Source: Arthrobacter silviterrae (lineage in GTDB: Bacteria > Actinomycetota > Actinomycetes > Actinomycetales > Micrococcaceae). From it: a stretch of 64,000 bases of DNA. Made by a program: the position numbers and the translations under genes. The DNA is taken from positions 1-64,000 of the forward strand of contig NZ_JAAKZI010000025.1 in assembly GCF_011045165.1 (NCBI RefSeq). Direction: 5' to 3'. The notes under the pieces are model-generated. The model did no database searches and was not told the origin of the DNA. It saw only the letters and a program-made list of their open reading frames with translations. How positions within the stretch are numbered: the stretch's first letter is position 1; each line of letters begins with the position of its first letter. Positions 1-64,000 of the stretch are shown piece by piece.

Positions 1-71
1 GCCCACCCGGGCGGCGCCACGGCGCCGGCAACCGAACCACCTGTTACACCACTGCAAAACAAAGGACGACT

Positions 72-1613
72 GTGACACCCACCATCCTTTCCATGCGTGC
101 CATCACCAAGACATTCCCCGGAGTCAAGGCCCTGCAGGAAGTGTCCCTGGAGGTGGAGCGCGGCCAGGTCCACGCCATCTGCGGTGAAAACGGCGCTGGA
201 AAATCCACCCTCATGAAGGTGCTGTCAGGCGTTTACGCCGCCGGCAGCTACGACGGCGAAATCCACTTTGAGGACAAGCTGTGCGAGTTCAAGGACATCA
301 AGTCCTCCGAGGCGGCCGGGATCGTCATCATCCATCAGGAACTTGCGCTGAGCCCCTTCCTGTCCATCGCCGAAAACATCTTCTTGGGAAACGAGCTCTC
401 CACCCGCGGCTTCGTGGACTGGAACAAGACCAACCTGGAAGCGTCGAAGCTGCTGGCGCGCGTGGGGCTGAATGACCACCCCACCACCAGGGTTGCCGAC
501 CTTGGCGTGGGCAAGCAGCAATTGGTGGAGATCGCCAAGGCGCTGTCCAAGCAGGTCAAGCTGCTGATCCTTGACGAGCCGACTGCGGCCCTGAACGACG
601 GCGACTCCGCCAACCTGCTCAAGCTGATCAAGCACCTCCAGGGCCAGGGCATAACCGCCATCATGATCAGCCACAAACTCAACGAGATCAAAGCCGTGGC
701 GGACAAGGTGACCATCATCCGCGACGGCCGCACCATCGAAACCCTTGACATGCACGCGGATGAAATCACGGAAGAACGCATCATCAAGGGGATGGTGGGG
801 CGGGAGCTGAACAACCGCTACCCGGAGCACACCCCCCGCCTTGGCGCCGAGCTGCTGCGCGTGGAGGACTGGTCGGTTTACCACCCCGTCGACCAGACCC
901 GTCAGGTGGTCAAGAACGTTAGCTTCAACGTCCACGCCGGTGAAATCGTCGGCATTGCCGGCCTGATGGGGGCCGGGCGGACCGAACTGGCCATGAGCGT
1001 CTTCGGGCACGCCTACGGAACGCGAATCAGCGGCCGCGTGTACAAGGAAGGCGTTGAGATCCAGACCAACACAGTCTCCGCCGCCATCAAGCACGGCATC
1101 GCGTACGCCACCGAGGACCGCAAGCACTACGGGCTGAACCTGCTCGACAACATCATGCGCAACGTTTCCGGCGCGGCCCTGTCCAAACTATCGCGCTGGG
1201 GCTGGGTGGACAGCAACAAGGAACGCCTGGTGGCAGACGGCTACCGGAAAAGCATGAACATCAAGGCACCCAACGTTGCCTCCATCACCGGAAAGCTCTC
1301 GGGCGGAAACCAGCAAAAAGTGGTCCTGTCCAAGTGGATGTTCGCCAACCCCGACGTGCTGATCCTTGACGAACCGACCCGCGGCATTGACGTTGGCGCC
1401 AAGTACGAGATTTACACCATCATCAACAAACTCGCCGACGAAGGCAAAGGCATCGTCGTCATTTCCTCAGAACTGCCCGAACTGCTGGGCATCTGCGACC
1501 GGATCTACACCCTGGCGGAGGGCCAAATCACGGCCAACGTTCCCCGGGAAGAGGCCACGGCAGAACACCTCATGCAGTTCATGACCCAAGCAAAGGACCA
1601 GGACGCACGATGA
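72..1613 (+). CDS. mmsA: Multiple-monosaccharide ABC transporter, tandem ATP-binding protein
   Basis: Cytoplasmic ATPase of a CUT2-type sugar importer (XylG/GguA/MmsA family), 513 aa, with the two fused nucleotide-binding domains usual for the family. The first half has Walker [10 protein letters not shown] (residues 38-46) and Walker [12 protein letters not shown]. The second half has the family's degenerate P-loop [10 protein letters not shown], a clean LSGGNQQK signature and [11 protein letters not shown]. The GTG start follows AAAGGACGACT, a reasonable ribosome site. The stop overlaps the permease start by 4 bp (ATGA), so the two are translationally coupled. The sugar-binding protein expected upstream (ChvE type) would lie outside the window. 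Function class is secure; the substrate (xylose, glucose, galactose or arabinose) cannot be read from the sequence. Confidence 0.93.
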
Positions 1614-2797
1614 CCGCAGTTAGTTCCGCCCTGCATTACCTGACTGGCCAGCTCCGCCAGATCGGGCTCTTCATTGCCTTGATTGTGATCATCATCTTCT
1701 TCCAGATCACCACCAACGGCATCACGCTGGCCCCCATCAACGTTTCCAACCTCATTGTCCAAAACAGCTACATCCTGATCCTGGCCGTGGGCATGGTGAT
1801 GGTCATCATCGCCGGACACATCGACCTCTCCGTAGGTTCCGTCGTCGCCTTTGTCGGTGCCATGTCCGGCGTCATGATCACCCAATGGCACATGCCCTGG
1901 TGGCTTGCCATCGTTGCCTGCCTGGTGCTGGGCGCGGTGGTGGGAATGTGGCAGGGCTTCTGGATCGCCTACTTCGGCATTCCGTCCTTCATCGTCACCC
2001 TGGCCGGCATGCTCACCTTCCGTGGCCTGACCCAGATCGCCCTGCAAAACCAGCAGATTTCCCCGTTCCCGGACGAATTCAGGGCGCTGGGCAGCGGCTT
2101 TCTGCCCGATCTGGGCGGCGGCACGTCCTTGCTGGAGCCGCTCACCGTCATCCTGGGCGTCCTGGCCACGGCGGGAATGATTCTCTCCGACATGAAGCAG
2201 CGTGCCTCACGCAAGAAGCACGGCCTTGAAGACGAGCCGCTCCCCTGGTTTGTCCTGAAGATGGTGTTCACCGCGGGGCTGATCCTGCTCATCACCTTCC
2301 TGCTGGCCAGCTACCGCGGCACGCCCATCGTCCTCATCGTGATGGGGGTGCTCATGGTGGGCTACTCCGCCGTCATGGCCAACTCCGTGTGGGGCCGGCA
2401 CATCTACGCAATTGGCGGGAACATGCACGCCGCCGAGCTGTCCGGCGTCAACACCAAGCGGGTCTCCTTCACGCTGTTCATCAACATGGGCGTGCTCTCC
2501 GCGCTGGCCGGCCTGGTCTTTACCGCCCAGCTCAACCTCGCAAACCCCAAGGCCGGCGACGGCTTCGAGCTTGACGCCATCGCGGCCGTGTTCATCGGCG
2601 GGGCCGCCGTAACGGGCGGCATCGGCACGGTGGTCGGCGCCATCATAGGCGGCCTGATCATCGGCATCCTCAACAACGGCATGTCCATCATGGGGGTGGG
2701 CACCGAGTACCAGCAGTTGATCAAGGGCCTGGTGCTGCTGGCCGCCGTCGCGTTTGACGTGTTCAACAAGCGCCGTGCCAAGGCTGCCACCAAGTAG
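1610..2797 (+). CDS. mmsB: Multiple-monosaccharide ABC transporter, permease
   Basis: Membrane component partnering the preceding ATPase, 395 aa, the long form typical of MmsB/GguB/XylH. It has many hydrophobic segments and the CUT2 permease motif [10 protein letters not shown] near residue 65. The EAA-like loop [13 protein letters not shown] lies in the second half and is followed by the conserved [13 protein letters not shown]. The start codon overlaps the mmsA stop. A charged cytoplasmic insert around residues 195-210 ([10 protein letters not shown]) explains the extra length relative to RbsC. It ends 12 bp before the convergent HxlR gene, with no clear hairpin terminator between. Confidence 0.93.
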
Positions 2798-2809
2798 CCC
2801 GGCCCGCGG

Positions 2810-3205
2810 TTAGAGGCGGTCCTGGGCGTCGTCGTAGGCGTCCCGGGCCGCCAGCATGGCCGCCACATTGTGCTCCGCCCAGTGGCGGAGCTCCGACAGC
2901 GGGCCCAGCAGGGTTCGGCCCAGCGGTGTCAGTTCATAGTCCACGCGCGGGGGCACCTGCGCAAAGACCGTCCGCGTGACCAGCCCGTCCCGCTCAAGGG
3001 CCCGCAGGACCTGCGTGAGCACCTTCGGGGTCACCACCTGGACGTGCGCCCGCAGTTCGGAAAATCGAAGCGGCCCCTCCGCCAGCACCTGGATGACCAG
3101 CGACGCCCACTTGTCCCCCACCCGGGCAAACACCACGCGCGACGGACAAGCCGGATCCATGACGTCGCCAACAAAATCCACCCGGCCGGCAGCTTTAGTA
3201 TCCAT
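2810..3205 (-). CDS. HxlR-family winged-helix transcriptional regulator
   Basis: A 131-aa DNA-binding protein with the HxlR core: CPSRVVFARVGDKWASLVI near the N-terminus (the family Cys followed by the GDKW helix), then RFSELRAHV, TPKVLTQVLRALERDGLV and a wing DYELTPLGRTLL. I chose the internal ATG at 3205 (MDTKAAGR) because the upstream extension to 3280 would cover the divergent promoter region and does not resemble the family. It is divergent from the NAD(P)H-binding gene at 3295, a common HxlR arrangement in which the regulator controls its neighbour and itself, often through a redox-active Cys. Regulation of the neighbour is inferred. Confidence 0.88.
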   Translation of the reverse strand: MDTKAAGRVDFVGDVMDPACPSRVVFARVGDKWASLVIQVLAEGPLRFSELRAHVQVVTPKVLTQVLRALERDGLVTRTVFAQVPPRVDYELTPLGRTLLGPLSELRHWAEHNVAAMLAARDAYDDAQDRL

Positions 3206-3222
3206 TTGGTAACCCAGTTTCT

Positions 3223-3252
3223 TTGTAATGCCCAGTATCTTCTGAATAGTAT
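3223..3252 (+). promoter_or_regulatory. Candidate promoter for the NAD(P)H-binding gene
   Basis: TTGTAA (3223-3228) and TAGTAT (3247-3252) are separated by 18 bp. They lie about 40 bp upstream of the ATG at 3295, inside the gap between two divergent genes. AT-richness here is well above the flanks. The repeated AGTAT elements (3234 and 3248) could be part of an HxlR operator; that is a guess. Confidence 0.4.
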
Positions 3253-3294
3253 TGTGCCACCAGTTCCCATTGGATACCAATACAAGGAGTTCCC

Positions 3295-3909
3295 ATGAAG
3301 ATCGCAGTTTACGGAGCCACCGGCATGGTCGGTTCGCAGCTCGTGGCCGAGGCCCTGCGGCGCGGCCACGAAGTCACCGCCATTTCCCGTTCCGGCCGGG
3401 AAGTCCCCGGCTCACCCGCCGCCGCGGTCCTGACCGCCGACCAGGCCGACGCCGGCACGCTCGCCTCGGTTGCCACCTCGCACGACGCCGTCGTGCTCGC
3501 CACCGGGCCGAGCCGCACCGGCGGGGACCACCAGCTGTGGCTTGATGCCACCGCCTCGGCCCTGGCGAACGTGGGCGGCACGCGAACCATCGTGGTGGGC
3601 GGCGCCGGCACCTTGACGGTTGACGGAACGCGCCTGCTGGACCTGCCGGGCTTCCCGGACGCCTACCGCGCGGAGGCGCTGACCGCCGCCGCCGCGCTGG
3701 ACTCGATCAAGGCCCTGCCGGAACACGTCAACTGGACCGTCCTGGCTCCCGCCCCTGAAATTGCACCCGGGCAGCGCACGGGCAGCTATATGGTGGGCAG
3801 CGATTCGCCCGCCGGGGACCATATCTCCACCCAGGACTTTGCCGTGGCCATGGTGGACGAACTCGAGGCCCCCAAGCACCTCCGGCAGCGCTTTACGGTG
3901 GCCAACTAA
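3295..3909 (+). CDS. NAD(P)H-binding protein (atypical SDR, NmrA/YwnB-like)
   Basis: A 204-aa single-domain Rossmann protein. The N-terminal MKIAVYGATGMVGSQLV carries the glycine-rich dinucleotide motif GATGMVG (residues 7-13) seen in the atypical SDR group that includes NmrA, YwnB and flavin reductase-like proteins. The start has a strong ribosome site (AAGGAG, 5 bp before ATG). The short length means no large substrate domain. It probably acts as an oxidoreductase or redox sensor in the cytoplasm; the substrate is unknown. Pairing with a divergent HxlR regulator suggests induction by an electrophile or oxidant. Confidence 0.85.
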   Translation: MKIAVYGATGMVGSQLVAEALRRGHEVTAISRSGREVPGSPAAAVLTADQADAGTLASVATSHDAVVLATGPSRTGGDHQLWLDATASALANVGGTRTIVVGGAGTLTVDGTRLLDLPGFPDAYRAEALTAAAALDSIKALPEHVNWTVLAPAPEIAPGQRTGSYMVGSDSPAGDHISTQDFAVAMVDELEAPKHLRQRFTVAN

Positions 3910-5354
3910 GCCCGGAGGTCGGGGGCCGGCAGCCCAAAGGTGTGGCGCAGGGCGGACTGTGCCGCGAGCCAGCCGCCCATCCCGTGCACGGCAGGGCCGG
4001 GCGGCGTGGAGGCTGAGCCCAGGTACAGCCCGGGCGACGGCGTCCGCCACGGCTCCCGGGCCACCACGGGGCGCTTGAGCAACTGCCCCAGCGTCACGGC
4101 GCCGGAGCTGATGTCGCCGCCAATGTAATTGGGATTGTGCGCGGCAACGTCCTGCGCGGTGGAGGCTTGGGAGGCCAGCACCAGGTCCCGGAAGCCCGGG
4201 GCGAACCGTTCCAGCTGGGCCGTGACGGCTGCCGTTGCGTCCTGGCTGGAACCGGCAGGCACGTGGGTGTAGGCCCACAGGGTGTGGCACCCAAGCGGTG
4301 CCCGCGTTGCATCCAGCACCCCCGGCTGCACCGCCAACACATACGGGTCCGGTGGGTTGCCGCCCGAGAGGACGGCGTTTTCCGCCGTCGCGATGGCCCG
4401 GCGGGCACCGCCCAGGTGGAGGGTGGGGGCACGGAGCAGCTCCGCATTGCTCCACGGCACGGGTCCGGAAAGCGCAAAGTCCACCTTGCAGACTCCGGCA
4501 CCATAACGGAAGGATGCCAGCTTGCGCATATAACGCTCCGGCAATTCCTTGGCTGCAAGCTGTGCCAGGGCCCTGGGCGTGAGATCGCAAATTATGGCGC
4601 GTGCTCCCGTCTCCGCCCGGAGTGCTGCGATGTCCGTGACAGGTGCATCCAACTCAATGGTTCCGCCGTGGGCGCTGAAGTCGGCGGCCATGGCGTCCGC
4701 TATGGCCTGCGAACCGCCCCGCGGCACCGGCCATCCGCCAGCGTGTGCAAGCGCCCCCAACAACAGCCCCGCGCCAGCGGTGGCCAGGCTGGGCAGCCTG
4801 CCGATTGCATGGGCCGCCACGCCGGCCAGCATGGCCGGGGCGGCGTCCTCCCGGAAACGAAGCTGCCACGCCGGCGTGCCTTGTTCCACGGCGCGCAGCC
4901 CGAAGCGGAGCACGGCCAGCGGATCCCTGGGAATCCTCAGCAGGCCGTGCTGGGTGAAGTCAATGACACCGTCCAGGCGCTCCAGCAGCGGCCGCATGAG
5001 CTGCCGCCAGGCGGGACCGTCCGCGCCCAGCGAATCAACCGTCCGCTCCAGGTCTCGGTACGCCACGCCCGCGCGTCCGCCGTCGAGCGGGTGGCCGTAG
5101 GAGATCTCCGGCACCAGCAGCTCGATCCTCCCGGCCAGGCCAAAGGCCCGGAAGAACGGCGAGGCAAGCGCCATGGGGTGCACGGCGGAGCAGACGTCAT
5201 GGCGGAAGCCCGGAAGGGTCAGTTCCGCCGTCCGGGTCCCCCCGCCAACGGTGGCCCCGCCCTCGTACAGCGCAACGGACAGCCCAGCCCGGGCCATGGT
5301 CACCGCAGCGGCCAGGCCGTTGGGCCCGGCACCCACCACTGCCACGTCAACCAT
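3906..5354 (-). CDS. FAD-dependent oxidoreductase, phytoene desaturase/amine-oxidase fold
   Basis: A 482-aa flavoprotein. The N-terminus MVDVAVVGAGPNGLAAAV is a dinucleotide-binding GxGxxG, followed by an acidic strand end (ALYEGG) and GGGTRT. The C-terminus has GLYLGSASTPPGPAVHGMGG, the FAD-contacting end of NAD(P)/FAD oxidoreductases of the CrtI-like group. I use ATG 5354 because translation upstream of it gives no Rossmann-like sequence. The start overlaps the end of the upstream membrane-protein gene by 8 bp, so the two are probably co-translated. There are no other carotenoid genes nearby, so a desaturase role is not implied. The 3' end overlaps the convergent gene's stop by 4 bp. Confidence 0.85.
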   Translation of the reverse strand: MVDVAVVGAGPNGLAAAVTMARAGLSVALYEGGATVGGGTRTAELTLPGFRHDVCSAVHPMALASPFFRAFGLAGRIELLVPEISYGHPLDGGRAGVAYRDLERTVDSLGADGPAWRQLMRPLLERLDGVIDFTQHGLLRIPRDPLAVLRFGLRAVEQGTPAWQLRFREDAAPAMLAGVAAHAIGRLPSLATAGAGLLLGALAHAGGWPVPRGGSQAIADAMAADFSAHGGTIELDAPVTDIAALRAETGARAIICDLTPRALAQLAAKELPERYMRKLASFRYGAGVCKVDFALSGPVPWSNAELLRAPTLHLGGARRAIATAENAVLSGGNPPDPYVLAVQPGVLDATRAPLGCHTLWAYTHVPAGSSQDATAAVTAQLERFAPGFRDLVLASQASTAQDVAAHNPNYIGGDISSGAVTLGQLLKRPVVAREPWRTPSPGLYLGSASTPPGPAVHGMGGWLAAQSALRHTFGLPAPDLRA

Positions 5355-6714
5355 GGCGGGCGCCAACGCGACGGGGCAGGCCATGGCGAGGCTGCAGCAG
5401 CCCGCGAACCAGGAGCGCGGCCAAAGCGCAGCTGGCCGCACCTGCCAGGGCCGACGCCAGGACGAAGTAGGGTGTGTCGATGGCGTGCTGGTCGCTGATG
5501 TTGCCCAGGACCTTGCTCTGGAACAACATCAGGGCAATGAAGTGCACGGCCACCGCGGCCTGCCACAGCAGCACCGGCCGCCAGCGGGGCAGGGCCAGCG
5601 CCAGCAGGGGCAGCAGCCAGACGGCATGCCACGGCTGGGCAAATTTGTCCACCACCAAAAGCCCCGCCACCGCGACGGCTGAGAGCTCCGCCAGGCTCGG
5701 GCGGGCAGGTGAATACAGGCCGAGCGCCACCACGCCAAGGACCACCAGCACCAAGAGCGCGGCTGCCAGGCCGTTGACGGCGCCGCCGTCGAGCCCGGGC
5801 AGGCCAATGCGGGCAGCCAGCAGGTTCCAGCCGCCATAGATGGAGGACTCGGTGGCCGTGCCGCTGAGGAAGCCGCCCATGTACTGCCGCCAGGCGGAAC
5901 CATCCAGCGCCATGACAGGGGCCAGCACCAGCAGCCAGCCCACCACCCCGGCGGCAAGCGTCTCCAGTGCCGCCGTGGCCTGCCTGGTCCGGATCCCCAG
6001 GACCAGCACGGCAAGGAGCACCAGGATGGCGTACGGGGCGGCCATTGCCGCCACCCCCAGCACCAACCCGGACCACAGCGTGTTGCGCCGGACAAAGAGG
6101 AGGATGCCCAGGCCCACCAGGGCTGCGGCCCAAAAATCCCAGCTGACAAAGGCCGTCAGCAAAAGCAGCGGGCTGGCCGCAACCATGGCACCATCCCACG
6201 GCCGCCGGCCGGCCGTGCGCGCCACCACCACCACGGTAAAGATCCATACCGCGGCAACCAGCACCGCGTTGGCGTCAAAGAAGGCCAGTGTTCGCGCCGT
6301 GCCCGTTCCGGCGAAACCGGTGAGCCAGGCGGCCACACCGGCCACGAAGCCGGACACCGGCGAACCGTCAAAGGTGGAGCCGGTGCTGACAAAGGGAAAC
6401 CATGAGCCGGGCCAGCCCGTGGGAATGGAATTGGGAAACTGTGACCAGCACACGGTGGAGTATTGGTCAGGCGTGGTCCAACCGGACACCCGGCAATGGT
6501 TTTTGGCCACCACGGCAAGCAGCGCGGAGACAGCCGCCATGATAACCAGGACCCGTTCCACCGTGAAGAAGCCCGGGCGGCTCCGGCCGGGCTCCGTGCG
6601 GCGGCCCAGGGGGCCGCCCACAGACTCAACCATGGCCGCCAGCAACGGATCGCTGCGTGAGGGCACAACGATGGAATCTTCCTGCGACGGTCCCGCGGCC
6701 CGTGAATCCTGCAT
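5347..6714 (-). CDS. Polytopic membrane protein, possibly a GT-C type glycosyltransferase
   Basis: A 455-aa integral membrane protein with roughly ten hydrophobic stretches, for example VLVIMAAVSALLAVVAKN, FAVLLLLTAFVSW-like and LLVLVVLGVVALGLY. The ATG at 6714 (MQDSRAAGP) is preferred; the longer reading runs into the lacI coding region. The first extracytoplasmic loop, after the first membrane segment, holds DQYSTVCWSQFPNSIP, and the overall shape (long loop, many segments, C-terminal VLWQAAVAVHF) resembles actinobacterial DUF2029/mannosyltransferase-like proteins that use polyprenyl-phosphate sugars. No catalytic motif can be assigned with certainty. It lies 10 bp downstream of the LacI gene and overlaps the FAD gene, suggesting one leftward operon. 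Confidence 0.7.
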   Translation of the reverse strand: MQDSRAAGPSQEDSIVVPSRSDPLLAAMVESVGGPLGRRTEPGRSRPGFFTVERVLVIMAAVSALLAVVAKNHCRVSGWTTPDQYSTVCWSQFPNSIPTGWPGSWFPFVSTGSTFDGSPVSGFVAGVAAWLTGFAGTGTARTLAFFDANAVLVAAVWIFTVVVVARTAGRRPWDGAMVAASPLLLLTAFVSWDFWAAALVGLGILLFVRRNTLWSGLVLGVAAMAAPYAILVLLAVLVLGIRTRQATAALETLAAGVVGWLLVLAPVMALDGSAWRQYMGGFLSGTATESSIYGGWNLLAARIGLPGLDGGAVNGLAAALLVLVVLGVVALGLYSPARPSLAELSAVAVAGLLVVDKFAQPWHAVWLLPLLALALPRWRPVLLWQAAVAVHFIALMLFQSKVLGNISDQHAIDTPYFVLASALAGAASCALAALLVRGLLQPRHGLPRRVGARHG

Positions 6715-6724
6715 GGACACGAGC

Positions 6725-7801
6725 CTACCGGCTTGACCCCTCTGCTCCCTCGATCGCTGCGCTGGTACCTGTGACTGCCGCGGGCGGCAGGGGGGCCGTG
6801 CTGGCCCGCTGCACCAGCTGCGACTGGATCCGCACAGAGAACAGAGGATCGCTGCCGGCAATGCCATCCAGGATCATCCCCACGCAACGGCGGCCCAGCT
6901 CGGCAAAATCCTGGCGCACGGTGGTCAGGGGCGGAAAGAAGTAGCCGGAGTCGGGGTTGTCGTCGAAACCCACCACGCTCAAGTCCTCGGGAATTCGCAG
7001 GCCCAGCTCGTGGGCTGCCCGCATCAGGCCCAGCGACATCTGGTCATTGCCGGCAAACACCGCCGTGCACCCCTTGCCTGCAAAAAGTTTCCTGCCCGCC
7101 TCGTAGCCTGACTCGGCGCTCCAGTCACCCACCAGCAGCGGCCCGGGCTCCAGCCCGGCATCGGCCAGGGCGCCCTCCCAGCCGCGGCGGCGGGCCTTGG
7201 CATCAAGCCAGTCCGTGGGACCCATGATGTGGGCGATGGTGCGGTGCCCCAGGTCAATGAGATGCCGCGTGGCAAGCCACCCGCCGCGCTGCTGGTCCAC
7301 GCCCACGCTGTGCACTCCGGAGGACCCAATGTCACCAATCACCACAATGGGCACGCCCGGGTTCAGCCGTTCAATGGCACGCACAATGGCTTCCCTGGGG
7401 GCAATGACCACCAGCCCGTCCACCTGGTGGGAAAGGTGGTATTCGATGGTTTCAATGATGGCCGCTCCGCCGGTATCCGCCTGGCCCACCGAGTTGACGG
7501 CATATCCGGCGGCGTGCGCGGCTTCCTGAATGCCCAGCAGAATGTGGGAGGGGCCGTACTGCTCCATGCTGTGCGCCACCACCCCCAACGTCTCCGAGCG
7601 CCGCGTCACCAGCTGCCGGGCGGCGGTATTGCGGCGGTAGCCGAGTTCAACGATGGCCGCTTCCACGCGCTGGCGTGTCTTTTCACTGACGTTGGGCAGG
7701 CTGTTGATGACCCGCGAAACCGTCTGGTGGGAAACGCCGGCCCTGGCGGCAACGTCTTCCATGACGGGCGGTCGCAAGCCCGGATTCACGCTTTCACCCA
7801 T
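6725..7801 (-). CDS. LacI-family transcriptional regulator
   Basis: A 358-aa sugar-responsive repressor. The N-terminal helix-turn-helix VMEDVAARAGVSHQTVSRV (residues 13-31) and hinge RRNTAARQL are classical, followed by a periplasmic-binding-protein-like effector domain (TLGVVAHS, VVIGDIGSSG, VFAGNDQMSLGLMRAA, VVGFDDNPDSGYFFPPLTTV). GAGAAAAGG precedes the ATG at 7801. It is first in a leftward group with the membrane protein and FAD oxidoreductase. Its ligand and targets cannot be read; the nearest sugar transporter (mmsAB) is 4 kb away and on the other strand. Confidence 0.93.
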   Translation of the reverse strand: MGESVNPGLRPPVMEDVAARAGVSHQTVSRVINSLPNVSEKTRQRVEAAIVELGYRRNTAARQLVTRRSETLGVVAHSMEQYGPSHILLGIQEAAHAAGYAVNSVGQADTGGAAIIETIEYHLSHQVDGLVVIAPREAIVRAIERLNPGVPIVVIGDIGSSGVHSVGVDQQRGGWLATRHLIDLGHRTIAHIMGPTDWLDAKARRRGWEGALADAGLEPGPLLVGDWSAESGYEAGRKLFAGKGCTAVFAGNDQMSLGLMRAAHELGLRIPEDLSVVGFDDNPDSGYFFPPLTTVRQDFAELGRRCVGMILDGIAGSDPLFSVRIQSQLVQRASTAPLPPAAVTGTSAAIEGAEGSSR

Positions 7802-7982
7802 GATCAGCCTTTTCTCCGGTCCAGGCAGGGTAGCCCAAGTTCAACCAATTCTCACAGAAACATTCCCACGGCGCACAACAAACAGCCCGCGCCGGGCGGC
7901 GCGGGCTGTTGCTCGCTGGCAGGGGCGGCATGTGCTGTCCCTGCGGGTACTGGGTCACGTGGGCAGAACGAGTAATGGTCAT
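7794..7982 (-). CDS. Possible 62-aa small ORF that reads through a hairpin
   Basis: ATG at 7982 follows GAGAGGAGG with 7 bp spacing, an excellent ribosome site. The peptide begins MTITRSAHVTQYPQGQ and later has the Cys-rich stretch AVCCAPWECFC. It has no stop before 7794, so it passes through the GC-rich hairpin at 7881-7910 and overlaps the lacI start by 8 bp. Its first codons and ribosome site resemble those of the 25-aa ORF at 8534, which suggests duplication. It could be a leader peptide acting with the hairpin on lacI expression. The family is unknown to me; the strong start is the only real support. Confidence 0.3.
   Translation of the reverse strand: MTITRSAHVTQYPQGQHMPPLPASNSPRRPARAVCCAPWECFCENWLNLGYPAWTGEKADHG
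7881..7910 (-). terminator. GC-rich hairpin, likely leftward terminator or attenuator
   Basis: Perfect 13-bp arms (7881-7893 and 7898-7910) flank a 4-base loop. Read leftward, the stem is followed by TGTTGTG, a weak U tract, so an intrinsic terminator on the minus strand is plausible. It lies 80 bp before lacI and inside the small ORF that starts at 7982. Confidence 0.6.
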
Positions 7983-8013
7983 CCTGCGGCCTCCTCTCAT
8001 GGACGGCGGGCAC

Positions 8014-8145
8014 CTACCGGATGTTGAACAGGTCTATCCGGAGGATCTGCCGCTGCTGCTGCTCGCGCATCTCATTGAACTTTTGCATGTCCACGGGGGC
8101 GAAGAACACTCTCCTGACGGACGGCAAAGAACGCTTTTCCTTCAA
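8014..8145 (-). CDS. Possible 43-aa basic small ORF with TTG start
   Basis: Reading leftward from TTG at 8145, the peptide begins MKEKRSLPSVRRVFF and ends QILRIDLFNIR; it is basic and Gln-rich (EQQQRQ). AAAGGGGGTG lies 6 bp upstream. The TTG overlaps the stop of the 24-aa ORF in a TTGA junction, a common sign of translational coupling. It has no recognised family. Alternatively the two could be one gene joined by frameshifting, or chance. Confidence 0.3.
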   Translation of the reverse strand: MKEKRSLPSVRRVFFAPVDMQKFNEMREQQQRQILRIDLFNIR

Positions 8146-8216
8146 TTGAAACACCCCCTTTCCACCACTAATGAGCTATTGGACAAACTATTTTTTGGCG
8201 CAACAAATAAAGCCAT
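8142..8216 (-). CDS. Possible 24-aa small ORF
   Basis: ATG at 8216 follows GTGAGGAAACA. The peptide begins MALFVAPKNSLSNSSLVV and ends ERGCFN. Its TGA overlaps the TTG of the 43-aa ORF. Too short for any family assignment; the support is the ribosome site and the overlapping junction. Confidence 0.25.
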   Translation of the reverse strand: MALFVAPKNSLSNSSLVVERGCFN

Positions 8217-8275
8217 TGTTTCCTCACGAAAATAGGCGCTACAAGAGCACAAAAGAGCGCGAATTGTTTTGTGCA

Positions 8276-8291
8276 TTGATTCCGGAATCAA
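8276..8291. promoter_or_regulatory. 16-bp perfect palindrome, candidate operator
   Basis: TTGATTCCGGAATCAA is a perfect inverted repeat with a central CCGG. Its AT-rich arms stand out in the local composition, and it lies 60 bp upstream of the 24-aa ORF. Such a symmetric site fits a dimeric regulator; LacI-type operators are also short, centrally symmetric palindromes, but no binding is shown. Confidence 0.4.
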
Positions 8292-8439
8292 CCGAAGGGT
8301 GGCCAAGCGGCGCAGACGGGTGCAACGCCCCATTCCAGGCCGGAGCCGCGTCAGGCTGTTGTCCGGACAGGGACAGGGTGGGTCCTCAGCGGGATTGGCC
8401 GTTCTCGGGAAGCCTCAGCAAAGCGTCCCGGATGCGTAC

Positions 8440-8460
8440 GTAATCTCCTTAAGGGATTAC
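8440..8460. promoter_or_regulatory. 21-bp imperfect palindrome, candidate operator
   Basis: GTAATC and GATTAC arms flank CCTTAAGG in the centre, just after the stop of the 25-aa ORF. It could be an operator or an RNA hairpin that masks the AAGGAG sequence it contains on the minus strand. Confidence 0.3.
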
Positions 8461-8534
8461 GACGCCTTGAGCGCGTGCCACGCGGAGGCTGGCCGGGAAT
8501 CATTGACTCCGGTCGTAATAATGGTGATCATCAT
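8457..8534 (-). CDS. Possible 25-aa small ORF
   Basis: ATG at 8534 (with a second ATG at 8531) follows AAAGGAGG by 2 bases to the first and 5 to the second. The peptide begins MMITIITTGVNDSR and ends WHALKAS. The start region resembles that of the 62-aa ORF at 7982: both read AGGAGGCC, then ATG, then an ATCACCATTA/ACCATTAC element. The ribosome site is strong, but a 25-codon ORF can occur by chance. Confidence 0.3.
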   Translation of the reverse strand: MMITIITTGVNDSRPASAWHALKAS

Positions 8535-9159
8535 GGCCTCCTTTCATTGAGCACTGCCCTAACCTAAAGCGGTTATCCCAAGTGAACTCATCGGGACTAA
8601 TAGTAAACGTACAGCATTTCATGGGGTATTGGCCAGCCCATGGGGAAAGTTAATGTAAATATTTCTTGCGGGCCATTTGCAGCCCCGTCCGGAAGCCGAT
8701 TTCACAGCTGGCCCCTGGCCCAGCGGACGCCCCGCCTGCGCGCGGGACACTACCTCCGAAGGGCATGACACGCGCAAGGCGGCGGATAACTCTTTCATTA
8801 CATTCCTGCCCGCACCGGGCACCGGAACGCGTTGGCCCGGCCCCCGGGATTCCGCGGGTTTGAACACCGTTTGGAGCAAAGATAAGTTACCGGCGGGTAT
8901 GCCTCGGCCGCCTTCCCACACCCCACGGCCACACGGGCGGCTGTGACCTGGAGTACATTGGGCACCATAAAGGGGGAACGGGACTTCGCTTCCATTTTCG
9001 CCCAAGGGAACGAACGACCCCTGCTTCGCACGGCCGCCACCCCTGGCCGTAGTGACAGACCAGCACTAAGGATGATTTTTTGCCACTGCACCGACCCAAC
9101 CGGCGGATGGCGCATCGTCTTAACGATGCCCCATGCGCGGATCCGTGGGGGTTGAACCC
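8535..9159. other. Long intergenic region before the peptide transporter
   Basis: About 620 bp without a convincing ORF on either strand. It separates the leftward small ORFs from the rightward transporter and must hold promoters for one or both. The only clear structure is the inverted repeat at 9112-9129. The segment 8560-8660 is unusually AT-rich. Confidence 0.5.
9112..9129. promoter_or_regulatory. Inverted repeat upstream of the peptide transporter
   Basis: GCATCGT, a 4-base loop, then ACGATGC: 7-bp perfect arms ending 30 bp before the permease start at 9160. The position suits an operator or a leader hairpin controlling the transporter operon. It has no downstream U tract. Confidence 0.35.
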
Positions 9160-10143
9160 ATGATCGGCTTCATAGTAAAACGCTTCATCAATTACGCGAT
9201 CCTCTCCGCCATTGCCACCCTGAGCGCCTATCTCCTGGCGAGCACCATCCTGAATCCGGCGGGGCGGTATCTTGGCCGCAACCCGCGGCCCTCGGATGAA
9301 ACCATCAACTCCATCCTGACCGGGCTGGGCGTCAACCCCCACACGCCCGTCATCGAGCGGCTGTGGACCTGGGTGGTCAACCTGGTGACCCACGGCTCCC
9401 TGGGCGACACCATCCACAACACCACCGTGGTGAGCGAAATGACGGCGCGGGCCGGCACCAGCCTCCGCCTCCTCATTCTGGGCACCATCATTGCCGCCAT
9501 CGTCGGCGTGGCCATTGGCGTGTGGGGGGCGGTGCGGCAGTACAAATTCAGTGACCAGGCCATTTCCTATGCCTCGTTCACCATCCTGGCCACGCCGTCC
9601 TTCGTGCTGGGCATCCTGCTCATGATCCTGGCCACCCTGCTCAACAACGTCCTGGGCGTGCAGCTCATCAACTTCACGGGCGAATACACGGCAGGGCTCG
9701 ACGGCGGCTGGTGGGTCCAGTTCTGGGACCGGGCCGCGCACCTGCTGCTCCCCACCATTTCCCTGGCCCTCATGGGTGCCGCCGGCTATTCCCGGTACCA
9801 GCGCAGCGCCATGCTGGACGTACTCTCCGCCGACTACATCCGCACGGCCCGCTCCAAGGGCCGCACCAGGGGCTCCGCCCTGGTCCGGCACGGCGTCCGC
9901 GTGGCACTGATCCCCATGTCCACCTACTTCGCCTATTCCTTCGCCACAGTGCTGGCCGGCGCTGCAGTGACTGAACTGGTCTTCAGCTGGCATGGCATGG
10001 GCGAGATGCTGGTCAACGCCATCACCCAAAGCGACATCAACGCCTTCACGGGTGCCGTGCTGTTCAATGCCGTGCTGATCCTGATCGCCGGAACGCTTTC
10101 CGATGTTGTCTATGCCGCCCTTGACCCGAGAGTGAGGGTGTAG
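9160..10143 (+). CDS. Dipeptide/oligopeptide ABC transporter, permease (DppB-like)
   Basis: First membrane subunit of a peptide/nickel-class importer, 327 aa from ATG 9160 (MIGFIVKRFINYAI). That ATG has TGGGGGTT 6 bp upstream, unlike the upstream ATG at 9133. The DppB/OppB pattern is clear: an N-terminal anchor, a large periplasmic loop (RYLGRNPRPSDETINSIL), four to five more membrane segments, and the EAA loop RTARSKGRTRGSALVRHGVR, which contacts the ATPase. The gene is separated from the second permease by only 2 bp. Confidence 0.92.
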   Translation: MIGFIVKRFINYAILSAIATLSAYLLASTILNPAGRYLGRNPRPSDETINSILTGLGVNPHTPVIERLWTWVVNLVTHGSLGDTIHNTTVVSEMTARAGTSLRLLILGTIIAAIVGVAIGVWGAVRQYKFSDQAISYASFTILATPSFVLGILLMILATLLNNVLGVQLINFTGEYTAGLDGGWWVQFWDRAAHLLLPTISLALMGAAGYSRYQRSAMLDVLSADYIRTARSKGRTRGSALVRHGVRVALIPMSTYFAYSFATVLAGAAVTELVFSWHGMGEMLVNAITQSDINAFTGAVLFNAVLILIAGTLSDVVYAALDPRVRV

Positions 10144-10145
10144 CC

Positions 10146-11072
10146 ATGTCCATGCTTGACGAAATTCCCGTTGCAGACCCCGCAGCAGGGAACCCCGAAG
10201 TCATCCAGTCCCCGAAGCCTGTCTCCCGCTTCCGCCTTGTCCTCTCCCGCCTGCGCAGCACGCCGCGCTTTTGGGTGGGCATCATCGGTCTCGGCACAAT
10301 AGTTTTGTGGGCCATCTTTGGGCTGGCACCCAACGCCTGGAACGCCTCTGACCTGGACACTTTCAACATGGGTTCCAGCCCCACGGCACTGCACTGGTTT
10401 GGCACCAGCGATATTGGCGAGGACATTTACGCCCAAACCATTGTCGGCCTGCGCAAGTCGCTCATCATCGGGCTGCTGGTGGGCCCCCTGGCAGCCATCA
10501 TTGCGGGCGTTGTCGGGGCTGTGGCCGGTTACGTGGGCGGCTGGTGGGACAAGGCCATAGTCTGGGTCATCGACCTCCTGCTGGTCCTGCCCAGCCTGTT
10601 CCTGTTCATCCTGCTCAGCCCCATCTTCAAGTCGCTGTCCTGGGTGGCGTTGATCTTCCTGCTGGCGGGCTTCGGCTGGATGATCATGGCCCGGGTGATA
10701 CGGGCGCAAACCAAGTCCCTGCGTGAACGCGACTTCATCAAGGCGGCCCGGTTCATGGGCGTGGACACCTGGACCATCATCCGCCGCCACGTGCTGCCCA
10801 ACGTCTCCTCGCTGCTGATCATTGACGCCACCCTGGGCGTGGGCGGGGCCATCCTCAGCGAAACCACCCTGAGCTTCTTCGGCTTCGGCATCCAGGCCCC
10901 GGACGTCTCCCTTGGCACCCTGCTGGCCTCCGGCCAAAGCGCGGCCGCCACCCGCCCCTGGCTGTTTGTCTTCCCGGCCGCCATCCTCGTATTTACGGTG
11001 CTCTCCGCCAGCCTTGTTGGCGACGCCTTGCGCGACGCCGTGGACCCAACCTCCGGAGTCAACCGTGAATAG
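10146..11072 (+). CDS. Dipeptide/oligopeptide ABC transporter, permease (DppC-like)
   Basis: Second membrane subunit, 308 aa, with the OppC N-terminal extension, a first membrane segment FWVGIIGLGTIVLWAIFGLA, the loop HWFGTSDIGEDIY (normally LGTD in the family) and the EAA motif KAARFMGVDTWTIIRRHVLP. It ends with the usual DALRDAVDP. It overlaps the start of the fused ATPase by 8 bp, so the operon is tightly coupled. Confidence 0.93.
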   Translation: MSMLDEIPVADPAAGNPEVIQSPKPVSRFRLVLSRLRSTPRFWVGIIGLGTIVLWAIFGLAPNAWNASDLDTFNMGSSPTALHWFGTSDIGEDIYAQTIVGLRKSLIIGLLVGPLAAIIAGVVGAVAGYVGGWWDKAIVWVIDLLLVLPSLFLFILLSPIFKSLSWVALIFLLAGFGWMIMARVIRAQTKSLRERDFIKAARFMGVDTWTIIRRHVLPNVSSLLIIDATLGVGGAILSETTLSFFGFGIQAPDVSLGTLLASGQSAAATRPWLFVFPAAILVFTVLSASLVGDALRDAVDPTSGVNRE

Positions 11073-13155
11073 TCAAAGCAACCACCTCCTGGAGGTCCGT
11101 GACCTGTCGGTCACCTTTCCCCAGCCGGGCGGCTCCGTCACCGCCGTCCGGGGCGTCAACTACCACGTGGACAAGGGCGAATTCCTGGGCATCGTGGGCG
11201 AATCCGGCTCCGGCAAGTCCGTGTCTTCGCTGGCCGTCATGGGACTGCTGCCCTCTTCCGCGCAAATCAGCGGCGACATCCTCTTCGAGGGGCGTTCGCT
11301 GCTGGGACGCAGCGACAGGGAACTGTCAAAGCTGCGCGGTGAGGGCATCTCCATCATTTTTCAGGACCCGCTCTCGGCGCTGACCCCGGTGTACACCATC
11401 GGGGCCCAAATCGCCGAGGCCCTGCAGCTCCACGACAGGGCACTGTCCAAGCTGGCCGCCAACGCCCGCGCCGTGGAACTGCTGAAGATCGTGGGCATTC
11501 CCAATCCAGAGCGCCGGGCCCAGTCCTTCCCGCACGAATTCTCCGGCGGCATGCGGCAGCGCGCCATGATCGCGATCGCCATCGCCAACAACCCGCGCCT
11601 GATCATTGCCGATGAACCGACCACTGCACTGGACGTCACCATTCAGGCGCAAATCCTGGAGGTCCTGCAGAAGGCGAAGGACCTCACGGGCGCCGCCGTG
11701 GTGCTCATTACCCACGACCTGGGCGTGGTGGCGGGCAACGCCGACAGAATCGCGGTCATGTATGCCGGCCGGATTGTGGAAACCGGCACCGTGGACCAGG
11801 TGTTCCATGCCCCCACCATGCCGTACACCATTGGGCTGCTGCGTTCCATGCCCAACCTGGCCACTGCCGGCCACACCCGGCTTGTCCCGCTGGAGGGGCG
11901 CCCGCCACAGCTCAGCAACCTGGCCCCGGGCTGCCCCTTTGCCCCTCGCTGCCCCGTGGCCATTGACGCCTGCCGCACCACCGAACCCCCCTTGACCAGC
12001 ATTGACGGCAACCCGCTCAATGCATCGGCGTGCCTGCGCGTGGAGGAGATTTCCGGGGGCGCGCTCAACCGCGCCGCACTGTACCCGGTTCCGGCGCCCA
12101 TTGCCCTGGAGGAACGCGCCGAGGTGGCGCCGAAGACGGTGCTGGCGGTGGACCAGCTGGTGCGGCACTTCCCCCTCACCAAGGGTTCCGTCTTCAAGCA
12201 CTCCATTGGCAAGGTGCGCGCCGTGGACGGCGTCAGCTTTGACATCAAGTCAGGCCAAACGCTGGGCCTGGTGGGCGAATCCGGTTGCGGCAAGTCCACC
12301 ACCATCATGGAAATCCTGGAGCTGGCCAAGCCGCAGTCGGGCCAGGTCACCGTGAACGGCCGCGATGTGTCCACCATGTCCGCCAAGGAGCGCCGCACAC
12401 TGCGCCAGGACATCCAGGTGGTGTTCCAGGACCCCATGGCGTCGCTGGATCCGCGCCTGCCCATCCAGGACATCATTGCCGAGCCGCTTACTGTTCACGC
12501 CGTGCCGGCCAGGGAACGGTCCCGAAGGGTGCGGGATGTCATGGAGCTCGTCGGGCTGGATCCGTCCATGGCGTCCCGCTACCCGCACGAATTCTCCGGC
12601 GGGCAGCGCCAGCGCATAGGCATCGCCCGGGCACTGGTCACGGATCCCAAGATCGTGGTGCTGGACGAGCCCGTCTCAGCCCTTGACGTCTCCATCCAGG
12701 CGGGCGTGATCAACCTGCTCGAGGACCTGCAGGAAAAACTGGGGCTGTCCTACCTGTTTGTGGCCCACGACCTCGCCGTGGTCCGCCAGATCGCGGACAA
12801 TGTGGCCGTCATGTACCTGGGCCGGATTGTGGAAAGCGGCCCGTCGAGCGAAATCTTCGACCATCCGCAGCATCCGTACACCAGGGCGCTGCTGTCCGCC
12901 GTCCCGGTCCCCGACCCCACCCTGGAGCGCAGCCGCCAGCGGATCATCCTCCAGGGCGAGCTGCCCAGCCCCACGGAGGACATTGCCGGCTGCAACTTCC
13001 GCACCCGGTGCCCGCTGTACCAGCTCATGGACCAGGACGGCCAGGAACAATGCCGCACCCTGGACCCGGCACGGCGCCAGGTCCAGGGCAGCTCCGTGGC
13101 CTGCCACCATTCCGAACACATCGACCTCATGACACTCGCAACGAGCCAACCATGA
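11065..13155 (+). CDS. Dipeptide/oligopeptide ABC transporter, fused DppD-DppF ATPase
   Basis: A 696-aa protein joining the two ATPases that are separate subunits in most Dpp/Opp systems. The GTG start at 11065 overlaps the permease gene. Domain 1 has Walker A GESGSGKS, signature FSGGMRQR and ADEPTTALD, and ends with the Cys-containing oligopeptide C-terminal motif APRCPVAIDAC. Domain 2 has GESGCGKST, FSGGQRQR and LDEPVSALD, and ends RTRCPLYQ. Both carry the complete set of ATPase residues, so both sites should be active. Fused forms are known in actinobacteria. Confidence 0.94.
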   Translation: MNSQSNHLLEVRDLSVTFPQPGGSVTAVRGVNYHVDKGEFLGIVGESGSGKSVSSLAVMGLLPSSAQISGDILFEGRSLLGRSDRELSKLRGEGISIIFQDPLSALTPVYTIGAQIAEALQLHDRALSKLAANARAVELLKIVGIPNPERRAQSFPHEFSGGMRQRAMIAIAIANNPRLIIADEPTTALDVTIQAQILEVLQKAKDLTGAAVVLITHDLGVVAGNADRIAVMYAGRIVETGTVDQVFHAPTMPYTIGLLRSMPNLATAGHTRLVPLEGRPPQLSNLAPGCPFAPRCPVAIDACRTTEPPLTSIDGNPLNASACLRVEEISGGALNRAALYPVPAPIALEERAEVAPKTVLAVDQLVRHFPLTKGSVFKHSIGKVRAVDGVSFDIKSGQTLGLVGESGCGKSTTIMEILELAKPQSGQVTVNGRDVSTMSAKERRTLRQDIQVVFQDPMASLDPRLPIQDIIAEPLTVHAVPARERSRRVRDVMELVGLDPSMASRYPHEFSGGQRQRIGIARALVTDPKIVVLDEPVSALDVSIQAGVINLLEDLQEKLGLSYLFVAHDLAVVRQIADNVAVMYLGRIVESGPSSEIFDHPQHPYTRALLSAVPVPDPTLERSRQRIILQGELPSPTEDIAGCNFRTRCPLYQLMDQDGQEQCRTLDPARRQVQGSSVACHHSEHIDLMTLATSQP

Positions 13156-13213
13156 CCATCTCAAGAAGCACGGCCCCCGTCACCCGCTGGGGAACACCAC
13201 AATGGAGGAAACA

Positions 13214-14920
13214 ATGAAACACATCAAGAAGATGATGGGAGCCGGCGTCCTAACCCTGGCCCTCGCCGTCACGGGCTGCAGTGCCGGCGGCGGCGGCAAT
13301 GCCAAACCCAGCGTGAACAACAGCAAGGGCGCCTCCGAAACGGCAACCCTGCCCACCACGGCCTGGGTTTCCGCCGACTACGCCGCCGTCAAGAATGGCG
13401 GCCAGCTGACCCTGGCCGTGGACCAGCTGCCTGACAACTGGAACATGCTTCAGGCCGACGGCGCCAACGCCGCCGCCGGGCAGATCATTGATCCCACCTC
13501 CGGCGGTCCCGTCAAGATCAACGCGGATGGCACCTGGGCGGTCAACAAGGACTACGCCAGCGATGTCAGCGTTGTCAGCCAAGACCCGCAGGTCATTGAG
13601 GTCAAGCTCAACCCGAAGGCCGTGTGGCAAGACGGAACGCCCATGACCTACAAGGATTTTGAAGCCACCTTCAAGGCCAACAGCGGCGCGGACAAGGCCT
13701 ACCAGATCGCCGCCGACAACGTCTACAAGGACATTGCCTCGGTCACCAAGGAAGACACCGACCAGAACTTCAAGATCACGTTCAAGAACAAAAACGCCGA
13801 CTGGGCCTCCATTCTCGGCGGCGAGGGCTCCATCATGCCCGCCTCCATCGCCTCCGACTCCAAGGCGTTCAACACGGGCTACAAGACCAAGCCCATGCCC
13901 TCCAACGGTCCGTTTGAGGTTTCCAACGTGGACACCAACGGGCAAATCGTCACGCTGACCCCGAACCCGAAGTGGTGGGGCGAAAAGCCGAAGCTGGACA
14001 AGATCCTGATGAAGGTCGTTTCCCGGGACGGCCTGGCCCAGGCCTACGCCAACAAGGAAATCGACGCGCTGATCATCGGCACCAGCAAGGACAACTACGA
14101 CACTGCCAAGAAGCGCACCGACGGCTCCGTCCAGCAGTCCGGCGGCGTGACCTGGAGCCACATCACCCTGAACGGTTCCAAGGGGCCGCTGGCCGACGTC
14201 AAGGTCCGCCAGGCAGTGGCCCACGCCATTGACCGCGACACCATGTCCGCCAGCCGCCTCAGCCCCATTGGCGCCCCGGTGACCAACATGAACAGCTACA
14301 TCTTCATGCCCGGCCAGAAGGGCTACCAGGACAATGGCACGTCAGCCATTGGCTACGACGTTGCCAAGTCCGCTGCCCTCCTCAAGGAGGCCGGCTATGC
14401 CAAGGGCTCCGACGGCGTCTACGCCAAGGACGGCAAGGAACTTGTCCTGACGTACACCCTGGATGCCAACAACCCGGTGTCCGAGCAGTCCTTCAAGCAA
14501 GTCCAGGCCAACCTCAAGGCCGTGGGCATCACGCTGAAGAACAACACCGTTCCTGCGGACAAGTTCTTCTCGGACTACGTGCTCAAGTCCAACTTTGAGA
14601 TGGTGAGCTTCGCTTGGCAGGGGACGGCGTTCCCGATCTCTTCGGCAGAATCCATCTTCTACCCCGCAGAAGGCGGCCAGAACTACACGGGCCTAACCGA
14701 CCCCAAGCTGGGCGAGATGTGGGCTGCCGCCAATGCGGAACTGGACCCGGCCAAGCGCCTGGTGCTGGCCAATGAGATCGACAAGGCCATCTTTGCCTAC
14801 GTCCCCGTCATCCCGCTGACCCCCCGTCCCATCACGTTCGGCGTGAAGAACGGCCTGGTCAACTACGGTGCCGCACAGTTCCAGTCCATCGACTGGACCA
14901 CGGTGGGCTGGAAGGCCTAG
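13214..14920 (+). CDS. Peptide ABC transporter substrate-binding lipoprotein
   Basis: A 568-aa solute-binding protein of the SBP_bac_5 family. The N-terminus is a lipoprotein signal: MKHIKKMMGAGVLTLALAV followed by lipobox VTGC and a flexible GGGG linker. ATG 13214 is chosen because GGAGG lies 6 bp upstream; ATG 13202 lacks a site. Family hallmarks are the AVWQDGTPMTYKDFEATFK region and SHITLNGSKGPLADVKVRQAV (family: N, F to VR.A). It should be anchored on the outer face of the membrane and deliver peptides to the permease pair. Last gene of the operon, 58 bp after the ATPase gene. Confidence 0.93.
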   Translation: MKHIKKMMGAGVLTLALAVTGCSAGGGGNAKPSVNNSKGASETATLPTTAWVSADYAAVKNGGQLTLAVDQLPDNWNMLQADGANAAAGQIIDPTSGGPVKINADGTWAVNKDYASDVSVVSQDPQVIEVKLNPKAVWQDGTPMTYKDFEATFKANSGADKAYQIAADNVYKDIASVTKEDTDQNFKITFKNKNADWASILGGEGSIMPASIASDSKAFNTGYKTKPMPSNGPFEVSNVDTNGQIVTLTPNPKWWGEKPKLDKILMKVVSRDGLAQAYANKEIDALIIGTSKDNYDTAKKRTDGSVQQSGGVTWSHITLNGSKGPLADVKVRQAVAHAIDRDTMSASRLSPIGAPVTNMNSYIFMPGQKGYQDNGTSAIGYDVAKSAALLKEAGYAKGSDGVYAKDGKELVLTYTLDANNPVSEQSFKQVQANLKAVGITLKNNTVPADKFFSDYVLKSNFEMVSFAWQGTAFPISSAESIFYPAEGGQNYTGLTDPKLGEMWAAANAELDPAKRLVLANEIDKAIFAYVPVIPLTPRPITFGVKNGLVNYGAAQFQSIDWTTVGWKA

Positions 14921-14949
14921 CCACACCCGTACGTGATAAAGGGCCCTGC

Positions 14950-14999
14950 GGTTTCGTCCGGGCCCGGCCGCCATCCGGTGGCTGGGCCCGGACGAAACC
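14950..14999. terminator. Strong 16-bp stem between convergent genes
   Basis: Perfect arms at 14950-14965 and 14984-14999 enclose an 18-base loop that can pair further (GCCGCCATCCGGTGGC). It lies 30 bp after the transporter operon and just before the end of the leftward PH-domain gene at 15007, so it probably ends transcription from both sides. Read rightward it is followed by ATTTAA. Confidence 0.75.
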
Positions 15000-15006
15000 A
15001 TTTAAG

Positions 15007-15621
15007 TCAGGTGACGGTGCCCGCCAAGGAAAGTAGCAGCAACAGGACACCGACGACGGCGACCGGCACGTTCCAGCGGCGGGTCACCGACTGCTCCGGG
15101 CCGGGCTGGGAGGCGGAGCCACCCGCGGAGGAAGCGCCGCCGTCGTGCTTCCCGAGGTGTTTCCCATCGGCCTGGGCCCGCTCCCAAGCGTCCCAGGCCG
15201 CCTCGACGGCCGCTTGGGTGCACGGCAAGGAAGCCATGGTGCGGGCGCCACCCGTGCCGGTGAGCATCTTCGGCCCCAGCTTTCCGGCGCCTGGCGCGCC
15301 CCAGCTCACGATGCGCCCGGACGCGGTGTCCAGGCTGACGTTTTGCGCCACGCGCACCGCCCGCAACGCGCCGAAGGGAACGGTGTGCTCGCGCAGCAGG
15401 TTGACCACCGCGAGCCCGCCCTGCCGCACCTCCAACCGTGGGCGCCACAAGAGCACAAACAACGCCCAAGCCACCAGCAGCAGCCAGGGCAGGAAGTGCC
15501 AGATGCCCGCCGGAGTGCCGGTCATCAGCAGGTTGAGCGCGAAGAAGGCGCAAAACAGCCACGCCACAACGGCCAGGGCCCTGGTGGGCGTGGAGTGCAG
15601 CGAGGCGGCTACAGGCCCCAT
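15007..15621 (-). CDS. PH-domain membrane protein
   Basis: A 204-aa protein from ATG 15621, which overlaps the stop of the phosphatase gene by 13 bp. Two adjacent N-terminal hydrophobic segments (ALAVVAWLFCAFFALNLLM and FLPWLLLVAWALFVLLW) are followed by a small beta-rich domain RPRLEVRQGGLAVVNLL and VPFGALRAVRVAQNVSLDT, the pattern of the actinobacterial bacterial-PH domain group (as in low molecular weight antigen 6). The C-terminus after a Ser/Gly-rich linker has a third membrane segment VPVAVVGVLLLLLSLAG. Function is unknown. Its start depends on coupling to the upstream gene. Confidence 0.75.
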   Translation of the reverse strand: MGPVAASLHSTPTRALAVVAWLFCAFFALNLLMTGTPAGIWHFLPWLLLVAWALFVLLWRPRLEVRQGGLAVVNLLREHTVPFGALRAVRVAQNVSLDTASGRIVSWGAPGAGKLGPKMLTGTGGARTMASLPCTQAAVEAAWDAWERAQADGKHLGKHDGGASSAGGSASQPGPEQSVTRRWNVPVAVVGVLLLLLSLAGTVT

Positions 15622-16250
15622 TGCTCGATGGCCGGCGTCTTCTTGTCCCAGCCCAGGGTGCACACCTTGGCCGTGCCGAGGGCAAAGTGGCGTCCCTGGC
15701 CGGCGTCGAGCCCCAACCAGCGCGCCGTGAGGATGCGCAGGAAGTGCCCGTGGGCCACCAGCAGCACATTGGCCGGCATGGTGCCGTCCGGCAGGGGTCC
15801 GCGTGCCCGGGCCACGATGAGGTCCGCGCGCGCAGCCACCTGGTCCAGCGTCTCGCCGTTGGGCACGCCGCTGTCCCAGATCAGGTAGCCGGGGTTTTCC
15901 GCGCGCACCACGGCGCTGTTGATGCCTTCGTAGTCGCCGTAGTCCCATTCAACTGCATTGGGCTCCACTTCCGCGTCGGGGAAGCCCGCGAGTTCGGCGG
16001 TGCGGCTGGCTCGCTGCAGCGGCGAGGTCAGCACCAGGTCAAAGCTTGTGCCGGCCAGGGCTGCGCGGGCGGAGCGGGCCTGTTCTTCGCCCACCTCTGT
16101 CAGCGGCAGGTCCGTCAGGCCCGTGTACTGACCGCTGCGGGACCACTCGGTTTCGCCGTGGCGCAGCAGCCACAGCTTGGGTCCTCCGGGGACCGGAATG
16201 TGGGTCAGGGGGGTGGAGCCTGCCGGTTCAACGGGAGTTGAGCTGCTCAT
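15609..16250 (-). CDS. Histidine phosphatase family protein
   Basis: A 213-aa member of the phosphoglycerate-mutase-like superfamily. The catalytic RHG triad is LWLLRHGETEWS (His near residue 31), and the second conserved His is in LLVAHGHFLRIL. Other family marks are TDLPLTEVGEEQA, SPLQRASRTAEL and WDYGDYEG. The motifs favour a phosphatase (acid-phosphatase or GpmB-like) over a glycolytic mutase. It lies 54 bp downstream of cca, in the same leftward run. Confidence 0.9.
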   Translation of the reverse strand: MSSSTPVEPAGSTPLTHIPVPGGPKLWLLRHGETEWSRSGQYTGLTDLPLTEVGEEQARSARAALAGTSFDLVLTSPLQRASRTAELAGFPDAEVEPNAVEWDYGDYEGINSAVVRAENPGYLIWDSGVPNGETLDQVAARADLIVARARGPLPDGTMPANVLLVAHGHFLRILTARWLGLDAGQGRHFALGTAKVCTLGWDKKTPAIEQWGL

Positions 16251-16304
16251 GCGGGGGTCCTGTTCTGTTGGGTGGGCTGAAGGGATTGGGAGGCGGTTCG
16301 CGCC

Positions 16305-17810
16305 TCAGGCGTCGTCCGCGGGAGCGTCCTGGTCGGCGGGTCCGGCGTCGACTTGGGCGTCGGCTTGGGCGTCGGGTTGGGACTCCGGCTGCCCCGCCCA
16401 CCACGCGTGCAGGGCAGCTTCCGCCTGCTCCGCCGACTGCGGGCCTTCATCCATGCGCAGTTCCAGCAGGAACTTGTACGCCCTGCCCACCACAGGGCCC
16501 GGCTTCAGGCCCAGCATGGCCATGATGGCCCCGCCGTCCAGGTCCGGCCGGATGGCGTCGAGCTCCTCCTGCGCGGCCAGCACGGCAATCCGCTGCTCCA
16601 GGTCGTCGTAGGCGAAGGACAGCCTGTCCGCCTTGCGCTGGTTCCGGGTGGTCACGTCCGAACGGGTCAGGCGGTGCAGGCGCTCCAGGACGGGTCCGGC
16701 GTCTGCCACGTAGCGGCGGACGGCCGAGTCCGTCCAGCCTGCGTCCCCGTAGCCGTAGAAGCGCATGTGCAGCTCCACGAGGCGGGAAACAGCCTTGATG
16801 GACTCATTGTCAAAGCGCAACGCCTTCATGCGCTTTGCCGTCAGCTTGGCTCCGGCCAGGTCGTGGTGGCGGAAGCTCACGGCCCCGCCCGGCTCAAAGC
16901 GGCGGGTCTTGGGCTTGCCGACGTCGTGCATCAGCGCGGCAAAACGGAGCACAAAGTCCGGGCCGGGCACCGGACCGTCCGGGCCGGTTTCCAGGGCAGC
17001 AGCCTGCTCCAGGACCTGCAGGGAGTGCTGGTAGACATCCTTGTGTCGGTGGTGCTCGTCGGTCTCCAGCTTCAGGGCCGGCACTTCGGGCAGCACCAGG
17101 GCGGCCAGGCCTGTCTCCACCAGGATGTCGACGCCGGCGCGCGGCTGGGCCCCGCAAATCAGCTTGACCAGTTCATCGCGGACCCGTTCAGCGGAGATGA
17201 TGCTGATGCGCCCGGCCATGTCCTTCATGGCGGCCAGGACGGACGGGTGCAGCCCAAGGCCCAGTTGGGAGGCGAAGCGGGCGGCCCGCATCATGCGCAG
17301 CGGGTCATCAGAGAAGGACTGTTCGGGCGTACCCGGGGTCCGCAGCAGGCCGGCCGCCAGGTCCCTGGCGCCCCCGTGGGGGTCCACGAGTTCCAGGCCG
17401 GGCAGGCGCAGGGCCATGGCATTGGTGGTGAAGTCGCGGCGGGCAAGGTCGTCTTCCAGGGACGTGCCAAAGGCGACGGCGGGCTTGCGCGACTCGGGGT
17501 CGTACGCCTCAGCCCGGTAGGTGGTCACCTCAATGAGCAGCACCTCCTTGTTGCGGTTGCGCTTGCGGAAGCCGATGGTGCCAAACGCCCGCCCCATCTC
17601 CCAGTGCGAATCCGCCCACTTCGCGGCCACGGCCAGGATCTGGTCCGGCGTGGCATTGGTGGTGAAGTCCAGGTCCGGTGACGTGCGACCCAGAAACAGG
17701 TCGCGGACCGGCCCGCCCACCAGGGAAAGTTCGTAGCCGGCATCGGCAAAGAGGCCGCCCAATTCAAGGACGACCGGGTCTAAATTCGAGGTATCTGGCA
17801 CCATTTCCAT
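16305..17810 (-). CDS. cca: CCA tRNA nucleotidyltransferase
   Basis: Adds or repairs the 3'-CCA of tRNAs, 501 aa. Class II nucleotidyltransferase features are in order: GGPVRDLFLG, catalytic carboxylates in DLDFTTNA, the ARRDFTTNAMAL motif, DPLRMMRAARFA for template-like selection, and a C-terminal HD domain with HDVGKP. The Asp/Gln/Ala-rich tail is unusually acidic. The ATG at 17810 is used; the next ATG (17804) has better spacing from AAGGGA and may be the true start. This gene opens the conserved block that continues with the Nudix gene and murJ on the opposite strand, as in Rv3907c to Rv3910. Confidence 0.95.
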   Translation of the reverse strand: MEMVPDTSNLDPVVLELGGLFADAGYELSLVGGPVRDLFLGRTSPDLDFTTNATPDQILAVAAKWADSHWEMGRAFGTIGFRKRNRNKEVLLIEVTTYRAEAYDPESRKPAVAFGTSLEDDLARRDFTTNAMALRLPGLELVDPHGGARDLAAGLLRTPGTPEQSFSDDPLRMMRAARFASQLGLGLHPSVLAAMKDMAGRISIISAERVRDELVKLICGAQPRAGVDILVETGLAALVLPEVPALKLETDEHHRHKDVYQHSLQVLEQAAALETGPDGPVPGPDFVLRFAALMHDVGKPKTRRFEPGGAVSFRHHDLAGAKLTAKRMKALRFDNESIKAVSRLVELHMRFYGYGDAGWTDSAVRRYVADAGPVLERLHRLTRSDVTTRNQRKADRLSFAYDDLEQRIAVLAAQEELDAIRPDLDGGAIMAMLGLKPGPVVGRAYKFLLELRMDEGPQSAEQAEAALHAWWAGQPESQPDAQADAQVDAGPADQDAPADDA

Positions 17811-17920
17811 AGTCCCTTAAGAATGCCAGACTTTTCCCCGTCCCAGCCGTCGGGGCGAAGCGGCGGCACAGCAAACAGGCTGATCCGCCCTGTCATCATC
17901 CCGGCCCAAAGATAGCTAGA

Positions 17921-18469
17921 GTGGACTGCATGGTCCACCCAGTGCCGCGCGCGCCGAAAAGGGGCCCATTGCCACCGGCAATGGGCAGCCACAACGCGCC
18001 CGCCATGCAGGGGTCGAACAGCCAGCTCCCCACAGTGGAGGAAATTTCCGCCGGCGGTGTGGTGGTCGACCAGCACGGCACGGGCCTTCGGGTGGCGATC
18101 ATTGCCCGGATCAACCGCGGCGGCCGCCTTGAATGGTGCCTGCCGAAGGGCCATCCGGAAGGCGTGGAGAACTACGCCGAGGCAGCTGTTCGGGAGATCG
18201 AGGAGGAGACCGGCATTGCCGGGGACATCCTGGCCCCGTTGGGCAGCATTGACTACTGGTTTACCGTCAGCGGACACCGGGTCCACAAGACAGTCCACCA
18301 CTTCCTGCTGCGGGCCACCGGCGGCGAGCTGACCATTGACAATGATCCGGACCACGAGGCCGTGGACGTCGCGTGGGTTCCCCTGTCCGAGCTGGCGCTC
18401 AAACTGTCCTTCCCGAACGAACGCCGCATCACCGACCTGGCGCAGGACTTGCTGCCCGAATACTTCTAG
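17921..18469 (+). CDS. Nudix hydrolase
   Basis: A 182-aa pyrophosphohydrolase. The complete Nudix box is at about residues 86-108: GHPEGVENYAEAAVRE followed by IEEETGI, with all the metal-binding glutamates. The domain begins at EEISAGGVVV, so the first 40 residues are a Pro-rich extension and a later start (for example MQGSNSQLP) is possible. It is syntenic to M. tuberculosis mutT4 (Rv3908), a predicted (d)NTP or dinucleotide hydrolase. Substrate is not determined by sequence. It is divergent from cca and followed within 80 bp by murJ. Confidence 0.93.
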   Translation: MDCMVHPVPRAPKRGPLPPAMGSHNAPAMQGSNSQLPTVEEISAGGVVVDQHGTGLRVAIIARINRGGRLEWCLPKGHPEGVENYAEAAVREIEEETGIAGDILAPLGSIDYWFTVSGHRVHKTVHHFLLRATGGELTIDNDPDHEAVDVAWVPLSELALKLSFPNERRITDLAQDLLPEYF

Positions 18470-18536
18470 CAGCCAATCCCCGCCGCCGCTCCTTGGTGCC
18501 TTGCCGGCATGCAGCTCCCATCCGGGTGCCAATGAG

Positions 18537-20354
18537 ATGATGGGGATGATGTCTAACGTAGATCGGGTGAGAATCCCTCCCAAACCCAGCATGCCGCCGT
18601 CGAACGCCCCGGTACGCCGCAGCGGCCTCGGTGGCGGCCTGGAAGCTGGCGGTGCGGGCGCGGCTGCGAACACCCGCGGCGCCGGCCAGCCGCAAACGCA
18701 GGCGCAGGCCGCCCGTTCCAGCGCCTCCATGGCCGTGGGCACGCTGGCCTCCCGCATCCTGGGTTTTATCAAGGGCATAGTTTTGGGCATCGCGGTGGCC
18801 GGCACCACTGTCGGCGACCTCTTTGAAAGCTCGAACTACCTGCCGAACCTGATCTTCATGCTGCTGGCCGGCGGCGTGTTCAATGCCGTGCTGATCCCGC
18901 AGATCATCAAGGCCAGCAAACAACCGGACAAGGGCACCGACTTCATTTCACGGCTGCTGACGCTGGGCGTGACCGGCCTGTTCGTCGTTACCGCCCTGGT
19001 GGTGGTGCTGGTGGCGCCGATCACCTCGCTGTCCACCACGTATTCAGGCAGCCAGTTGAAACTGGCCATCACCTTTGGCATGTTCCTGCTGCCGCAGATC
19101 TTCTTTTACGGCCTCTACTCCCTGCTGGGCCAGGTGCTCAACGCCCACAACGCCTTCAAGGCCTACGCCTGGGCGCCCGTGCTCAACAATGTGGTGGCCA
19201 TTGCCGGCCTGCTGGTTTTCATCGCAGTGGCGGGCAGTTCCGCCAGCACACCCCACACCGTGGACAACTGGACGGCGGGCCAGAGCTGGCTGCTGGCCGG
19301 CACGGCAACACTGGGCATTGTGGTCCAGTCGGTGATCTTGCTGATTCCCGTCCAGCGGCTCGGCCTGGGGCTGCGGCCCAAGTTCGGCTGGCGCGGCACG
19401 GGCCTGGGCGCCACGGCCCGGATCGCCGGCTGGACCATGGGCACCATGGTCATCGGCAACCTGAGCTTTATCCTCATCCTCAAGATCGCCACCATCCCCA
19501 CCGGCAGCAAGCCGGATTCCGGCACCGTCGCGGACTCGGCCATTCCAGGTGTCTACGCCTTGAACCGCGCCGTGGAACTCTACATCATGCCGCACTCCAT
19601 CATTGCCCTGTCCATTGCCACGGTGATGTTCACGGCCATGGCACGGGCCGCGGCCGCCCATGACTTCTCCGGGCTGCGCAGCTCCCTCTCCCGCGCATTG
19701 CGCACCACGGGCGTGGCCACCGTTTTTGCCGGCGTGGCCCTCATTGTGCTTTCCGGCCCGTTCGGCATGCTTTTTGGCGGAAACCAGGAGTTTGCAGGGC
19801 GCCAGATCGCCATTGTGCTGGCCATCCTGGCCATCGGGGCACCGTCCTACAGCATCAATTTCATCCTCAACCGGGTCCTTTACGCCCAGGAGGACGCCAA
19901 GACCCCTTTCGTCATCCAGTGCATCATGGTCTGCATCGGACTCGGGACGGCCCTGCTGGCAGCCCTGCTGCCGGCGCCGTTCATCATTTACGGCATTGCC
20001 TGCAGCTACACCGTCAGCAACATCATGGGACCTGTGGTCAGCCACCTGTTCCTGCGCGCCCGCCTGGGTGACTATGGCGGCGGGCTGATCCTGCAGGCGC
20101 ACATGCGTTTCCTGGCGGCCGCCCTGGTTTCCGGGCTGGCCGGGGAATTCGTGCTGATGCTGCTGGGCGGCCAGTCCGCCCAGGGGTTCATGTGGCATTC
20201 CATCGCCGCCGCCGTGGTGACGCTGGCGGCCGTGGGCTGTGTCATGGCGGCTGTCTATGTGGTGATGCTCAAGCTCCTGCACGTGCATGAGCTGGACGAC
20301 ATCCTGGCGCCCCTGCGCTCCAAACTGCTTTCCCGGCTGCCGGGGCGCCGGTAG
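18537..20354 (+). CDS. murJ: Lipid II flippase MurJ
   Basis: Exports lipid II across the membrane for peptidoglycan synthesis; about 605 aa. After a basic, Pro/Gly-rich cytoplasmic N-terminus (about 65 residues) come some 14 hydrophobic segments typical of MviN/MurJ of the MOP superfamily. Conserved family marks are SMAVGTLASRILGFIKGI, LPNLIFMLLAGGVFNAVLIP and NRVLYAQEDAKTPF. Several in-frame ATGs (18537, 18540, 18546, 18549) compete and none has a decisive ribosome site, so the start is uncertain by a few codons. In mycobacteria the homologue carries a pseudokinase domain on the same chain; here the protein ends after the membrane region and the partner is the next gene. Confidence 0.93.
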   Translation: MMGMMSNVDRVRIPPKPSMPPSNAPVRRSGLGGGLEAGGAGAAANTRGAGQPQTQAQAARSSASMAVGTLASRILGFIKGIVLGIAVAGTTVGDLFESSNYLPNLIFMLLAGGVFNAVLIPQIIKASKQPDKGTDFISRLLTLGVTGLFVVTALVVVLVAPITSLSTTYSGSQLKLAITFGMFLLPQIFFYGLYSLLGQVLNAHNAFKAYAWAPVLNNVVAIAGLLVFIAVAGSSASTPHTVDNWTAGQSWLLAGTATLGIVVQSVILLIPVQRLGLGLRPKFGWRGTGLGATARIAGWTMGTMVIGNLSFILILKIATIPTGSKPDSGTVADSAIPGVYALNRAVELYIMPHSIIALSIATVMFTAMARAAAAHDFSGLRSSLSRALRTTGVATVFAGVALIVLSGPFGMLFGGNQEFAGRQIAIVLAILAIGAPSYSINFILNRVLYAQEDAKTPFVIQCIMVCIGLGTALLAALLPAPFIIYGIACSYTVSNIMGPVVSHLFLRARLGDYGGGLILQAHMRFLAAALVSGLAGEFVLMLLGGQSAQGFMWHSIAAAVVTLAAVGCVMAAVYVVMLKLLHVHELDDILAPLRSKLLSRLPGRR

Positions 20355-20452
20355 CGGTCCACAGCTTTCACGCCATGGTCCTATAGAATCAGTGCAATTA
20401 CGGCATGTTGGGAAATTCCGGCACACGCCACCAACGTTACAAGGAGGATTCG

Positions 20453-21934
20453 GTGCCACAACCCATTGATGTGGGCTCCATCCTGGGCGGCCGCTACAAG
20501 GTGACCGGGCGAATCCTGGCCTCCGCCGAGAATGACGTCATCCTGGACGGCCTGGACCAGGTTTTGAACCGACCAGTCAGTATCCTTGTGTCAGCGCCCG
20601 CCAACTCCGAAAACCTGACGCACAGCGCCCGCGAAGTTGCCACCGGGGAGCGCGTGTCCAACGTCTCCATTCTTGACCTGGGCCAGCAGGACGGTTCGGC
20701 CTACCTGATTGCCTCCCGGACCACCCCGGCAGACCTGCTGGACCTGGTTGTTCCCACGGAACCGTCCGACGCCGGCGTGTACCAGGAGCCGTTCTTCACC
20801 GACACCCTGGGCACAGAGATTTTTGGGTCTGCCCGGGACGCCGCCCCCAGCGCGGGTCCCTATGTCTACGAGGACAACAGCCCCGTGACCCCTGCGCGCC
20901 CCGCACCGCCCGTCAGGCGTGCCCCCGCCCCACCCGCCCCCACGGCAGCCGTGCCGTCGACACCGGCGAGGCAGGCACCCAAGCCGCCCAGCGCCGTCGT
21001 GCCTCCCACGTCACCTTGGGCCAAGAAGGCGCCCGCACCCACCGCGGCGGCACCTATTGCCCAGGCCGCCACACCGGCTCCCGCCCCCGCTCCTGCCCCG
21101 GCCCAGCCCAAGGTTTCGCTCTGGGACGAGGACGACTATGGCTTCATCAATGAGGGCCACAACGCCGACGCCGGCCAGGGCGCCAAGGCCGGGACGTTTC
21201 CGGCCGAACTCCGTGCCGCCAGCGACAACTATGATTCGGGCGACTATGGGGACGAACTGGAGGAGGACGATTCCAACGCCCCCCGCACCAGCGGCCGCTG
21301 GCTGACGGGGATCGTTGTCACCGTACTGGTCGTGGCGGCGCTGTTCTTTGCCGTGTCCCACATCGGTTCCCTCTTCAATGGCACCCCGGTGGCCAATGGC
21401 GGCAACACGAACACGGCCACCGGCCAGTCCTCCTCCACGGCGCAGGCCACCTCCGCCGCCCCGGCACCCGTTGTGGTTCCGCCTGCCATCAAGGACATGA
21501 CGGACATCACCACCTACGCGCCGGGCGTCCAGCACTATGGCGACATGTTCATTCCCCGGCTCAAAGATGCCATCGACGGAAACAAGGGCACCTACTGGCC
21601 CACGGTTGAGTACTCCGATGACACCTTTGCGCACTTCACGAACAGCATTGACCTGGCCATTGAGCTTCAGCAGGAGGCCACGGTGGGTTCGGTGACCATC
21701 AACCAGATTGCCGGCTCCGGGGGCCAGTTCAACATCCTGACCAACAGCAAGCCGTCCCTGGACGGTGCTGTCAAGATCGGCAGCGGCTCCTTTACGGCGC
21801 CTGATTTCACGCTCAAGGCAGCCGCCGGGGTGAAGGCCAAGTACGTGATCATCAGCTTTACCCAGTTGCCGAGGCTGCAGCCTTTCGTGACGTACCCTTA
21901 CGGATTGAAGATTGCCGAGATCAGCATCAAGTAG
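20453..21934 (+). CDS. Membrane-anchored pseudokinase-like protein with discoidin-like C-terminal domain
   Basis: A 493-aa single-pass protein starting at GTG 20453, which has AAGGAGG 6 bp upstream. Residues 8-45 resemble the start of a kinase N-lobe (GGRYKVTGRI, then NRPVSILV), but the P-loop Gly set, the HRD and DFG motifs and most of the C-lobe are absent. A long Pro/Ala-rich linker (about residues 145-225) is followed by an acidic stretch, a membrane helix at about 283-303 (TGIVVTVLVVAALFFAVS) and a C-terminal domain (about 345-493) resembling an F5/8 or carbohydrate-binding beta-sandwich. The layout matches the C-terminal half of mycobacterial MviN (Rv3910), which binds phospho-dependent FhaA. 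Likely a cofactor of MurJ. Confidence 0.8.
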   Translation: MPQPIDVGSILGGRYKVTGRILASAENDVILDGLDQVLNRPVSILVSAPANSENLTHSAREVATGERVSNVSILDLGQQDGSAYLIASRTTPADLLDLVVPTEPSDAGVYQEPFFTDTLGTEIFGSARDAAPSAGPYVYEDNSPVTPARPAPPVRRAPAPPAPTAAVPSTPARQAPKPPSAVVPPTSPWAKKAPAPTAAAPIAQAATPAPAPAPAPAQPKVSLWDEDDYGFINEGHNADAGQGAKAGTFPAELRAASDNYDSGDYGDELEEDDSNAPRTSGRWLTGIVVTVLVVAALFFAVSHIGSLFNGTPVANGGNTNTATGQSSSTAQATSAAPAPVVVPPAIKDMTDITTYAPGVQHYGDMFIPRLKDAIDGNKGTYWPTVEYSDDTFAHFTNSIDLAIELQQEATVGSVTINQIAGSGGQFNILTNSKPSLDGAVKIGSGSFTAPDFTLKAAAGVKAKYVIISFTQLPRLQPFVTYPYGLKIAEISIK

Positions 21935-22074
21935 CCTGTTGGGGGCGGGAGCAGGGCACCTTGCGCCCGTCCCAACGGAATATTTCTGCGCACCTTTTAG
22001 TTGTCAATGATCGAACGCCCTTGGACCGAGCCACGTGTGCGTTCCAGGCAATGAAGGAAGAGGAACACCCACCC

Positions 22075-23031
22075 GTGACCACGCAAGCCACCCCCGCCGG
22101 AGATGTCCGCGACGTCATTATCGTAGGCTCCGGCCCCGCAGGTTACACGGCGGCCATCTACACGGCCCGCGCCGACCTCAAGCCCTTGATGATTGCCGGC
22201 TCCGTCACCGCGGGCGGCGAGCTGATGAACACCACCGACGTGGAGAACTTTCCCGGCTTCCCCGACGGCATCATGGGCCCGGACCTGATGGAAAATTTCG
22301 GCAAGCAGGCAGAGCGTTTCGGCACCGAGGTGATGTACGACGACGTCGCCTCGCTTTCGCTGGACGGTGCCGTCAAGACGGTAACCCTGGCTGACGGCCA
22401 GGAATTCAAGGCACGCTCCATCATCATCTCCACGGGGTCCGCATACCGCGAACTCGGCGTTGACGGCGAGAAGCGCCTCGTCGGCCACGGTGTTAGTTCC
22501 TGTGCCACGTGCGACGGATTTTTCTTCAAGGGGCAAGAGATAGCCGTCATCGGCGGTGGCGACTCCGCCATGGAAGAAGCCATTTTCCTGACGAAGTTTG
22601 CCGAGTCCGTGACTGTGGTGCACCGCCGCGACACACTCCGCGCCTCCAAGATCATGCAGGAGCGGGCGCTGAACCACCCAAAGATCAAGTTCGTCTGGAA
22701 CTCCGAGGTTGCCAGCGTTGAGGGCGATGCCAAGGTCACAGGCGTCACGCTGAACAACCTGGTCACCGGCGAAAAGAGCAAGCTGGCCGTCACAGGGGTC
22801 TTCGTTGCCATAGGCAACGATCCCCGTGTGGACCTCGTGAAGGATTCCCTCCAGCTGACCGCTGCCGGAACCATCGCCGTTGACGGCCGCACGTCGAAAA
22901 CGTCCATCCCGGGAGTTTTTGCTGCCGGTGATGTCATTGACCCCACCTACCGCCAAGCCATCACTGCCTCCGGTTCCGGCTGCGTCGCTGCCCTGGACGT
23001 GGAGCACTACCTGTCCGAGCTGGATTCCTAA
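22075..23031 (+). CDS. trxB: Thioredoxin reductase
   Basis: NADPH-dependent flavoenzyme reducing thioredoxin, 318 aa. FAD-binding GSGPAGYTAAIYTAR is near the N-terminus, the redox-active pair is in SCATCDGFFF, the NADPH-binding GGGDSAMEEA follows, and GVFAAGDV closes the FAD site. GTG 22075 is preferred because GGAAGAGGAA lies 9 bp upstream; ATG 22051 would add eight residues. It forms an operon with trxA 16 bp downstream, the order seen in M. tuberculosis Rv3913-Rv3914. No sigma factor gene (sigM in mycobacteria) lies between this gene and the murJ pair. Confidence 0.96.
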   Translation: MTTQATPAGDVRDVIIVGSGPAGYTAAIYTARADLKPLMIAGSVTAGGELMNTTDVENFPGFPDGIMGPDLMENFGKQAERFGTEVMYDDVASLSLDGAVKTVTLADGQEFKARSIIISTGSAYRELGVDGEKRLVGHGVSSCATCDGFFFKGQEIAVIGGGDSAMEEAIFLTKFAESVTVVHRRDTLRASKIMQERALNHPKIKFVWNSEVASVEGDAKVTGVTLNNLVTGEKSKLAVTGVFVAIGNDPRVDLVKDSLQLTAAGTIAVDGRTSKTSIPGVFAAGDVIDPTYRQAITASGSGCVAALDVEHYLSELDS

Positions 23032-23047
23032 CAGAAAGTTAAATGCC

Positions 23048-23374
23048 ATGAGCAATGCAAAGAGTGCCACCGACGCCAGCTTCACCGAAGACGTCCTCAA
23101 TGCCGACAAGCCTGTCATTGTCGACTTCTGGGCCGAATGGTGCGGTCCGTGCCGCAAGCTGGGGCCGATCCTGGACGAGATCTCCGTGGAGTACTCGGAC
23201 AAGGTCGAGGTCATCAAGGTGGACGTGGATGCCAACCCGGCCATCTCCGCCAAGTACGGCATCACCTCAATTCCCGCGGTTTACCTTTTCCAGGGCGGCG
23301 AGGTCACGGGCACTGTGATCGGTGCCCGTCCGAAGCAGTACTTTGAAAAGGAATTTGCAGGCGTGCTGCAGTAA
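23048..23374 (+). CDS. trxA: Thioredoxin
   Basis: A 108-aa cytosolic protein disulfide reductant. It has the full active site FWAEWCGPCRKLGP and the cis-proline in TSIPAVYLF. The ATG follows AGAAAG and begins MSNAKSATDASFTEDVL, normal for actinobacterial TrxA. It is reduced by the adjacent TrxB. Confidence 0.97.
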   Translation: MSNAKSATDASFTEDVLNADKPVIVDFWAEWCGPCRKLGPILDEISVEYSDKVEVIKVDVDANPAISAKYGITSIPAVYLFQGGEVTGTVIGARPKQYFEKEFAGVLQ

Positions 23375-23382
23375 TTCCTGTT

Positions 23383-23436
23383 CCACCCACTGTTGGGTGG
23401 TTGGCACTGTGGGTCGGACTTTGGTCCGGCCCACAG
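23383..23436 (+). terminator. Two consecutive hairpins after trxA
   Basis: CCACCCA/TGGGTGG (23383-23400) is followed by a second stem with arms CTGTGGG.CGGAC and GTCCG.CCCACAG (about 23407-23435) and then TTTAGG. They start 8 bp after the trxA stop and probably terminate the trxBA transcript. Confidence 0.6.
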
Positions 23437-23777
23437 CTGTTTAGGCAGTTCTCCCAGATCGATTCTAAGTGCGAAAAGCTGGTTCGCGATTTTTGCAATC
23501 CGGCCAGGTCGCAGCCTTTTTCGCCGATTTTTGGGCTTCCGGCACACTTGGCCGAGTTTCGTCCCTGTTTGGCTTTCCGCCAGCCGCCAACCTTGTTTCA
23601 CGTGAAACAAGTTCACGGGGCGGCGCCAGTGGTCGCGTCCGTATTCTCGCCCGCGGAATTCCTCATTGACGGCAATGTCCCAAACCCACCACGCTCCCGC
23701 CGGTCCGCTTTGCCAACACCAAGCGTGCAAAATTCAAGCACGCATCAGCTCATCTCCTCTCGCCAGCACCCGGCCCG
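23437..23777. other. Non-coding interval with parS between trxA and pnkp
   Basis: About 340 bp between the trxA terminator and the 3' end of the leftward pnkp gene. No ORF with family resemblance. Its one recognisable element is the parS site at 23594-23609. Confidence 0.5.
23594..23609. other. parS: parS site (ParB-binding centromere)
   Basis: TGTTTCACGTGAAACA, an exact match to the universal bacterial parS palindrome. It lies 4.4 kb from parB, on the trxA side of the RNA-repair genes. ParB nucleates here, spreads on flanking DNA and is moved by ParA. Confidence 0.93.
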
Positions 23778-26354
23778 TCAGAGCCTGGGGTCAACAGCCT
23801 CGGACTCCATGGCCAGTACGCCAAAGACTGCCTGGTGCACCTTCCACAGAGGCTCCCCCGCGACCATCCTTTCGACGGCTTCAATCCCCAGGGCGTACTC
23901 CCGGAGCGCCATGGAACACTTGTGGGCCAGGCTGCGTTCCTTGAGCCTGGCCATGTTGCGGGGAAGGGTGTAGTCCGGTCCGTAGATGATGCGCAGGTAC
24001 TCCCTGCCCCGGACCTTGATGCCCGGCTGCACCAGACGCTTTCCGGTCACTGCAAGATTCGCCTGCGGCTTGACCACCATGCCTTCCCCGCCCGCCGCCG
24101 TCAGCGCCTCCCACCAGGCCGTCCCCCCAGCGCAGGACTCCAGATCCCCGGTATCCACCACCAAACTTCGGGTCCTGCGGATCAGGACCGGATCAGCGTC
24201 CGCAAGCCTGTCGGCCAGTTCCAGGTGCCAGCCGTGGGGCCGTCCGGAATGGCTCGTGCCTTCCGAGGCCAGCAGTTGGAAGGGTGCCAGCTGGATCCCG
24301 TCAAGACCGTCTGACGGGGCACTGTAGTTTTGGTATGCCGCCACGTAGGCGGCCGCGTTCTGCAATCGCTCCCGGGTGCGCTGGAGCAACTCGCCGGTGT
24401 CGGCACTGTGCCCCGCCGCCATTTCAAGGGCGCGTGTCGCATCGGCCAGGGCCCCCGTGGCACTGGCACCCACGGCCGCGTACTGCTCGCGGATCATCGC
24501 GCCTGCCTTGAAGGACCACGGCAGCAACTCGGCGTCCAGGAGCAGCCAGTCCGTGCCCAGTTCCTTCCACAACCCGGCAGATTCGGTTGCCGCGTCGAGC
24601 CGGTCCAGGAAACTGACACGCAGGGTTTCATCAAAGAACGGCCTGCCGGTCCTGGTGTAGGCGGTGCCACGCCACCCCCGCGGGGCCCCGAACCTGCTGG
24701 GGTTGCGCGTCAGCAGGACCACCGCCCGGGAACCCATGTGCTTTTCTTCGCAGATGACGGTTGCCACCCCATCCCTGCGATAATGCTCAAAGGCTTCGGC
24801 AGGATGCTCCAAGTGGTCCGCCAGGGAAGAGGTGTCAACAGGGCTCATGGTCGGTGGAAGGTAGGGCATCCAGCGCGGGTCAGTGGCCCAGCGGCTCATG
24901 ACTTCCAGCGCTCCGGCCGCCTGCTCCCCCCTAATGCCAATCCGCCCGTGGGTCCGGGTGCTGACAAGCTGTTTGCCCAATACGTCGCTAATCTTCAGCG
25001 CCCCTGGCACGCGGTCGCCGGCGCTGACACGGCCCTCTGTCCCCGAGGGCCGTGGATGAGAGCCCACAAGGGGTGGCGCCAAGGGCTTCACGGGCTGAAA
25101 CCACATCCTTTCCGCTGCCACCTCCACCACTTCCCGCTCGGGGTATCTCAAGGCACTGAGCTTCCCGCCAAACACGCACCCCGTGTCCAGACACATGGTG
25201 CCGTTGACCCACACGGCGTCCACAGTGGGGGTATGGCCGTACAGGACCGTTGCAGGGCCCCTGTAGTCCTCCGCCCAGGCGTACCGGACCGGAAGTCCAT
25301 ACTCATCGGTTTCGCCCGTTGTATCGCCGTACAGGGCGAACTGCCGGACCCTCGCCGACGCCCGGCCCTGGTATGCCTCCACCATGCCTGCGTGGGCCAC
25401 CACCAACTGTCCCCCGTCAAGAACCAGGTGGGAGACCAGTCCCCTGCAGAACTCCCTCACCTCGTCCTGAAACACTGGTGGTTCTGCAGCCAGCTGGGAC
25501 AAGGTCTGAGCAAGCCCGTGGCTGACTTGCACCTTCCTCCCGTCAAGCGCCTTCACTAGCTTGTCCTCATGGTTGCCGGGCACGGCCCTCGCATTCCCGC
25601 GGGCCACCATGCCCATGACCAGCCGAAGGACGCCTGGGCTGTCAGGGCCCCTGTCAACAAGGTCTCCGAGAAAGACAGCCTTGCGTCCCTCGGGATGCAC
25701 CGCGTCAATGGCCCGTCCCTGGCTGTCGTGCTCCAATTGATAGCCGAGCCGTCCCAGCAGGGTGCGCAGTTCACCGAGGCAGCCATGCACGTCGCCAATG
25801 ACATCAAAGGGCCCGGAGTCGTGTCGGAAGTCGGTGAGCAAAGGTTCGCGTCGGATGCTTGCCGCATCCACTTCGGCCATGCTCCCGAGGGTGTGTATCC
25901 TTCGGAAACCTTCCCGGCCGAGATTTCTCGCTGACCTGCGTAGCTGGTCCTGCTGCCGTTTGATGACGCGGGGTTCAAGACTCCTGTCTGTCCGCAAGGC
26001 ATTGTGGGCCAGGCTGACGGCCAGGGGGACGTCAAGGACAATTGCAACAGGCAGCACATCGTGGGCCCTGGCAAGCGAGACCAGCTGGCGGCGTGCTTCC
26101 GTCTGCACACTGGTTGCGTCTATGACCGTTAGCAAACCGGCCTCGAGACGTTTGCCGGCCACGAAGTTGAGGGCCTCAAAGGCCGCCTCGCTCGCTTCCT
26201 GGCTGTTCTCGTCGTTGGAGACCATGCCTCGGAAGGTGTCACTGCTGAGTGTCTCAAAGCGGCCAAAGTTCCTGGCGGCGAAGGTGGACTTGCCGGAACC
26301 GCTGGCGCCAACCAGGACCACCAGGCACAGCTCGGGGATTGCGAGTTCACTCAT
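23778..26354 (-). CDS. pnkp: Polynucleotide kinase-phosphatase-adenylyltransferase (Pnkp) of bacterial RNA repair
   Basis: An 858-aa trifunctional enzyme that heals broken RNA ends. Residues 16-24 (GASGSGKST) form the 5'-OH kinase P-loop. A binuclear metallophosphatase follows (FDVIGDVHGCLGEL, FLGDLVDRGPDS, VPGNHEDKL) for 2',3'-phosphate removal. The C-terminal third is a ligase-type adenylyltransferase with nucleophile motif EEKHMGSRAVVLL and WLLLDAELLPWS. All three active sites look intact and match Clostridium thermocellum Pnkp in order and length. The ATG at 26354 has AGGAGG 8 bp upstream; the ATG at 26360 is too close to it. It lies 2 bp from the hen1 stop, so the pair is an operon. With Hen1 it should seal tRNAs cut by ribotoxins. 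Confidence 0.95.
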   Translation of the reverse strand: MSELAIPELCLVVLVGASGSGKSTFAARNFGRFETLSSDTFRGMVSNDENSQEASEAAFEALNFVAGKRLEAGLLTVIDATSVQTEARRQLVSLARAHDVLPVAIVLDVPLAVSLAHNALRTDRSLEPRVIKRQQDQLRRSARNLGREGFRRIHTLGSMAEVDAASIRREPLLTDFRHDSGPFDVIGDVHGCLGELRTLLGRLGYQLEHDSQGRAIDAVHPEGRKAVFLGDLVDRGPDSPGVLRLVMGMVARGNARAVPGNHEDKLVKALDGRKVQVSHGLAQTLSQLAAEPPVFQDEVREFCRGLVSHLVLDGGQLVVAHAGMVEAYQGRASARVRQFALYGDTTGETDEYGLPVRYAWAEDYRGPATVLYGHTPTVDAVWVNGTMCLDTGCVFGGKLSALRYPEREVVEVAAERMWFQPVKPLAPPLVGSHPRPSGTEGRVSAGDRVPGALKISDVLGKQLVSTRTHGRIGIRGEQAAGALEVMSRWATDPRWMPYLPPTMSPVDTSSLADHLEHPAEAFEHYRRDGVATVICEEKHMGSRAVVLLTRNPSRFGAPRGWRGTAYTRTGRPFFDETLRVSFLDRLDAATESAGLWKELGTDWLLLDAELLPWSFKAGAMIREQYAAVGASATGALADATRALEMAAGHSADTGELLQRTRERLQNAAAYVAAYQNYSAPSDGLDGIQLAPFQLLASEGTSHSGRPHGWHLELADRLADADPVLIRRTRSLVVDTGDLESCAGGTAWWEALTAAGGEGMVVKPQANLAVTGKRLVQPGIKVRGREYLRIIYGPDYTLPRNMARLKERSLAHKCSMALREYALGIEAVERMVAGEPLWKVHQAVFGVLAMESEAVDPRL

Positions 26355-26356
26355 GG

Positions 26357-27739
26357 TCATACCCTCCTGAATAGTGCCAGCTGAGTGGGAGTCCCAAATT
26401 TGTCATCATGTTCACCGACGCCCCGGTGTTCCACCGTGTAGTTCCATTGGGCAGCCTGTTCCGATGTCCATTGTTGAAAGTCGGACCTGCTCCATTCAAA
26501 GCGGTGGTCGGCATGCCGGAAGGATCCGCACGCCAGCCCTGGGTAGAGCTGGTTGTATTCTGCGTTGGGAGTGGTCACCACCACCGTCTTCGGCTGGGCA
26601 TGGCCAAAGACGGCAGCCGCCAGCGCAGGCAGCCTTTCAAGGTCAATGTGCTCTATGACCTCCATGAGGACCATGGCGTCGTAGCCCCGCAGCCTGTCGT
26701 CCAGATAGGTGGCCGACGATTGCAGCAACTGGAGCCGTTCCTGTTGCCGTTCACTGAGTTCGCGCAGGCGCAGCCTTTCTTCCGCCCTGTCGAGCATTTG
26801 GGCGGAGACGTCTGTTCCGACAATCGTGCTGATGGTGGGGTCGGCGAAGAGGATTTTGAGCAGGGCCCCTTCACCGCAGCCCATGTCCACCACGCTGCGG
26901 GCCCGCTCTTCGTGCAGGGCACCCATGACTGCCTCGGTACGTAGTACTTTGAGAGGCCGACTAGTCTGGTCCGCTTCTGCAGCTTTATCCTGCGTCGCGT
27001 CCTGGTCGTTCTCCATCAGCAGGTTGGCCTGCGTGGTCATGCTGCGTCGGTGGGCCAGGTACCTGTTGGATATGAACCCCCTTGCAGGATGGGTGGAGAG
27101 CCACCTCTCACCGGCACGCAGCAATTTGCCCACCTCGTCATCGGCCACCCAGTAGTGTTTGGAGTCGTCCATCACGGGCAACAGGACATAAATCTGCCGC
27201 AGGGCATCACGAAGGCGCAGACACCCCGCGAGTGTGAGGTTCACGTAGTTGGAATCTCCCCACTCCGGAAAAGCCGGGTCAAGGGGCAGCCGATGCTCAG
27301 TGACCTTCCATCCCAAGGGTTCAAAGAGTCTCGCCGGCAAGCCCACCTCGCCGTGGACGGGCACGGCGGAGAGCGTAATCTCCAGTGGGATGGCGCTGGC
27401 TGCCAAGTCCGGGCGCGAGTCGCACCGGCCGGTCATGGCAGTCCTAAACACCTTCCCCATGGCCATGGACATGATGGAGGACGACACATACGGCCTGTCG
27501 TTAACGTAGTGGTCCAAACTCTTCCGGGCGTCCAGGCGGATGTGTCGGTTGCTTACCAGCTCCAGTGCATCCAACTCGAGCATGAGGGCGGCCGTGCACC
27601 TCTCGTCCGAGAATTCCGGATAAAAGACATGAGCCCTGCCGACACTCAAGTCGTAGCTCTGCACCCTGCCGGGGTGCTTGTGGAGAAGGTATCCCAGGTC
27701 ACCGGGTTCGGGACCACTATAGCTAATGGTGATGAGCAT
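26357..27739 (-). CDS. hen1: 3' terminal RNA ribose 2'-O-methyltransferase Hen1
   Basis: A 460-aa protein partnering Pnkp. The N-terminal 240 residues form the bacterial Hen1 N domain, needed to activate Pnkp ligation (starting MLITISYSGPEPGDLGYLLH). The C-terminal half is a SAM methyltransferase with VVDMGCGEGALLKILF and the Hen1-specific metal ligands EVIEHIDLERL and later SFRHADHRFEW. It adds a 2'-O-methyl at the 3' end of the break before sealing, so the repaired RNA resists re-cleavage. The start has GGGGGT 6 bp upstream of ATG 27739. Upstream lie two parS sites. Confidence 0.95.
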   Translation of the reverse strand: MLITISYSGPEPGDLGYLLHKHPGRVQSYDLSVGRAHVFYPEFSDERCTAALMLELDALELVSNRHIRLDARKSLDHYVNDRPYVSSSIMSMAMGKVFRTAMTGRCDSRPDLAASAIPLEITLSAVPVHGEVGLPARLFEPLGWKVTEHRLPLDPAFPEWGDSNYVNLTLAGCLRLRDALRQIYVLLPVMDDSKHYWVADDEVGKLLRAGERWLSTHPARGFISNRYLAHRRSMTTQANLLMENDQDATQDKAAEADQTSRPLKVLRTEAVMGALHEERARSVVDMGCGEGALLKILFADPTISTIVGTDVSAQMLDRAEERLRLRELSERQQERLQLLQSSATYLDDRLRGYDAMVLMEVIEHIDLERLPALAAAVFGHAQPKTVVVTTPNAEYNQLYPGLACGSFRHADHRFEWSRSDFQQWTSEQAAQWNYTVEHRGVGEHDDKFGTPTQLALFRRV

Positions 27740-27791
27740 GCTACCCCCAGGAGTTCAGGCTGATTCATTCACCCTACCGTCCCTGCTCGGG

Positions 27792-27807
27792 CGTTTCACG
27801 TGAAACA
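27792..27807. other. parS: parS-like site, one mismatch
   Basis: CGTTTCACGTGAAACA differs from consensus only in its first base and keeps the 14-bp core GTTTCACGTGAAAC. It lies 53 bp upstream of hen1. Confidence 0.85.
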
Positions 27808-27927
27808 ACCGGCACGCCGTCAAGAAGGCCAGTTGCGGCCGGGAAGTCGGAAAACCCGGCCTCTAGCGACTGCATGCAGTTCAGGTTCTGGCGCTTAGGA
27901 TCAATCCTGGACAAGCCGCCGAAGACG

Positions 27928-27963
27928 GCAATGGCAGTGTTTCACGTGAAACACTGCCATTGC
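27928..27963. other. parS: 36-bp perfect palindrome containing parS
   Basis: The central TGTTTCACGTGAAACA (27938-27953) is an exact parS. The flanking 10 bp on each side are also exactly complementary (GCAATGGCAG to CTGCCATTGC), giving 18-bp arms with no spacer. It sits 13 bp after the parB stop, where it could also fold as an RNA hairpin ending the parAB transcript, though no U tract follows on either strand. Confidence 0.93.
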
Positions 27964-27975
27964 TGACAATTAAGT

Positions 27976-28980
27976 TTAGTTGGAGCCGGGCGACAGGACG
28001 TCCATGATTCGGTTGAGGTCCTCCACCGAGGCAAATTCAATGCTGACCTTACCCTTGCGTGCCCCGAGGGAAATCTTGACATTTGTATCGAGTCGGTCGG
28101 CAAGGGAACTTGCAAGGAAGTCGAGGCGCTCATGCCGAGGGCTGGGCTTGGTAATCCGCGGCTGGTGGTTGTCCATGGGAACCTGGTAGAGCTGGACGGC
28201 CTCTTCCGTGGCACGAACCGACATTCCTTCGGCAACAATCTTCTGCGCCAGCTGTTCCATGGCATCCGCCCGCGGCAATGACAGCAAGGCGCGCGCATGT
28301 CCGGCCGAAAGCACGCCGGCAGCGACTCGGCGCTGCACCACAGGCGGCAGTTTCAGCAGGCGCAAGGTATTGGAAACCTGCGGGCGGGACCGGCCAATGC
28401 GATCCGCCAATTGCTCGTGTGTAGTGCCAAAGTCCTCCAGCAGCTGCTGATAGGCCGCTGCCTCTTCGAGCGGGTTCAGCTGGCTGCGATGCAGGTTCTC
28501 CAGCAATGCATCGCGGAGCAGGTTGTCATCGCTGGTTTCCCGGACAATGACGGGGATGGTCTCCAGCCCCGCGGCCTGCGAAGCACGCCAACGGCGTTCA
28601 CCCATGACGAGCTCGTAGGGCTGGTCACCCTTTTCCTGCGACTCCCTGACAACAATTGGCTGCAAAACGCCAATTTCCTTGACGGAATGCACCAATTCCG
28701 CCATGTCATCCTCGTCAAACACGGACCGGGGCTGCTTGCGGTTCGGATGAATCTGGCCAACAGGGAGTTCCATGAACCGGGCCCCGGGCACCTCAACCAG
28801 TTCGGGTACCGGCGCTGGCGCCGTCCTCCTGCCACTCGGGGCAGTCTTGCGTCCCTTGGGTTCGGGGAAGAAGAGATCGACGGGGCGCGTCGGCATCGAC
28901 GTTGACGTCTCGTCGTCCGAGGACGAGTTGGGAATCAAGGCTCCTAAGCCGCGACCAAGGCCTCTACGCTTGTCCGTCAT
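27976..28980 (-). CDS. parB: Chromosome-partitioning protein ParB
   Basis: Binds parS and loads as a CTP-dependent clamp; 334 aa. The N-terminus KRRGLGRGLGALIP is the ParA-stimulating peptide. The CTP-binding region has the conserved MGERRWRASQAAG and IPVIVRE. The helix-turn-helix is EQLADRIGRSRPQVSNTL, and the C-terminal dimerisation domain ends DVLSPGSN. ATG 28980 has GGAGG 9 bp upstream; the ORF also opens 15 bp earlier without a site. The gene is 98 bp downstream of parA. Confidence 0.97.
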   Translation of the reverse strand: MTDKRRGLGRGLGALIPNSSSDDETSTSMPTRPVDLFFPEPKGRKTAPSGRRTAPAPVPELVEVPGARFMELPVGQIHPNRKQPRSVFDEDDMAELVHSVKEIGVLQPIVVRESQEKGDQPYELVMGERRWRASQAAGLETIPVIVRETSDDNLLRDALLENLHRSQLNPLEEAAAYQQLLEDFGTTHEQLADRIGRSRPQVSNTLRLLKLPPVVQRRVAAGVLSAGHARALLSLPRADAMEQLAQKIVAEGMSVRATEEAVQLYQVPMDNHQPRITKPSPRHERLDFLASSLADRLDTNVKISLGARKGKVSIEFASVEDLNRIMDVLSPGSN

Positions 28981-29078
28981 TGAGTTGTCCTCCATTGAAC
29001 GAGCCCTCCATAGTGTGGGGCCGGATGAGTTGCGTCATGAATAGTGTGGGTGCACCAGGGCTTTCCCACATCTGAAGT

Positions 29079-30152
29079 CTAGCGTTCAGCGAGTTCCGCA
29101 GCGGCTTCCAGATAGGACAACGCGCCGGTGGACGACGGATCGTAGGTCATCACCGTCTGCTGGTAGCTTGGGGCTTCTGAGATTCGCACCGATCGCGGGA
29201 TGAGAGCCTTAAGGACCTGTCGGGGAAAGTGTTCTCGCACATCGGCCGCCACGTGTGCGGCCAGGTTTGTTCTTCCGTCGTACATTGTCAACAGGATTGT
29301 CGAGACGGAGAGATCAGAATTGAGGTGCTTTTGAATCATTTCGATGTTTTTGAGCAGCTGGCTCAATCCCTCCAACGCGTAATACTCGCACTGGATGGGA
29401 ATCATGACTTCATTGGCCGCACAGAAGGCGTTGACTGTCAGCAATCCAAGACTGGGTGGGCAGTCAATGAAGATGAAGTCGAGGCGCTCCTCACCGTTCG
29501 ATGCACGATATTTGACATACTCGTCTATCGCGCGTCGCAGTCGTTGTTCCCTTGCCACGAGGGACACAAGTTCTATTTCGGCGCCGGCCAGGTGAATGGT
29601 TGCCGGAGCGCAGTACAGATTATTGATGTCCGGGCATTCCTGCACGACGTCGGACATGTCGAAGTCATTAATCAGCACATCGTAGATGCTGTCAATTTCG
29701 GCGTGGTGGGGCACTCCCAGCGCGGTGGACGCATTTCCTTGCGGGTCAATGTCGATGACCAGGACATGCAGCCCCGCTGACGCCAGAGCGGCGGCGATGT
29801 TGACCGTCGTAGTGGTTTTTCCCACTCCGCCCTTTTGATTGGCCACCGTCAGGATTCGGGTCCGCGAGGGTTTGGGCAACTTTCGCCCCAACAACCGCTC
29901 ACGCCGCTTGGTTTCGCTGAGCAGCTGACTGGCAATGGGGCTGTCCTTATCGAAGCCGCCGTCCATGGCCGATTCCCGCTGCGGGCCTGTTTCACGTGAA
30001 ACATTGAGAGCGTCGGAATAGTCAACTGATTTTGATTGATTCTCATTGCGAGTTCCGAAGGACACCCCGTGCCCCACGGTTGCGTCAGATCGTGCTGAAC
30101 CCAACGACATAAACGGTGGGATCCGTTGCGAAGCTGCTTCGCTGCTGGTCAC
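29079..30152 (-). CDS. parA: Chromosome-partitioning ATPase ParA
   Basis: A 357-aa Walker-type ATPase segregating origin regions with ParB. It has the deviant Walker A QKGGVGKTTTTVN (about residue 107), LVIDIDPQGNAST, and DFIFIDCPPSLGLLT. The first 90 residues are a disordered extension carrying a parS site within the codons for NVSRET. The GTG start at 30152 is the furthest upstream; its spacing from AAAGGAAAG is long, so an internal start is possible. Downstream is parB, upstream rsmG, as in most actinobacteria. Confidence 0.95.
   Translation of the reverse strand: MTSSEAASQRIPPFMSLGSARSDATVGHGVSFGTRNENQSKSVDYSDALNVSRETGPQRESAMDGGFDKDSPIASQLLSETKRRERLLGRKLPKPSRTRILTVANQKGGVGKTTTTVNIAAALASAGLHVLVIDIDPQGNASTALGVPHHAEIDSIYDVLINDFDMSDVVQECPDINNLYCAPATIHLAGAEIELVSLVAREQRLRRAIDEYVKYRASNGEERLDFIFIDCPPSLGLLTVNAFCAANEVMIPIQCEYYALEGLSQLLKNIEMIQKHLNSDLSVSTILLTMYDGRTNLAAHVAADVREHFPRQVLKALIPRSVRISEAPSYQQTVMTYDPSSTGALSYLEAAAELAER
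29988..30003. other. parS: parS site inside parA
   Basis: TGTTTCACGTGAAACA, exact consensus, within the N-terminal coding region of parA. Intragenic parS sites in the origin region are common. Confidence 0.92.
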
Positions 30153-30226
30153 GCTGACACACTCACTTTCCTTTGGCTGTGCTTGCCAGTCTCTAGCCTA
30201 TCGGTTCCCGGCTGGTGCTTGGCGGA

Positions 30227-30865
30227 TCAGCGCCGTGCCACCTTGACCCGCACCACGGTGGTTGGTTCGGCCAAAATTTCGGCACCGGCAATGAGCACGT
30301 CCGTTTGAACTCCGCCCAACTTCTTGATGACCTTGGCTGCCTTGTCAATTTCCTCCGCAGCGCTGCGCCCCTTGATGGCAAGCAATTCGCCGTGCCCGCC
30401 CAGCAACGGAATGGTCAAGGGGAGCAAAGTGTTCAGTGCCGAGACGGCCCGTGCGGTAACCACGCTGCACTCAACTTTTCCCACCGCCGCTTCAGCCCTG
30501 GAACGGATGATCTCCACATTATCCAGGCCGAGGTCCATGACCACTTCCTCCAGCCAGGTGACCCTGCGTTCCAGCGGTTCAATCAGCGTCAGGTACAGGT
30601 CGGGCCGCGCAATGGCCAGGCAGAGTCCTGGCAAACCGGCGCCGCTGCCCACATCGGCCACCTTGGCGCCGTGGTCAATCAGCTCCGCCACCACGGCACA
30701 GTTGAGGACATGCCGGTTCCACAGGCGTGGCACCTCGCGCGGCCCAATGAGGCCGCGCTCGATGCCCGATGTTGCCAGGTGCCCCACATAACGCCTGGCC
30801 AGCTCCAGCCTGTCCCCAAAGATCCGCCCTGCGGCAACGCCTTCTTCGGCTGTCATCTCTTCCAC
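30227..30865 (-). CDS. rsmG: 16S rRNA (guanine527-N7)-methyltransferase RsmG
   Basis: Methylates G527 of 16S rRNA (GidB); about 212 aa. The SAM-binding motif is VADVGSGAGLPGLCLA and the family motif VVTARAVSALNTLLPL follows. GTG 30865 has GAGGGG 9 bp upstream and is my preferred start; the ORF remains open to GTG 30898. Loss of this gene gives low-level streptomycin resistance in other bacteria. It lies between jag and parA as in Rv3919c. Confidence 0.95.
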   Translation of the reverse strand: MEEMTAEEGVAAGRIFGDRLELARRYVGHLATSGIERGLIGPREVPRLWNRHVLNCAVVAELIDHGAKVADVGSGAGLPGLCLAIARPDLYLTLIEPLERRVTWLEEVVMDLGLDNVEIIRSRAEAAVGKVECSVVTARAVSALNTLLPLTIPLLGGHGELLAIKGRSAAEEIDKAAKVIKKLGGVQTDVLIAGAEILAEPTTVVRVKVARR

Positions 30866-30948
30866 TGCGGCAGTCCCCTCACAAGTGGTCCCGCCCACCT
30901 GCCCACTGGCAGGTGAACGGGACCCGTTAGCATGATTAAAATTCGGTG

Positions 30949-31479
30949 TTACTGCGCGGCCGTGACGACAATGTGGCGGCCGCTGCCCTCACCCTCGGAC
31001 TCGGACTCCAGGCCGAGTTCGGCGATGGCGTCATGGACAATTTTGCGTTCGTAGGCTCCCATCGGGGCCAAGGCCACGGAGGTGGTCCCGCCCTTGATGG
31101 CTTCTGCCGCATCCTTGGCAATTTGGGCCAGCTCCGCATTGCGTCGGTCCCGGTAGCCGGAAATATCCAGCACCAGGCGCGATCGGTTGCCCGTGGCCGA
31201 AAGCACGCTCAGCCGGGTCAGTTCCTGCAATGCGTCCAGGACTTCGCCGTCGTGACCCACCAGGCCCTTCAGGGCCTCAATTTCCTCGTCGGAGACGATG
31301 GAGATGTAGGTGCGCCCGTTCCGGACCTCAATGTCGATGTCGCCGTCGATGTCGGCAATGTCCAGGAGCTCCTCGAGGTAGTCCGCGGCGATGTCGCCCT
31401 CTTCCTCGAGGCGGCTGGCACCGGTTTCCACATCGGGATGGATTGTTTCCTCGACGGCATTTTCCGTTTCAGCAGGCAT
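30949..31479 (-). CDS. jag: Jag/KhpB-type KH-R3H RNA-binding protein
   Basis: A 176-aa protein with an acidic N-terminus, a KH domain (about residues 35-105; GLVGHDGEVLDALQELT is its GxxG-like region) and an R3H domain whose core is MGAYERKIVHDAIAE. It is homologous to Rv3920c and SpoIIIJ-associated Jag proteins, single-stranded RNA binders linked to cell division control. The short N-terminal Jag_N domain of Firmicutes is missing, normal for actinobacteria. Its start overlaps the yidC stop by 1 base, so it is translated with yidC. Confidence 0.92.
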   Translation of the reverse strand: MPAETENAVEETIHPDVETGASRLEEEGDIAADYLEELLDIADIDGDIDIEVRNGRTYISIVSDEEIEALKGLVGHDGEVLDALQELTRLSVLSATGNRSRLVLDISGYRDRRNAELAQIAKDAAEAIKGGTTSVALAPMGAYERKIVHDAIAELGLESESEGEGSGRHIVVTAAQ

Positions 31480-32444
31480 TATCTCTTCTTCCTGTTCTTG
31501 CGTTGCGGCTGGCTGCGCTGGCCCTTGGGCTCGGGAACCTCTTCGATCTCTTCCTCGACAATTTTCTTCTTCGAGGCACCCAGCAGCGGCAGGCCCTTGG
31601 CTTCGCGGCGCTTCTGGTATTCCTTGTACGCGGGAGATCCCGGCGTGGGCATGCGGCGGATCACAAAGAACTGCTGGGCCATGGTCCAGATGTTGGTGGT
31701 GGTCCAGTAGATGAGGACACCGATGGGGAAGTTCACGCCGCCGATGCCGAAGACCAGCGGAAGCACATACAGCATCATTTTCTGCTGCTTCATGAAGGGG
31801 CCCTGCATGGCCTCCTCTGACATGTTCTTGGTCATGATCTGCTTCTGCGTGATGAACTGCGAAGCAATCATGGCAATGATCATGATGAGCGAGAGAACCA
31901 CCACGGAGACCTTGAGGTCCCCGCCCTGGAGCTGCGGAAGAAATGCCGCCGACAGCGGCGCGCCGAAGATGGTGGCATGGTCGAACTGCGCCACCTGGGC
32001 CGGGCTCATGCCGCCAATGCCCTGGCCGTTGGCGTTGGCCTTGGAGATGCCGGACAGTACCCGGAACAAGGAGAAGAAGAACGGCATCTGGATCAGCATG
32101 GGCAGGCAGGCGGAGAACGGGTTGGTGCCGTGTTCCTTGTACAGGGCCATCTGTTCCTGCGCCATTGCCTGGCGTGAAAGCTGGTCAGTCTTGCCTTTGT
32201 ATTTGGCCTGCAGCTTCTTCATGTCCGGCTGAAGTGCCTGCATGCCGCGCTGGGCCTTGATTTGCTTGACGAACACGGGAATCAAGGCACCGCGGATCAC
32301 CAAAACCAGTCCAATGATGGAAAGCGTCCAGGAGATTCCTGAAGCAGCCGGCAGCCCGATGAAGGTCAGCCCGTCATGGAAGAGCACCATGATCATTGAC
32401 ACGAGCCATTCGAAGGGCGTCAGAATCGTCTGGAGGAAATCCAT
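31479..32444 (-). CDS. yidC: Membrane protein insertase YidC
   Basis: Inserts and folds inner-membrane proteins, alone or with SecYEG; 321 aa. Five hydrophobic segments are visible, with the conserved GVLIYWTTTNIWTMAQQ near the end of the core and a Lys/Arg-rich tail (QRSQPQRKNRKKR) that may contact ribosomes. It begins MDFLQTILTPFEWLVS with no large periplasmic domain, as in Gram-positive YidC. It follows yidD by 18 bp. Confidence 0.96.
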   Translation of the reverse strand: MDFLQTILTPFEWLVSMIMVLFHDGLTFIGLPAASGISWTLSIIGLVLVIRGALIPVFVKQIKAQRGMQALQPDMKKLQAKYKGKTDQLSRQAMAQEQMALYKEHGTNPFSACLPMLIQMPFFFSLFRVLSGISKANANGQGIGGMSPAQVAQFDHATIFGAPLSAAFLPQLQGGDLKVSVVVLSLIMIIAMIASQFITQKQIMTKNMSEEAMQGPFMKQQKMMLYVLPLVFGIGGVNFPIGVLIYWTTTNIWTMAQQFFVIRRMPTPGSPAYKEYQKRREAKGLPLLGASKKKIVEEEIEEVPEPKGQRSQPQRKNRKKR

Positions 32445-32462
32445 ATTTCTTTTCTATTCTCC

Positions 32463-32858
32463 TCAAGCCGCGGGGCGGCTTTGTGTCTCCGCCTGAGCTG
32501 CCAGGAAAAAATCCGGGTGGTTCAGTTGGACAATGAAGGGGACCTTGGCGGGATCATCCCAGTGGACGTGGGCCGGTGACGGCACCGGATCGATGCCGCC
32601 CGCGTTCCAAGGATGGCACCGCACAATGCGGCGGACCGCGAACCAGCTGCCCCTGACGGCACCGTGGACGGTGACGGCCTCAAGGGCATACGCCGAACAA
32701 GACGGAAAAAACCGGCACACCTGCCCATAAAGGGGGGAGATGAGTCGCCGGTACAGTTTGAGGGCAACAATGAGAATGTTGCGGGGAAGATGCCACACGG
32801 CGCGTCCGACGACGGCCAGGGCTCGTTGTGCGCGACGCCAAAGGTCAACTTGGGTCAC
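32463..32858 (-). CDS. yidD: Membrane protein insertion efficiency factor YidD
   Basis: A 131-aa member of the YidD family. The characteristic block is [20 protein letters not shown], followed by [14 protein letters not shown] and [16 protein letters not shown] 32858 is 9 bp after AAGGAG; ATG 32867/32864 directly follow that sequence and are too close. It overlaps the 3' end of rnpA by 14 bp, the conserved rpmH-rnpA-yidD-yidC arrangement. The amphipathic N-terminus probably attaches it to the inner membrane face. Confidence 0.94.
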
Positions 32859-33282
32859 GGACATCATCTCCTTCGACTCGTTTGGCCTCAACCGCTGCCG
32901 GTGCATTGTTGCGCCAGCCCGCACTTTCCCCCGGCTTGGAGGCCAGGCGGGAAGCAGCGGCGGAAAAGGCCCGCAGATAGTCATCACCAAGTTCATCCCA
33001 CGTGGCGGAAGCAGAAGCGGGCAGGGCCCGCACAACAACCTGGATTCCACATGGGTGGCGGTGAATAGTTTCCACGGCTATTTCCCGCAGTCTCCTTTTA
33101 ACGAGATTGCGGGCCACAGCGTTCCCAACGGCCTTCGAGACGATAAACCCGATTCGGGTCGGTTCATCCGGAGTACTGGACGCCACATATAACACCAAGT
33201 TCCGGCGTCCATTGCGGACGCCGGAACGTACAGTATGTGAGAAGAGCGCGGAAGTCCGCATTCTGTGTCTGGTGGCCAGCAC
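32845..33282 (-). CDS. rnpA: Ribonuclease P protein component
   Basis: Protein subunit of RNase P, which matures tRNA 5' ends; 145 aa. The RNA-binding signature is [18 protein letters not shown], preceded by RIGFIVSKA. The start is GTG 33282 (product [15 protein letters not shown]), with only a weak GCAGG site. The C-terminal tail after residue 115 is longer than in E. coli and poorly structured. It is 55 bp downstream of rpmH. Confidence 0.95.
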
Positions 33283-33337
33283 CCTGCGATCAACCGCTAC
33301 TTCTGTAAGGCCCGACGAAACGTCAAGCAGTTATTGG

Positions 33338-33475
33338 TTAGGCCGACAGCTCGACGCGACCCTTGCCACGGCGTGCGGCCAGAATGGCACGGCCGGCGCG
33401 GGTACGCATGCGAAGACGGAAGCCGTGCTTCTTGGCACGACGGCGGTTGTTCGGCTGAAAAGTCCGCTTGCTCAC
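33338..33475 (-). CDS. rpmH: 50S ribosomal protein L34
   Basis: A 45-aa, very basic ribosomal protein starting at GTG 33475: [18 protein letters not shown], ending GKGRVELSA. Length and sequence are a full match to actinobacterial L34. GGAG lies 8-9 bp upstream. It is the first gene of the leftward rpmH-rnpA-yidD-yidC-jag run next to the origin. Confidence 0.97.
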
Positions 33476-34032
33476 GGTAGTTACTCCAAGACAATCTAAA
33501 GATGCGCCTTGCCCAAACTAAGTTAAGGGGAAGAACAGGCCGACGCTAAGTATATGGATGCCGGCTCTTCGCTCCTTGACGAACAAGGAACACGCGCTGG
33601 TGCGCAAAGCAGACACATGGGACTTCACAACGTTAGGTCATGGCGCCCCCACCAGTCAAACCGCGGCGGCTTTCCCGCCTGCCGCCAGCTCCCCCTGCGA
33701 GTGTGCATGTGAGGTGCACCAAAGCCGCCCCTGTGCACAGATCCGTGGATAACCGGTGGACAAACTGTCGACAGCATAGCCCCGGGGCCCCCTGGTGTGA
33801 CATTTATCCACAAGCAGTTTTCCTCGCTATCTTCTAGGCTTTTCATCCCTTAGGCTTGGCCCGTGGCAAGTTATCCACTGGTTGTGAATAACTCTGTGGA
33901 TGACGGATTGCGTTGCAGTCCCCCCCTGGCGGGCGCGCACCACGGAATGTAACGGAAGTCACGTGTGGGGAACGTGCAATAACGAGATGCCGGATCGGGC
34001 AGGCCCCGACGGCAGTAAAGGTGGAGCAGTCG
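33476..34032. other. oriC: oriC, left part (rpmH-dnaA interval)
   Basis: A 557-bp non-coding interval with five DnaA boxes (consensus TTATCCACA): a perfect one at 33804-33812, and single-mismatch boxes at 33744-33752 (CGTGGATAA), 33871-33879 (TTATCCACT), 33883-33891 (TGTGAATAA) and 33895-33903 (TGTGGATGA). It also holds the dnaA and rpmH promoters, which the boxes could autoregulate. Confidence 0.8.
33549..33554 (-). promoter_or_regulatory. Candidate -10 element of the rpmH operon
   Basis: TATACT on the minus strand, about 75 bp upstream of rpmH and the best -10-like hexamer in this interval. No good -35 hexamer is found at 16-18 bp, so the assignment is tentative. Confidence 0.35.
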
Positions 34033-35466
34033 ATGAGCACTGAGGAAATCAATGACGTCGGTAGTTCCTGGCGCCGGGTCATCCGCATCCTGGAACAAGA
34101 CGAACGGGTTTCGCCGCGGCAGCGGGGCTTCGTTGTCCTCACCCAACCCCAGGGGCTCATTGGCAACACGCTGCTGGTGGCCGTACCCAACGAATTGACC
34201 CGCGAGGTGCTGCAGACGCAACTCAACACAGCGCTTGTGGACGCGCTGCGGCAGGTTTTTCCAGAGGAAATCAGCTGCGCTTTCAGTGTCAACGCGGATC
34301 TGGTCCCTCCCACGAAGGAAGAGGAACCGGCACCGCCTGCCCAGCCCCGCCCGGAGCGCCATGATCCGGTGGACAGGCACGAAAACGCCTCCAAGCCTTC
34401 ACCCATGCTGCCTAGCACCTCCCAGGAATTTGGCCGGCTGAACCCGAAGTACGTTTTTGATTCGTTCGTGATCGGTGCTTCCAACCGCTTCGCCCATGCC
34501 GCGGCCGTTGCTGTCGCGGAGGCGCCGGCGAAGGCCTACAACCCGCTGTTTATTTACGGCGACTCGGGGCTCGGGAAGACGCACCTCCTGCATGCCATTG
34601 GCCACTATGCCCGGCGGTTGTACACGGGGATTCGGGTTCGGTACGTCAATTCCGAGGAATTCACCAACGACTTCATCAACTCCATCCGGGACGACGAAGG
34701 TGCCAGCTTCAAGCAGCTATACCGCAACGTTGACATCCTGCTCATTGACGACATCCAATTCCTGGCGAACAAGGACGCCACGCAGGAGGAGTTCTTCCAC
34801 ACCTTCAACGCCCTGCACAACCACAACAAGCAGGTTGTCATCACCTCCGACCTGCCGCCCAAGCGCCTGCAGGGATTTGAAGAGCGCATGCGTTCACGTT
34901 TTGAGTGGGGCCTGCTGACGGACGTCCAGCCGCCGGAACTGGAGACCCGCATTGCCATCCTGCGCAAAAAGGCCATCGGCGAAGGCCTCTCTGCCCCGGA
35001 CGACGCCCTGGAATACATTGCCTCCAAGATCTCCACCAACATTCGCGAGCTCGAAGGGGCCTTGATCCGTGTCACGGCCTTCGCCAGCCTGAACCGCCAG
35101 CCGGTGGATGTGGGCCTGGCCGAGATGGTGCTCAAGGACCTCATCACCGACGACGGCGCCCAGGAAATCACTTCCACCGCGATTCTTGGCCAGACCGCCG
35201 CGTACTTCAACATCTCCCTGGAGGAGCTGTGCAGCAAGTCACGGACCAGGACGCTGGTAACGGCCCGCCAAATTGCGATGTACCTGTGCCGTGAGCTGAC
35301 GGACATGTCGCTGCCGAAAATTGGCCAGGAATTCGGCGGCCGCGACCACACCACGGTGATCCATGCCGACCGGAAGATCCGCGAACTTATGGCGGAACGG
35401 CGCGCCATTTACAACCAGGTGACCGAGCTGACCAACAAGATCAAGCAGCAGCAGCGTGAGGGCTGA
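34033..35466 (+). CDS. dnaA: Chromosomal replication initiator DnaA
   Basis: AAA+ initiator that binds oriC and melts it; 477 aa from ATG 34033, which has GGAG 7 bp upstream. Domain I is at the N-terminus (SSWRRVIRILEQDERVSPRQ region), and domain II is a Pro/Glu-rich linker (about residues 95-125). Domain III has Walker A GDSGLGKTHLLHA, Walker B ILLIDDIQFL and sensor VITSDLPPKRL. Domain IV ends with the DnaA-box-binding signature GGRDHTTVIHADRKI. All catalytic elements are intact. Confidence 0.98.
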   Translation: MSTEEINDVGSSWRRVIRILEQDERVSPRQRGFVVLTQPQGLIGNTLLVAVPNELTREVLQTQLNTALVDALRQVFPEEISCAFSVNADLVPPTKEEEPAPPAQPRPERHDPVDRHENASKPSPMLPSTSQEFGRLNPKYVFDSFVIGASNRFAHAAAVAVAEAPAKAYNPLFIYGDSGLGKTHLLHAIGHYARRLYTGIRVRYVNSEEFTNDFINSIRDDEGASFKQLYRNVDILLIDDIQFLANKDATQEEFFHTFNALHNHNKQVVITSDLPPKRLQGFEERMRSRFEWGLLTDVQPPELETRIAILRKKAIGEGLSAPDDALEYIASKISTNIRELEGALIRVTAFASLNRQPVDVGLAEMVLKDLITDDGAQEITSTAILGQTAAYFNISLEELCSKSRTRTLVTARQIAMYLCRELTDMSLPKIGQEFGGRDHTTVIHADRKIRELMAERRAIYNQVTELTNKIKQQQREG

Positions 35467-35931
35467 GCCGCGCAGCGGCGAAAAAAAATCCAATAATTAA
35501 CAGCTGTGGATAAGTCTGTGGACAGTTAAGTGCACAAGCGGGGCCGTCCTGCGGATAACTCTGGGCTCGCCTGTGGATGGCCGAAATGGCGCGGAAAGTT
35601 CTCCACCGGTGCCCACAGGCCAAGGCGGAGCAGCCTCACACCTTGTGCACAGGGCAGATTGGCGGGATCACGCGTGCGAGCCGGGTTATCCACAGTATCC
35701 ACAGGAGTTATTAACACTACGAATCCCAAGAATTATTCGTTTCAAACAACATTTTCATTCCCCTGCCAACCGGGCCCTCCCGGCCAAACAGGAATGTCAT
35801 TTCCCGCTGGCCAAAGGGCTAAGCTGTCTGCAAGCATGTAATTCCAAACGAAAGCCCAACAGTCCCCCTGGGGGCTCCTGGTTCCCTGCGGCACCACACA
35901 CTTTTCGCACAATGAAAGGCGGCACCCTTCC
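35467..35931. other. oriC: oriC, right part (dnaA-dnaN interval)
   Basis: A 465-bp interval with DnaA boxes at 35505-35513 (TGTGGATAA, perfect), 35550-35558 (TGCGGATAA), 35572-35580 (TGTGGATGG), 35686-35694 (TTATCCACA, perfect) and 35695-35703 (GTATCCACA, directly adjoining). An AT-rich stretch (about 35704-35762) follows the last pair and is the best candidate for the unwinding element. This dnaA-dnaN position is the usual actinobacterial origin. Confidence 0.85.
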
Positions 35932-37056
35932 GTGAAGTTCCGAGTCGAACGGGATGTTCTGACCGAAGCAGTCAGCTGGGCCGCACGATCCTTGTCCCCC
36001 AGGCCCCCCGTGCCGGTCCTCTCCGGCCTGCTGCTCAAGGCCGAAGCCGGAACGCTGAGCCTGGCCAGTTTTGACTACGAAATTTCAGCACGCCTGGAAA
36101 TCCCCGCCGACATCGCGGAGGAGGGCACCATTTTGGTGTCAGGACGCCTGCTCGCAGACATTTGCCGGAGCCTGCCCTCGGCTCCCGTCGAGGTTGAAAC
36201 CGATGGTTCCAAGGTGACGCTGACGTGCCGCAGCAGCCGCTTTCACCTGGCCACCATGCCGGTCAGCGACTATCCTGAATTGCCCGCCCTCCCCGAACTC
36301 AGCGGAACCGTTGACGGCGAGGCCTTCGCCCAGGCCGTCTCCCAGGTGATTATCGCCGCCAGCAGGGACGACACACTGCCCATCCTGACGGGCGTCAAAA
36401 TGGAGATTGAGGGTGACCTGATCACCCTGCTCGCCACAGACCGCTACCGCCTGGCCCTGCGTGAAATCCGGTGGAACCCCACCTCCCCCAACATCTCGAC
36501 CGGAGCGCTGGTCAAGGCAAAGACCCTGAGTGAAGTTGCCAAGACCCTCGGCGGGTCCGGGAACATCAACATTGCCCTCTCGGACAACAGCGAACTGATC
36601 GGCTTTGAGAGCGGCGGGCGCCGAACCACCTCGCTGCTGGTGGATGGTGACTACCCCAAAATCCGGTCCCTGTTCCCGGACAACACGCCCATCCACGCAA
36701 CGGTTGAAACCCACGCCCTGGCCGAGGCTGTCCGGCGTGTGAGCCTGGTGGCTGAACGCAACACTCCCGTCCGCCTGATCTTCACCGATGGACAGCTCAC
36801 CCTTGACGCCGGCACCGGCGAAGATGCCCAGGCCTCCGAAAACCTGGAAGCAACCCTGGTGGGCGAGGAAATCACCGTCGCCTTCAACCCGCATTACCTC
36901 AGCGAAGGTCTTAATGCCTTCGACAGCAAATACGTCCGTTTTTCCTTCACTTCCGCACCCAAGCCGGCCATGCTGACGGCGCAGGACGACGTCGACGGCG
37001 ACAACCGGGACGATTACCGATACCTGGTGATGCCGGTCAGGCTGCCTTCCCAGTAG
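35932..37056 (+). CDS. dnaN: DNA polymerase III beta sliding clamp
   Basis: A 374-aa ring-forming processivity factor. It has the normal three-domain length, and typical family stretches are LSPRPPVPVLSGLLLKAE, LPILTGVKMEIEG and YLSEGLNAFDSKYVRF, ending YRYLVMPVRLPSQ (the clamp C-terminus). The start is GTG 35932; the upstream AAAGG is 5-10 bp away. It lies directly after oriC and before gnd. Confidence 0.97.
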   Translation: MKFRVERDVLTEAVSWAARSLSPRPPVPVLSGLLLKAEAGTLSLASFDYEISARLEIPADIAEEGTILVSGRLLADICRSLPSAPVEVETDGSKVTLTCRSSRFHLATMPVSDYPELPALPELSGTVDGEAFAQAVSQVIIAASRDDTLPILTGVKMEIEGDLITLLATDRYRLALREIRWNPTSPNISTGALVKAKTLSEVAKTLGGSGNINIALSDNSELIGFESGGRRTTSLLVDGDYPKIRSLFPDNTPIHATVETHALAEAVRRVSLVAERNTPVRLIFTDGQLTLDAGTGEDAQASENLEATLVGEEITVAFNPHYLSEGLNAFDSKYVRFSFTSAPKPAMLTAQDDVDGDNRDDYRYLVMPVRLPSQ

Positions 37057-37120
37057 CCCCGCGTCAAGGAAATCAAGCTTCCACCACAGCCACAAAGCAA
37101 ATCAAGAAAAGGGAGTTGCC

Positions 37121-38008
37121 GTGCACATCGGACTTGTCGGACTTGGAAAAATGGGCTTCAACATGCGTGCCCGGTTGCGCGAGGCGGACATCGAAGTCAC
37201 CGGATACGACAGAAATCCCGACGTCACGGACGTCCCCTCGCTGGCAGAACTGGTTGCTGCTGTACCCGCCCCGCGCCTGATCTGGGTCATGGTCCCCTCA
37301 GGCGACATCACAGACTCTGTCATTACTGAACTCTCCCAGCACATGGAAGCCGGTGACCTGCTGGTTGACGGGGGCAATTCGCGCTTCACCGAGGACCAGC
37401 GCCACGGCGCCCTGCTGGCTGAGAAGAAGATCGGCTTTATGGACGTGGGTGTCTCGGGCGGTGTGTGGGGCTTGAAGAACGGTTACGGCCTGATGGCTGG
37501 CGGTTCGGCCGAAAACGTGGCGTGGGCCATGCCCATCCTGGACGCACTCCGGCCCGCAGGAGATCGAGCCGACAGCTTTGTCCACGTCGGCGACATCGGT
37601 GCCGGCCACTACGCGAAGATGGTCCACAACGGCATTGAATACGGGCTCATGCAGGCCTACGCCGAAGGCTATGAACTGCTGGCAAAGAAGGAAATCATCC
37701 AGGACCTGCCGGGCACCTTCCGCGCCTGGCAAAAAGGGACAGTGGTCCGCTCATGGCTGTTGGACCTGATGGTCAAGGCCCTCGACGAAGATCCGGGCCT
37801 GGAGTCCATTGACGACTACGTTGAGGATTCGGGGGAGGGCCGCTGGACAGTCGAGGAAGCCATCGCGAATGCAGTGCCCGCCCCTGCCATTACAGCAGCA
37901 CTGTTTGCCCGTTTTTCTTCCCGTGAGGACAATTCCCCGGCCATGAAGATGGTTTCCGCGCTGCGCCACCAGTTCGGTGGGCATGCCACCAAGCCTGCAG
38001 GGTCCTAG
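37121..38008 (+). CDS. gnd: 6-phosphogluconate dehydrogenase, short (decarboxylating) form
   Basis: Converts 6-phosphogluconate to ribulose-5-phosphate plus CO2; 295 aa, the short GndA/YqeC-like class rather than the 470-aa form. The N-terminal dinucleotide motif is HIGLVGLGKMGFNMRARL, with an acidic/Asn end of the second strand (GYDRNP). Substrate-binding motifs are DGGNSRF, DVGVSGGVWGLKNGY and the catalytic HYAKMVHNGIEYG. The GTG start has GGGAG 6 bp upstream. Location between dnaN and recF is common in actinobacteria. Confidence 0.94.
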   Translation: MHIGLVGLGKMGFNMRARLREADIEVTGYDRNPDVTDVPSLAELVAAVPAPRLIWVMVPSGDITDSVITELSQHMEAGDLLVDGGNSRFTEDQRHGALLAEKKIGFMDVGVSGGVWGLKNGYGLMAGGSAENVAWAMPILDALRPAGDRADSFVHVGDIGAGHYAKMVHNGIEYGLMQAYAEGYELLAKKEIIQDLPGTFRAWQKGTVVRSWLLDLMVKALDEDPGLESIDDYVEDSGEGRWTVEEAIANAVPAPAITAALFARFSSREDNSPAMKMVSALRHQFGGHATKPAGS

Positions 38009-38031
38009 CCGGAAAAGAGCCGGGCACTGCC

Positions 38032-39261
38032 GTGTTTCTTGAACATCTTTCGCTCACCGACTTCCGCAGCTACGAGCAGGTGGAACTGTCGCTCTCTCCC
38101 GGGGTGACAGTGCTGGTCGGTTCCAACGGACTAGGAAAAACCAACCTCGTCGAATCAATCGGCTACCTCTCCTCGCTGGCCTCCCACCGGGTCAGTTCCG
38201 ATCTGCCCCTGCTGCGAATCGGCACGGAACGGTCACTGATCCGGGCCCAGCTGGTACGGGGCGAACAAAAAGTCATGGTCGAGGTGGAGATCAACGCCTC
38301 CCGGGCCAACCGGGCCAGGATCAACCGGGCCAACCCCGTCCGTGCCCGTGACATCCTGGGGATCTGCCGGAGCGTCCTTTTTGCTCCAGAGGACCTGGCG
38401 CTGGTGAAGGGCGATCCCGCCAACCGGCGCCGTTTCCTGGACGAGCTGTTGGTGGTGCTGGCCCCGAAACATGCCGCAACGCGCATGGAATATGACAGGG
38501 TGCTCAAGCAGCGCAACGCCTTGCTCAAGTCTGCCCGGGCCGCCCACTTTTCGCGGTCCGGCGTCAATGAAGGGCAGCTGGCCACCCTGGACGTGTGGGA
38601 TGCACACCTGGCTGCGGCCGCGGCCAAATTGCTGGCTGCCCGCCTGGACCTGGTGGAACGGTTGCGTCCTTACATGGCCGAGGCCTACGCACAATTGACG
38701 GATGGCACCAAGGCGCTGCAGGCCATTTACCGCAGCAGTCTGGACACCCCGGCAGGGATACAGGACATGCACGACGGCGGCAGCGCCGACATTCTCGGCC
38801 AGCCGGCGCCCCCTCCCGAAGACGGCGAACTGGCCAACTGCACCGAGGACGAGCTGGCCAAAAGGTACATCGCTGCGCTGTCCGCGGCCCGGCCCCGGGA
38901 ACTGGACCGCGGCATGACCCTGGTGGGACCCCACCGGGACGACCTTGAATTGCTGCTGGGGGACTCGCCCGCCCGCGGATACGCCTCGCATGGGGAATCG
39001 TGGTCCGTGGCGTTGGCCCTTCGCCTGGCGTCATTCCATGTGCTGGGCGCGGACTCCCCCATTGCCGGCAACCAGCCCATCCTGATTTTGGATGACGTTT
39101 TTGCCGAACTGGACGCCGAACGGCGCAGCAAGCTGGCCCTGATGGTGGCCGGTGCCGAGCAGGTCCTGGTGACGGCGGCCGTGGGAGGGGACATTCCGGA
39201 TGAACTGGCCGCAGCGCATGTGCAGGTCATTCCGGGCGGGGTGCAGGCACGTGGGCTCTGA
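38032..39261 (+). CDS. recF: DNA replication and repair protein RecF
   Basis: SMC-like ATPase aiding RecA loading at gaps; 409 aa. Walker A VGSNGLGKTNLVESI is near residue 36, the ABC-type signature region is DRGMTLVGPHRDDLEL, and Walker B is ILILDDVFAELDAERR. The GTG start at 38032 gives MFLEHLSLTDFRSY, the standard RecF beginning. The 3' end overlaps dciA by 11 bp. Confidence 0.96.
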   Translation: MFLEHLSLTDFRSYEQVELSLSPGVTVLVGSNGLGKTNLVESIGYLSSLASHRVSSDLPLLRIGTERSLIRAQLVRGEQKVMVEVEINASRANRARINRANPVRARDILGICRSVLFAPEDLALVKGDPANRRRFLDELLVVLAPKHAATRMEYDRVLKQRNALLKSARAAHFSRSGVNEGQLATLDVWDAHLAAAAAKLLAARLDLVERLRPYMAEAYAQLTDGTKALQAIYRSSLDTPAGIQDMHDGGSADILGQPAPPPEDGELANCTEDELAKRYIAALSAARPRELDRGMTLVGPHRDDLELLLGDSPARGYASHGESWSVALALRLASFHVLGADSPIAGNQPILILDDVFAELDAERRSKLALMVAGAEQVLVTAAVGGDIPDELAAAHVQVIPGGVQARGL

Positions 39262-39844
39262 GAAAGCCCCCACCCCGGGTGCGCGCCACGACGCCACCGG
39301 CCGGAAGAGCCGGGCGGCCGCTGCCGCGACCGACCATGTCACGGAAGTGGATGCGGCGCAGGCAGCCCTGAACCGGATGCGAACCATTGCCAAGAGCCGT
39401 GGTGAACTGCGCATTCCGCGCAGCCGCCTGGGCGAAAAGGCAGTGCCCAGGGGCAAACGCCAGCCATTTCTGGACCTGGTGGACGGCGGCCGCGACCCCC
39501 AGGGGCTGGGAAAGGTGGTCAGCCGCCTTGTTTCGGACCGCGGCTGGACCTCGCCGCTGGCCGTGGGGTCGGTGATGGCGCAGTGGGACACCCTGGTGGG
39601 CGCGGACATTGCAGCGCACTGCCAGCCGGAAAGCTTTGAAGCCACCACCTTGCATGTGCGCTGCGACTCCACCAGCTGGGCCACGCAACTGCGCCTGCTC
39701 TCCTCATCGCTGCTGGCGAAGTTTGACGCCGAACTGGGGGCCGGCGTCGTAGGCAAAATAATGGTCCTGGGGCCCGCGGCACCGAGCTGGCGCAAGGGTT
39801 TCCGCAGCGTCAAGGGGCGCGGCCCGCGCGACACTTACGGGTAG
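39251..39844 (+). CDS. dciA: DciA-family helicase-loading protein (DUF721)
   Basis: A 197-aa protein homologous to Rv0004, now known as DciA, which recruits the replicative helicase DnaB in bacteria lacking DnaC/DnaI. The DUF721 domain is in the C-terminal half (WTSPLAVGSVMAQWDTLVG, then TLHVRCDSTSWATQLRLL). The N-terminal 90 residues are basic and disordered. GTG 39251 overlaps the recF stop and has GGGG at about 9 bp. The position between recF and gyrB is conserved. Confidence 0.9.
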   Translation: MGSEKAPTPGARHDATGRKSRAAAAATDHVTEVDAAQAALNRMRTIAKSRGELRIPRSRLGEKAVPRGKRQPFLDLVDGGRDPQGLGKVVSRLVSDRGWTSPLAVGSVMAQWDTLVGADIAAHCQPESFEATTLHVRCDSTSWATQLRLLSSSLLAKFDAELGAGVVGKIMVLGPAAPSWRKGFRSVKGRGPRDTYG

Positions 39845-42273
<2,429 letters not shown>

Positions 42274-42338
42274 GACCGGGTTCACCCCGACTTCATATAA
42301 CGAATCAGACATATTTTGGGATTGGAATATAAAAGACT

Positions 42339-44981
42339 ATGAGTGACGAAACACCTGAGAATCCGGGCAGCGAACAGGCCGGCGAAGTGGTCCTCGAAGG
42401 CGACGTGGTAGTTGGCCATGACAAGATCGAACAAATTGACCTGCAGGAGGAAATGAAGCGTTCCTACCTGGACTACGCCATGGCCGTCATCGTGGGGCGT
42501 GCACTCCCCGACGTCCGCGACGGGCTCAAGCCCGTGCACCGCCGCGTGCTGTATGCCATGTTCGACGGCGGCTACCGCCCGGAACGCTCCTTCAACAAGT
42601 GTGCCCGCGTGGTGGGCGAGGTCATGGGCCAGTACCACCCGCACGGTGACTCCGCCATTTACGACGCCCTGGTCCGCCTCATCCAGGACTGGACCATGCG
42701 CTACCCGCTGGCACTGGGACAGGGGAACTTTGGTTCCCCCGGCAATGACGGCGCGGCCGCGCCCCGTTACACGGAAACCAAGATGGCCCCCCTGGCCATG
42801 GAAATGGTCCGGGACATTGACGAGGAAACTGTCGACTTCCAGGACAACTATGACGGCAAGAACCAGGAACCGACCATTCTGCCGTCCCGCTTCCCGAACC
42901 TTTTGGTCAACGGGTCCTCCGGGATCGCCGTGGGCATGGCCACCAACATTCCCCCGCACAACCTGCGCGAGGTTTCCGAGGGCGTCCAGTGGTTCCTGGC
43001 CAACCCCACCGTCTCCCGCGAGGAACTGCTTGAGGCGCTGATCCAGCGCATCAAGGGACCCGACTTCCCCACAGGAGCACAGATCCTGGGGCGCAAGGGC
43101 ATTGAGGACGCCTACCGGACGGGCCGCGGCTCGATCACCATGCGCGCCGTGGTCAACGTGGAGGAAATCCAGGGACGCACCTGCCTGGTGGTCACCGAAC
43201 TGCCCTACCAGGCCAACCCGGACAACCTGGCCATCAAGATCGCCGAGCTCGTCAAGGACGGCAAGATCGCCGGCATCGCCGACCTGCGCGACGAGACCTC
43301 GGGCCGCACGGGCCAGCGCCTCGTCGTCGTCCTCAAGCGCGACGCCGTGGCCAAGGTTGTCCTGAACAACCTCTACAAGCACACGCAGCTGCAGGAAAAC
43401 TTCAGCGCCAACATGCTGGCCATTGTCGACGGCGTGCCGCGTACGCTGCCGCTCGATGCTTTCATCCGCCACTGGGTGACCCACCAGATGGACGTCATTG
43501 TCCGCCGCACCCGCTTCCGCCTGCGCAAGGCCGAGGAAGAGGCGCACATCCAGCGGGCACTGCTCAAGGCGCTCAACGCCCTGGACGAGGTCATTGCGCT
43601 GATCCGGCGCTCCTCCACCTCGGAGGAAGCCCGCGACGGCCTGATGTCCCTGCTGGAAATCGACGAAATCCAGGCCAAGGCCATCCTTGACATGCAGCTG
43701 CGCAAGCTGGCCGCCCTTGAACACCAGAAGATCCAGGACCGGGCGGACCAGCTCGAAACCATGATCACGGAATTCAACCGGATCCTGGCTGATCCCGAAG
43801 TGCAGCGCGGCATTGTCAGCGACGAACTGGCCGACATCACCGCCCGTTACGGCGACGAACGCCGCACCGAAATCATGATGGGCTACGACCCCAACATGAG
43901 CATGGAAGACCTCATTCCCGAAGAGGAAATGGTGGTGACCATCACCCGCGGCGGTTACGTCAAGCGCACCCGCAGCGACAACTACCGCACGCAGCACCGC
44001 GGAGGCAAGGGCGTCAAGGGCGCCCAGCTGCGCGGGGACGACGTCGTCGAGCATTTCTTCGTCACCACCACACACCACTGGCTGCTGTTCTTCACCAACC
44101 TGGGGCGCGTTTACCGGGCCAAGGCGTATGAGCTGGCCGAGGCCGGCCGGGACGCCAAGGGCCAGCACGTGGCAAACCTCCTCGCGTTCCAGCCGGATGA
44201 AAAGATTGCCCAGGTCATGGAGCTCCATGACTACCAGCAGTCGCCCTACCTGGTCCTGGCCACGCGCAACGGCCTGGTGAAGAAGACCCGGCTTGAGGAC
44301 TACGACACCAACCGTTCGGCCGGCGTCATCGCCATCAACCTGCGCGACGACGACGAACTGGTCTCCGCACAGCTGGTTTCAGACACCGATGACCTCATCC
44401 TGGTGTCCCGAAAGGGCCAGTCCATCCGGTTTACCGCCACCGACGAGGCCCTGCGCCCCATGGGACGGGCCACCTCAGGTGTGACGGGCATGAAGTTCCG
44501 CGACCGGGACGAACTGCTTGCCGCAGCCGTGGTGACCGATGACTCCTATGTGTTCATCGTGACGGAAGGCGGCTACGCCAAGCGCACCGCCGTCGACGAA
44601 TACCGGCTGCAGGGCCGCGGCGGCCTGGGCATCAAGGTCGCGAAGCTCGTGGAGGACCGTGGCGACCTGGTTGGCGCCTTGATCGTGCAGGAAGACGACG
44701 AGGTGCTGGTGGTCATGAGCGGCGGCAAGATTGTCCGCTCCAATGTCTCCGAAGTGCCCGCCAAGGGGCGCGACACGATGGGGGTCATCTTCGCCAAGCC
44801 GGACAAGCATGACCGCATCATTGAAGTGGCCCGGAACAGCGAACGCGGACTGGACCAGGACGACCTTGAGGAAGTCACGGACGACGAAGGCGCCGAGGAA
44901 AATGGCGGACCCCAAGCAAACGATCAGGTAAATGAAGTACCGTTAACCGACCCTGACGCAACAAATGGAGGTACCGATTGA
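42339..44981 (+). CDS. gyrA: DNA gyrase subunit A
   Basis: Breakage-reunion subunit, 880 aa. The catalytic tyrosine is in [11 protein letters not shown]. The quinolone-determining region is [15 protein letters not shown], with Ser and Asp at the positions equal to E. coli 83 and 87, so the sequence looks wild type. The C-terminal beta-pinwheel carries the GyrA box ([14 protein letters not shown], the family QRRGGRG-like motif). It ends in an acidic, Asn/Gly-rich tail. Its TGA overlaps the TTG of the next gene. Confidence 0.97.
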
Positions 44982-45496
44982 GCTCGAGCAACCCGAATCC
45001 GCGGCCCAGTACCGCCCCGAGGGTAGGCGCGCCAGCCCGGCCGCAGCAGCGTCCAGGCACCTCTTCGGGCCCCTCAGCGGTCAAGCGCCCGTCCCATCCG
45101 CCGCTCGTCAAGCCGGCCCCCAAGGCGAAGGCACGCCGTGCCCGCCTGCTGGTCAGCAAGGTGGAGCCCTGGTCCGTGCTGAAGATGGCATTCCTGCTGT
45201 CCGTGGCTCTGGGCATCATTACAGTGGTGGCCTCCATCGTGCTGTGGTCGGTGCTTGACGTCATTGGCCTCTTTGACAAGGTCAACTCCCTCATGACGGA
45301 CATTCAGGGACCCGAGGGCGGAACCGCCTTCGACCTGATGAAGTATGCATCCCTGGGCCAGGTGGCCTCCTACGCCACCATTGTCGCCGTCGTCAACGTG
45401 GTGCTGCTGACCACCCTCTCCATGCTGTCGGCGGTGCTGTACAACATCTCCGCCACCTTGGTGGGCGGCATCGGCGTCACCCTGACGGACGACTAA
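44978..45496 (+). CDS. DUF3566 membrane protein
   Basis: A 172-aa protein homologous to Rv0007, which follows gyrA in most actinobacteria. Start is TTG 44978, overlapping the gyrA stop; GGAGG lies 6 bp upstream (AATGGAGGTACCGA). The N-terminal 50 residues are Ser/Pro-rich. The domain then has a membrane segment ([20 protein letters not shown]), a conserved helix, and a second segment ([19 protein letters not shown]). Function is unknown; it is thought to be an envelope protein linked to cell division genes. Confidence 0.88.
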
Positions 45497-45529
45497 ATCG
45501 GCCCGAATTTACTGCAAATTCCGCGAATT

Positions 45530-45558
45530 GGCGGGTTCAATAAACGGTTGGACCCGCC
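45530..45558 (+). terminator. Hairpin after the gyrA operon
   Basis: GGCGGGT (45530-45536) pairs with ACCCGCC (45552-45558) and is followed by GATTTGTGAG. It lies 33 bp after the DUF3566 stop. The U tract is poor. Confidence 0.5.
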
Positions 45559-45561
45559 GAT

Positions 45562-45591
45562 TTGTGAGTTGGGGAATGTGTGGGGTAAAGT
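45562..45591 (+). promoter_or_regulatory. Candidate promoter of tRNA-Ile
   Basis: TTGTGA (45562-45567), an 18-bp spacer and TAAAGT (45586-45591), ending 28 bp before the tRNA. The spacing suits a housekeeping sigma factor. Confidence 0.45.
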
Positions 45592-45619
45592 TTTATCTCG
45601 GCCCGCTGAGGGCCGATGA

Positions 45620-45693
45620 GGGCGCATAGCTCAGGCGGTTAGAGCGCTTCGCTGATAACGAAGAGGTCCCAGGTTCAAGTCCTGGTGCGCCCA
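45620..45693 (+). tRNA. tRNA-Ile (anticodon GAT)
   Basis: A 74-nt cloverleaf. Acceptor arms GGGCGCA and TGCGCCC pair fully, the anticodon stem CTTCG/CGAAG encloses loop CTGATAA with anticodon GAT, and the T-loop is GGTTCAAGTCC. No encoded CCA. This is the ileT found after gyrA in actinobacteria. Confidence 0.97.
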
Positions 45694-45731
45694 CGGAACC
45701 ATTGCCGGTTCCCAGTCAAGGATGGTGTGCA

Positions 45732-45851
45732 GTGCGCAAGTTGCTGGTTTTAGCCGCAGCTTTGGGCGCTGCGGTTTTCTTGAACAGGAAGTGGCAGGAT
45801 TCCAAGGTTGCCAAGGCAACGTGGAGCAAGGCGACGGACACCGTCAACTAG
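45732..45851 (+). CDS. DLW-39 family microprotein
   Basis: A 39-aa protein: MRKLLVLAAALGAAVFLN, then RKWQDSKVAKATWSKATDTVN. Its GTG start has AAGGA 9 bp upstream. Length and sequence match the actinobacterial DLW-39 family, named for length and a conserved W, which is encoded in this position between the ileT and alaT tRNA genes. The N-terminal half is one hydrophobic helix, so it is probably membrane-anchored. Function unknown. Confidence 0.88.
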   Translation: MRKLLVLAAALGAAVFLNRKWQDSKVAKATWSKATDTVN

Positions 45852-45877
45852 TTCCAAAAGTACTGAACCACCCCCAT

Positions 45878-45953
45878 GGGGGCATGGCGCAATTGGTAGC
45901 GCACCTGCTTTGCAAGCAGGGGGTTCGGGGTTCGAGTCCCCGTGCCTCCACCA
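45878..45953 (+). tRNA. tRNA-Ala (anticodon TGC)
   Basis: Acceptor GGGGGCA pairs with TGCCTCC (one G-T pair). The anticodon stem-loop CCTGCTTTGCAAGCAGG holds anticodon TGC, and the T-arm is CGGGGTTCGAGTCCCCG. The CCA end is encoded (45951-45953). It matches alaT of the gyrA region. Confidence 0.97.
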
Positions 45954-45958
45954 TGGTA

Positions 45959-45986
45959 AACACCCCGGCCAGCAGGCCGGGGTGTT
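45959..45986 (+). terminator. Strong terminator after tRNA-Ala
   Basis: 12-bp arms AACACCCCGGCC and GGCCGGGGTGTT with loop AGCA, followed by TTGTTTTGTT. A typical intrinsic terminator 5 bp after the tRNA CCA. Confidence 0.9.
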
Positions 45987-46029
45987 TTGTTTTGTTCGGG
46001 AAGCAGCCCGGGTGCCCTACTGTTGACAG

Positions 46030-46911
46030 GTGATCTTATTCTTGGCGGTTCTGGGCATTGTGGGTGTTTCGGCATCCGGGCCGATCATGGCAGCAACGGC
46101 CGCCCCCGCCCTGACCATCGCCTTTTGGCGCAATGCCCTCGGCGCGCTCACGATGGGTGCACCCGTGCTGGTGGGCGGCAGGGGCTCAATCGCCTCACTG
46201 GGACGCACGGAACTTAAGTTTTCGGCCATTGCCGCCATTGCCCTGGCCCTGCACTTTGCGTGTTTCATTACGTCCGTGAAGCTGACAAGCGTAGCGGCCG
46301 CAACAGCGCTGGTCTGCCTGCAGGCCGCCTGGATTGCCCTTTTCCAGTGGCTTCGGGGACGGCGTCCGCCATTCCTCATTGTCCTGGGACTGGGCGTGGC
46401 CCTGGGAGGCGTGGTGGTGATTACCGGATTTGATGTGGGCGTCTCCGGTGATGCGCTGGTGGGCGACCTTCTGGCCCTGGCCGGCGGCGCCCTGGCCGCC
46501 GTGTACACGCTGGCTGGGTCGCGGGCCCGCAAGAGCATGTCAACGCCGCTGTATTCGAGCATTTGCTACGGCATCGCATCAGTGGTCCTGCTCGCAATGT
46601 GCCTTGCCCTGGGGCAGCCACTGATTGCCATTCCGCCGGTAGCCTGGCTGGGCATCATTGCCGTCACCGTGGCCGCCCAAATCATGGGGCACACCATCTT
46701 CAACCACTTGCTGGCGACCATTTCCCCGCTGGTGGTCTCCATGATGATCCTGTTGGAAATTCCCGGGGCCGCCTTGCTGGCCGGCATCTTCCTGGGTGAA
46801 ATGCTCCCGGCCGGGACATACCTGGGGCTGGCCCTGATCATTGCCGGGCTGGCCGTTGTGGTGCTGCACCAAGGCCGCGGAGGACTCAAGCGGACATCGA
46901 CGGCCGGTTAA
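46030..46911 (+). CDS. EamA/DMT-superfamily transporter
   Basis: A 293-aa integral membrane protein with about ten hydrophobic segments in two EamA repeats. Repeat one has the typical FWRNALGALTM and SVAAATALVCLQAAWIALFQ; repeat two has IGHTIFNHLLA-like HTIFNHLLATISPLVVSM and LEIPGAALLAGIFLGE. These match drug/metabolite exporters of the RhaT/YdcZ-EamA type. GTG 46030 lies 44 bp after the tRNA terminator and has no clear ribosome site, so leaderless translation or another start is possible. Substrate unknown. Confidence 0.88.
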   Translation: MILFLAVLGIVGVSASGPIMAATAAPALTIAFWRNALGALTMGAPVLVGGRGSIASLGRTELKFSAIAAIALALHFACFITSVKLTSVAAATALVCLQAAWIALFQWLRGRRPPFLIVLGLGVALGGVVVITGFDVGVSGDALVGDLLALAGGALAAVYTLAGSRARKSMSTPLYSSICYGIASVVLLAMCLALGQPLIAIPPVAWLGIIAVTVAAQIMGHTIFNHLLATISPLVVSMMILLEIPGAALLAGIFLGEMLPAGTYLGLALIIAGLAVVVLHQGRGGLKRTSTAG

Positions 46912-46917
46912 CAGGCT

Positions 46918-46949
46918 GTGGCCCCGGATCAGCTGAGATCCAGGGCCAC
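46918..46949. terminator. Hairpin between convergent genes
   Basis: Arms GTGGCCC.GGATC and GATCC.GGGCCAC with a 6-base loop, located 7 bp after the transporter stop and 30 bp before the end of the leftward gene. It probably serves both strands; no strong U tract. Confidence 0.5.
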
Positions 46950-46978
46950 TTGCCACAAACGTTGACGCCGGGCGAAGG

Positions 46979-47848
46979 CTATTTGTTGGGAGCCTTCGGC
47001 TTCGGCGTGGTGTCCTTGGCTGCCGGCTCCGGGATCGTGGCTGCATCCTCCGGGCCGGCGTCAGCCGCGGATTCGGCAGCGTCCACAGTATCCAGTCCGT
47101 CGGTGCTGACGGCAGCCGCGGGCACGGGGGCCGGCTTTGCCTGCGGCTCCTCGGGAACTGCCGCCGGAACGGTTGCGACGGGGGCCGGGGTGGTGACAGG
47201 GACGGGAGTCTTCCACGGGTCCGGCACCGGCTTGGATGCCTTCCACGCGGCAACGCCCGCGGCCGTGGCCGCCGCAATGATACCCAGCACGATCCAACCC
47301 TTGCCGCCCTTCTTCTGGCTCCGCTTGAGCTCAGCCGCGGCCTGCCTAGCTGCCGCAGCGGCAGCCTTTTCGGCCTTGGCCAGGGCCCGCTTGCCGCCCG
47401 CCACCTTGGCGACCACCACGTTTGCCGGCTCCGAGGCACTTGTCTTTTCCAAAGCGGATCCAACGGCCTGGGCGGCATCGCCCAACTTTTCCGAGAACAG
47501 CGGGATGTAGTCCCCAACCATCTTGTCCTTGGCGGAGGTGAGCGCGGGAGTTGCCCTGTTCAGGGCCTCCTGGACCCGTGGAGCGGCATCGTCAAAGGCA
47601 TCGGAAATCCTCGGCCCAAGCCGGCCCAGGCCGTCCTGGATTTTCGGCGTAACGGAAGCTACGCCGTCGGCGGTGAACTGTGCAGCCTTGCGAATGCCTT
47701 CCTGAACTTTGGGGGAGGCATTGTCGATGCCCTTTTGAATCTTCGGCGCAGCCCAGTCGCGGGCAGCCTCGACACGGGGCGTGGCCCATTCCACGCCGGT
47801 GGTGAGGGACTCTTCCAAGTCGTGGGTCAAGCGTTCTACTGTCTTCAC
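46979..47848 (-). CDS. Repeat-rich membrane-anchored protein of unknown function
   Basis: A 289-aa protein I do not recognise as a named family. The N-terminal 100 residues hold about seven copies of a short helical repeat of the form [AST]P[KR][VI]Q.[GA] (TPRVEAA, APKIQKG, SPKVQEG, TPKIQDG, GPRISDA, APRVQEA, TPALTSA), likely an amphipathic alpha-helical array. An Ala/Lys-rich coiled region follows, then a membrane helix (GWIVLGIIAAATAAGVAAW at about residues 187-205) and a Pro/Ala/Val-rich extracellular tail. It resembles in style the DUF5324-type proteins of streptomycetes. GGAGGAAAACG precedes the ATG. Probably envelope-associated. Confidence 0.75.
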   Translation of the reverse strand: MKTVERLTHDLEESLTTGVEWATPRVEAARDWAAPKIQKGIDNASPKVQEGIRKAAQFTADGVASVTPKIQDGLGRLGPRISDAFDDAAPRVQEALNRATPALTSAKDKMVGDYIPLFSEKLGDAAQAVGSALEKTSASEPANVVVAKVAGGKRALAKAEKAAAAAARQAAAELKRSQKKGGKGWIVLGIIAAATAAGVAAWKASKPVPDPWKTPVPVTTPAPVATVPAAVPEEPQAKPAPVPAAAVSTDGLDTVDAAESAADAGPEDAATIPEPAAKDTTPKPKAPNK

Positions 47849-47987
47849 GTTTTCCTCCAGATGTCAGGGTCTTCACCATTTAGCCTACGTCGCGCATGGC
47901 GCACCTGCCATGCTCCTTGAGTTCGCCCGGCGCGGAAAGTCCCCCGTGGGCGGGAATTTTGCCAGTTTGACATGGCAGAATGTCGCC

Positions 47988-48530
47988 ATGACTGCTATCC
48001 CAACCGCAAAAGCAACTATCAACACCAGCCTGGGCGACATCGTGGTGAACCTGTTTGGCAACCACGCACCCAAGACGGTCGCCAACTTTGTTGGCCTGGC
48101 CACCGGTGAAATCGAATGGACCCACCCGGGCACCGGTGAGAAGACGAACGCGCCGCTGTACAACGGGACCATTTTCCACCGCATCATCAAGGACTTCATG
48201 ATCCAGGGCGGCGATCCGCTGGGCCGCGGCATTGGCGGACCGGGCTTCCAGTTCGACGACGAGATCAACCCCGACCTGAACTTCAACGACCCGTACAAGT
48301 TCGCCATGGCCAACGCCGGTATCCAGGGCGGCCGCGGCACCAACGGTTCACAGTTCTTCATCACCACGGTCAACACCAGCTGGCTCCAGGGCAAGCACAC
48401 TATTTTTGGTGAAGTTGCCGACGATTCCTCCAAGGCAGTCGTTGACGCCATTGAGGGTGTTTCCACCGGTCCCGGCGACAAGCCGCGCGAGGACGTTGTC
48501 ATCAACTCGGTCACCGTCGAGCAACTCTAG
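47988..48530 (+). CDS. ppiA: Peptidyl-prolyl cis-trans isomerase, cyclophilin type
   Basis: A 180-aa cyclophilin that catalyses proline isomerisation in the cytosol (no signal peptide). Catalytic and binding residues appear in TIFHRIIKDFMIQGGDP (the F-H-R and M-I-Q-G-G), FAMANAGIQGGRGTNGSQFFIT and W-L-Q-G-K-H-T-I-F-G. The ATG at 47988 begins MTAIPTAKATINTSLGD. Syntenic to Rv0009, after the tRNA genes. Confidence 0.95.
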   Translation: MTAIPTAKATINTSLGDIVVNLFGNHAPKTVANFVGLATGEIEWTHPGTGEKTNAPLYNGTIFHRIIKDFMIQGGDPLGRGIGGPGFQFDDEINPDLNFNDPYKFAMANAGIQGGRGTNGSQFFITTVNTSWLQGKHTIFGEVADDSSKAVVDAIEGVSTGPGDKPREDVVINSVTVEQL

Positions 48531-48659
48531 CTACGGGCTTCACCTCCCTTTGGACCCACCCGGCTGCCGGGGTCCGCGCAGGCCAAGCCATTTTCGGCTG
48601 GGCCTGCCCGGGCACCGGCGGCCACACACTTTTAAGCCTCTTCCCAAGGAACCACCACC

Positions 48660-49526
48660 ATGAGCTCTGCATATCCGGCACCGGGAACCCCTGTGGGGGC
48701 GCCAGTCTGCCCACGGCACCCAGACCGCGTCTCCTATGTGAGCTGCCAGCGGTGTGGCCGGCCAACGTGCCCGGACTGCCAGCGAAGTGCGGCCGTGGGC
48801 ATCCAATGCGTGGACTGCGTCCGTGAGTCCGCCAAGGCCGTGCGGGCGCGCCGGACCATTTTTGGCGGCGGGGTGACCACCGGCCGTCCCGTGGTCACCA
48901 TCACCATGATGGCCATCTGCGTGGCCATGTTTGTTCTGGACTGGGCCATCCCCAAGGACTTCATCTTCCAGAACTTTGCCTACGCGCCGTTCACCACGGA
49001 AACCCAGCCATGGCGCATGGTGACGTCTGCGTTCCTGCATTCCACGAACGTCATGCACATTGCGTTTAATATGTACGCTCTGTGGATTTTGGGCAGCGCC
49101 CTGGAACCTGCCTTCGGCCGGCTGCGCTTCCTGGCTGTCTATCTCATCAGCGCGCTGGCCGGGTCGGTTGCAGTTTTGTTGATGTTCGCGGACCCGCTGA
49201 CTCCTGTGGTGGGGGCCTCTGGCGCCATATTTGGCCTCTTTGGCGCGCTCTTCGTGGTCCAGAAGAAGCGCGGCGGGGACCTGCGCCAAATTGTGGTGCT
49301 GCTGCTCATAAATGCCGCACTGGGGTTCTTCATCCCCAACATTGCCTGGCAGGCGCACCTGGGCGGGCTGATCGCCGGCGCGCTGTGCACTGTGGCCATT
49401 GCCTACGCCCCGGCCAACGCCCGGCGCAATGTGGTCCAGTGGGGCGGCATGGCCGCCGTCGTGCTTGTCATGGTGGGGCTTGCCCTTTACAAGGTCTCCA
49501 CCTTTCCCCCTTACGTGGTGGGTTAG
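48660..49526 (+). CDS. Rhomboid-family intramembrane serine protease
   Basis: A 288-aa protein with about six to seven membrane helices. The catalytic Ser is in GASGAIFGLFG and the catalytic His in WQAHLGGLIAG; the HIAFNMYALWILG region is the conserved helix 2 motif. Before the membrane domain the first 60 residues carry a B-box-like zinc-binding cluster (CPRH, CQRC, CPDC, CVDC), typical of actinobacterial rhomboids. AAGGAACCACCACC precedes the ATG. It should cleave single-pass membrane proteins; the substrate is unknown. Confidence 0.94.
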   Translation: MSSAYPAPGTPVGAPVCPRHPDRVSYVSCQRCGRPTCPDCQRSAAVGIQCVDCVRESAKAVRARRTIFGGGVTTGRPVVTITMMAICVAMFVLDWAIPKDFIFQNFAYAPFTTETQPWRMVTSAFLHSTNVMHIAFNMYALWILGSALEPAFGRLRFLAVYLISALAGSVAVLLMFADPLTPVVGASGAIFGLFGALFVVQKKRGGDLRQIVVLLLINAALGFFIPNIAWQAHLGGLIAGALCTVAIAYAPANARRNVVQWGGMAAVVLVMVGLALYKVSTFPPYVVG

Positions 49527-50074
49527 GGCTTGAGCCGGCGGTAGTCGCCGGCGTAGTGGAGCAGTGGTGAGGCCTCTGGAGACGGCCCGGCCTCGCTGCC
49601 CATACCCACCACTTCCCCCACCACCAGCAGGTGCGTGGCCGCCACATGGACGGCCGTGGTGGCGACCTCAAAGTAGGCCAGGGAGCCGGCAATGACGGCG
49701 CAGCCGGTGGCCGGCCCGCGCTTGAACTCGATCTGGTTGAGCAGGCCCTCTGTTGGCGTGCCCGGGCTAGCCAGCCAGTTAGCGGCCCGCTTTTGCTCCG
49801 TAGGGAGCAGCGTCAGGGCCCACTGTCCCGACTCGACTACCGCCTGGGCAATCCTGGACCCTTCATAGAGGCTCACCAAAAGTGTCGGAGGGTCATAGGA
49901 CACTGAGAGGTAGGCGGTCACCGTGGCGGCGTAGTCACGGCCGCGCAGCACGGTGCTGACAATGGCGACGCCTGCGGCCTGCTCGGCGCCCAGCCGGCGA
50001 AACTCATCGATGTCCGCTTGCGTGGGTGCCTGTGGGGATACGCGTTGGGAGTCGAGCGGCTCTGTGAGTTCCAT
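49523..50074 (-). CDS. Flavin reductase-like domain protein
   Basis: A 183-aa FMN-binding split-barrel protein of the flavin reductase/NADH:FMN oxidoreductase group (the ActVB/HpaC-like fold). Family segments are GVAIVSTVLRGRDYAATVTAYLS, PPTLLVSLYEGSRIAQAV and GQWALTLL. The start ATG 50074 (MELTEPLDSQ) has GGAGG only 1 base away, so another start is possible. It is convergent with the rhomboid gene, the stops overlapping by 4 bp. No monooxygenase partner lies nearby. Its promoter region is the DnaA-box cluster. Confidence 0.85.
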   Translation of the reverse strand: MELTEPLDSQRVSPQAPTQADIDEFRRLGAEQAAGVAIVSTVLRGRDYAATVTAYLSVSYDPPTLLVSLYEGSRIAQAVVESGQWALTLLPTEQKRAANWLASPGTPTEGLLNQIEFKRGPATGCAVIAGSLAYFEVATTAVHVAATHLLVVGEVVGMGSEAGPSPEASPLLHYAGDYRRLKP

Positions 50075-50100
50075 GCCTCCATGGTCCCATGGCTGCCTAA

Positions 50101-50431
50101 TTGTCCACAGGCTTGTCCACACATGGGCATAACTTACAGACTTGTAGTTCTAGAAGGTGAAAACCCGTCGAACAGCTACTTGTCCACATGGTTGTTCACA
50201 CTGGGTATAAGTTACACACATGTAATTCCACAGCTGTGGATTACTTTCTGGCGGCACTGTCCCGCAATTAAGAGGAAATCTGGCATAAGTTATCCACTTC
50301 TGTGGATAACTTTGTGAACAACCGGGTGCGGAGTGGTTTTCGAATACGGCCTGTGGATAGTTCGAATAAGTTGTCAACGTCCGTGGATAAGTTTCGGATC
50401 GATGCCGTCACGATCCACATCCTGTGGATAA
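50101..50431. other. Dense DnaA-box cluster outside oriC
   Basis: A 330-bp non-coding stretch with two perfect DnaA boxes (TGTGGATAA at 50301-50309 and 50423-50431). Single-mismatch boxes are at 50101-50109, 50113-50121 and 50180-50188 (all TTGTCCACA), 50235-50243 (TGTGGATTA), 50290-50298 (TTATCCACT), 50352-50360 (TGTGGATAG) and 50382-50390 (CGTGGATAA), plus weaker ones. It is more AT-rich than its surroundings. The box density equals or exceeds that of either half of oriC. It lies between the flavin reductase and AlkB-like genes, 15 kb from dnaA. Confidence 0.75.
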
Positions 50432-50579
50432 CCATGGGGACAAGGTGTGAACAACAATAATTGCCGGCGTGCTGCAGGTTCACACGCCGGCTGCCAGCGT
50501 TCTCCATTTCGTGTCGCCGGCGGGCTGCCGGAGCTGGAGCGTCAATGGCGGCTGGGCAGGTGCGTGGTGCCGGTGTCGC

Positions 50580-51254
50580 TCATTGCCCGCTCATTCCGGT
50601 CACGCGCATGGTGATGTTGATGCGCCCGGTTGCCAGCCCGCAGCCATCAGGGGCAGTCCCTGGGTAGATGCGGGGGACGCCATGGTAGGCGAAGCGTGAG
50701 GCGCCTCCGAAGACGAACAGGTCGCCGGAGGAAAGGCTGATGTCTTCGTACGGTTTGGACCTGTTGTCTGCGTTTCCAAAGCGGAACTGGCAGGTGTCCC
50801 CGATCGACAAGGACACCACCGGGGCCTTGGAGAGTTCGTCCTTGTCCTGGTGCATTCCCATCCGGGCGGTCGCGTCGTAGTAGTTCACCAGCGCCGTGTC
50901 GGGGGTGTAGTCGTCGCCGGCATGTGGATCTCCGCTTGCCTCGACGAGTGCCTTTCTGCCCAGCCGGACCATCCAGTCGGGGAAGTCAAGAACGCGGTTG
51001 CCATTCACGTCGACGGCGTCGCGCGTGTATTGGTACGGGCGCCAGTGCCAGCCCAGACAGACAGTCTTGACGGACATTTCATGACCGCCAACTTTTGCCG
51101 AACGGATGGGCACTGGCCCGCTGGCCCATTCCTTGAATCGGGCGACCAGCCATTTCTGCTGCTCCATATTCAGCCAGTTCGGAACGTGGACTGCCCCGGG
51201 GGCCAGCTCGCGGCGGGGCCGCTCCATGAGGTCATCCCCAAACAAGTAGTTCAT
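50580..51254 (-). CDS. alkB: AlkB-like 2-oxoglutarate/Fe(II) dioxygenase
   Basis: A 224-aa demethylase of the AlkB family, which removes alkyl lesions from DNA or RNA bases. Iron ligands are H-x-D in GMHQDKDELS and His in FAYHGVPRIYPG; the 2-oxoglutarate contacts include YYD (in LVNYYDATARM) and R-x-N-I-T-x-R (RINITMR). Upstream AAGGAA is 8 bp from ATG 51254. The protein is about the usual AlkB length. It stands alone; no ada or alkA gene is adjacent. Confidence 0.93.
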   Translation of the reverse strand: MNYLFGDDLMERPRRELAPGAVHVPNWLNMEQQKWLVARFKEWASGPVPIRSAKVGGHEMSVKTVCLGWHWRPYQYTRDAVDVNGNRVLDFPDWMVRLGRKALVEASGDPHAGDDYTPDTALVNYYDATARMGMHQDKDELSKAPVVSLSIGDTCQFRFGNADNRSKPYEDISLSSGDLFVFGGASRFAYHGVPRIYPGTAPDGCGLATGRINITMRVTGMSGQ

Positions 51255-51549
51255 GGGGCCGTTCCTTCCAAAGTGAATGAGGCATCGCGGACGCGCCAGC
51301 TGTTGTAGTCTGCTCAGCTTTCCATTCCGTCGATGGGGTAGCTCGCCGGGCCATTTGGCTCCATCCTAGGCGTGTTCCACAACGACCCAAGGGCCTCCCT
51401 TCGGATTCGTAGTCCGCCTCCCTTTGGGATATTTGCCACGGAGGAATGCTTGGCCGCACAATCAGGGAAAGAACGTTAATGACTTGTTGCACACCGGTCT
51501 AGTGGCTTCGCACGCACTTGCCACAAGCCCCGGTTGGGAGGATGGTGTC
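51255..51549. other. Non-coding interval upstream of alkB
   Basis: About 300 bp between the alkB start and the MerR/TipAS remnant. No family-like ORF, repeat or clear hairpin seen. Confidence 0.4.
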
Positions 51550-51899
51550 ATGCCCACTACGGATCCCGGTGGTGCGGAAACGGCGGGTGCAATTGCTGCG
51601 TGACCTCGAAGTTCCCCTGCTGGAGATTCCTTCCCTGCCCAACGCCAATTCTGTTGACCGGCTAGTGAAAGCAGACGAGACGGGCGTGCTGCTGTCGGCC
51701 GGGGATCAAGCACGCGCATTCGGTGCGGGGTGGGATCCGTCGTGGCAGGCAGCCGCTCGCGCGCGGCTTTGACACCGAGCAGGGGTTCGCCAATTTTTAT
51801 GACGGGATTGAGCCAGGGCTGGGCCATTGGATGAGGCAGGTTATCAACGCCAATGCACTGTCCCACGGGATCGACCCGGCAACTGCCGCGTGGGGATAG
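51550..51899 (+). pseudogene. Remnant of a MerR-family regulator with TipAS domain
   Basis: Two pieces in different frames. The first (frame ending at 51772) has a MerR-like second-helix region RRVQLLRDLEVPLLEI, then sequence ending AFGAGWDPSWQAAARARL. The second (frame ending at the TAG 51897-51899) reads RGFDTEQGFANFYDGIEP, then GLGHWMRQVINANALSHG, which fits the end of a TipAS (antibiotic-recognition) domain. The pieces meet near 51765, implying a frameshift. Together they are about 110 codons against roughly 250 for an intact TipA-type regulator, so internal parts and the DNA-binding start are lost. Confidence 0.5.
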
Positions 51900-52110
51900 C
51901 CCCCTACCATCCCGGGCCGAGTGCGGCATCGTTGACAGCCTTTTCACCTTTGGTGGACAAATGGCTGCGAATCGTCGACGAACGGCGGGTCATTCCATAG
52001 ACTAAGGCCAAGTGGTCATCCTGCCATGGCGCCACTTCGCGTCCAGGCAGCACTTGGTCTCGCTGTTGGCGGTTCGTTCTGCTGCGGCGGCATATGGGGA
52101 ATGGGGTACT

Positions 52111-54768
52111 GTGGCTCGCCGGGCTAACGTTGGAGACATTGTTGCGCAATTGATGGATGCCTCGTCACGGGGCGTCCTTGTTGTGGGACAGCACGGTGCC
52201 GGCAAGACGTGGATGCTGGGCCAGGTCGTAGCAGCCCTCGGCTCCGGCGCAACCACCATAAGGCTCTCCCCAAGCAAGGCCCTTTCGTCTGTTCCCTTTG
52301 GGGCGGTCAACGCGAGGGTTGGCATGAACCTGGCGCGCAGCACCGACTACTACGAAGTCCTCAATGGGCTGCTGGACCAAGTCCGCAGCGGATTTGAAAA
52401 GTCTGAAAACGTGTTCCTCATGGTGGACAATGGCGAATACCTGGATGAGCAAAGTGCCGCCGTCATTATGCAGGTCATCATGTCAACCGACACCAAGCTG
52501 ATCGTGGTGGACCAGCCGGGAAGCCACCGCACCTATCTGCGGGAGCTGTGGCGGGACGGGTATCTGGCCCGATTTGAAATGGCGCCGCTCAAGAGCAGCG
52601 ATGTCAGGCTGTTTCTTGAAGATGTTCTGGACGGCCAGGTGGCCGCGTCGGCCGCCCACTACCTCTCGAGCAGGTCCGCCGGAAATCCGCTGGTCCTGAA
52701 GGGCTTGGTGTCGGGGGCACTGGAGGAAGGGTCCCTGCGAAAGGTCGGAGGCGTGTGGACGCTGGACCATCCCGGGGACAAGCTGGGATCCGAATCCCGG
52801 GACTACCTGCAGATGGACCTGGAGTATCTTGGACCCGAGTCTCGGCGCATCATCGAGATCCTGGCCCTGGCCGGCCCGCTGCCCCTGGACATTTTGCTGG
52901 ACGTGACCGATTCCGAGTCAGTCGATGACATCCAACAGCGGGACCTGGTGGCCATAGTCCCAGGTTCCACCATGACCATGTGCCTGTCCCGGCCTGCCAC
53001 GGCGGGGCCCATCCGGCGGATGATTCCCGTGGGACGCAGCCGCCGTCTCCTTGCCGAAGTGTCCAAGGTTTTCGTGCCCGACGGCGGCACCAGCTCGGAT
53101 ATGCTCATCAACTTCACCCGGTGGGCAGTTGACTGCGGAGCCGCGGTGAGCGATGAACAGATTTTGGCCGCGGCCACGCGGGCCAATGAAATGATGCGCC
53201 TGCCGGAAGCCCTTCAGATCAGCAGCCTCCATGTGGGGCCGGCCCACGCCGGCGCGTTGCTGGCGCAGCGCTCCATTGCCCACCTGAACCACAGCTGGGC
53301 TGCACAGGCTTGCACACTTGCCCTCAAGAGCCTGGAAATGGCAGTGACGCCCGACGACGGCGCTGCCGCCTTGCGGGCCGCCCACTTCGCGTTTCTTCCG
53401 GACCACAATTATGAGGTGCACTTCGCATCGGCTCTGCGCAGCTATGAGGACAAATTTGGCGAGGTTAGCCTGGCCAACCCGTCCACCCGTGCCGACATTG
53501 ATGTTTTGACGCTCCAGGCCATGCGCGATTTGACCCTTGGCTACAGCACGGCGGCACTTGAACGGACCCTGGCGCTGCTGGACCACCCCATGACGGCCAA
53601 CAGGGTGGACCAGACGCAGCTGAAGTCGCTGCTGTGCGAGGTTTACTCCACCATCGGGCGCATCGGCTCGGCAGCAGAGATGGCATTCGCGGTGATTGGG
53701 GAACTGGAAAGCCCTGAAGGCTTTCCCCGGCCAGACATCTCTATTTTGGCGTATGCCCGTAGCGTTTCAGCCTTCATCTACGACGGCGACTGGGGCACCG
53801 CGGCGAAAATGCTCGAACCGCAGATCTTTACCAACCCCGACCTGATGCTGTCCTCGGGCGGCCTGCGCGACTTGGGCGAGGCCATGATGCACTGCCGCCG
53901 CGGGCACATTGACGAGGCACTGTCCCTGCTGATCCCCGCTGTTGGAACACTTTCCGACTACGATCCCTGGCTGGTCCTCCACACCGCTCTGGGACTCATG
54001 GCCTACTGCCGGGTCATGCATGGGGATATTGAAGGGGCGCAGCTGCCCCTGGACCGGCTTGATGCCCTCGATTATCGCGGCAGCAAGTTTTACGCCCTCG
54101 AAGGACTGGCCTACGCCGCCGCTGCCCGGAGCTTGGCAGGTGAGCGCGAACGCGGCGTCAAGGACCTGTACGACATACTGCACGAGTGCCAGGAATCAGG
54201 CTATGCCGGGACGGAATTGACCGTATTGTCGCTGTTGGTCCGAGTCGGCGAGTCCGGCGTGGTCCCTCGGCTCGGTGACGTGGCGAAAAAGCTGGAATCC
54301 AAGGGCGCCCCGTTCTTCCAGAGCTGGGCCGAGGCCTTGCGCACACAGGACCCTGTCATGTTGGACAAGGCCAGTGCCATGGCCATGGAATACGGTTATG
54401 AACTCACTGCAGTGGAGCTGGCAGCCCAGGCCCAGAAGAAGTTCCATGACCGGGGCAAGGTGCACAAGAGCCGCAAGACTGCCAGCAAGCTGGTGCTGAT
54501 GCGCGAGCAAATGCCAGGGCTGGCCGCCCTGGTGTTCAACAGCGTGGACCGGCCGCAAATGACCCGCCGCGAGCACGAGGTTGCCGTGCTGGTGGCGCGG
54601 GGCGAATCCAACAATGCCATCGCCGCCAGGCTGAACGTTTCGCTGCGCACCATTGAGGGCCACCTGTACCGGACCTTCATCAAGCTTGACCTTCAGTCCA
54701 GGGAACAGCTGGCTGAGCTGATGAACAATGACGCTGCCAACACTGCGGCCATTCACCTGCAGCGCTGA
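52111..54768 (+). CDS. LuxR-type transcriptional regulator with N-terminal ATPase domain
   Basis: A large regulator, about 885 aa from GTG 52111 (918 aa from GTG 52012, whose extra 33 residues look non-conserved). Near the N-terminus is a P-loop GVLVVGQHGAGKTWML and a Walker B-like NVFLMVDNGEYL. The middle 500 residues are alpha-helical, TPR-like (for example VLHTALGLMAYCRVMHGDIEGA). The C-terminus is a LuxR helix-turn-helix: REHEVAVLVARGESNNAIAA, RLNVSLRTIEGHLYR. This layout is that of the LAL/MalT group of ATP-dependent activators. The inducer and targets are unknown; it is followed by a small gene with its own terminator. Confidence 0.88.
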   Translation: MARRANVGDIVAQLMDASSRGVLVVGQHGAGKTWMLGQVVAALGSGATTIRLSPSKALSSVPFGAVNARVGMNLARSTDYYEVLNGLLDQVRSGFEKSENVFLMVDNGEYLDEQSAAVIMQVIMSTDTKLIVVDQPGSHRTYLRELWRDGYLARFEMAPLKSSDVRLFLEDVLDGQVAASAAHYLSSRSAGNPLVLKGLVSGALEEGSLRKVGGVWTLDHPGDKLGSESRDYLQMDLEYLGPESRRIIEILALAGPLPLDILLDVTDSESVDDIQQRDLVAIVPGSTMTMCLSRPATAGPIRRMIPVGRSRRLLAEVSKVFVPDGGTSSDMLINFTRWAVDCGAAVSDEQILAAATRANEMMRLPEALQISSLHVGPAHAGALLAQRSIAHLNHSWAAQACTLALKSLEMAVTPDDGAAALRAAHFAFLPDHNYEVHFASALRSYEDKFGEVSLANPSTRADIDVLTLQAMRDLTLGYSTAALERTLALLDHPMTANRVDQTQLKSLLCEVYSTIGRIGSAAEMAFAVIGELESPEGFPRPDISILAYARSVSAFIYDGDWGTAAKMLEPQIFTNPDLMLSSGGLRDLGEAMMHCRRGHIDEALSLLIPAVGTLSDYDPWLVLHTALGLMAYCRVMHGDIEGAQLPLDRLDALDYRGSKFYALEGLAYAAAARSLAGERERGVKDLYDILHECQESGYAGTELTVLSLLVRVGESGVVPRLGDVAKKLESKGAPFFQSWAEALRTQDPVMLDKASAMAMEYGYELTAVELAAQAQKKFHDRGKVHKSRKTASKLVLMREQMPGLAALVFNSVDRPQMTRREHEVAVLVARGESNNAIAARLNVSLRTIEGHLYRTFIKLDLQSREQLAELMNNDAANTAAIHLQR

Positions 54769-54818
54769 CCTGAAACACGTAGCTGGGTCCCTGACTGAGT
54801 GGAGGGCCCGGGAAATTA

Positions 54819-54833
54819 GAGTGGTCGCCACTC
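54819..54833. promoter_or_regulatory. Inverted repeat upstream of the small gene
   Basis: GAGTGG-TCG-CCACTC, perfect 6-bp arms with a 3-base spacer, 50 bp after the LuxR-type gene and 76 bp before the next ATG. It is a possible operator for that regulator. Confidence 0.3.
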
Positions 54834-54908
54834 GGGAATTGTGTCCCGGCGCTTCCTAGCCTTAGGGAACACGAAAGTGTGCACCGGAACTATTACTGGG
54901 GGTGCTTC

Positions 54909-55220
54909 ATGAATGTTTCAATGTGGTCGCCGCGTCCGGCGTCGAGCCACTTGGGCGGCAATCCTTATTGCGGAAGCATGCCCATGACCATGGTCGGGGT
55001 TGCGATCCCCGACATGGCCATCCTCTCCAATAGCCCCGTTCGGAATGTTGTCTTTGCAGACACCTTGGAGAGGGTGACGGCCTCCTTGGACCAGCCGGTC
55101 CTTCAGCCCCAGTCCCAGTTGCATGCTCCGTGTGTTCCCTTCGCAGGGAAAGTATTCTCTAGAGCCGAATTTGCCCTAGGGAACGAGTGGCAGCATAGTC
55201 CCCCAGCTGACTGCCACTGA
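54909..55220 (+). CDS. Small protein of unknown function (103 aa)
   Basis: ATG 54909 follows GGGGGTG by 4 bp. The product begins MNVSMWSPRPASSHLGG, has a mixed hydrophobic middle (GVAIPDMAILSNSPVRNVV) and ends ALGNEWQHSPPADCH. It contains no signal peptide, membrane helix or known domain that I can recognise. The stop lies 9 bp before a strong terminator, which supports a real transcript ending here. Codon third positions are less GC-biased than in the core genes, so it may be recent or poorly conserved. Confidence 0.45.
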   Translation: MNVSMWSPRPASSHLGGNPYCGSMPMTMVGVAIPDMAILSNSPVRNVVFADTLERVTASLDQPVLQPQSQLHAPCVPFAGKVFSRAEFALGNEWQHSPPADCH

Positions 55221-55229
55221 GTTAGGAGC

Positions 55230-55262
55230 AAAAGCCCTCACCCTCCCCCGGTGAGGGCTTTT
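55230..55262 (+). terminator. Strong intrinsic terminator
   Basis: 13-bp arms AAAAGCCCTCACC and GGTGAGGGCTTTT around a 7-base loop, followed by GTGTTT. The A and T ends make it bidirectional. It closes the transcript of the small gene. Confidence 0.9.
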
Positions 55263-55416
55263 GTGTTTCCATGGCGACTTGGACGGCAGGACTGCCGGGG
55301 AGGGGCTCGTCGCCCCCTGTCTAAAGTGTGGGCACGAGCCTAGACTGAAAGATACGCAGGGCAGGGAAGCAGCCGCTGGGGCCGCTGAAAACGAGCTGCG
55401 AAAGGCGGAGCGAACA

Positions 55417-55710
55417 ATGGCCGAAGATCAAGCCCAGGACCGTGGAACAGACCGCGGACGGTACGTCCAGGGGGCATACGGGAAGGCCGGTACGGAACCC
55501 GGACACCACGCCACCGAATCGCAAGGCCAGTACACGGAGGGCGATTACGGCCGCGGAGGCACTGAAGGAGCAGACCCGGAGGCTGCCGAGGGCCGTTTCG
55601 TGGAGGCGGACTACGGGACGGCTGGGGATGTGCCGGGGCACGACGACAAGGACCCCAAAGGTGAATACATCACCGGGGACTACGGGGAGGCCGGCGGGGC
55701 CGGCGACTGA
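55417..55710 (+). CDS. Gly/Tyr-rich tandem-repeat protein
   Basis: A 97-aa acidic, hydrophilic protein. After MAEDQAQDRGTDR it holds four repeats of about 22-23 residues, each starting G[RQE][YF] and carrying [AD]YG: GRYVQGAYGKAGTEPG, GQYTEGDYGRGGTEG, GRFVEADYGTAGDVPG and GEYITGDYGEAGGAG. GGAG lies 6 bp upstream of ATG 55417. No membrane or signal sequence. The composition is like that of disordered proteins; function unknown. It is convergent with crgA. Confidence 0.7.
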   Translation: MAEDQAQDRGTDRGRYVQGAYGKAGTEPGHHATESQGQYTEGDYGRGGTEGADPEAAEGRFVEADYGTAGDVPGHDDKDPKGEYITGDYGEAGGAGD

Positions 55711-55713
55711 ATC

Positions 55714-55968
55714 CTAGCTGCGCCACCGGGTGGTCATCATGAACCCCGCCAGGGCAATGGCGAAGCCGATGCCGATGTTCCAGTTGTTGACCCCCGGAAG
55801 GGGGTAGGCGCCGTTCGAGATGTAGTACACGATGATCCAGAACAGCCCCACCAGCATCAAGGTGACCATCAGGGGCAGGAACCAGACGGCGTTGGGCTTT
55901 TGTGCCTTGGAAGACGGCGTCTCTGACGGGCCCTTGGCGGGACGGCGACGCGGTTTTGACTCGGGCAC
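55714..55968 (-). CDS. crgA: Cell division protein CrgA
   Basis: An 84-aa bitopic membrane protein of the actinobacterial divisome, interacting with FtsZ, FtsI and PBPs in mycobacteria. A basic N-terminus (PESKPRRRPAKG) is followed by two membrane helices (VWFLPLMVTLMLVGLFWIIV and IGIGFAIALAGFMMTT) joined by the conserved loop YYISNGAYPLPGVNNWNI. GTG 55968 is 6 bp after GGAG. Position near pknB is conserved (Rv0011c). Confidence 0.95.
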   Translation of the reverse strand: MPESKPRRRPAKGPSETPSSKAQKPNAVWFLPLMVTLMLVGLFWIIVYYISNGAYPLPGVNNWNIGIGFAIALAGFMMTTRWRS

Positions 55969-56156
55969 TTGGAGCTCCTTGGCTTCTCGAACGGGGGCAG
56001 CGGCGCAGCCGGTGCAGGGCAGGCGGTCCATTACGCGCTGTCGAACAGTAAAATGTAGCTGGTACTGAACTGCCGGTATTGTTGACGTAATTCTAGCTGT
56101 AAATAGTGCACCCGCAGTCTGCACGCCCTACCCGACGCATTCAGGAGGATCCCAGC

Positions 56157-57020
56157 GTGGTTCGATCGCCAGGGCACGTTGATGCCCCCCTGGGCGTGGA
56201 TGAACTGCTCGCTGGGAACAAGGCAGCCCGGTCCCGGCAGGCACGCAACCGCAAGCGGGTGCGGGCCGCCCGGACCAGACGAGGTTTTGTCCGGACACTC
56301 ATTCAGCTCGCGGGTGAACTGCTCATCACCGCTGGCGTGGTGGTGCTGCTCTTTGTGGTGTGGGAATTGTGGTGGACCAACATAGACGCCGGCAACACGC
56401 AGCAAAACGCGGTGTCGCAGTTCGCCAGGAACTTTCAGGGACCGGTGACACCAGCCGCGCCACAGCCCGCGGGCACTCCGCCCAAGAATTACGGGCCGCC
56501 AGTGGTGATGCCGGCCATCAACTCGCCGGGTGAAGTCTTTGGCGTCGCCTACATCCCCCGGTTCGGAAAGGACTACAGCCGGCCCCTCGTGGACGGCGTG
56601 GCCCGCGCACAGCTGGACACCCTGGGACTGGGCCGCTACGAGTCCTCCACGATGCCCGGGGGCGTTGGGAACTTTGCCGTGGCGGGCCACCGCCAGACCC
56701 ACGGAGCCGTCCTGGACGCCATTGACACGCTGGTGCCCGGCGACAAGATCTACGTGCAGACGAAGGACGGCTACTACACGTACGTTTTCCGCAATGACCA
56801 AATTGTGCTGCCGACGCAGGGCGATGTTTTGTTGCCCGTTCCCACGCAAAAGAACGCCAAGCCCACGCAGCGGTTTATGACCCTGACCAGTTGCAACCCC
56901 CGGTTTGGCACGCAGGAACGCATCATTGCCTACGCCGTCATGGAATCGTGGCAGCCCGCCAGCGCCGGCCCGCCGGCAGCCATCGCCGCCCAGGTCGCCG
57001 CCAACAAGTCGAAAGGCTAA
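56157..57020 (+). CDS. Class E sortase
   Basis: A 287-aa membrane-anchored transpeptidase. GTG 56157 has AGGAGG 8 bp upstream. The N-terminus is basic and cytoplasmic, one membrane helix follows (AGELLITAGVVVLLFVVWEL), then a Pro-rich linker and the sortase barrel. Catalytic His is in FAVAGHRQTHG, Cys in FMTLTSCNPRFGTQERI, with the Arg in the same motif. Class E enzymes replace class A in high-GC actinobacteria and recognise LAXTG-type sorting signals. No sortase substrate lies beside it. Confidence 0.93.
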   Translation: MVRSPGHVDAPLGVDELLAGNKAARSRQARNRKRVRAARTRRGFVRTLIQLAGELLITAGVVVLLFVVWELWWTNIDAGNTQQNAVSQFARNFQGPVTPAAPQPAGTPPKNYGPPVVMPAINSPGEVFGVAYIPRFGKDYSRPLVDGVARAQLDTLGLGRYESSTMPGGVGNFAVAGHRQTHGAVLDAIDTLVPGDKIYVQTKDGYYTYVFRNDQIVLPTQGDVLLPVPTQKNAKPTQRFMTLTSCNPRFGTQERIIAYAVMESWQPASAGPPAAIAAQVAANKSKG

Positions 57021-57023
57021 GCC

Positions 57024-57185
57024 ATGTACGGCTGGATCTTCCGCCACCTTCCGGGCCCGCTTTGGTTCCGCATCCTCACTGCCGCACTGTTTATTGCCGC
57101 CGCCGTACTGGTGCTGATGCAGTTTGTCTTCCCCTGGTTCAGCCAGTTCAACCCCATAAATGATTCAACGATTGGTGGGAACTAA
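57024..57185 (+). CDS. Small single-pass membrane protein
   Basis: A 53-aa protein: MYGWIFRHLPGPLWFRIL, then one membrane helix (TAALFIAAAVLVLMQFVFPW) and a short polar tail ending NDSTIGGN. It starts 3 bp after the sortase stop and ends 5 bp before the trpG-type gene, so it is co-transcribed with both. Similar small proteins occur next to actinobacterial sortases and pabA; function unknown. Confidence 0.8.
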   Translation: MYGWIFRHLPGPLWFRILTAALFIAAAVLVLMQFVFPWFSQFNPINDSTIGGN

Positions 57186-57190
57186 ACCCC

Positions 57191-57829
57191 ATGACCACAC
57201 GCATATTGGTGATCGACAACTACGACAGCTTTGTTTACACGCTGGTTGGCTACCTGCAGCAGTTGGGTGCCGAAACAACTGTCATCAGGAACGACGACGT
57301 CACGCTGGCCGAGGCGATTGAGCTCGCGGCCGCGCGTGACGGGGTTTTGGTCTCCCCCGGCCCCGGCACGCCTGCGGAGGCCGGAGTGTGCATTGAGTTG
57401 ATCAAGTGGTGCGGCGACAGCCTCAAGCCCATGCTGGGCGTGTGCCTGGGCCACCAGGCCCTTGCCGAGGCCTACGGCGGCGTGGTCACGCACGCCGAAC
57501 AGCTCATGCACGGCAAGACAAGCCTGGTCCACCACCACGGTGACGGGGTGTTTGCCGGGCTGCCCAGCCCTGTCACGGCAACTCGCTATCATTCACTGGC
57601 TGCCGTGCCGGCCAGTATTCCGGAGGTCCTGGAAGTGACGGCTGAAACGGCCGACGGCGTGGTCATGGGACTGGCCCACAAGAGCGCGCCCCTGTGCGGG
57701 GTGCAATTCCACCCTGAATCGGTGCTGACCGAGGGGGGCTACCAAATGGTGGGCAACTGGTTGGAATCCGTGGGCCTGAAGGGCGCTGCCGCGAAGGCCG
57801 CCACACTGAGCCCGCTCATCAACAACTAA
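57191..57829 (+). CDS. trpG: Anthranilate/aminodeoxychorismate synthase glutaminase subunit
   Basis: A 212-aa class I glutamine amidotransferase that supplies ammonia for anthranilate or 4-amino-4-deoxychorismate synthesis. The catalytic Cys is in MLGVCLGHQALAEA and the His-Glu pair in GVQFHPESVLTEGG; the N-terminal ILVIDNYDSFVYTLVGYL is typical. No trpE or pabB gene is adjacent, as in the syntenic Rv0013, so the same subunit may serve folate (pabA) as well as tryptophan. It ends in a 4-bp overlap with pknB on the other strand. Confidence 0.93.
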   Translation: MTTRILVIDNYDSFVYTLVGYLQQLGAETTVIRNDDVTLAEAIELAAARDGVLVSPGPGTPAEAGVCIELIKWCGDSLKPMLGVCLGHQALAEAYGGVVTHAEQLMHGKTSLVHHHGDGVFAGLPSPVTATRYHSLAAVPASIPEVLEVTAETADGVVMGLAHKSAPLCGVQFHPESVLTEGGYQMVGNWLESVGLKGAAAKAATLSPLINN

Positions 57830-59760
57830 CCGTTGGGCGGTGCCGTCGGCTGGTCCGTGGCCGTGGCCGTGGCGGTGGCCGTGGGCTTCGGTGTGGGGGT
57901 GGGCGACGGAGTGGCCGGCGGGCTTGGCGGGGCCTTGGCCAGCGTGACAACCACCGTGGTCCGTTGCGGGACTTCGGTGCCGGCAGCCTCGGACTGACGG
58001 GTCACCATGCCCGGGGTCACGGCGGCGTTCTCGGCCTCCTCGAACCTCACCTGAAGGAACGGCGACACCTTCGCCAGCGCGGCGGTGACAACCTCCCTGA
58101 CCTTGGCGGGATCCTTGGTCAGGTCAAAGAGTGACGGCATGGCAACATTGCCGCTGGAAATTTTCAGGGTGACCTCGGTCCCCACCGGCACTGTCTTGCC
58201 CGGATCAGGATCGGTTCCCACCACCAACGTGGACTGGATCTGGCCGCTGTCGACAAACTGGTTTGGCTTGAATCCCAGGCCCAGCGCCTGCAGTTCACTC
58301 CTGACCTCCGCCTCGGTCTTGCCTGCAACATCCTTGGGCATCGTGACCTCGGACGGCCCCTTCGACACCACCACGTCAACCGTGGAGTGTTCGTTGACCA
58401 GGGCATTCGCGGGAGGGTCCGTGCGGATCACCAGCTGGGCCTGGACCGTGCTGGAATATTCCTCCGCGTGGCGCGGTTCCAGGCCCAGGGCGCTGAGCTT
58501 GGCCATCGCGTCCTCCTCGCTGAAACCAGCCACCTGTGGCACGCTTACCTGGACGGGCGCAGGCGGCTTGGCGTTGAGCAGGTTCCACCCCACCAGGGCG
58601 CCCCCGGCCAGGATGATCGCCAGAAAGACAAACAAGATGGTGGTCCAGGCCCGGCGCCGGCGCTTGGTGGCACGATCCGGACCCAGGGGTTCCTCGGGGA
58701 CTCCGCCGTCGTAGGTGGTCAGCGGACCTCCGGCCAGGACCTTCGCCATGGCACGGGTGGCCGGGCCGCCGTCGTCCATTACCGGGGCCGGGTCCGGCGC
58801 CAACACGGGCTCGACGGCGGCGGGCGCGGGCACTGCCGCCACCGTGGCCAGGGGGTCGGTGTTGGCGGACGTTGCAGCGGCGGGGGCCAACAGGACTCCG
58901 GTGCGGGCGGCCCTCAGCGCACGGCGAAAGGATGCGGCATCCTGAAAGCGGTGCTGCCGGTCCTTTTGCAGGGCCCGCAGCAGCACGCTGTCCAGGGCCG
59001 GGGAAATCTCGGGATTGAAGGAACTCGGCGCCGGAGGCACCTCGCGGACGTGCTGGTACGCCACGGAAACGGGCGAATCGCCGGTGAACGGCGGCCGACC
59101 AGCCAGCATTTCGTAGAACAGGCAGGCGGCTGAATAGAGGTCGCTGCGGGCATCCACCGTTTCCCCGCGCGCCTGCTCCGGGGAAAGGTACTGTGCCGTG
59201 CCCATGACAGTTTGTGTCTGGGTCATGGTTGCGGCCGAATCGGAAATGGTGCGGGCAATGCCAAAGTCCATGACCTTGACGTCGTGCAGTGTGCCCTGCT
59301 CATCCGCCGTGACCATCACGTTGGCCGGCTTGATGTCCCTGTGGACTATGCCGGCGCGGTGGCTGTACTCGAGGGCGGCCAACACCCCCTGGGTGAAATC
59401 AATGGCCTGGTTGATGCTGATGGCGTCCTCGCGGACCAACTCACGCAGCGTCTTGCCGTCCACAAATTCCATGACGATGTAGGGAAGCGTGGCGCCGTCG
59501 CGAAGGGGGTCGTCGCTGACATGCTCGCCGGTGTCATACACGGCAACGATTGACGGGTGGTTCAGCCCCGCCACCGCCTGGGCTTCCCTGCGGAACCGGG
59601 CCTGGAGCTGGGCGTCCCGGGCCACGTCGCCACGGAGCAGCTTGATGGCCACGGTCCGGCCCAGCAGGGTGTCCTTGGCCATGTAGACGTCCGCCATGCC
59701 GCCGCGGCCCAGCAGCACGCCCATTTCATACCGTCCATTCAGGACGCGGGGAACACTCAT
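57826..59760 (-). CDS. pknB: Serine/threonine protein kinase PknB with PASTA domains
   Basis: A 644-aa membrane kinase regulating cell-wall growth. The kinase domain is at residues 10-275: RYEMGVLLGRGGMADVYMAKD, AIKLL, HRDIKPANVMV, DFGIAR, and an activation loop rich in Thr ([20 protein letters not shown]). A Pro/Ala-rich juxtamembrane linker leads to a membrane helix (LFVFLAIILAGGALVGW) and three extracellular PASTA domains that sense muropeptides or lipid II (starts VSVPQVAGF, VTMPKDVAG, VAMPSLFDL). It ends with a Pro/Thr repeat tail. The neighbours pknA, pbpA and rodA form the same operon. Confidence 0.95.
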   Translation of the reverse strand: MSVPRVLNGRYEMGVLLGRGGMADVYMAKDTLLGRTVAIKLLRGDVARDAQLQARFRREAQAVAGLNHPSIVAVYDTGEHVSDDPLRDGATLPYIVMEFVDGKTLRELVREDAISINQAIDFTQGVLAALEYSHRAGIVHRDIKPANVMVTADEQGTLHDVKVMDFGIARTISDSAATMTQTQTVMGTAQYLSPEQARGETVDARSDLYSAACLFYEMLAGRPPFTGDSPVSVAYQHVREVPPAPSSFNPEISPALDSVLLRALQKDRQHRFQDAASFRRALRAARTGVLLAPAAATSANTDPLATVAAVPAPAAVEPVLAPDPAPVMDDGGPATRAMAKVLAGGPLTTYDGGVPEEPLGPDRATKRRRRAWTTILFVFLAIILAGGALVGWNLLNAKPPAPVQVSVPQVAGFSEEDAMAKLSALGLEPRHAEEYSSTVQAQLVIRTDPPANALVNEHSTVDVVVSKGPSEVTMPKDVAGKTEAEVRSELQALGLGFKPNQFVDSGQIQSTLVVGTDPDPGKTVPVGTEVTLKISSGNVAMPSLFDLTKDPAKVREVVTAALAKVSPFLQVRFEEAENAAVTPGMVTRQSEAAGTEVPQRTTVVVTLAKAPPSPPATPSPTPTPKPTATATATATDQPTAPPNG

Positions 59761-59822
59761 GGTGCCTTGGTCCTTTCTGTTCGGTGGATGGTGGGTGATG
59801 CTGCGGGGTGCGGGCGGACGGT

Positions 59823-61586
59823 TTACGGGGTGGGCGTTGCGGTGGCGGACGGGGCAGGTCCGGTGGATACGTAGTAGGTCACGATCGAGCCCCTGGCCAC
59901 TTGGGTGCCCGCCACCGGGTTCGTCCGGATCACGTCGCCCGGGGTGACCGAGCTGGAGGCCTCGTCAACCCGCGCGGGCTGGAGTCCGGCGTCGGTCAGG
60001 GCCTTGTCATAGGCATTGGCGCTGACGCCTGCAGAGGACGGCACCGTGATCAGGTCCTGGCCCTTCGAGACGGTCACCGTCACCACGCTGCCGGGTGCCA
60101 GCGGACCAGTGGGGGTCAGGTCGGTGACGTCCCCGGCGGCAACCTTCTGGCTGAACGCGTCCGGGGCCCGGGTCACTTTCAAGCCCATTTTTTCCAGGGC
60201 GCTGCGCACCGCGTCGTATGGCTGTCCAAGGTACTGGTCCGCGAACACCGTCACCTCCGTGGGTGTGGCTGACGGGGTCTCGCTGGGCGTGGCGGATTCG
60301 CTCGGCGTTGCCGACGGGGTGGTTTCCGTGGCAGTGGCCGATGTCGGCGCCGACGTGGATGCCGTGGGTCCGGGCGCCGGGTTGGAACCAAACACCCCCC
60401 AACTTTGCAGCAGCAGCGCAATGACGGCAAAAAGGAGAAGTGCAATCAAGGCCACGGCGGGCCACGTCCACGGGCTGCGGCCGCGCTTGGCCGGCTCCGG
60501 CGGGGCTTCCTCCGAGTCAAAGCCGGCCAGCAGGGGGTCCTGCTCGTCCCAGGGCCGTTCGGCACCGAGCATCTCGGCCCGGGTAGGCTGTGCCGCGGCA
60601 GGGGCGACGTCGGCAACCACGGTGGGCAGCGCCGTCGTGCTTGGCTCGGCAACATTCGCAACGACAGTGGTCGCCGCTGTGCCATCGATGTCCACGGGGG
60701 CCGTGATGGGTCCGGTGGTGGACTCGAAGAGCAGCATGCCGGGGACCGCGGCGTGGGCCGCCTTGATGTCCCCGGTGCGGATGGCCTCCGCAGCTTCCGC
60801 CAGCTTCAAGGCATTGGCGGGGCGGTTGCCCGGGTCCTTGGCCAGCATGGACATCAACAGGGCGCGCACCGGCGTGGGAAGCGTGTCCGGAAGTGGCGGC
60901 GGGGCGTCATTGACCTGCGCCAGGGCAATGGCAATCTGGGATTCGCCCGAGAAGGGGCGGTGGCCGGTGATGCACTCATAACCTATAACGCCCAGGGAAT
61001 ATATGTCGCTGGACCCCGTAGCCACCTGCCCGGTGGCCTGTTCCGGCGCCAAGTACTGGGCGGTGCCCATGACCTGGCCCGTCTGCGTCAGCGGCACCTG
61101 GTCGGCAAGGCGCGCAATGCCGAAGTCCGTGATCTTTACGCGGTTTTCCGGGGTGATGAGCAGGTTGCCTGGCTTCACGTCACGGTGCACCAGGCCCTGG
61201 GCGTGAGCCACGGCCAGGGCCCGGGCTGTCTGGGCGATCATTGACAGTGTCCAGTCGGCGGAGAGCACATGTTCGCGTTCAATCAGCGCGGACAGGGGCT
61301 CGCCGGGAACAAGTTCCATGACGAGGTAGGCGGAACCGTCCTCTTCGCCGTAGTCAAAGACGTTGGCGATGCCCACGTGGTTTAGCAGTGCCGTGTGCTT
61401 GGCCTCCGCACGGAAGCGGGCCCGGAAACCCGGGTCCCCCGTGTATTCGTCCTTGAGGATCTTAATGGCCACTATTCGGCCCAGGACCAAGTCCTGGGCC
61501 TTCCAGACTTCTCCCATGCCGCCGATGGCAATGCGTGAGGTGAGTTGGAATCTGCCGCCTAAGGTGATTCCTGATGTAGGCCTCAC
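59823..61586 (-). CDS. pknA: Serine/threonine protein kinase PknA with two PASTA domains
   Basis: A 587-aa kinase starting at GTG 61586, which overlaps the pbpA stop. Kinase motifs: [44 protein letters not shown], and [14 protein letters not shown] membrane helix ([21 protein letters not shown]) precedes a Ser/Thr/Pro-rich linker and two extracellular PASTA repeats ([16 protein letters not shown] and [17 protein letters not shown]). Mycobacterial PknA lacks PASTA domains, so this paralogue has its own sensor. It sits between pbpA and pknB as usual. Confidence 0.93.
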
Positions 61587-63037
61587 TTTTTCAACACCGC
61601 CTTGAAGAGTTTGCTTGCGTTTGGACTTGTTAATTGTGCTCCGGTGACGACGTCCACATTGGGCATCACTATGGTGACCACCACCTGCGGATCGTCGGCC
61701 GGTGCGAAACCGGTGAACCATGCGTTGTTCAAATTGTTGGCAACCTCCGCGGTTCCCGTCTTCCCCGCCACCTTCACACCCGGCACGGCAGCCCCGGAAG
61801 CGATGCCGTTGTCCACCACACTGACCATCCAGTCGGTGATTTGCTTGGCAACTTCGGGGGTGGTGGACTGGCGCAGGACCTGGGGAGTCAAGCTCTGCAC
61901 CGTCTGCAGGTCGGGGGTGCGGACAGTCTGGACAAGGTTGGGCTGCATCTGCTTGCCGCCGTTGGCAATGGCTGCCGTCATCATGGCAATTTCAAGTGGG
62001 GTCGCCTGTACGTCACGCTGGCCGATGGCACTTTGGGCCAGGCCGGGTTGGTCCAGCGTCCCGCTGCTGCCCGGGAAGCGGCTGGTCTCCACCCCGATGG
62101 GGATCTTCACCGAGGAGTCATTGAAGCCGAACTTCTCCGCCTCCTTGGTGATGGCGTCTTGGCCCAGGTTGAGGGCAATGCTGGCAAACGGGGTGTTGCA
62201 CGAGTTTTCCAGGGCAAAGGTGAAGGTGGCCTTGCTTTGTGAATCGCATTGGCCGTACCGGTAGTTCGGCAGCGTGTAGTTGATGCCCGGGAACGCCAGT
62301 TCCGCCGGGTTGGGCAGCACGCTGTCCTTGTTGTACTTGCCTGACTCCAGGGCGGCCGCCGTGTCAATCAGCTTGAACACGGAACCGGGTGCGTACAGCT
62401 GCTTGAAGGCAGGGGAACCAAACAAGTTGGTGTTGGGCTGGCCGACCAGGTTGTCGTAGGCCTTCGCCACGGTTTCCTTGTCATGGCTGGCCATGAGGTT
62501 GGTGTCGTATGACGGCTTGGAGACCATGGCCAGAATCGCCCCGGTCTTGGGATTCATGACCACAATCGATCCGGGGACGCCGTCGGGGATCATGCTGTAC
62601 GCCAGCTTTTGGAGGTTCGCGTCGATGGTCAGTTCCACGGAACGGCCTTGCGGTGTGGCGCCCGTAAACGCCTGGGAAATCCGTTCAAACAATGCGTCGG
62701 TGCTGGTGCCGGCCAACTGTTCCTTCATGGCTGCCTCTATGCCGTACTGGCCGTTGCTCAGGCTGAAGAAACCGGTGAGCCCGGCATAAAGGTAGGGGTC
62801 GTTGTATTTGCGCTGGTACTTGCAATCAGAATTCGTGGCAACCGATTCGGCAATGGGATGCCCTCCCACCAGGATGGGGCCGCGGTTGTTGCAGAAGGTC
62901 GCCAGCAATTGGCGGTTGTTGCTCGGATTGCTGTTGAGTGAATCGGCGGCAAAGAACTGGACATAGGAAATGGAGCCAAAAAGCAGCACAAACAAGGCGA
63001 TGGCCACTATCCAGGAATTGCGGATTGCTTGGTTCAC
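61583..63037 (-). CDS. pbpA: Penicillin-binding protein PbpA (class B transpeptidase)
   Basis: A 484-aa transpeptidase anchored by an N-terminal helix ([20 protein letters not shown]). The active-site triad is present: [10 protein letters not shown] (SxxK), ENSCNTPF (SxN) and GKTGTAEV (KTG). GTG 63037 overlaps the rodA stop by 3 bp, with AGGAGGTG 8-10 bp upstream. It works with RodA in peptidoglycan polymerisation and crosslinking and is a likely substrate-level partner of PknA/PknB signalling. Confidence 0.95.
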
Positions 63038-64000
63038 GGTGTTTGCACCTCCTGATGGGGGGTCTGCGGGGAATCGGCGGAAACGTTGATGGGTCTCCGG
63101 GCGGCATCTGAAATTTTCAGGATCAGGGCCACAATGATCCAGTTTGCCAGCAGCGAGGACCCTCCCGCCGCCAGGAAGGGGGTGGTCAAACCGGTTAAGG
63201 GGATGAGCCGGGTGACCCCGCCAATGATCACGAAGCATTGCAGCGCCACGGCGAAGGCGAGGCCCACGGCAAGCAGCTTTCCGAACGCATCGCGGGTGCC
63301 GAGGGCTGCGCGGAACCCCCTGGCGACCAACAGCGCATAGAGGCAAACGACGGCGAACAACCCCACCAGGCCCAGTTCCTCGCCGATGCTGGCAATGATC
63401 ATGTCGCTGTTGGCCAGCGGCACGGTCTGGGGTGAACCCTGACCAAAGCCTGTCCCAATCAGGCCACCGTTGGCCATGCCGAACAGGCCCTGGACCACCT
63501 GGTAGCTGCCGCCGGCGGCACCAATGTATTGGGGGTCGAAGGCGTGGACCCAAACGTCGATCCGCCGCGCCACATGCGGGAAGATCTGGTACGCCGCAAA
63601 ACCGCCGACGGCGATGAGCACCAGACCGATGAAGATCCAGCTGATGCGGCTGGTGGCCACATAGATCATGACCATGAACAGGCCAAAAAACAGCACCGAG
63701 GTGCCGAGGTCATGCTGGAATACCAGCACGCCCACGCTGGCAAGCCAGGCCACGATCATGGGCGCCAGGTCCTTGACACGCGGCAGTTGCAGCGGGCCGA
63801 TCTTCCGCCCGGCCAGCAGGATCAGGTCTCGGTTCGAAGACAGGTACCCGGCAAAGAATATGGCAAGGGTGATCTTGGCGATTTCACCAGGTTGAAAGGT
63901 GAACGGCCCCAGTTTGATCCAGACGGTGGCACCGTTGACATCGCCGGCTGAAAGGCCCGGCACCAGGGGCATGAGCAGCAAGATGACGGAAAGGGCCAGG
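63034..64000 (-). CDS. rodA: FtsW/RodA/SpoVE family glycosyltransferase, 5' end outside window
   Basis: SEDS-family peptidoglycan polymerase; at least 322 C-terminal residues are visible, and the start lies beyond the right edge. Family landmarks are FQPGEIAKITLAIFFAGYL, FQHDLGTSVLFFGLF, GGLIGTGFGQGSPQTVPLAN (the conserved SEDS loop), and SDMIIASIGEELGLVG. It ends with a hydrophilic tail after the last helix (NWIIVALILKISDAARR). It is first in reading order with pbpA, pknA and pknB following, as in Rv0017c to Rv0014c. Confidence 0.95.
   Translation of the reverse strand, partial: LALSVILLLMPLVPGLSAGDVNGATVWIKLGPFTFQPGEIAKITLAIFFAGYLSSNRDLILLAGRKIGPLQLPRVKDLAPMIVAWLASVGVLVFQHDLGTSVLFFGLFMVMIYVATSRISWIFIGLVLIAVGGFAAYQIFPHVARRIDVWVHAFDPQYIGAAGGSYQVVQGLFGMANGGLIGTGFGQGSPQTVPLANSDMIIASIGEELGLVGLFAVVCLYALLVARGFRAALGTRDAFGKLLAVGLAFAVALQCFVIIGGVTRLIPLTGLTTPFLAAGGSSLLANWIIVALILKISDAARRPINVSADSPQTPHQEVQTP

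Follow-up and report, generated by a model that had tools for sequence, protein, structure and literature searches.

A dense DnaA-box cluster near dnaA of Arthrobacter silviterrae as a probable larger form of an old actinobacterial element beside crgA

Close to dnaA in Arthrobacter silviterrae there is a cluster of 13 DnaA boxes (50101 to 50454) which, judged by its sequence and position, appears to be an enlarged version of an old element that lies 3' of crgA in actinobacteria. Coordinates given without a contig refer to the window, i.e., the whole stretch of 64,000 nucleotides that was analysed. The cluster is, with high probability, a genuine DnaA site, because the same position in mycobacteria, between Rv0010c and Rv0011c (the latter of which we take to be crgA), is a published DnaA-binding site. 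The element is conserved and probably functional, and its most likely role is that of a regulatory station for DnaA close to the origin. It is probably also an old switch that links DNA replication to cell division, with versions beside crgA in the majority of the actinobacteria that were compared. The age of the site, its kept architecture and a palindrome in common with whiB2-like genes make it possible to test in a harmless soil Arthrobacter how DnaA is limited once initiation has taken place, and they supply candidate partners that link replication and division.

Results

Number and density of the boxes

A preliminary description of the window had placed two perfect and seven one-mismatch boxes in the interval 50101-50431, at a density as high as that on either side of dnaA. 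When the interval is scanned with TTATCCACA, the same counts are obtained, and in the whole window there are 20 matches with at most one mismatch, compared with a mean of 4.93 and a largest value of 13 in 100 shuffles. When TTRTCCACA is used, which is here taken as the actinobacterial DnaA-box consensus, the cluster contains 5 perfect and 8 one-mismatch boxes and ends at 50454, slightly past the 50431 given earlier. The best count in 400 bp is then 13, which is about twice the 6 found in the rpmH-dnaA interval (33744-33903) and the 6 found in the dnaA-dnaN interval (35505-35716), where boxes lie by an AT-rich stretch, the putative oriC. TTGTCCACA is listed as a high-affinity box of both Mycobacterium tuberculosis and Streptomyces coelicolor in the consulted part of PMC4285127.

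A scan of the whole genome had been proposed as a check on whether this density is unique, and it has now been made with perfect TTRTCCACA boxes only. There are 104 of these (23 for the reversed pattern), and among the 100 places listed no 350 bp outside the cluster hold more than 3, so that in this comparison the density is unique. The runner-up among those places, with 3 perfect boxes, is G000:C33:39788-39886, 5' of dnaB. It belongs to a second DnaA-box cluster at G000:C33:39643-39900 (L121 about 9640-9900); the dnaB frame of this genome is unusually long, 1250 amino acids, and its middle looks like inteins. The sequence of the 13-box cluster is single-copy in the genome, and no RNA element of Rfam matches 49900-50700 at the gathering score. 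The distance from the cluster is 16.1 kb to the start of dnaA and 14.6 kb to its end, and in three other genomes of the genus (G002, G003, G016) about 16.4 kb separate the dnaA match from the beginning of the cluster. The same three genomes have, 48-66 kb from dnaA, further clusters with a shared core, TTATCCACA-N3-TTGTCCCCA-N3-TGTGCACAA or its reverse.

Architecture

The cluster begins with two units of a common plan, each with two boxes on the plus strand followed by a degenerate inverted box and a palindrome. In unit 1 (50101-50151) the boxes start at 50101 and 50113, both present in 22 of 22 aligned loci, and the dyad is AACTTACA-N4-TGTAGTTC; in unit 2 (50180-50229) they start at 50180 and 50192 (18 and 16 of the 22 loci), and the dyad AGTTACACACATGTAATT occupies 50210-50227. 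Unit 2 is the core form that is present in other genera, where parts of query positions 103-177 match. Over 54 bp the two units have a likeness of about 81%, so that a duplication was probably involved. A TAG-rich run 3' of the unit 1 palindrome (50134-50165; TAGTTCTAGTAG in many aligned loci of the genus) resembles a putative DnaA-trio.

To the right of the units, a minus-strand box TAATCCACA (50235-50243, 22/22 loci) lies within a near-invariant block with the dyad. It is followed by a head-to-head pair TTATCCACTTCTGTGGATAA with a third box TTGTTCACA, their starts 11-12 bp apart (50290-50321; 21, 22 and 20 loci), by the minus-strand boxes CTATCCACA at 50352 and TTATCCACG at 50382 (50352-50390; 22 and 20 loci), and by the perfect minus-strand box TTATCCACA at 50423 with one-mismatch boxes at 50435 and 50446 (50423-50454; 21, 8 and 6 loci). 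Altogether there are six steps of 11 or 12 bp between box starts (50101/50113, 50180/50192, 50290/50301, 50301/50313, 50423/50435 and 50435/50446), and comparable steps occur in both dnaA intervals.

Conservation within the genus

An alignable copy of the element's DNA is present in 21 of 22 genomes of the same genus, and the single miss, G008, is also without a dnaA match. Loss of the boxes in close relatives, which would have spoken against the preliminary description, is not seen: 11 of the 13 are kept in 16-22 of the 22 aligned loci with their spacing retained, the least-kept being those at 50435 and 50446. Like the unique density of perfect boxes among the listed places, this favours the preliminary description. 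In all 21 other loci the element aligns, with a median identity of 77% over 319 bases, and the adjoining noncoding right flank aligns in none of the 21. The median score of the element is 233 bits (21 loci), on par with the dnaA-dnaN interval (209.5 bits, 18 of 18 loci) and above the rpmH-dnaA interval (140.5 bits).

When close relatives are instead chosen by their crgA (10 labelled Arthrobacter and 1 Sporosarcina), 7 of the 11 have a cluster of 11-14 boxes at most 6 kb beyond crgA; in the other 4 the cluster was not reached inside those 6 kb. The Sporosarcina record (NZ_JADHDY010000001.1, titled Sporosarcina beigongshangi REN13) has an Arthrobacter-like crgA with 83% identity, and its label looks wrong. 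In another genome there is a copy of a unit-2-like core about 109 kb from dnaA (G047:C1:2773411-2773471), together with weaker matches at the usual place.

Neighbouring genes

As previously described, the cluster lies between a flavin reductase-like gene (PF01613; 49523-50074) and a gene for an AlkB-type 2OG-Fe(II) oxygenase (PF13532). The two genes are encoded on the minus strand, in tandem and not divergent, so that the cluster is upstream of one gene and downstream of the other; 26 bp separate the flavin reductase start codon from the first box. In two other genera of the family (G052 and G046), the element lies between convergent rhomboid and crgA genes, with the rhomboid gene in the place of the flavin reductase. 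Both borders of this junction are also present in the window, the rhomboid-family gene (PF01694; 48660-49526, plus strand) to the left and crgA (PF06781, a septation regulator; 55720-55965, minus strand) to the right, with further genes in between. Because genes have been inserted, the distance from the element to crgA varies in the genus, from 2.4 kb up to values above 6 kb, and it is 5.3 kb in the window.

The left neighbour varies: it is a flavin reductase in the window, a rhomboid gene in G052, G046 and G075, a gene for a bacterial PH domain protein in G298, and a thiolase gene in G210. Among the five relatives that were scanned, four have a left gene, rhomboid or thiolase, that converges on crgA; the exception is G298, where the left gene is on the strand of crgA and downstream of the site.

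The element beside crgA in other actinobacteria

Beginning where the crgA match ends on its 3' side, a region of at most 400 bp was read in 61 genomes of the class from 33 families, out of 190 genomes with crgA. The 61 consist of the best 30 loci by CrgA score and 31 chosen to add families or complete genomes, after five repeats of a genome had been removed; one region is 286 bp long. At least one box is present in 58 of the 61 regions, where dinucleotide shuffles give an expectation of 5.0, and at least two boxes within 150 bp are present in 50, where the expectation is 0.07. The palindrome AATKACACNNGTGTMATT, at 12 or more of its 16 positions, also occurs in 50 of 61 (expected 0.75), a count that is biased upward because the consensus was drawn from some of these loci, although shuffles and control tiles were scored by the same consensus. 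Among 90 control tiles of 400 bp placed farther off, for the second genome set only, none had two boxes and none had the palindrome.

No box was found in this region in G031, G141 and G207, and G031 has 8 boxes farther away (C12:194229-194625). The palindrome is missing in 11 of the 61: in the same three genomes, in G123 and G162, and in all three genomes of each of the families f35 and f37. In most of the other families read, the element has only few boxes and the palindrome. The window has the same ingredients, with boxes 3' of crgA within the dnaA region and, adjoining the boxes, the palindrome at 50210-50227, which has 2 mismatches to the consensus.

Outside the class, crgA was found in 26 genomes. 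Of the seven loci read, six have at least one box within 320 bp of the crgA end and five have the palindrome near crgA.

Proximity to the origin may not be essential: in G271 the crgA copy that was read, one of two matches in that genome, lies 177 kb from dnaA with boxes still beside it.

The palindrome and a possible second protein

The palindrome was searched for with at most 2 mismatches in 18 hand-picked genomes. Each has from 1 to 9 places, compared with 0 to 2 for the reversed control, and in 16 of the 18 one of the places is at crgA (exceptions G298 and G134). A subset of the remaining neighbourhoods was read (12 of 18 loci in a first set, 20 in a second and 3 from the genome of the window), and in 12 of the 18 genomes a whiB2-like gene stands beside a palindrome (G000, G002, G087, G091, G107, G134, G137, G225, G227, G238, G259 and G298); the other places read are without such a gene. 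In the genome of the window, the palindrome at G000:C12:93214-93231 (L152) is upstream of a WhiB family gene (PF02467), which we read as being of the WhiB2 class. The recurrence beside whiB2-like genes makes a link to division control possible.

With at least 13 of 16 positions required, the palindrome is absent from oriC in all 19 dnaA loci of the genus (L031-L049) and present at 4 of 11 dnaA loci of other genera (L053, L054, L055 and L059).

Which protein would bind the palindrome? HigA2 has a narrow distribution and the motif is widespread, which makes HigA2 an unlikely candidate for a conserved binder. A 2024 paper reports, in the part consulted, binding of HigA2 to the M. tuberculosis site at 8 uM. 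The WhiA protein of Streptomyces binds GACAC and acts with WhiB, according to the consulted parts of PMC3781837 and PMC6282962. This half-site of WhiA, GACAC, is contained in AATGACACNNGTGTCATT, and this suggests WhiA together with WhiB2 as a candidate. The base at the fourth position is T in 26, C in 14, G in 8 and A in 2 of 50 palindromes, and since G is found in only 8 of the 50, some other factor is equally likely. That DnaA shares the element with a division regulator which also controls whiB2 is a tentative proposal, which we hold to be possible and rather less than probable; if true, the site would be an ancient junction where replication initiation and septation read each other.

Discussion

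The published mycobacterial site

In the study of Hicks et al. (2020; PMC7738170, consulted in part), DnaA binding was mapped by IDAP-seq in M. tuberculosis and by ChIP-seq in M. smegmatis, and five sites were identified: oriC, rpmH-dnaA, Rv0010c-Rv0011c, upstream of dnaB, and Rv3843c-RVnc0040. The genome of the window has likely counterparts of four of these, namely rpmH-dnaA, dnaA-dnaN, the crgA-side element and the region upstream of dnaB. Binding to the Rv0010c-Rv0011c fragment was confirmed by EMSA, mutations in clinical strains concentrate in a palindrome there, and in three mutants of the site the cells were longer and isoniazid susceptibility was altered (PMC7738170). From the f22 loci we infer that the mycobacterial palindrome is the same as the AATKACACNNGTGTMATT type. 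The consequences of the interaction of DnaA with the site were left to be determined, and the authors noted no obvious correspondence of the site in other bacterial species (PMC7738170, parts consulted).

A working model

The reading that we favour, and consider rather likely, is that the cluster represents, in Arthrobacter, an old DnaA element beside crgA, the counterpart of Rv0010c-Rv0011c, and that a DnaA complex formed there helps to couple initiation to division. In such a model, boxes spaced 11-12 bp apart would let DnaA bind cooperatively and form a complex. Since replication would reach the site almost immediately after the firing of oriC, this additional complex would bind or change DnaA and in this way help initiation to stay coordinated with division. 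The conserved palindrome would probably be recognised by a second DNA-binding protein that joins or gates the complex, and the complex would be read jointly with a division regulator. For Arthrobacter, the binding of DnaA, the regulatory role and the second protein are all what we infer from comparison. A model of pure titration is weakened by the finding that the rate of initiation was not different in dnaA mutants of M. tuberculosis and, as the Discussion of that paper has it, was unchanged for both kinds of mutant (PMC7738170, in the parts consulted).

Alternative explanations

The preliminary description had left the choice between a DnaA-titration or reactivation locus, a DnaA-regulated promoter pair, and a remnant or alternative origin. 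A DnaA-binding locus outside oriC is strongly supported, by conservation and by the published binding at the syntenic mycobacterial site, and titration or reactivation there is possible; the promoter pair and the origin are not supported. The promoter pair is disfavoured by neighbours that are in tandem in the window, by the convergence of rhomboid and crgA around the site in G052 and G046, and by the variation among left neighbours.

A broader proposal, in which DnaA acts as transcription factor for some neighbour (the flavin reductase gene, a crgA antisense or another transcript), fares best among the alternatives and is still improbable. It gains from the 26 bp that separate the first box from the flavin reductase start codon in the genus, from a palindrome that is operator-like and recurs beside whiB2-like genes, and from the orientation of the left neighbour in G298. 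That the left genes differ and mostly converge on crgA argues against promoter control as the ancestral role, and crgA itself lies upstream of the site, not downstream. Furthermore, the expression of the flanking genes was unchanged in the dnaA mutants of M. tuberculosis (PMC7738170, consulted in part), though a separate study, also consulted in part, has Rv0010c up-regulated in a higA2 mutant.

Slightly less credit is due to the idea that the element reactivates ADP-DnaA in the manner of DARS, instead of being a sink or a datA-like inactivating site. Close inverted and tandem boxes at fixed spacing, outside oriC and with the site of a second protein adjoining, are all consistent with it, but no feature that was examined separates reactivation from titration or inactivation, and we regard the DARS-like function as unlikely.

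An alternative or remnant chromosomal origin is very improbable, although at first sight several observations favour it. The box count is above that of both dnaA intervals, the cumulative GC skew of the window has its minimum at 49148, and a switch in strand-corrected GC3 skew falls at +16 kb in the window and at +17 kb in G003, G004, G021 and the pool of seven genus genomes. Consider, however, three control genomes (two of family f22, one of f37) which are taken to have a known dnaA-dnaN origin: their switches are at +16, +38 and +30 kb. Since the controls shift similarly, the shift looks like an effect of the codon usage of the dnaA-gyrA genes. In three further genomes of the genus the switch is at +10, +25 and +33 kb, and in three other genera of the family it is at +15, +21 and +44 kb; the scatter among controls and other genera means that the skew method cannot place the origin. 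Raw cumulative skew in six relatives has minima scattered from -58 to +55 kb of dnaA. The proposal of an origin from GC skew was dropped in view of the similar or larger shifts in the three controls. The maximal AT fraction per 50 bp is 0.66 at the cluster and 0.72 in dnaA-dnaN, the more AT-rich of the two, and in most of the other families read there are only few boxes and the palindrome at the place beside crgA. Finally, a chance cluster or a functionless local repeat expansion, to which the likeness of units 1 and 2 and their probable duplication might point, is contradicted by boxes and spacing that are kept throughout the genus and by boxes and palindrome that are kept beyond the class, which leaves it next to no probability.

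Relation to known systems

Clusters of DnaA boxes outside oriC with sites for partner proteins of the IHF/Fis type, which stimulate ATP hydrolysis by DnaA or nucleotide exchange on it, are known as datA, DARS1 and DARS2 in Escherichia coli, and several DnaA clusters outside oriC are known in Bacillus subtilis. Like the E. coli loci, the boxes in Arthrobacter are clustered outside oriC, with a palindrome as candidate site for a partner protein; unlike them, the Arthrobacter site is less than 20 kb from oriC, and the likeness is one of box layout only. In Streptomyces coelicolor, the origin-region box clusters D78, H24 and H69 are said to control initiation by binding DnaA. It is our guess that H24 is the crgA locus: crgA is 20-24 kb from dnaA in four genomes of f37, here taken as Streptomyces (G134, G171, G264 and G283), and in the three f37 loci that were read (G134, G171 and G264) there are boxes at crgA and the palindrome is absent.

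The closest system is the mycobacterial Rv0010c-Rv0011c site, of which the Arthrobacter cluster would, on the comparison made here, be a larger variant; elsewhere in the phylum the element appears to be undescribed, and no description of it beyond mycobacteria was found in the open-licence PMC literature. The two have in common the place beside crgA near dnaA, the cluster of DnaA boxes and the palindrome. They differ in that the 354 bp of the Arthrobacter cluster contain 13 boxes and two palindromes, with a spacing that is kept genus-wide, and in their neighbour genes. What was known is the mycobacterial site, and what is new is the age of the site, its kept architecture and a palindrome common to whiB2-like genes; compared with the site as published, counterparts are here found throughout the class and in a small number of genomes outside it.
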